Both the position numbers and the translations under genes were made by a program. From the NCBI GenBank assembly GCA_028695895.1, contig JAQVIE010000105.1, forward strand, positions 1-5,442: 5,442 nt of DNA. Reading direction: 5' to 3'. Every line of letters begins with the position of its first letter. The stretch's first letter is position 1. Below the pieces are notes generated by a model. It was not told the DNA's origin, did no database searches, and worked only from the letters and a program-made list of their open reading frames with translations. Positions 1 to 5,442 of this stretch are shown here, piece by piece. The DNA is from Methanospirillum sp. Lineage in GTDB: Archaea; Halobacteriota; Methanomicrobia; Methanomicrobiales; Methanospirillaceae.

Positions 1-691
1 TCTTACAATTCCTATATCCAAGGAAGAGATGACTGCTGCAGTAATCGAAACCTGCAAACTGAATAAATTATCAGATGCATATATAAGACCACTTGTTACC
101 AGGGGTGTCGGAGATCTGGGGCTTGATCCACGTAAATGCCATAAGGCTACTGTTGTTATCATGGCAGTGGAATGGGGCGCTATGTACGGTGATCTTTATG
201 AAAAGGGTCTTAAGGCTGTGACTGTATCGGTCAGGAGAAACCCTGCCGAAGCACTCCCCCCAAATGTAAAGAGCCTGAATTACTTAAATAACATCCTTGC
301 CAAGATTGAAGCTAACTATAAAGGCGGAGATGAGGCTATCTTCTTTGATACAAACGGATATGTTTCTGAAGGGTCTGGAGACAACATCTTTGTCATTAAA
401 AATGGTGTGATTATCACCCCGCCAACCTTGAACAACCTGAGGGGCATCACAAGGATGGTTGCAATTGAGATTGCAACTTCCCTGGGCATTACTCTGCAGG
501 AGCGGAACATGGGATATTTCGATCTTTATAGTGCAGATGAGGTTTTTGTAACTGGAACAGCTGCGGAAGTGGCACCGATTACCTGGATTGATGGCCGGAC
601 GATCGGAACAGGAAAGCCAGGTCCCATAACGCGTCAGTGCATGGAAAAGTTCAAAGTAGTGGTTCAAAAAGAAGGAACACCTATCGTATAG
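1..691 (+). CDS. ilvE: Branched-chain amino acid aminotransferase, 5'-truncated by the window edge
   Basis: This enzyme is a PLP-dependent (fold type IV) transaminase that makes leucine, isoleucine and valine from their 2-oxo acids using glutamate, in the cytoplasm. The frame is open from base 2 and reads [10 protein letters not shown] into the ATG at 29, so that ATG is internal and the true start lies upstream. About 229 residues are visible; the family is usually about 290-300, so roughly 60-70 N-terminal residues are missing. The Schiff-base lysine is the Lys of [10 protein letters not shown] (codon 269-271). The EGSGDNIF segment carries the glutamate that contacts the PLP ring nitrogen, and GTAAEVAPI is the typical C-terminal cofactor and substrate loop. 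The stop is TAG at 689-691. The tRNA gene follows after 52 bases on the same strand. No lesion is visible, so this appears to be a functional housekeeping gene. A D-amino-acid transaminase is a less likely alternative given the close match to BCAT motifs. Confidence 0.93.
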
Positions 692-708
692 ATGAAACAA
701 CCAATATA

Positions 709-720
709 TTTTTAAGTATA
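709..720 (+). promoter_or_regulatory. Probable archaeal TATA box of the tRNA-Glu gene
   Basis: The run TTTTTAAGTATA lies between the ilvE stop and the tRNA. Its centre is about 29-30 bases before the first base of the mature tRNA, which fits an archaeal TATA element if transcription starts a few bases upstream of 744. It suggests that the tRNA has its own promoter and does not depend on read-through from ilvE. The call rests on position and composition only. Confidence 0.5.
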
Positions 721-743
721 GACGTAGACATTTGGAGGCACAC

Positions 744-818
<75 letters not shown>

Positions 819-820
819 TA

Positions 821-847
821 TTTTCAAAAAATATTTGATTATTTTTT
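821..847 (+). terminator. T-rich termination region after tRNA-Glu
   Basis: Just past the tRNA are TTTT (821-824) and then TTTTTT (842-847), in an AT-rich setting. Archaeal RNA polymerase ends transcription at such T-tracts without needing a strong hairpin. The short self-complementary run ATATTTT-C-AAAAAATAT (818-834) lies between them, but its loop is too small to be a convincing hairpin. The assignment follows from position behind the tRNA. Confidence 0.5.
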
Positions 848-904
848 ATAATATTTTATAATAACATTTTCTAATGGATAAAATATAGTTAAAATAATAC
901 TATT

Positions 905-994
905 ATGTCAGAACCTCCATTATCAATAAATCTCTTTTTTATTCTAATCAATAATATCATTCATACAAGAATACGTTGTTTAACCATCTGACAT
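905..994. repeat. Spaced 8-bp inverted repeat with three ATCAATA copies in the operon upstream region
   Basis: ATGTCAGA at 905-912 is matched by its exact reverse complement TCTGACAT at 987-994, 74 bases apart. Within and beside this span the heptamer ATCAATA occurs three times in the same direction, at 922-928, 947-953 and 993-999. These could be operator half-sites for a DNA-binding regulator, perhaps the winged-helix product of the next gene. The DNA is very AT-rich, so chance is a real alternative, especially for the heptamer. No ORF, structured RNA or second copy of the tRNA end was seen in the 819-1035 gap. Confidence 0.3.
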
Positions 995-1010
995 CAATAG
1001 TATTCCTTAA

Positions 1011-1025
1011 TGATATTTAAAAAAG
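1011..1025 (+). promoter_or_regulatory. Possible promoter (TATA-like element) of the three-gene operon
   Basis: The AT run TGATATTTAAAAAAG lies just before the first gene of the operon. Its centre is only about 18 bases from the ATG at 1036, closer than the usual 26-27 bases between an archaeal TATA box and the transcription start. The true element may therefore begin slightly earlier, around CCTTAATGATATT. No good Shine-Dalgarno sequence precedes the ATG, so the first message may be leaderless or nearly so. Confidence 0.3.
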
Positions 1026-1035
1026 AAACTAAATT

Positions 1036-1719
1036 ATGGAATCTACCATAATTGAGGCACTTGAAAAAATATTCGAAAAACAAAAAAAAGATTATTTACC
1101 ATTTTCTCAATTAAAAAAATTCTTACCTGCATCTGTAATAACTTACCTTTCAATAAACATCAAAAAAATTTCTCAAAAGGATCTTGAGTTACATATCAGT
1201 CCACATCTTCCACCTGAATACAGCTTTTGCAAAAAAAGAAATACCAGGTACCTTCTTCGAAGATCGGTTAAGGACATTGTAAAAAACTATCTGAAAGCTA
1301 ATCCAGATCTCACCCTGAATCAGGTTTTTTCAAGACTCCCATTCCAAAGACATGAGATAGCAGAAATGGTAAACACTCTTGTTGAAGAAGGAGACGCAGT
1401 AATAATCGCCATCCCGCAAACGAACTCTTTTGGTATGAACGTTAAAGTAAAAGAAAAGGGATCTTACTCAGTTGAAGAGTTCAGGAAAGGATTTCAAATA
1501 ACCAGTAATGGAAAGTCATATGTAAAAATATATGAACTTCGTCGTTTTCTCTCCTGGCCAACAAACGAATTCGACTCCTGTCTCCAGTCTTTGTGGGATG
1601 AGGGAATCATAGAGTTGCAAGTAAGTGATCCATCTCTCCTTACACAGGAACAGCAAAGGGATTCCTACAAGGATAAATCCAATACACTAAGAATTCTTCT
1701 TTTATGGAGGGAAGAATGA
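1036..1719 (+). CDS. Winged-helix protein, first gene of the operon (function unknown)
   Basis: The gene encodes 227 residues with no signal peptide or membrane segment. I do not recognise a named family. The sequence reads as two to three winged-helix-like units. An N-terminal helical unit spans about residues 1-50. A second unit, about 76-128, has helices SVKDIVKNYLK and QRHEIAEMVNTLVEEGDAV followed by a strand. The third, about 145-227, has YVKIYELRRFL, a helix EFDSCLQSLWDEGIIEL, then a hairpin-like DPSLLT segment and the closing strand LRILLLW. The first 75 residues are rich in lysine, consistent with nucleic-acid contact. The start is fixed by an in-frame TAA at 1030-1032, only one codon before the ATG. 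The stop overlaps the next gene's start as ATGA, so the two are translationally coupled. Likely roles are a DNA-binding subunit, an adaptor for the downstream ATPase, or an autoregulator. The domain calls are by eye; the function is inferred from context. Confidence 0.82.
   Translation: MESTIIEALEKIFEKQKKDYLPFSQLKKFLPASVITYLSINIKKISQKDLELHISPHLPPEYSFCKKRNTRYLLRRSVKDIVKNYLKANPDLTLNQVFSRLPFQRHEIAEMVNTLVEEGDAVIIAIPQTNSFGMNVKVKEKGSYSVEEFRKGFQITSNGKSYVKIYELRRFLSWPTNEFDSCLQSLWDEGIIELQVSDPSLLTQEQQRDSYKDKSNTLRILLLWREE
1706..1712 (+). promoter_or_regulatory. Ribosome-binding site that decides the ATPase start
   Basis: GGAGGGA lies inside the end of the winged-helix gene. It sits three to five bases before the ATG at 1716, the right place for a Shine-Dalgarno element. 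The earlier in-frame ATG at 1704 overlaps this element and has no site of its own, so 1716 is preferred. That choice also gives a four-base ATGA overlap, the same arrangement as at the next junction. Confidence 0.75.
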
Positions 1720-3719
1720 ATTTGATGTGTAAGATATTATTAGAGAATAATCCGTTTTATTCAAGTTCTCACCCCGACCCATGGGTAAAGGAATTTGCAA
1801 ATATAAGCTCAATTAACGGAGAAGTCTTTAATCCAATAATAAATATAATTGAACAGAGTAGAAAAAAACCGACTGAACCTGTTGGAATTCTTGTAAAAGG
1901 GGAATCAGGGTCAGGAAAGACACACATGATCGCAAGGATTCGTGAACATTGCGAAAAAACTTCTTTTGAAACAAAATTTGCAACAATAAAACCAATAATT
2001 GACTACCATACGCCATTGCAAAGAATATTAAAAGGAATAATTACGAATCTTGCCCACCCTATTGCAGGTTTACGTAAGAAGACACAGATACATGGAATGG
2101 TCTTTTCTATCATCTGTGATTTTTATAAACACCAGCCTGGTACCCAGTCAATAATCCAGAATATGGAGATGAATGATAGTAAATTTTTCTCAATCCTGTG
2201 TCAGAATCAACAAAAAATGGATGTTTTTTTCAGAAACTTACATTGTTGGATACTTCAGGAAGTACCAGGATTAAATTCACGATTTATTAAGCTGCTTTTA
2301 TCATTTTGTAATCCGGATTTACAACAAATAGCTTATATGCGGTTAATAGGAGAGATTAGCGATTCTGAAGAAGCTGATCTGCTTCATGTTCCATTTCAGG
2401 AATATTCAGACCCTGCCATGGAAGACGAGGCAAGGGATTTTTTAATCTCTCTTGGCCTTATTCTTTCACGGTATAATCAGAACCTTATCGTCTGCTTTGA
2501 TCAACTTGAGAGCATGTCAAACCAGGATTTGATTAAGGCATTCGGACAGGTAATTTTTACTATTGTTAATGATTGTAATGCAATAATTCCCCTAACTTTC
2601 ACAAGGACTTTGTTCTGGGATAATGTCCTTTATCCTTCCCTTGATCCTTCTGTTGAAGGAAAACTTGCCATGACACAATGGAACCTTCGCGGGTGTAATG
2701 ACAGGGAGATAGATGATATTATTAAAACACGTATTATGGAAATATTGCCTGAAAATTGGAATGAGCCTTATTCATGGCTGTTATCAGAAGTTAAAAAGGT
2801 AATTCATAAAAATCCTTCTCCACGTGAAGTTATCAGATGTGCAAATACGATAATCCACAACTGTGATGCATCACCAACTTTAACCCCTGCATTATCTCCG
2901 GATGAAGTAATTCATGCTGCATTTACAAATGAACGGGAACAGATAGTATCAGACATGGACTCCTGGCCTCCGGATCACTATGAGCTTACCGATGCATCCA
3001 TTTCATATCTTCAGGCACGGGGATACCAGGTAAAACACATTAAATCCGGGCAAAAATCAATTTTAAAAATATCTATGGCTGGAAAGAAATGCTGCATAAT
3101 TGTAAATACCAACCGAAATCACAGTTCCGTTGGATCAGGGTTTTTAAAAGGAACAAGATTTTTAAATGACAATCCAGGAACAACCTGCATCTACCTGACT
3201 GACCCACGATGCATCTTAACAAAATCAAGCTGGAAACATACGAACCAGTTAAAGGATGAATTTATTACTGCCGGTGGAATGATTTTTCAACCTTCTATTA
3301 GCGAAATAGCCAGATATTATGCATTATATTCCCTATCATGCAAAATAACTGAACAGGATATTCTTATAGACACCAAAACAGGGATAAGACCTGTTAACAA
3401 AGATGAATTATCCTCTTATATCAAAAATAAAACAAAATTCATTTCATTATTTCAGAAATTTACAAATTTACCAGAAACTACAGAAAAAGTATCTTTTTTT
3501 CAGGATGAACATGTACATAAAGCAATGTATCAGATTCTCTCCCAGAAATCGATGCATATCATGGCTGCAGGAACATTATCACAAGAGATCTCCAGAAAAG
3601 GCATAAACATCACGCAGGATGAACTACTTGCCTGGTGTGGAAAACACGTTGATTCATACAGAATTCTTCAATCACAGCATGGTTCAATGATCATACTTCG
3701 TGGAAAAGTACACCCATGA
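1716..3719 (+). CDS. AAA+/ORC-like P-loop ATPase with C-terminal winged helix, second gene of the operon
   Basis: With the start at 1716 the protein has 667 residues and is predicted to be soluble. Walker A is GESGSGKT at residues 62-69 (Lys68). Walker B is probably LIVCFDQLE, with Asp262 and Glu265. A sensor-1-like strand (PLTFTRT) lies near 292-298, and SPREVIRCAN near 368-377 (Arg370) resembles the sensor-2/lid region of AAA+ and STAND ATPases. The long insert between Walker A and B, about 190 residues and mostly helical, is unusual. Residues about 405-545 form an alpha/beta region of unknown identity, with strands ILKISMAGKKCCIIVN and TTCIYLTD. It could be a nuclease-like fold that has lost its catalytic residues, but this is a guess. 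The last 75 residues look like a winged helix, as in Cdc6/ORC proteins. It overlaps both neighbours by four bases. An ATP-driven DNA-binding switch or loader for the nuclease-translocase is the likely role. ATPase identity is solid; the partner role is inferred. Confidence 0.88.
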   Translation: MNLMCKILLENNPFYSSSHPDPWVKEFANISSINGEVFNPIINIIEQSRKKPTEPVGILVKGESGSGKTHMIARIREHCEKTSFETKFATIKPIIDYHTPLQRILKGIITNLAHPIAGLRKKTQIHGMVFSIICDFYKHQPGTQSIIQNMEMNDSKFFSILCQNQQKMDVFFRNLHCWILQEVPGLNSRFIKLLLSFCNPDLQQIAYMRLIGEISDSEEADLLHVPFQEYSDPAMEDEARDFLISLGLILSRYNQNLIVCFDQLESMSNQDLIKAFGQVIFTIVNDCNAIIPLTFTRTLFWDNVLYPSLDPSVEGKLAMTQWNLRGCNDREIDDIIKTRIMEILPENWNEPYSWLLSEVKKVIHKNPSPREVIRCANTIIHNCDASPTLTPALSPDEVIHAAFTNEREQIVSDMDSWPPDHYELTDASISYLQARGYQVKHIKSGQKSILKISMAGKKCCIIVNTNRNHSSVGSGFLKGTRFLNDNPGTTCIYLTDPRCILTKSSWKHTNQLKDEFITAGGMIFQPSISEIARYYALYSLSCKITEQDILIDTKTGIRPVNKDELSSYIKNKTKFISLFQKFTNLPETTEKVSFFQDEHVHKAMYQILSQKSMHIMAAGTLSQEISRKGINITQDELLAWCGKHVDSYRILQSQHGSMIILRGKVHP

Positions 3720-5442
3720 TCAAAATAAACGTATCAGAGCTCCACTTATGTCAGCACTGTCCACGTCTTTTTGCATATTCCAGGATCAAGAAGAAGAAAA
3801 CTGCATTTATCGGTCATAAAGGAACAGGAAACCTTCCAGGGACTCTGTTTCATTCTTTTACCCATATTATCCAGAATGATTTTTCATTAAATGGACCGGG
3901 TAAAGAAAGAATGATTGCATTGATGAAAAAAGATCCTGTTAGATTTTCTACTTACTTTCATGAACTAATAAAAGAAGAATATCTCATACCATTTTTATCT
4001 GAACATGGAATGAATCTTAATTTTGATAAAATTGAAGCGTTTTCATCTGCATGTGAGAGATGGATTAAGTATCTGAGTGATTTTATTTCTCCTCATATAA
4101 GCAGAAACGATGAACCGGGTCTTTTACTTGATAAGATTTTTCATTCTTCTGAATATATCATGATATCCAAACACTCACTATTAGACGGCGAGGTTATTCA
4201 GGTATCAGGAAAACCTGATGCACTTCTTTTTGATCCAAAAACTAATGAACCGGTTGTCCTTGAATATAAAGGAAGAAAAGAATCAGATCCCATGCAGGAT
4301 CTTGCCCAGACTTCACTTTATGCCTGGCTTGTTTCTAAATCCATTGGCCTTACTCCACGAGTAGATATTCTTTATCTGGAAGAAGAGGAACCCCTTGTCA
4401 GGTATTCTCTAACAGAAATCCAAGATATTATTAAAAACCATCCTTCTCTTTTTAAGATAGCCAGGGATGTAACCAAAGAGATAAAACCAATTCCGAGATG
4501 CACTAATCACATGCTTTGTCAGATCTGTCCTTTTTTTGAGAGTTGTGAACAGGATTTTGGTGAAAATATTCCCAAATCCTTATCATTGCAGGAACCTTCA
4601 CATGTTACTATCAAAAAACCAGATGATATCACATCAAGTCCTGATGAACTTCTCTCTCTTCTCATTGAAAAACTTAGATTCCTTTCAATTCCGGTAATTC
4701 CAGCAGGATATACAATTGGCCCGAGATTCATCAGGCTGAAGATCATTCCAGATATAAAGAAAAAGGTAACTTATGCAAAAATTGTAAATCGGGCGGTTGA
4801 TATTCAGCTGGGACTTGCCCTTGAGATTCCACCTTTAATACAGGCGCAGGGAGGTTATATCAGTTGTGATGTTCAGCGAAAGGACTGGGAACCTTTTGAT
4901 GTCAGTTCACTTGTAAAGGAAGGAAATGTTCCTAAAAAACATGCATGTCCATTTCCTTTAGGCAGGAAGATTGATGGATCCATTTTTATGGGAGACCTTG
5001 CTGACCCAATCATGACCAGTTGTCTTATCGGTGGAACATCCGGGTCAGGTAAAAGTGAACTAATACGTTCGATGGTTCTGGGAATTACCATGAACAATCC
5101 TGGGATGAAATTATTATTTACCCTTATCGATCCAAAAAGAGTAACTTTTACAGACTTTGGTTCTTTTCCACTCCTTTCACAACCAGTTATCACGGATTCA
5201 GGCCAGGCCATGAGTGCCCTTGCTATGCATGTTGAAGAAATGGAAGAAAGATATCGAAGACTTGAACTGGCAGGTTATTCAAATATTTCTGATTATAATG
5301 CCATTAAGACTGATAAAATCGTTCGAAATATTATTGTAATTGATGAGTATGCAGATCTTATCATGAATAAAGCAACAAAAGAAGATGTGGAGAATGCCAT
5401 CCAGAAAATCGGACAGAAAGGAAGGGCTGCAGGACTTCACCT
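3716..5442 (+). CDS. Fusion of a Cas4/RecB-type PD-(D/E)XK nuclease with an FtsK/SpoIIIE DNA translocase, 3'-truncated
   Basis: The frame runs without a stop from ATG 3716 to the window end: 575 residues visible, with more beyond. Residues 1-280 are a Cas4/AddB-type nuclease. They show CPRLF at Cys15, motif His46 (GTLFH), Asp168 (GKPDA), Glu183-Tyr-Lys185, the QxxxY motif Gln198-Tyr202, and a closing cysteine set Cys268-x2-Cys271-x5-Cys277. Together with Cys15 these suit a 4Fe-4S cluster. Residues about 305-405 match the FtsK beta domain (YTIGPRF at 332-338), and the RecA-like motor follows. The motor has Walker A GGTSGSGKS (439-447), DPKR (472-475), the EEMEERYRRL and YSNISDYN segments, Walker B IIVIDEYADL (Asp543, Glu544), and GRAAGLHL at the edge. 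There are no membrane helices, unlike cell-division FtsK. The protein should bind, pump along and cut DNA. The ATGA overlap couples it to the ATPase. The domains are confident; the biological role (defence or mobile-element transfer) is inferred. Confidence 0.92.
   Translation, partial: MIKINVSELHLCQHCPRLFAYSRIKKKKTAFIGHKGTGNLPGTLFHSFTHIIQNDFSLNGPGKERMIALMKKDPVRFSTYFHELIKEEYLIPFLSEHGMNLNFDKIEAFSSACERWIKYLSDFISPHISRNDEPGLLLDKIFHSSEYIMISKHSLLDGEVIQVSGKPDALLFDPKTNEPVVLEYKGRKESDPMQDLAQTSLYAWLVSKSIGLTPRVDILYLEEEEPLVRYSLTEIQDIIKNHPSLFKIARDVTKEIKPIPRCTNHMLCQICPFFESCEQDFGENIPKSLSLQEPSHVTIKKPDDITSSPDELLSLLIEKLRFLSIPVIPAGYTIGPRFIRLKIIPDIKKKVTYAKIVNRAVDIQLGLALEIPPLIQAQGGYISCDVQRKDWEPFDVSSLVKEGNVPKKHACPFPLGRKIDGSIFMGDLADPIMTSCLIGGTSGSGKSELIRSMVLGITMNNPGMKLLFTLIDPKRVTFTDFGSFPLLSQPVITDSGQAMSALAMHVEEMEERYRRLELAGYSNISDYNAIKTDKIVRNIIVIDEYADLIMNKATKEDVENAIQKIGQKGRAAGLH

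Follow-up and report, generated by a model that had tools for sequence, protein, structure and literature searches.

The window analysed here, a 5,442-nucleotide stretch of archaeal DNA from Methanospirillum sp. (contig JAQVIE010000105.1), carries a three-gene cassette, A-B-C, that probably acts as an anti-invader restriction machine, cutting foreign DNA as it is pumped. Genes A and B would choose and hold the foreign DNA; gene C would assemble into a ring around it and pump the duplex using ATP hydrolysis, and the predicted iron-sulfur PD-(D/E)XK domains of C would cut the duplex being pumped. Gene B may also load C, replacing the FtsK gamma domain that C is missing. In 2024 Rakesh, Aravind and Krishnan used comparative genomics to predict a class of anti-invader systems, the Orc/CDC6-coupled "HerA/FtsK capture" systems (PMC10853773); by its predicted domains the cassette matches this class and adds to it a new member that is archaeal and has a predicted iron-sulfur nuclease.

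Gene C (3716..5442, + strand) leaves the contig with its frame open: 575 of its 658 residues lie in the window and the last 83 beyond the contig end. The rest of the gene, which an earlier note on this DNA had wished to see, was found in a 658-residue protein (P0001) identical to gene C over all 575 residues. That note described a single frame in which a PD-(D/E)XK nuclease precedes an FtsK motor, and the description was borne out by Pfam, which placed PDDEXK_1 at residues 4-277 (E 2.9e-11, passing the family cut-off), FtsK_SpoIIIE at residues 408-575 (E 5e-26) and, under its cut-off, FtsK_alpha at residues 307-369. Relatives were aligned as 69 full-length rows, chosen among 120 matches listed of 187, and all 69 keep both halves; a frameshift or chimera joining two genes is ruled out by these rows, since both halves and the core residues recur in full-length relatives. 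The AlphaFold2 model of C consists of two confident parts (mean pLDDT 92.7) with a loose linker, residues 288-305, between them, and at a pTM of 0.59 it does not fix the placement of the nuclease on the motor.

The nuclease domain spans residues 1-287 (3716..4576, +) and contains H46, D168, E183, K185, Q198 and Y202; these residues, and the Walker A lysine K446 of the motor, stand where the earlier note had put them. Its reading of the catalytic residues as intact extends to the whole alignment: H46, D168, K185, Q198, Y202, K446, D543 and E544 are conserved in 69 of 69 rows, with glutamate (62 rows) or aspartate (7 rows) at position 183. Cas4 profiles match gene C at E 5.7e-11. As described in PMC5704561, Cas4 and related iron-sulfur PD-(D/E)XK nucleases combine the PD-(D/E)XK core with four conserved cysteines, and gene C fits this definition with its core residues together with C15 (3758..3760, +) and C268, C271 and C277 (4517..4546, +), in agreement with the proposed Cas4/RecB-like type and with the PDDEXK_1 match. 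Judged by conservation in the 69-row alignment, these four are the likely iron-sulfur ligands, through which the nuclease would bind a cluster. C268, C271 and C277 are all there or all missing together; the cysteine set noted earlier stands in these four positions and needs refinement at C12, a variable position that is Cys in just 45 of the 69 rows. Relatives lacking the iron-sulfur cysteines retain the catalytic residues, so not every member of the family needs the cluster. All four cysteines are there in a copy on a Pseudanabaena plasmid (L101), and the nuclease tree, with two long rows (L128 and L100) and 17 of 40 branches starred, does not settle the number of losses. Searched by sequence against solved structures, neither the nuclease nor gene B nor gene A had a significant match. 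The structural match list for C mainly covers residues 329-658, so the nuclease fold rests on Pfam, on the motifs and on the appearance in the Foldseek list of Dna2, an iron-sulfur nuclease-helicase of repair.

The FtsK alpha-beta motor begins at residue 306 (4631..5440, +), as placed by Pfam, the model and structural matches, with Walker A at residues 440-447 (5033-5056, +) and Walker B at D543/E544 (5342-5347, +). An FtsK beta domain and motor with intact Walker motifs had been read from the sequence; the Walker residues K446, D543 and E544 are conserved in all 69 rows, and an alpha domain is there as well. As modelled, C has the FtsK motor fold and stops right past the motor domain, with no gamma domain, and its structural matches include HerA-NurA and antiphage HerA. 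The membrane part is absent, as had been noticed: the best 19-residue mean hydropathy in C is 1.5, below the 2.3-2.8 of three cellular FtsKs. A motor tree sets 38 fusion motors apart from 12 cellular FtsKs (those with a usable motor among 15 loci chosen), with a 100/100 branch between the two groups. The motor of C would work as an active hexamer.

The cassette site is bordered on its left by a tRNA-Glu gene (anticodon ttc; 744..818, +; ARAGORN), and similarity to seven genomes of the same genus ends 0-54 bases past it. Gene A (1036..1719, +) encodes a fast-evolving protein of 227 residues whose matches are all sub-threshold and fall repeatedly in winged-helix families; it looks like a small winged-helix protein. 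Gene B (1704..3719, +) encodes 671 residues, and its model (m7daec91d7a6e, mean pLDDT 84.1) has an Orc/Cdc6-type fold by structural comparison, with the transposition ATPase TnsC level with Orc in the match list. The AAA+ module (residues about 40-386; 1821..2861, +) carries Walker A K72/T73, Walker B D266-Q267 and an acidic residue at 269, and the secondary structure of the model places a winged helix at the C-terminus (residues 601-665; 3504..3698, +). Between them, residues 425-574 (2976..3425, +) model as a domain with the helix and strand order of a restriction endonuclease (REase) and the catalytic motif missing, no ExK being present in any of 13 rows; no database or structural match was found for this domain. 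The REase-like domain of B is thus predicted from topology, and the winged helices of A from sub-threshold matches.

Among the loci found through C, gene B lies directly upstream in 16 of the 17 that could be checked, and in the 17th it is cut off by an insertion element. This count omits the loci reached through B (L119, L124-L133, L136 and L149-L156), because gene B is there by selection, as well as L096 and L098, where C stands at a contig end; L012/L096 of G006, a motor fragment interrupted by a stop, was left out. Of the loci found through B, profiles recognise no nuclease or motor at L119, L125, L126, L127, L132, L133, L149, L150, L151, L153, L155 and L156, a motor and no nuclease at L131, and a nuclease with no recognised motor at L124, L136 and L152, the last two of which end at a contig edge. 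Elsewhere the same nuclease family occurs with a HerA-type motor, with an added 3'-5' exonuclease, or with no motor. Most trios (e.g. L014, L015, L094 and L108) lie among ordinary genes with no evident defence island. SNF2/SWIM genes adjoin three loci only and were not counted as part of the system. The earlier note missed the genes beside C; its fusion, intact residues and nuclease type are upheld, and a lone enzyme is rejected, since C comes third in a conserved cassette. A phage gene is likewise rejected, as none of 221 matching phage records covers 80% of C, and a scan of viral contigs with a six-row nuclease alignment (A4) found no relative.

We infer that invader DNA is the target and that self DNA is in some way spared. 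The cassette carries no modification gene, and this lack of a self-marking gene would also suit abortive defence, in which an invader switches the complex on, DNA is degraded indiscriminately and the infected cell dies. DUF4297-HerA, which combines a HerA motor and a nuclease, is described as defending by abortive infection (PMC11291478), and the C motor matches antiphage HerA in structure; the DNA-binding regions predicted in A and B, however, favour site choice. Present data do not separate suicide from selective restriction, and we regard the abortive reading as rather unlikely.

A role in DNA repair, with C resecting broken host ends like HerA-NurA and B serving as loader, is quite improbable. 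It would agree with the place of Dna2 in the Foldseek list and with the structural match to HerA-NurA, which pairs a ring motor of the same superfamily with a nuclease for end resection (PMC9960219). Against it stands the distribution of gene C: of 11 further genomes in the genus, 5 lack it, and three of these are 99% complete. In the phylum of G102 it was found in at least 4 of 395 sampled genomes (391 without it), with at most six candidates scored per genome; this and similar genome counts, with up to 3-6 candidates scored per genome, are lower bounds. An even draw of 344 genomes from its own phylum showed C only in its own genome. Copies stand at varying genomic places, one of them on a conjugative plasmid. 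In the sequences compared, gene order is conserved and distribution is patchy and variable in site. Mobile element machinery, with A and B in element replication or integration and C moving or processing element DNA, would accord with the tRNA-side site of variable content, the plasmid copy and the tie of TnsC with Orc, but is very improbable, the trio having no integrase, transposase or relaxase and most copies lying alone between chromosomal genes.

Returning to restriction of foreign DNA, we suggest tentatively, as a possibility we would not favour outright, that the trio is a ring-shaped defence counterpart of RecBCD/AddAB: a stripped FtsK pump bearing up to six iron-sulfur nucleases and loaded by an Orc-type ATPase whose dead REase reads DNA. 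Nuclease and loader would be constant, FtsK and HerA motors would be exchanged, and the motor would set which invader process is intercepted. The capture systems were proposed on sequence alone (PMC10853773), and no experimental study of such a nuclease-FtsK fusion or its class was found in the open-access literature. With nuclease and motor in one 658-residue protein and two partners, the proposal becomes testable with three genes. The trio bears on two questions: can a chromosome-segregation pump turn into an engine of restriction, and can the FtsK gamma domain be replaced as loader by an Orc/Cdc6-type ATPase? Relatives that lack the iron-sulfur cysteines or carry another motor are natural controls.

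Among known systems, cellular FtsK differs from C in its membrane and gamma domains and in having no nuclease in front. The earlier comparison with AddAB or RecBCD is a loose one: FtsK-type motors pump duplex DNA and do not unwind it, so HerA-NurA, DUF4297-HerA and DndFGH are closer models. HerA-NurA and DUF4297-HerA share with C a nuclease coupled to a ring motor of the same superfamily, but theirs are separate subunits with a HerA rather than an FtsK motor and no Orc-type partner. In DndFGH and SspFGH, too, one protein unites a nuclease with a HerA/FtsK motor, and its partner genes encode an ATPase and winged-helix proteins; C, however, has 658 residues and a different nuclease, and only its motor part matches the PADLOC SspH. 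DndH has about 1,700 residues and many further domains (PMC10853773), and membership of the cassette in DndFGH was rejected on size and domains. PADLOC holds no model for the trio, its matches being to single domains only. Fusions of the UvrD-Cas4 type, found in defence contexts, likewise combine a Cas4-like nuclease (pfam12705) with a DNA motor, but theirs is an SF1 helicase where C has an FtsK pump, and the account of them in PMC5704561 describes no Orc-type partner.

The closest agreement is with the capture class. As set out in PMC10853773, its members have an active REase of one of two families; a Cas4/RecB-type nuclease with an iron-sulfur set, as predicted for C, goes unmentioned in the main text. 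The Orc/CDC6-type AAA+ ATPase of the class is found in gene B, and the HerA/FtsK motor with FtsK alpha in gene C. In the class an inactive REase follows the AAA+ core and precedes a winged helix at the C-terminus; the predicted REase-like domain of gene B, though matchless in databases and structures, fits in its place, its helix and strand order and the winged helix that follows. From its intact residues the nuclease of C is probably active, as the class would have it, and gene A, with its sub-threshold winged-helix matches, may correspond to the protein of 2-4 winged helices related to DndG/SspB that a subset of the class carries. Relatives with a fused 3'-5' exonuclease and with a HerA-type motor are likewise common to the class and the cassette (PMC10853773).

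The earlier note had proposed that gene C, which runs from position 3716 to the window end on the plus strand, fuses a nuclease to an FtsK-type motor with the catalytic residues intact, and both proposals were borne out. Residues 4-277 match a PD-(D/E)XK nuclease (PDDEXK_1, E 2.9e-11), with an FtsK motor joined behind it (E 5e-26); PADLOC assigned the first part of C to Cas4 (E 5.7e-11) and the second to the SspH motor (E 6.3e-33). The rest of the gene, which the note had sought, was obtained from a database protein identical over all 575 window residues, giving a complete protein of 658 aa. A database search for relatives, in which 7,995 candidates were scored, yielded 187, of which 120 were listed; 69 of those listed, chosen for full length, were aligned. 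H46, D168, K185, Q198 and Y202 of the nuclease and K446, D543, E544, R570 and Q581 of the motor are kept in 69/69 rows, and residue 183 is glutamate in 62 rows and aspartate in seven.

The predicted iron-sulfur ligands C15, C268, C271 and C277 behave as one set: all four are present in 55 of the 69 rows, the last three accompany a gap at the C15 position in two, and these three are missing in 12. C12 is variable and unlikely to be a ligand. The complete set was also found in the nucleases of loci L016, L101, L124, L109, L110 and L100. Because it is incomplete in two other groups of the nuclease tree and in L128, these sequences suggest that the family lost its cysteines more than once. The domain partners of the nuclease vary as well. 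It is combined with a HerA/DndH-like motor at L109 and L110, is preceded by a 3'-5' exonuclease at L016, and lacks a motor at L100 (sister genus, 7230-12451), where it accompanies a combined A-like and B-like protein and a second B. At L128 (4153-9279) the nuclease is joined to an AAA+ part and a HerA-like motor within a single 1,708-aa protein, and L131 holds an AAA+-FtsK fusion without nuclease. In the nuclease tree, HerA-linked rows lie beside FtsK-linked Fe-S rows in a 26-row branch (97/93).

The window comes from an archaeal genome bin, 75.9% complete and made up of 319 contigs totalling 1.7 Mb; the names borne by its nearest protein relatives put it close to Methanospirillum. On the plus strand, an aminotransferase gene (2-691; Aminotran_4, E 9e-45) and a tRNA-Glu (744-818) are followed by A (1036-1719), B (1704-3719) and then C, each gene of the three overlapping the next. 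Sequence upstream of C is present at 17 loci to which C or its nuclease led (the window, L006, L009, L014-L016, L024, L027, L094, L095, L097, L099-L101 and L108-L110), and B is the next upstream gene in 16; in L097, from genome G011, an IS66 transposase gene (2617-4074) separates a broken B from C. One B profile used for this comparison had been built with most of these loci left out. As a control for this pairing, a scan guided by motor motifs retained 80 loci, each of which has a motor; the nuclease occurs in five, B in those same five, and a marginal B-like match (E 4e-5) in only one of the other 75, L053. The Walker B motif of AAA+ proteins usually reads D-E, unlike that of B, D-Q-[LIV]-[ED] (window 2499-2510), which is invariant in 13/13 rows.

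A gave only sub-threshold matches, yet repeatedly to winged-helix families, and evolves fast (22-24% identity to Desulfobacterota versions). Its profile, of which the window, L014, L015, L095 and L097 are themselves members, also found it in L094, L099, L108, L109 and L100, where it is fused to a B-like part; L024 gave a weak match (E 4.8e-4). In L016, L027 and L101 its position is taken by a gene of 266-431 aa that was not recognised, and sequence ends before that position in L006, L009 and L110. The trio adjoins a SWIM-type gene and an SNF2 helicase gene, for which ZorD and DpdE are the closest PADLOC models, in two Methanospirillum-genus genomes (L095:2754-6301, L099:3643-7667) and on a cyanobacterial plasmid (L101:295-4432).

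A-B-C is an accessory cassette that moves. C occurs in 8 of 101 relatives searched, its own genome counted; within the genus, six of the 11 other genomes have it, and elsewhere in the family one further genus has a nuclease-only version. A draw from its phylum found it in 1 of 344 genomes, its own, and a draw around a Desulfobacterales genome in at least 4 of 395; relatives of B number at least 11 of 390 around the latter and at least 11 of 294 around a Planctomyces genome, centres included in each case. Eight other same-genus genomes match the window across the aminotransferase gene and tRNA-Glu; in the seven compared, similarity stops 0-54 bases past the tRNA, and all six with enough sequence carry other genes downstream, two of them common to G003 and G001. 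The site 3' of this tRNA-Glu thus varies within the genus (window 744-818 versus L170-L175). Away from that site, four genomes (G001, G003, G009, G011) carry the trio and two (G002, G006) only its B-C end, and one C copy sits on a conjugative Pseudanabaena plasmid. At a contig end, G006 also has a second motor copy, incomplete and interrupted by a stop codon (L012, G006:C260:55378-56304), which is probably decaying.

We propose that A and B would supply DNA recognition. The gamma domain of cellular FtsK reads chromosome signposts; because C has no such domain, it would rely on A and B for loading. The C ring would then pump duplex DNA for the nuclease domains to cut. A rival reading that deserves weight is that the trio acts by killing the infected cell. 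For pumping and cutting, HerA-NurA (PMC9960219) and DUF4297-HerA (PMC11291478) offer precedents in which a ring motor of the same superfamily drives a nuclease.

The window appears to be a close fit to neighbourhoods predicted in PMC10853773. Those combine an active REase from one of two families, a HerA/FtsK motor (FtsK alpha in one set) and an Orc/CDC6 ATPase in which an inactive REase precedes the winged helix; a subset adds a DndG/SspB-like winged-helix gene, and in others the motor protein is fused to a 3'-5' exonuclease. The main text of that paper contains none of the terms Cas4, RecB and Fe-S. PMC12839542 carries the idea over to BREX-related systems, and PMC5704561 describes four conserved cysteines in Cas4 and, in defence contexts, Cas4-like nucleases fused to UvrD helicases. 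We file the window under the class so far predicted in PMC10853773, within which its distinguishing features are the archaeal host, the compact fusion and the predicted Fe-S set.
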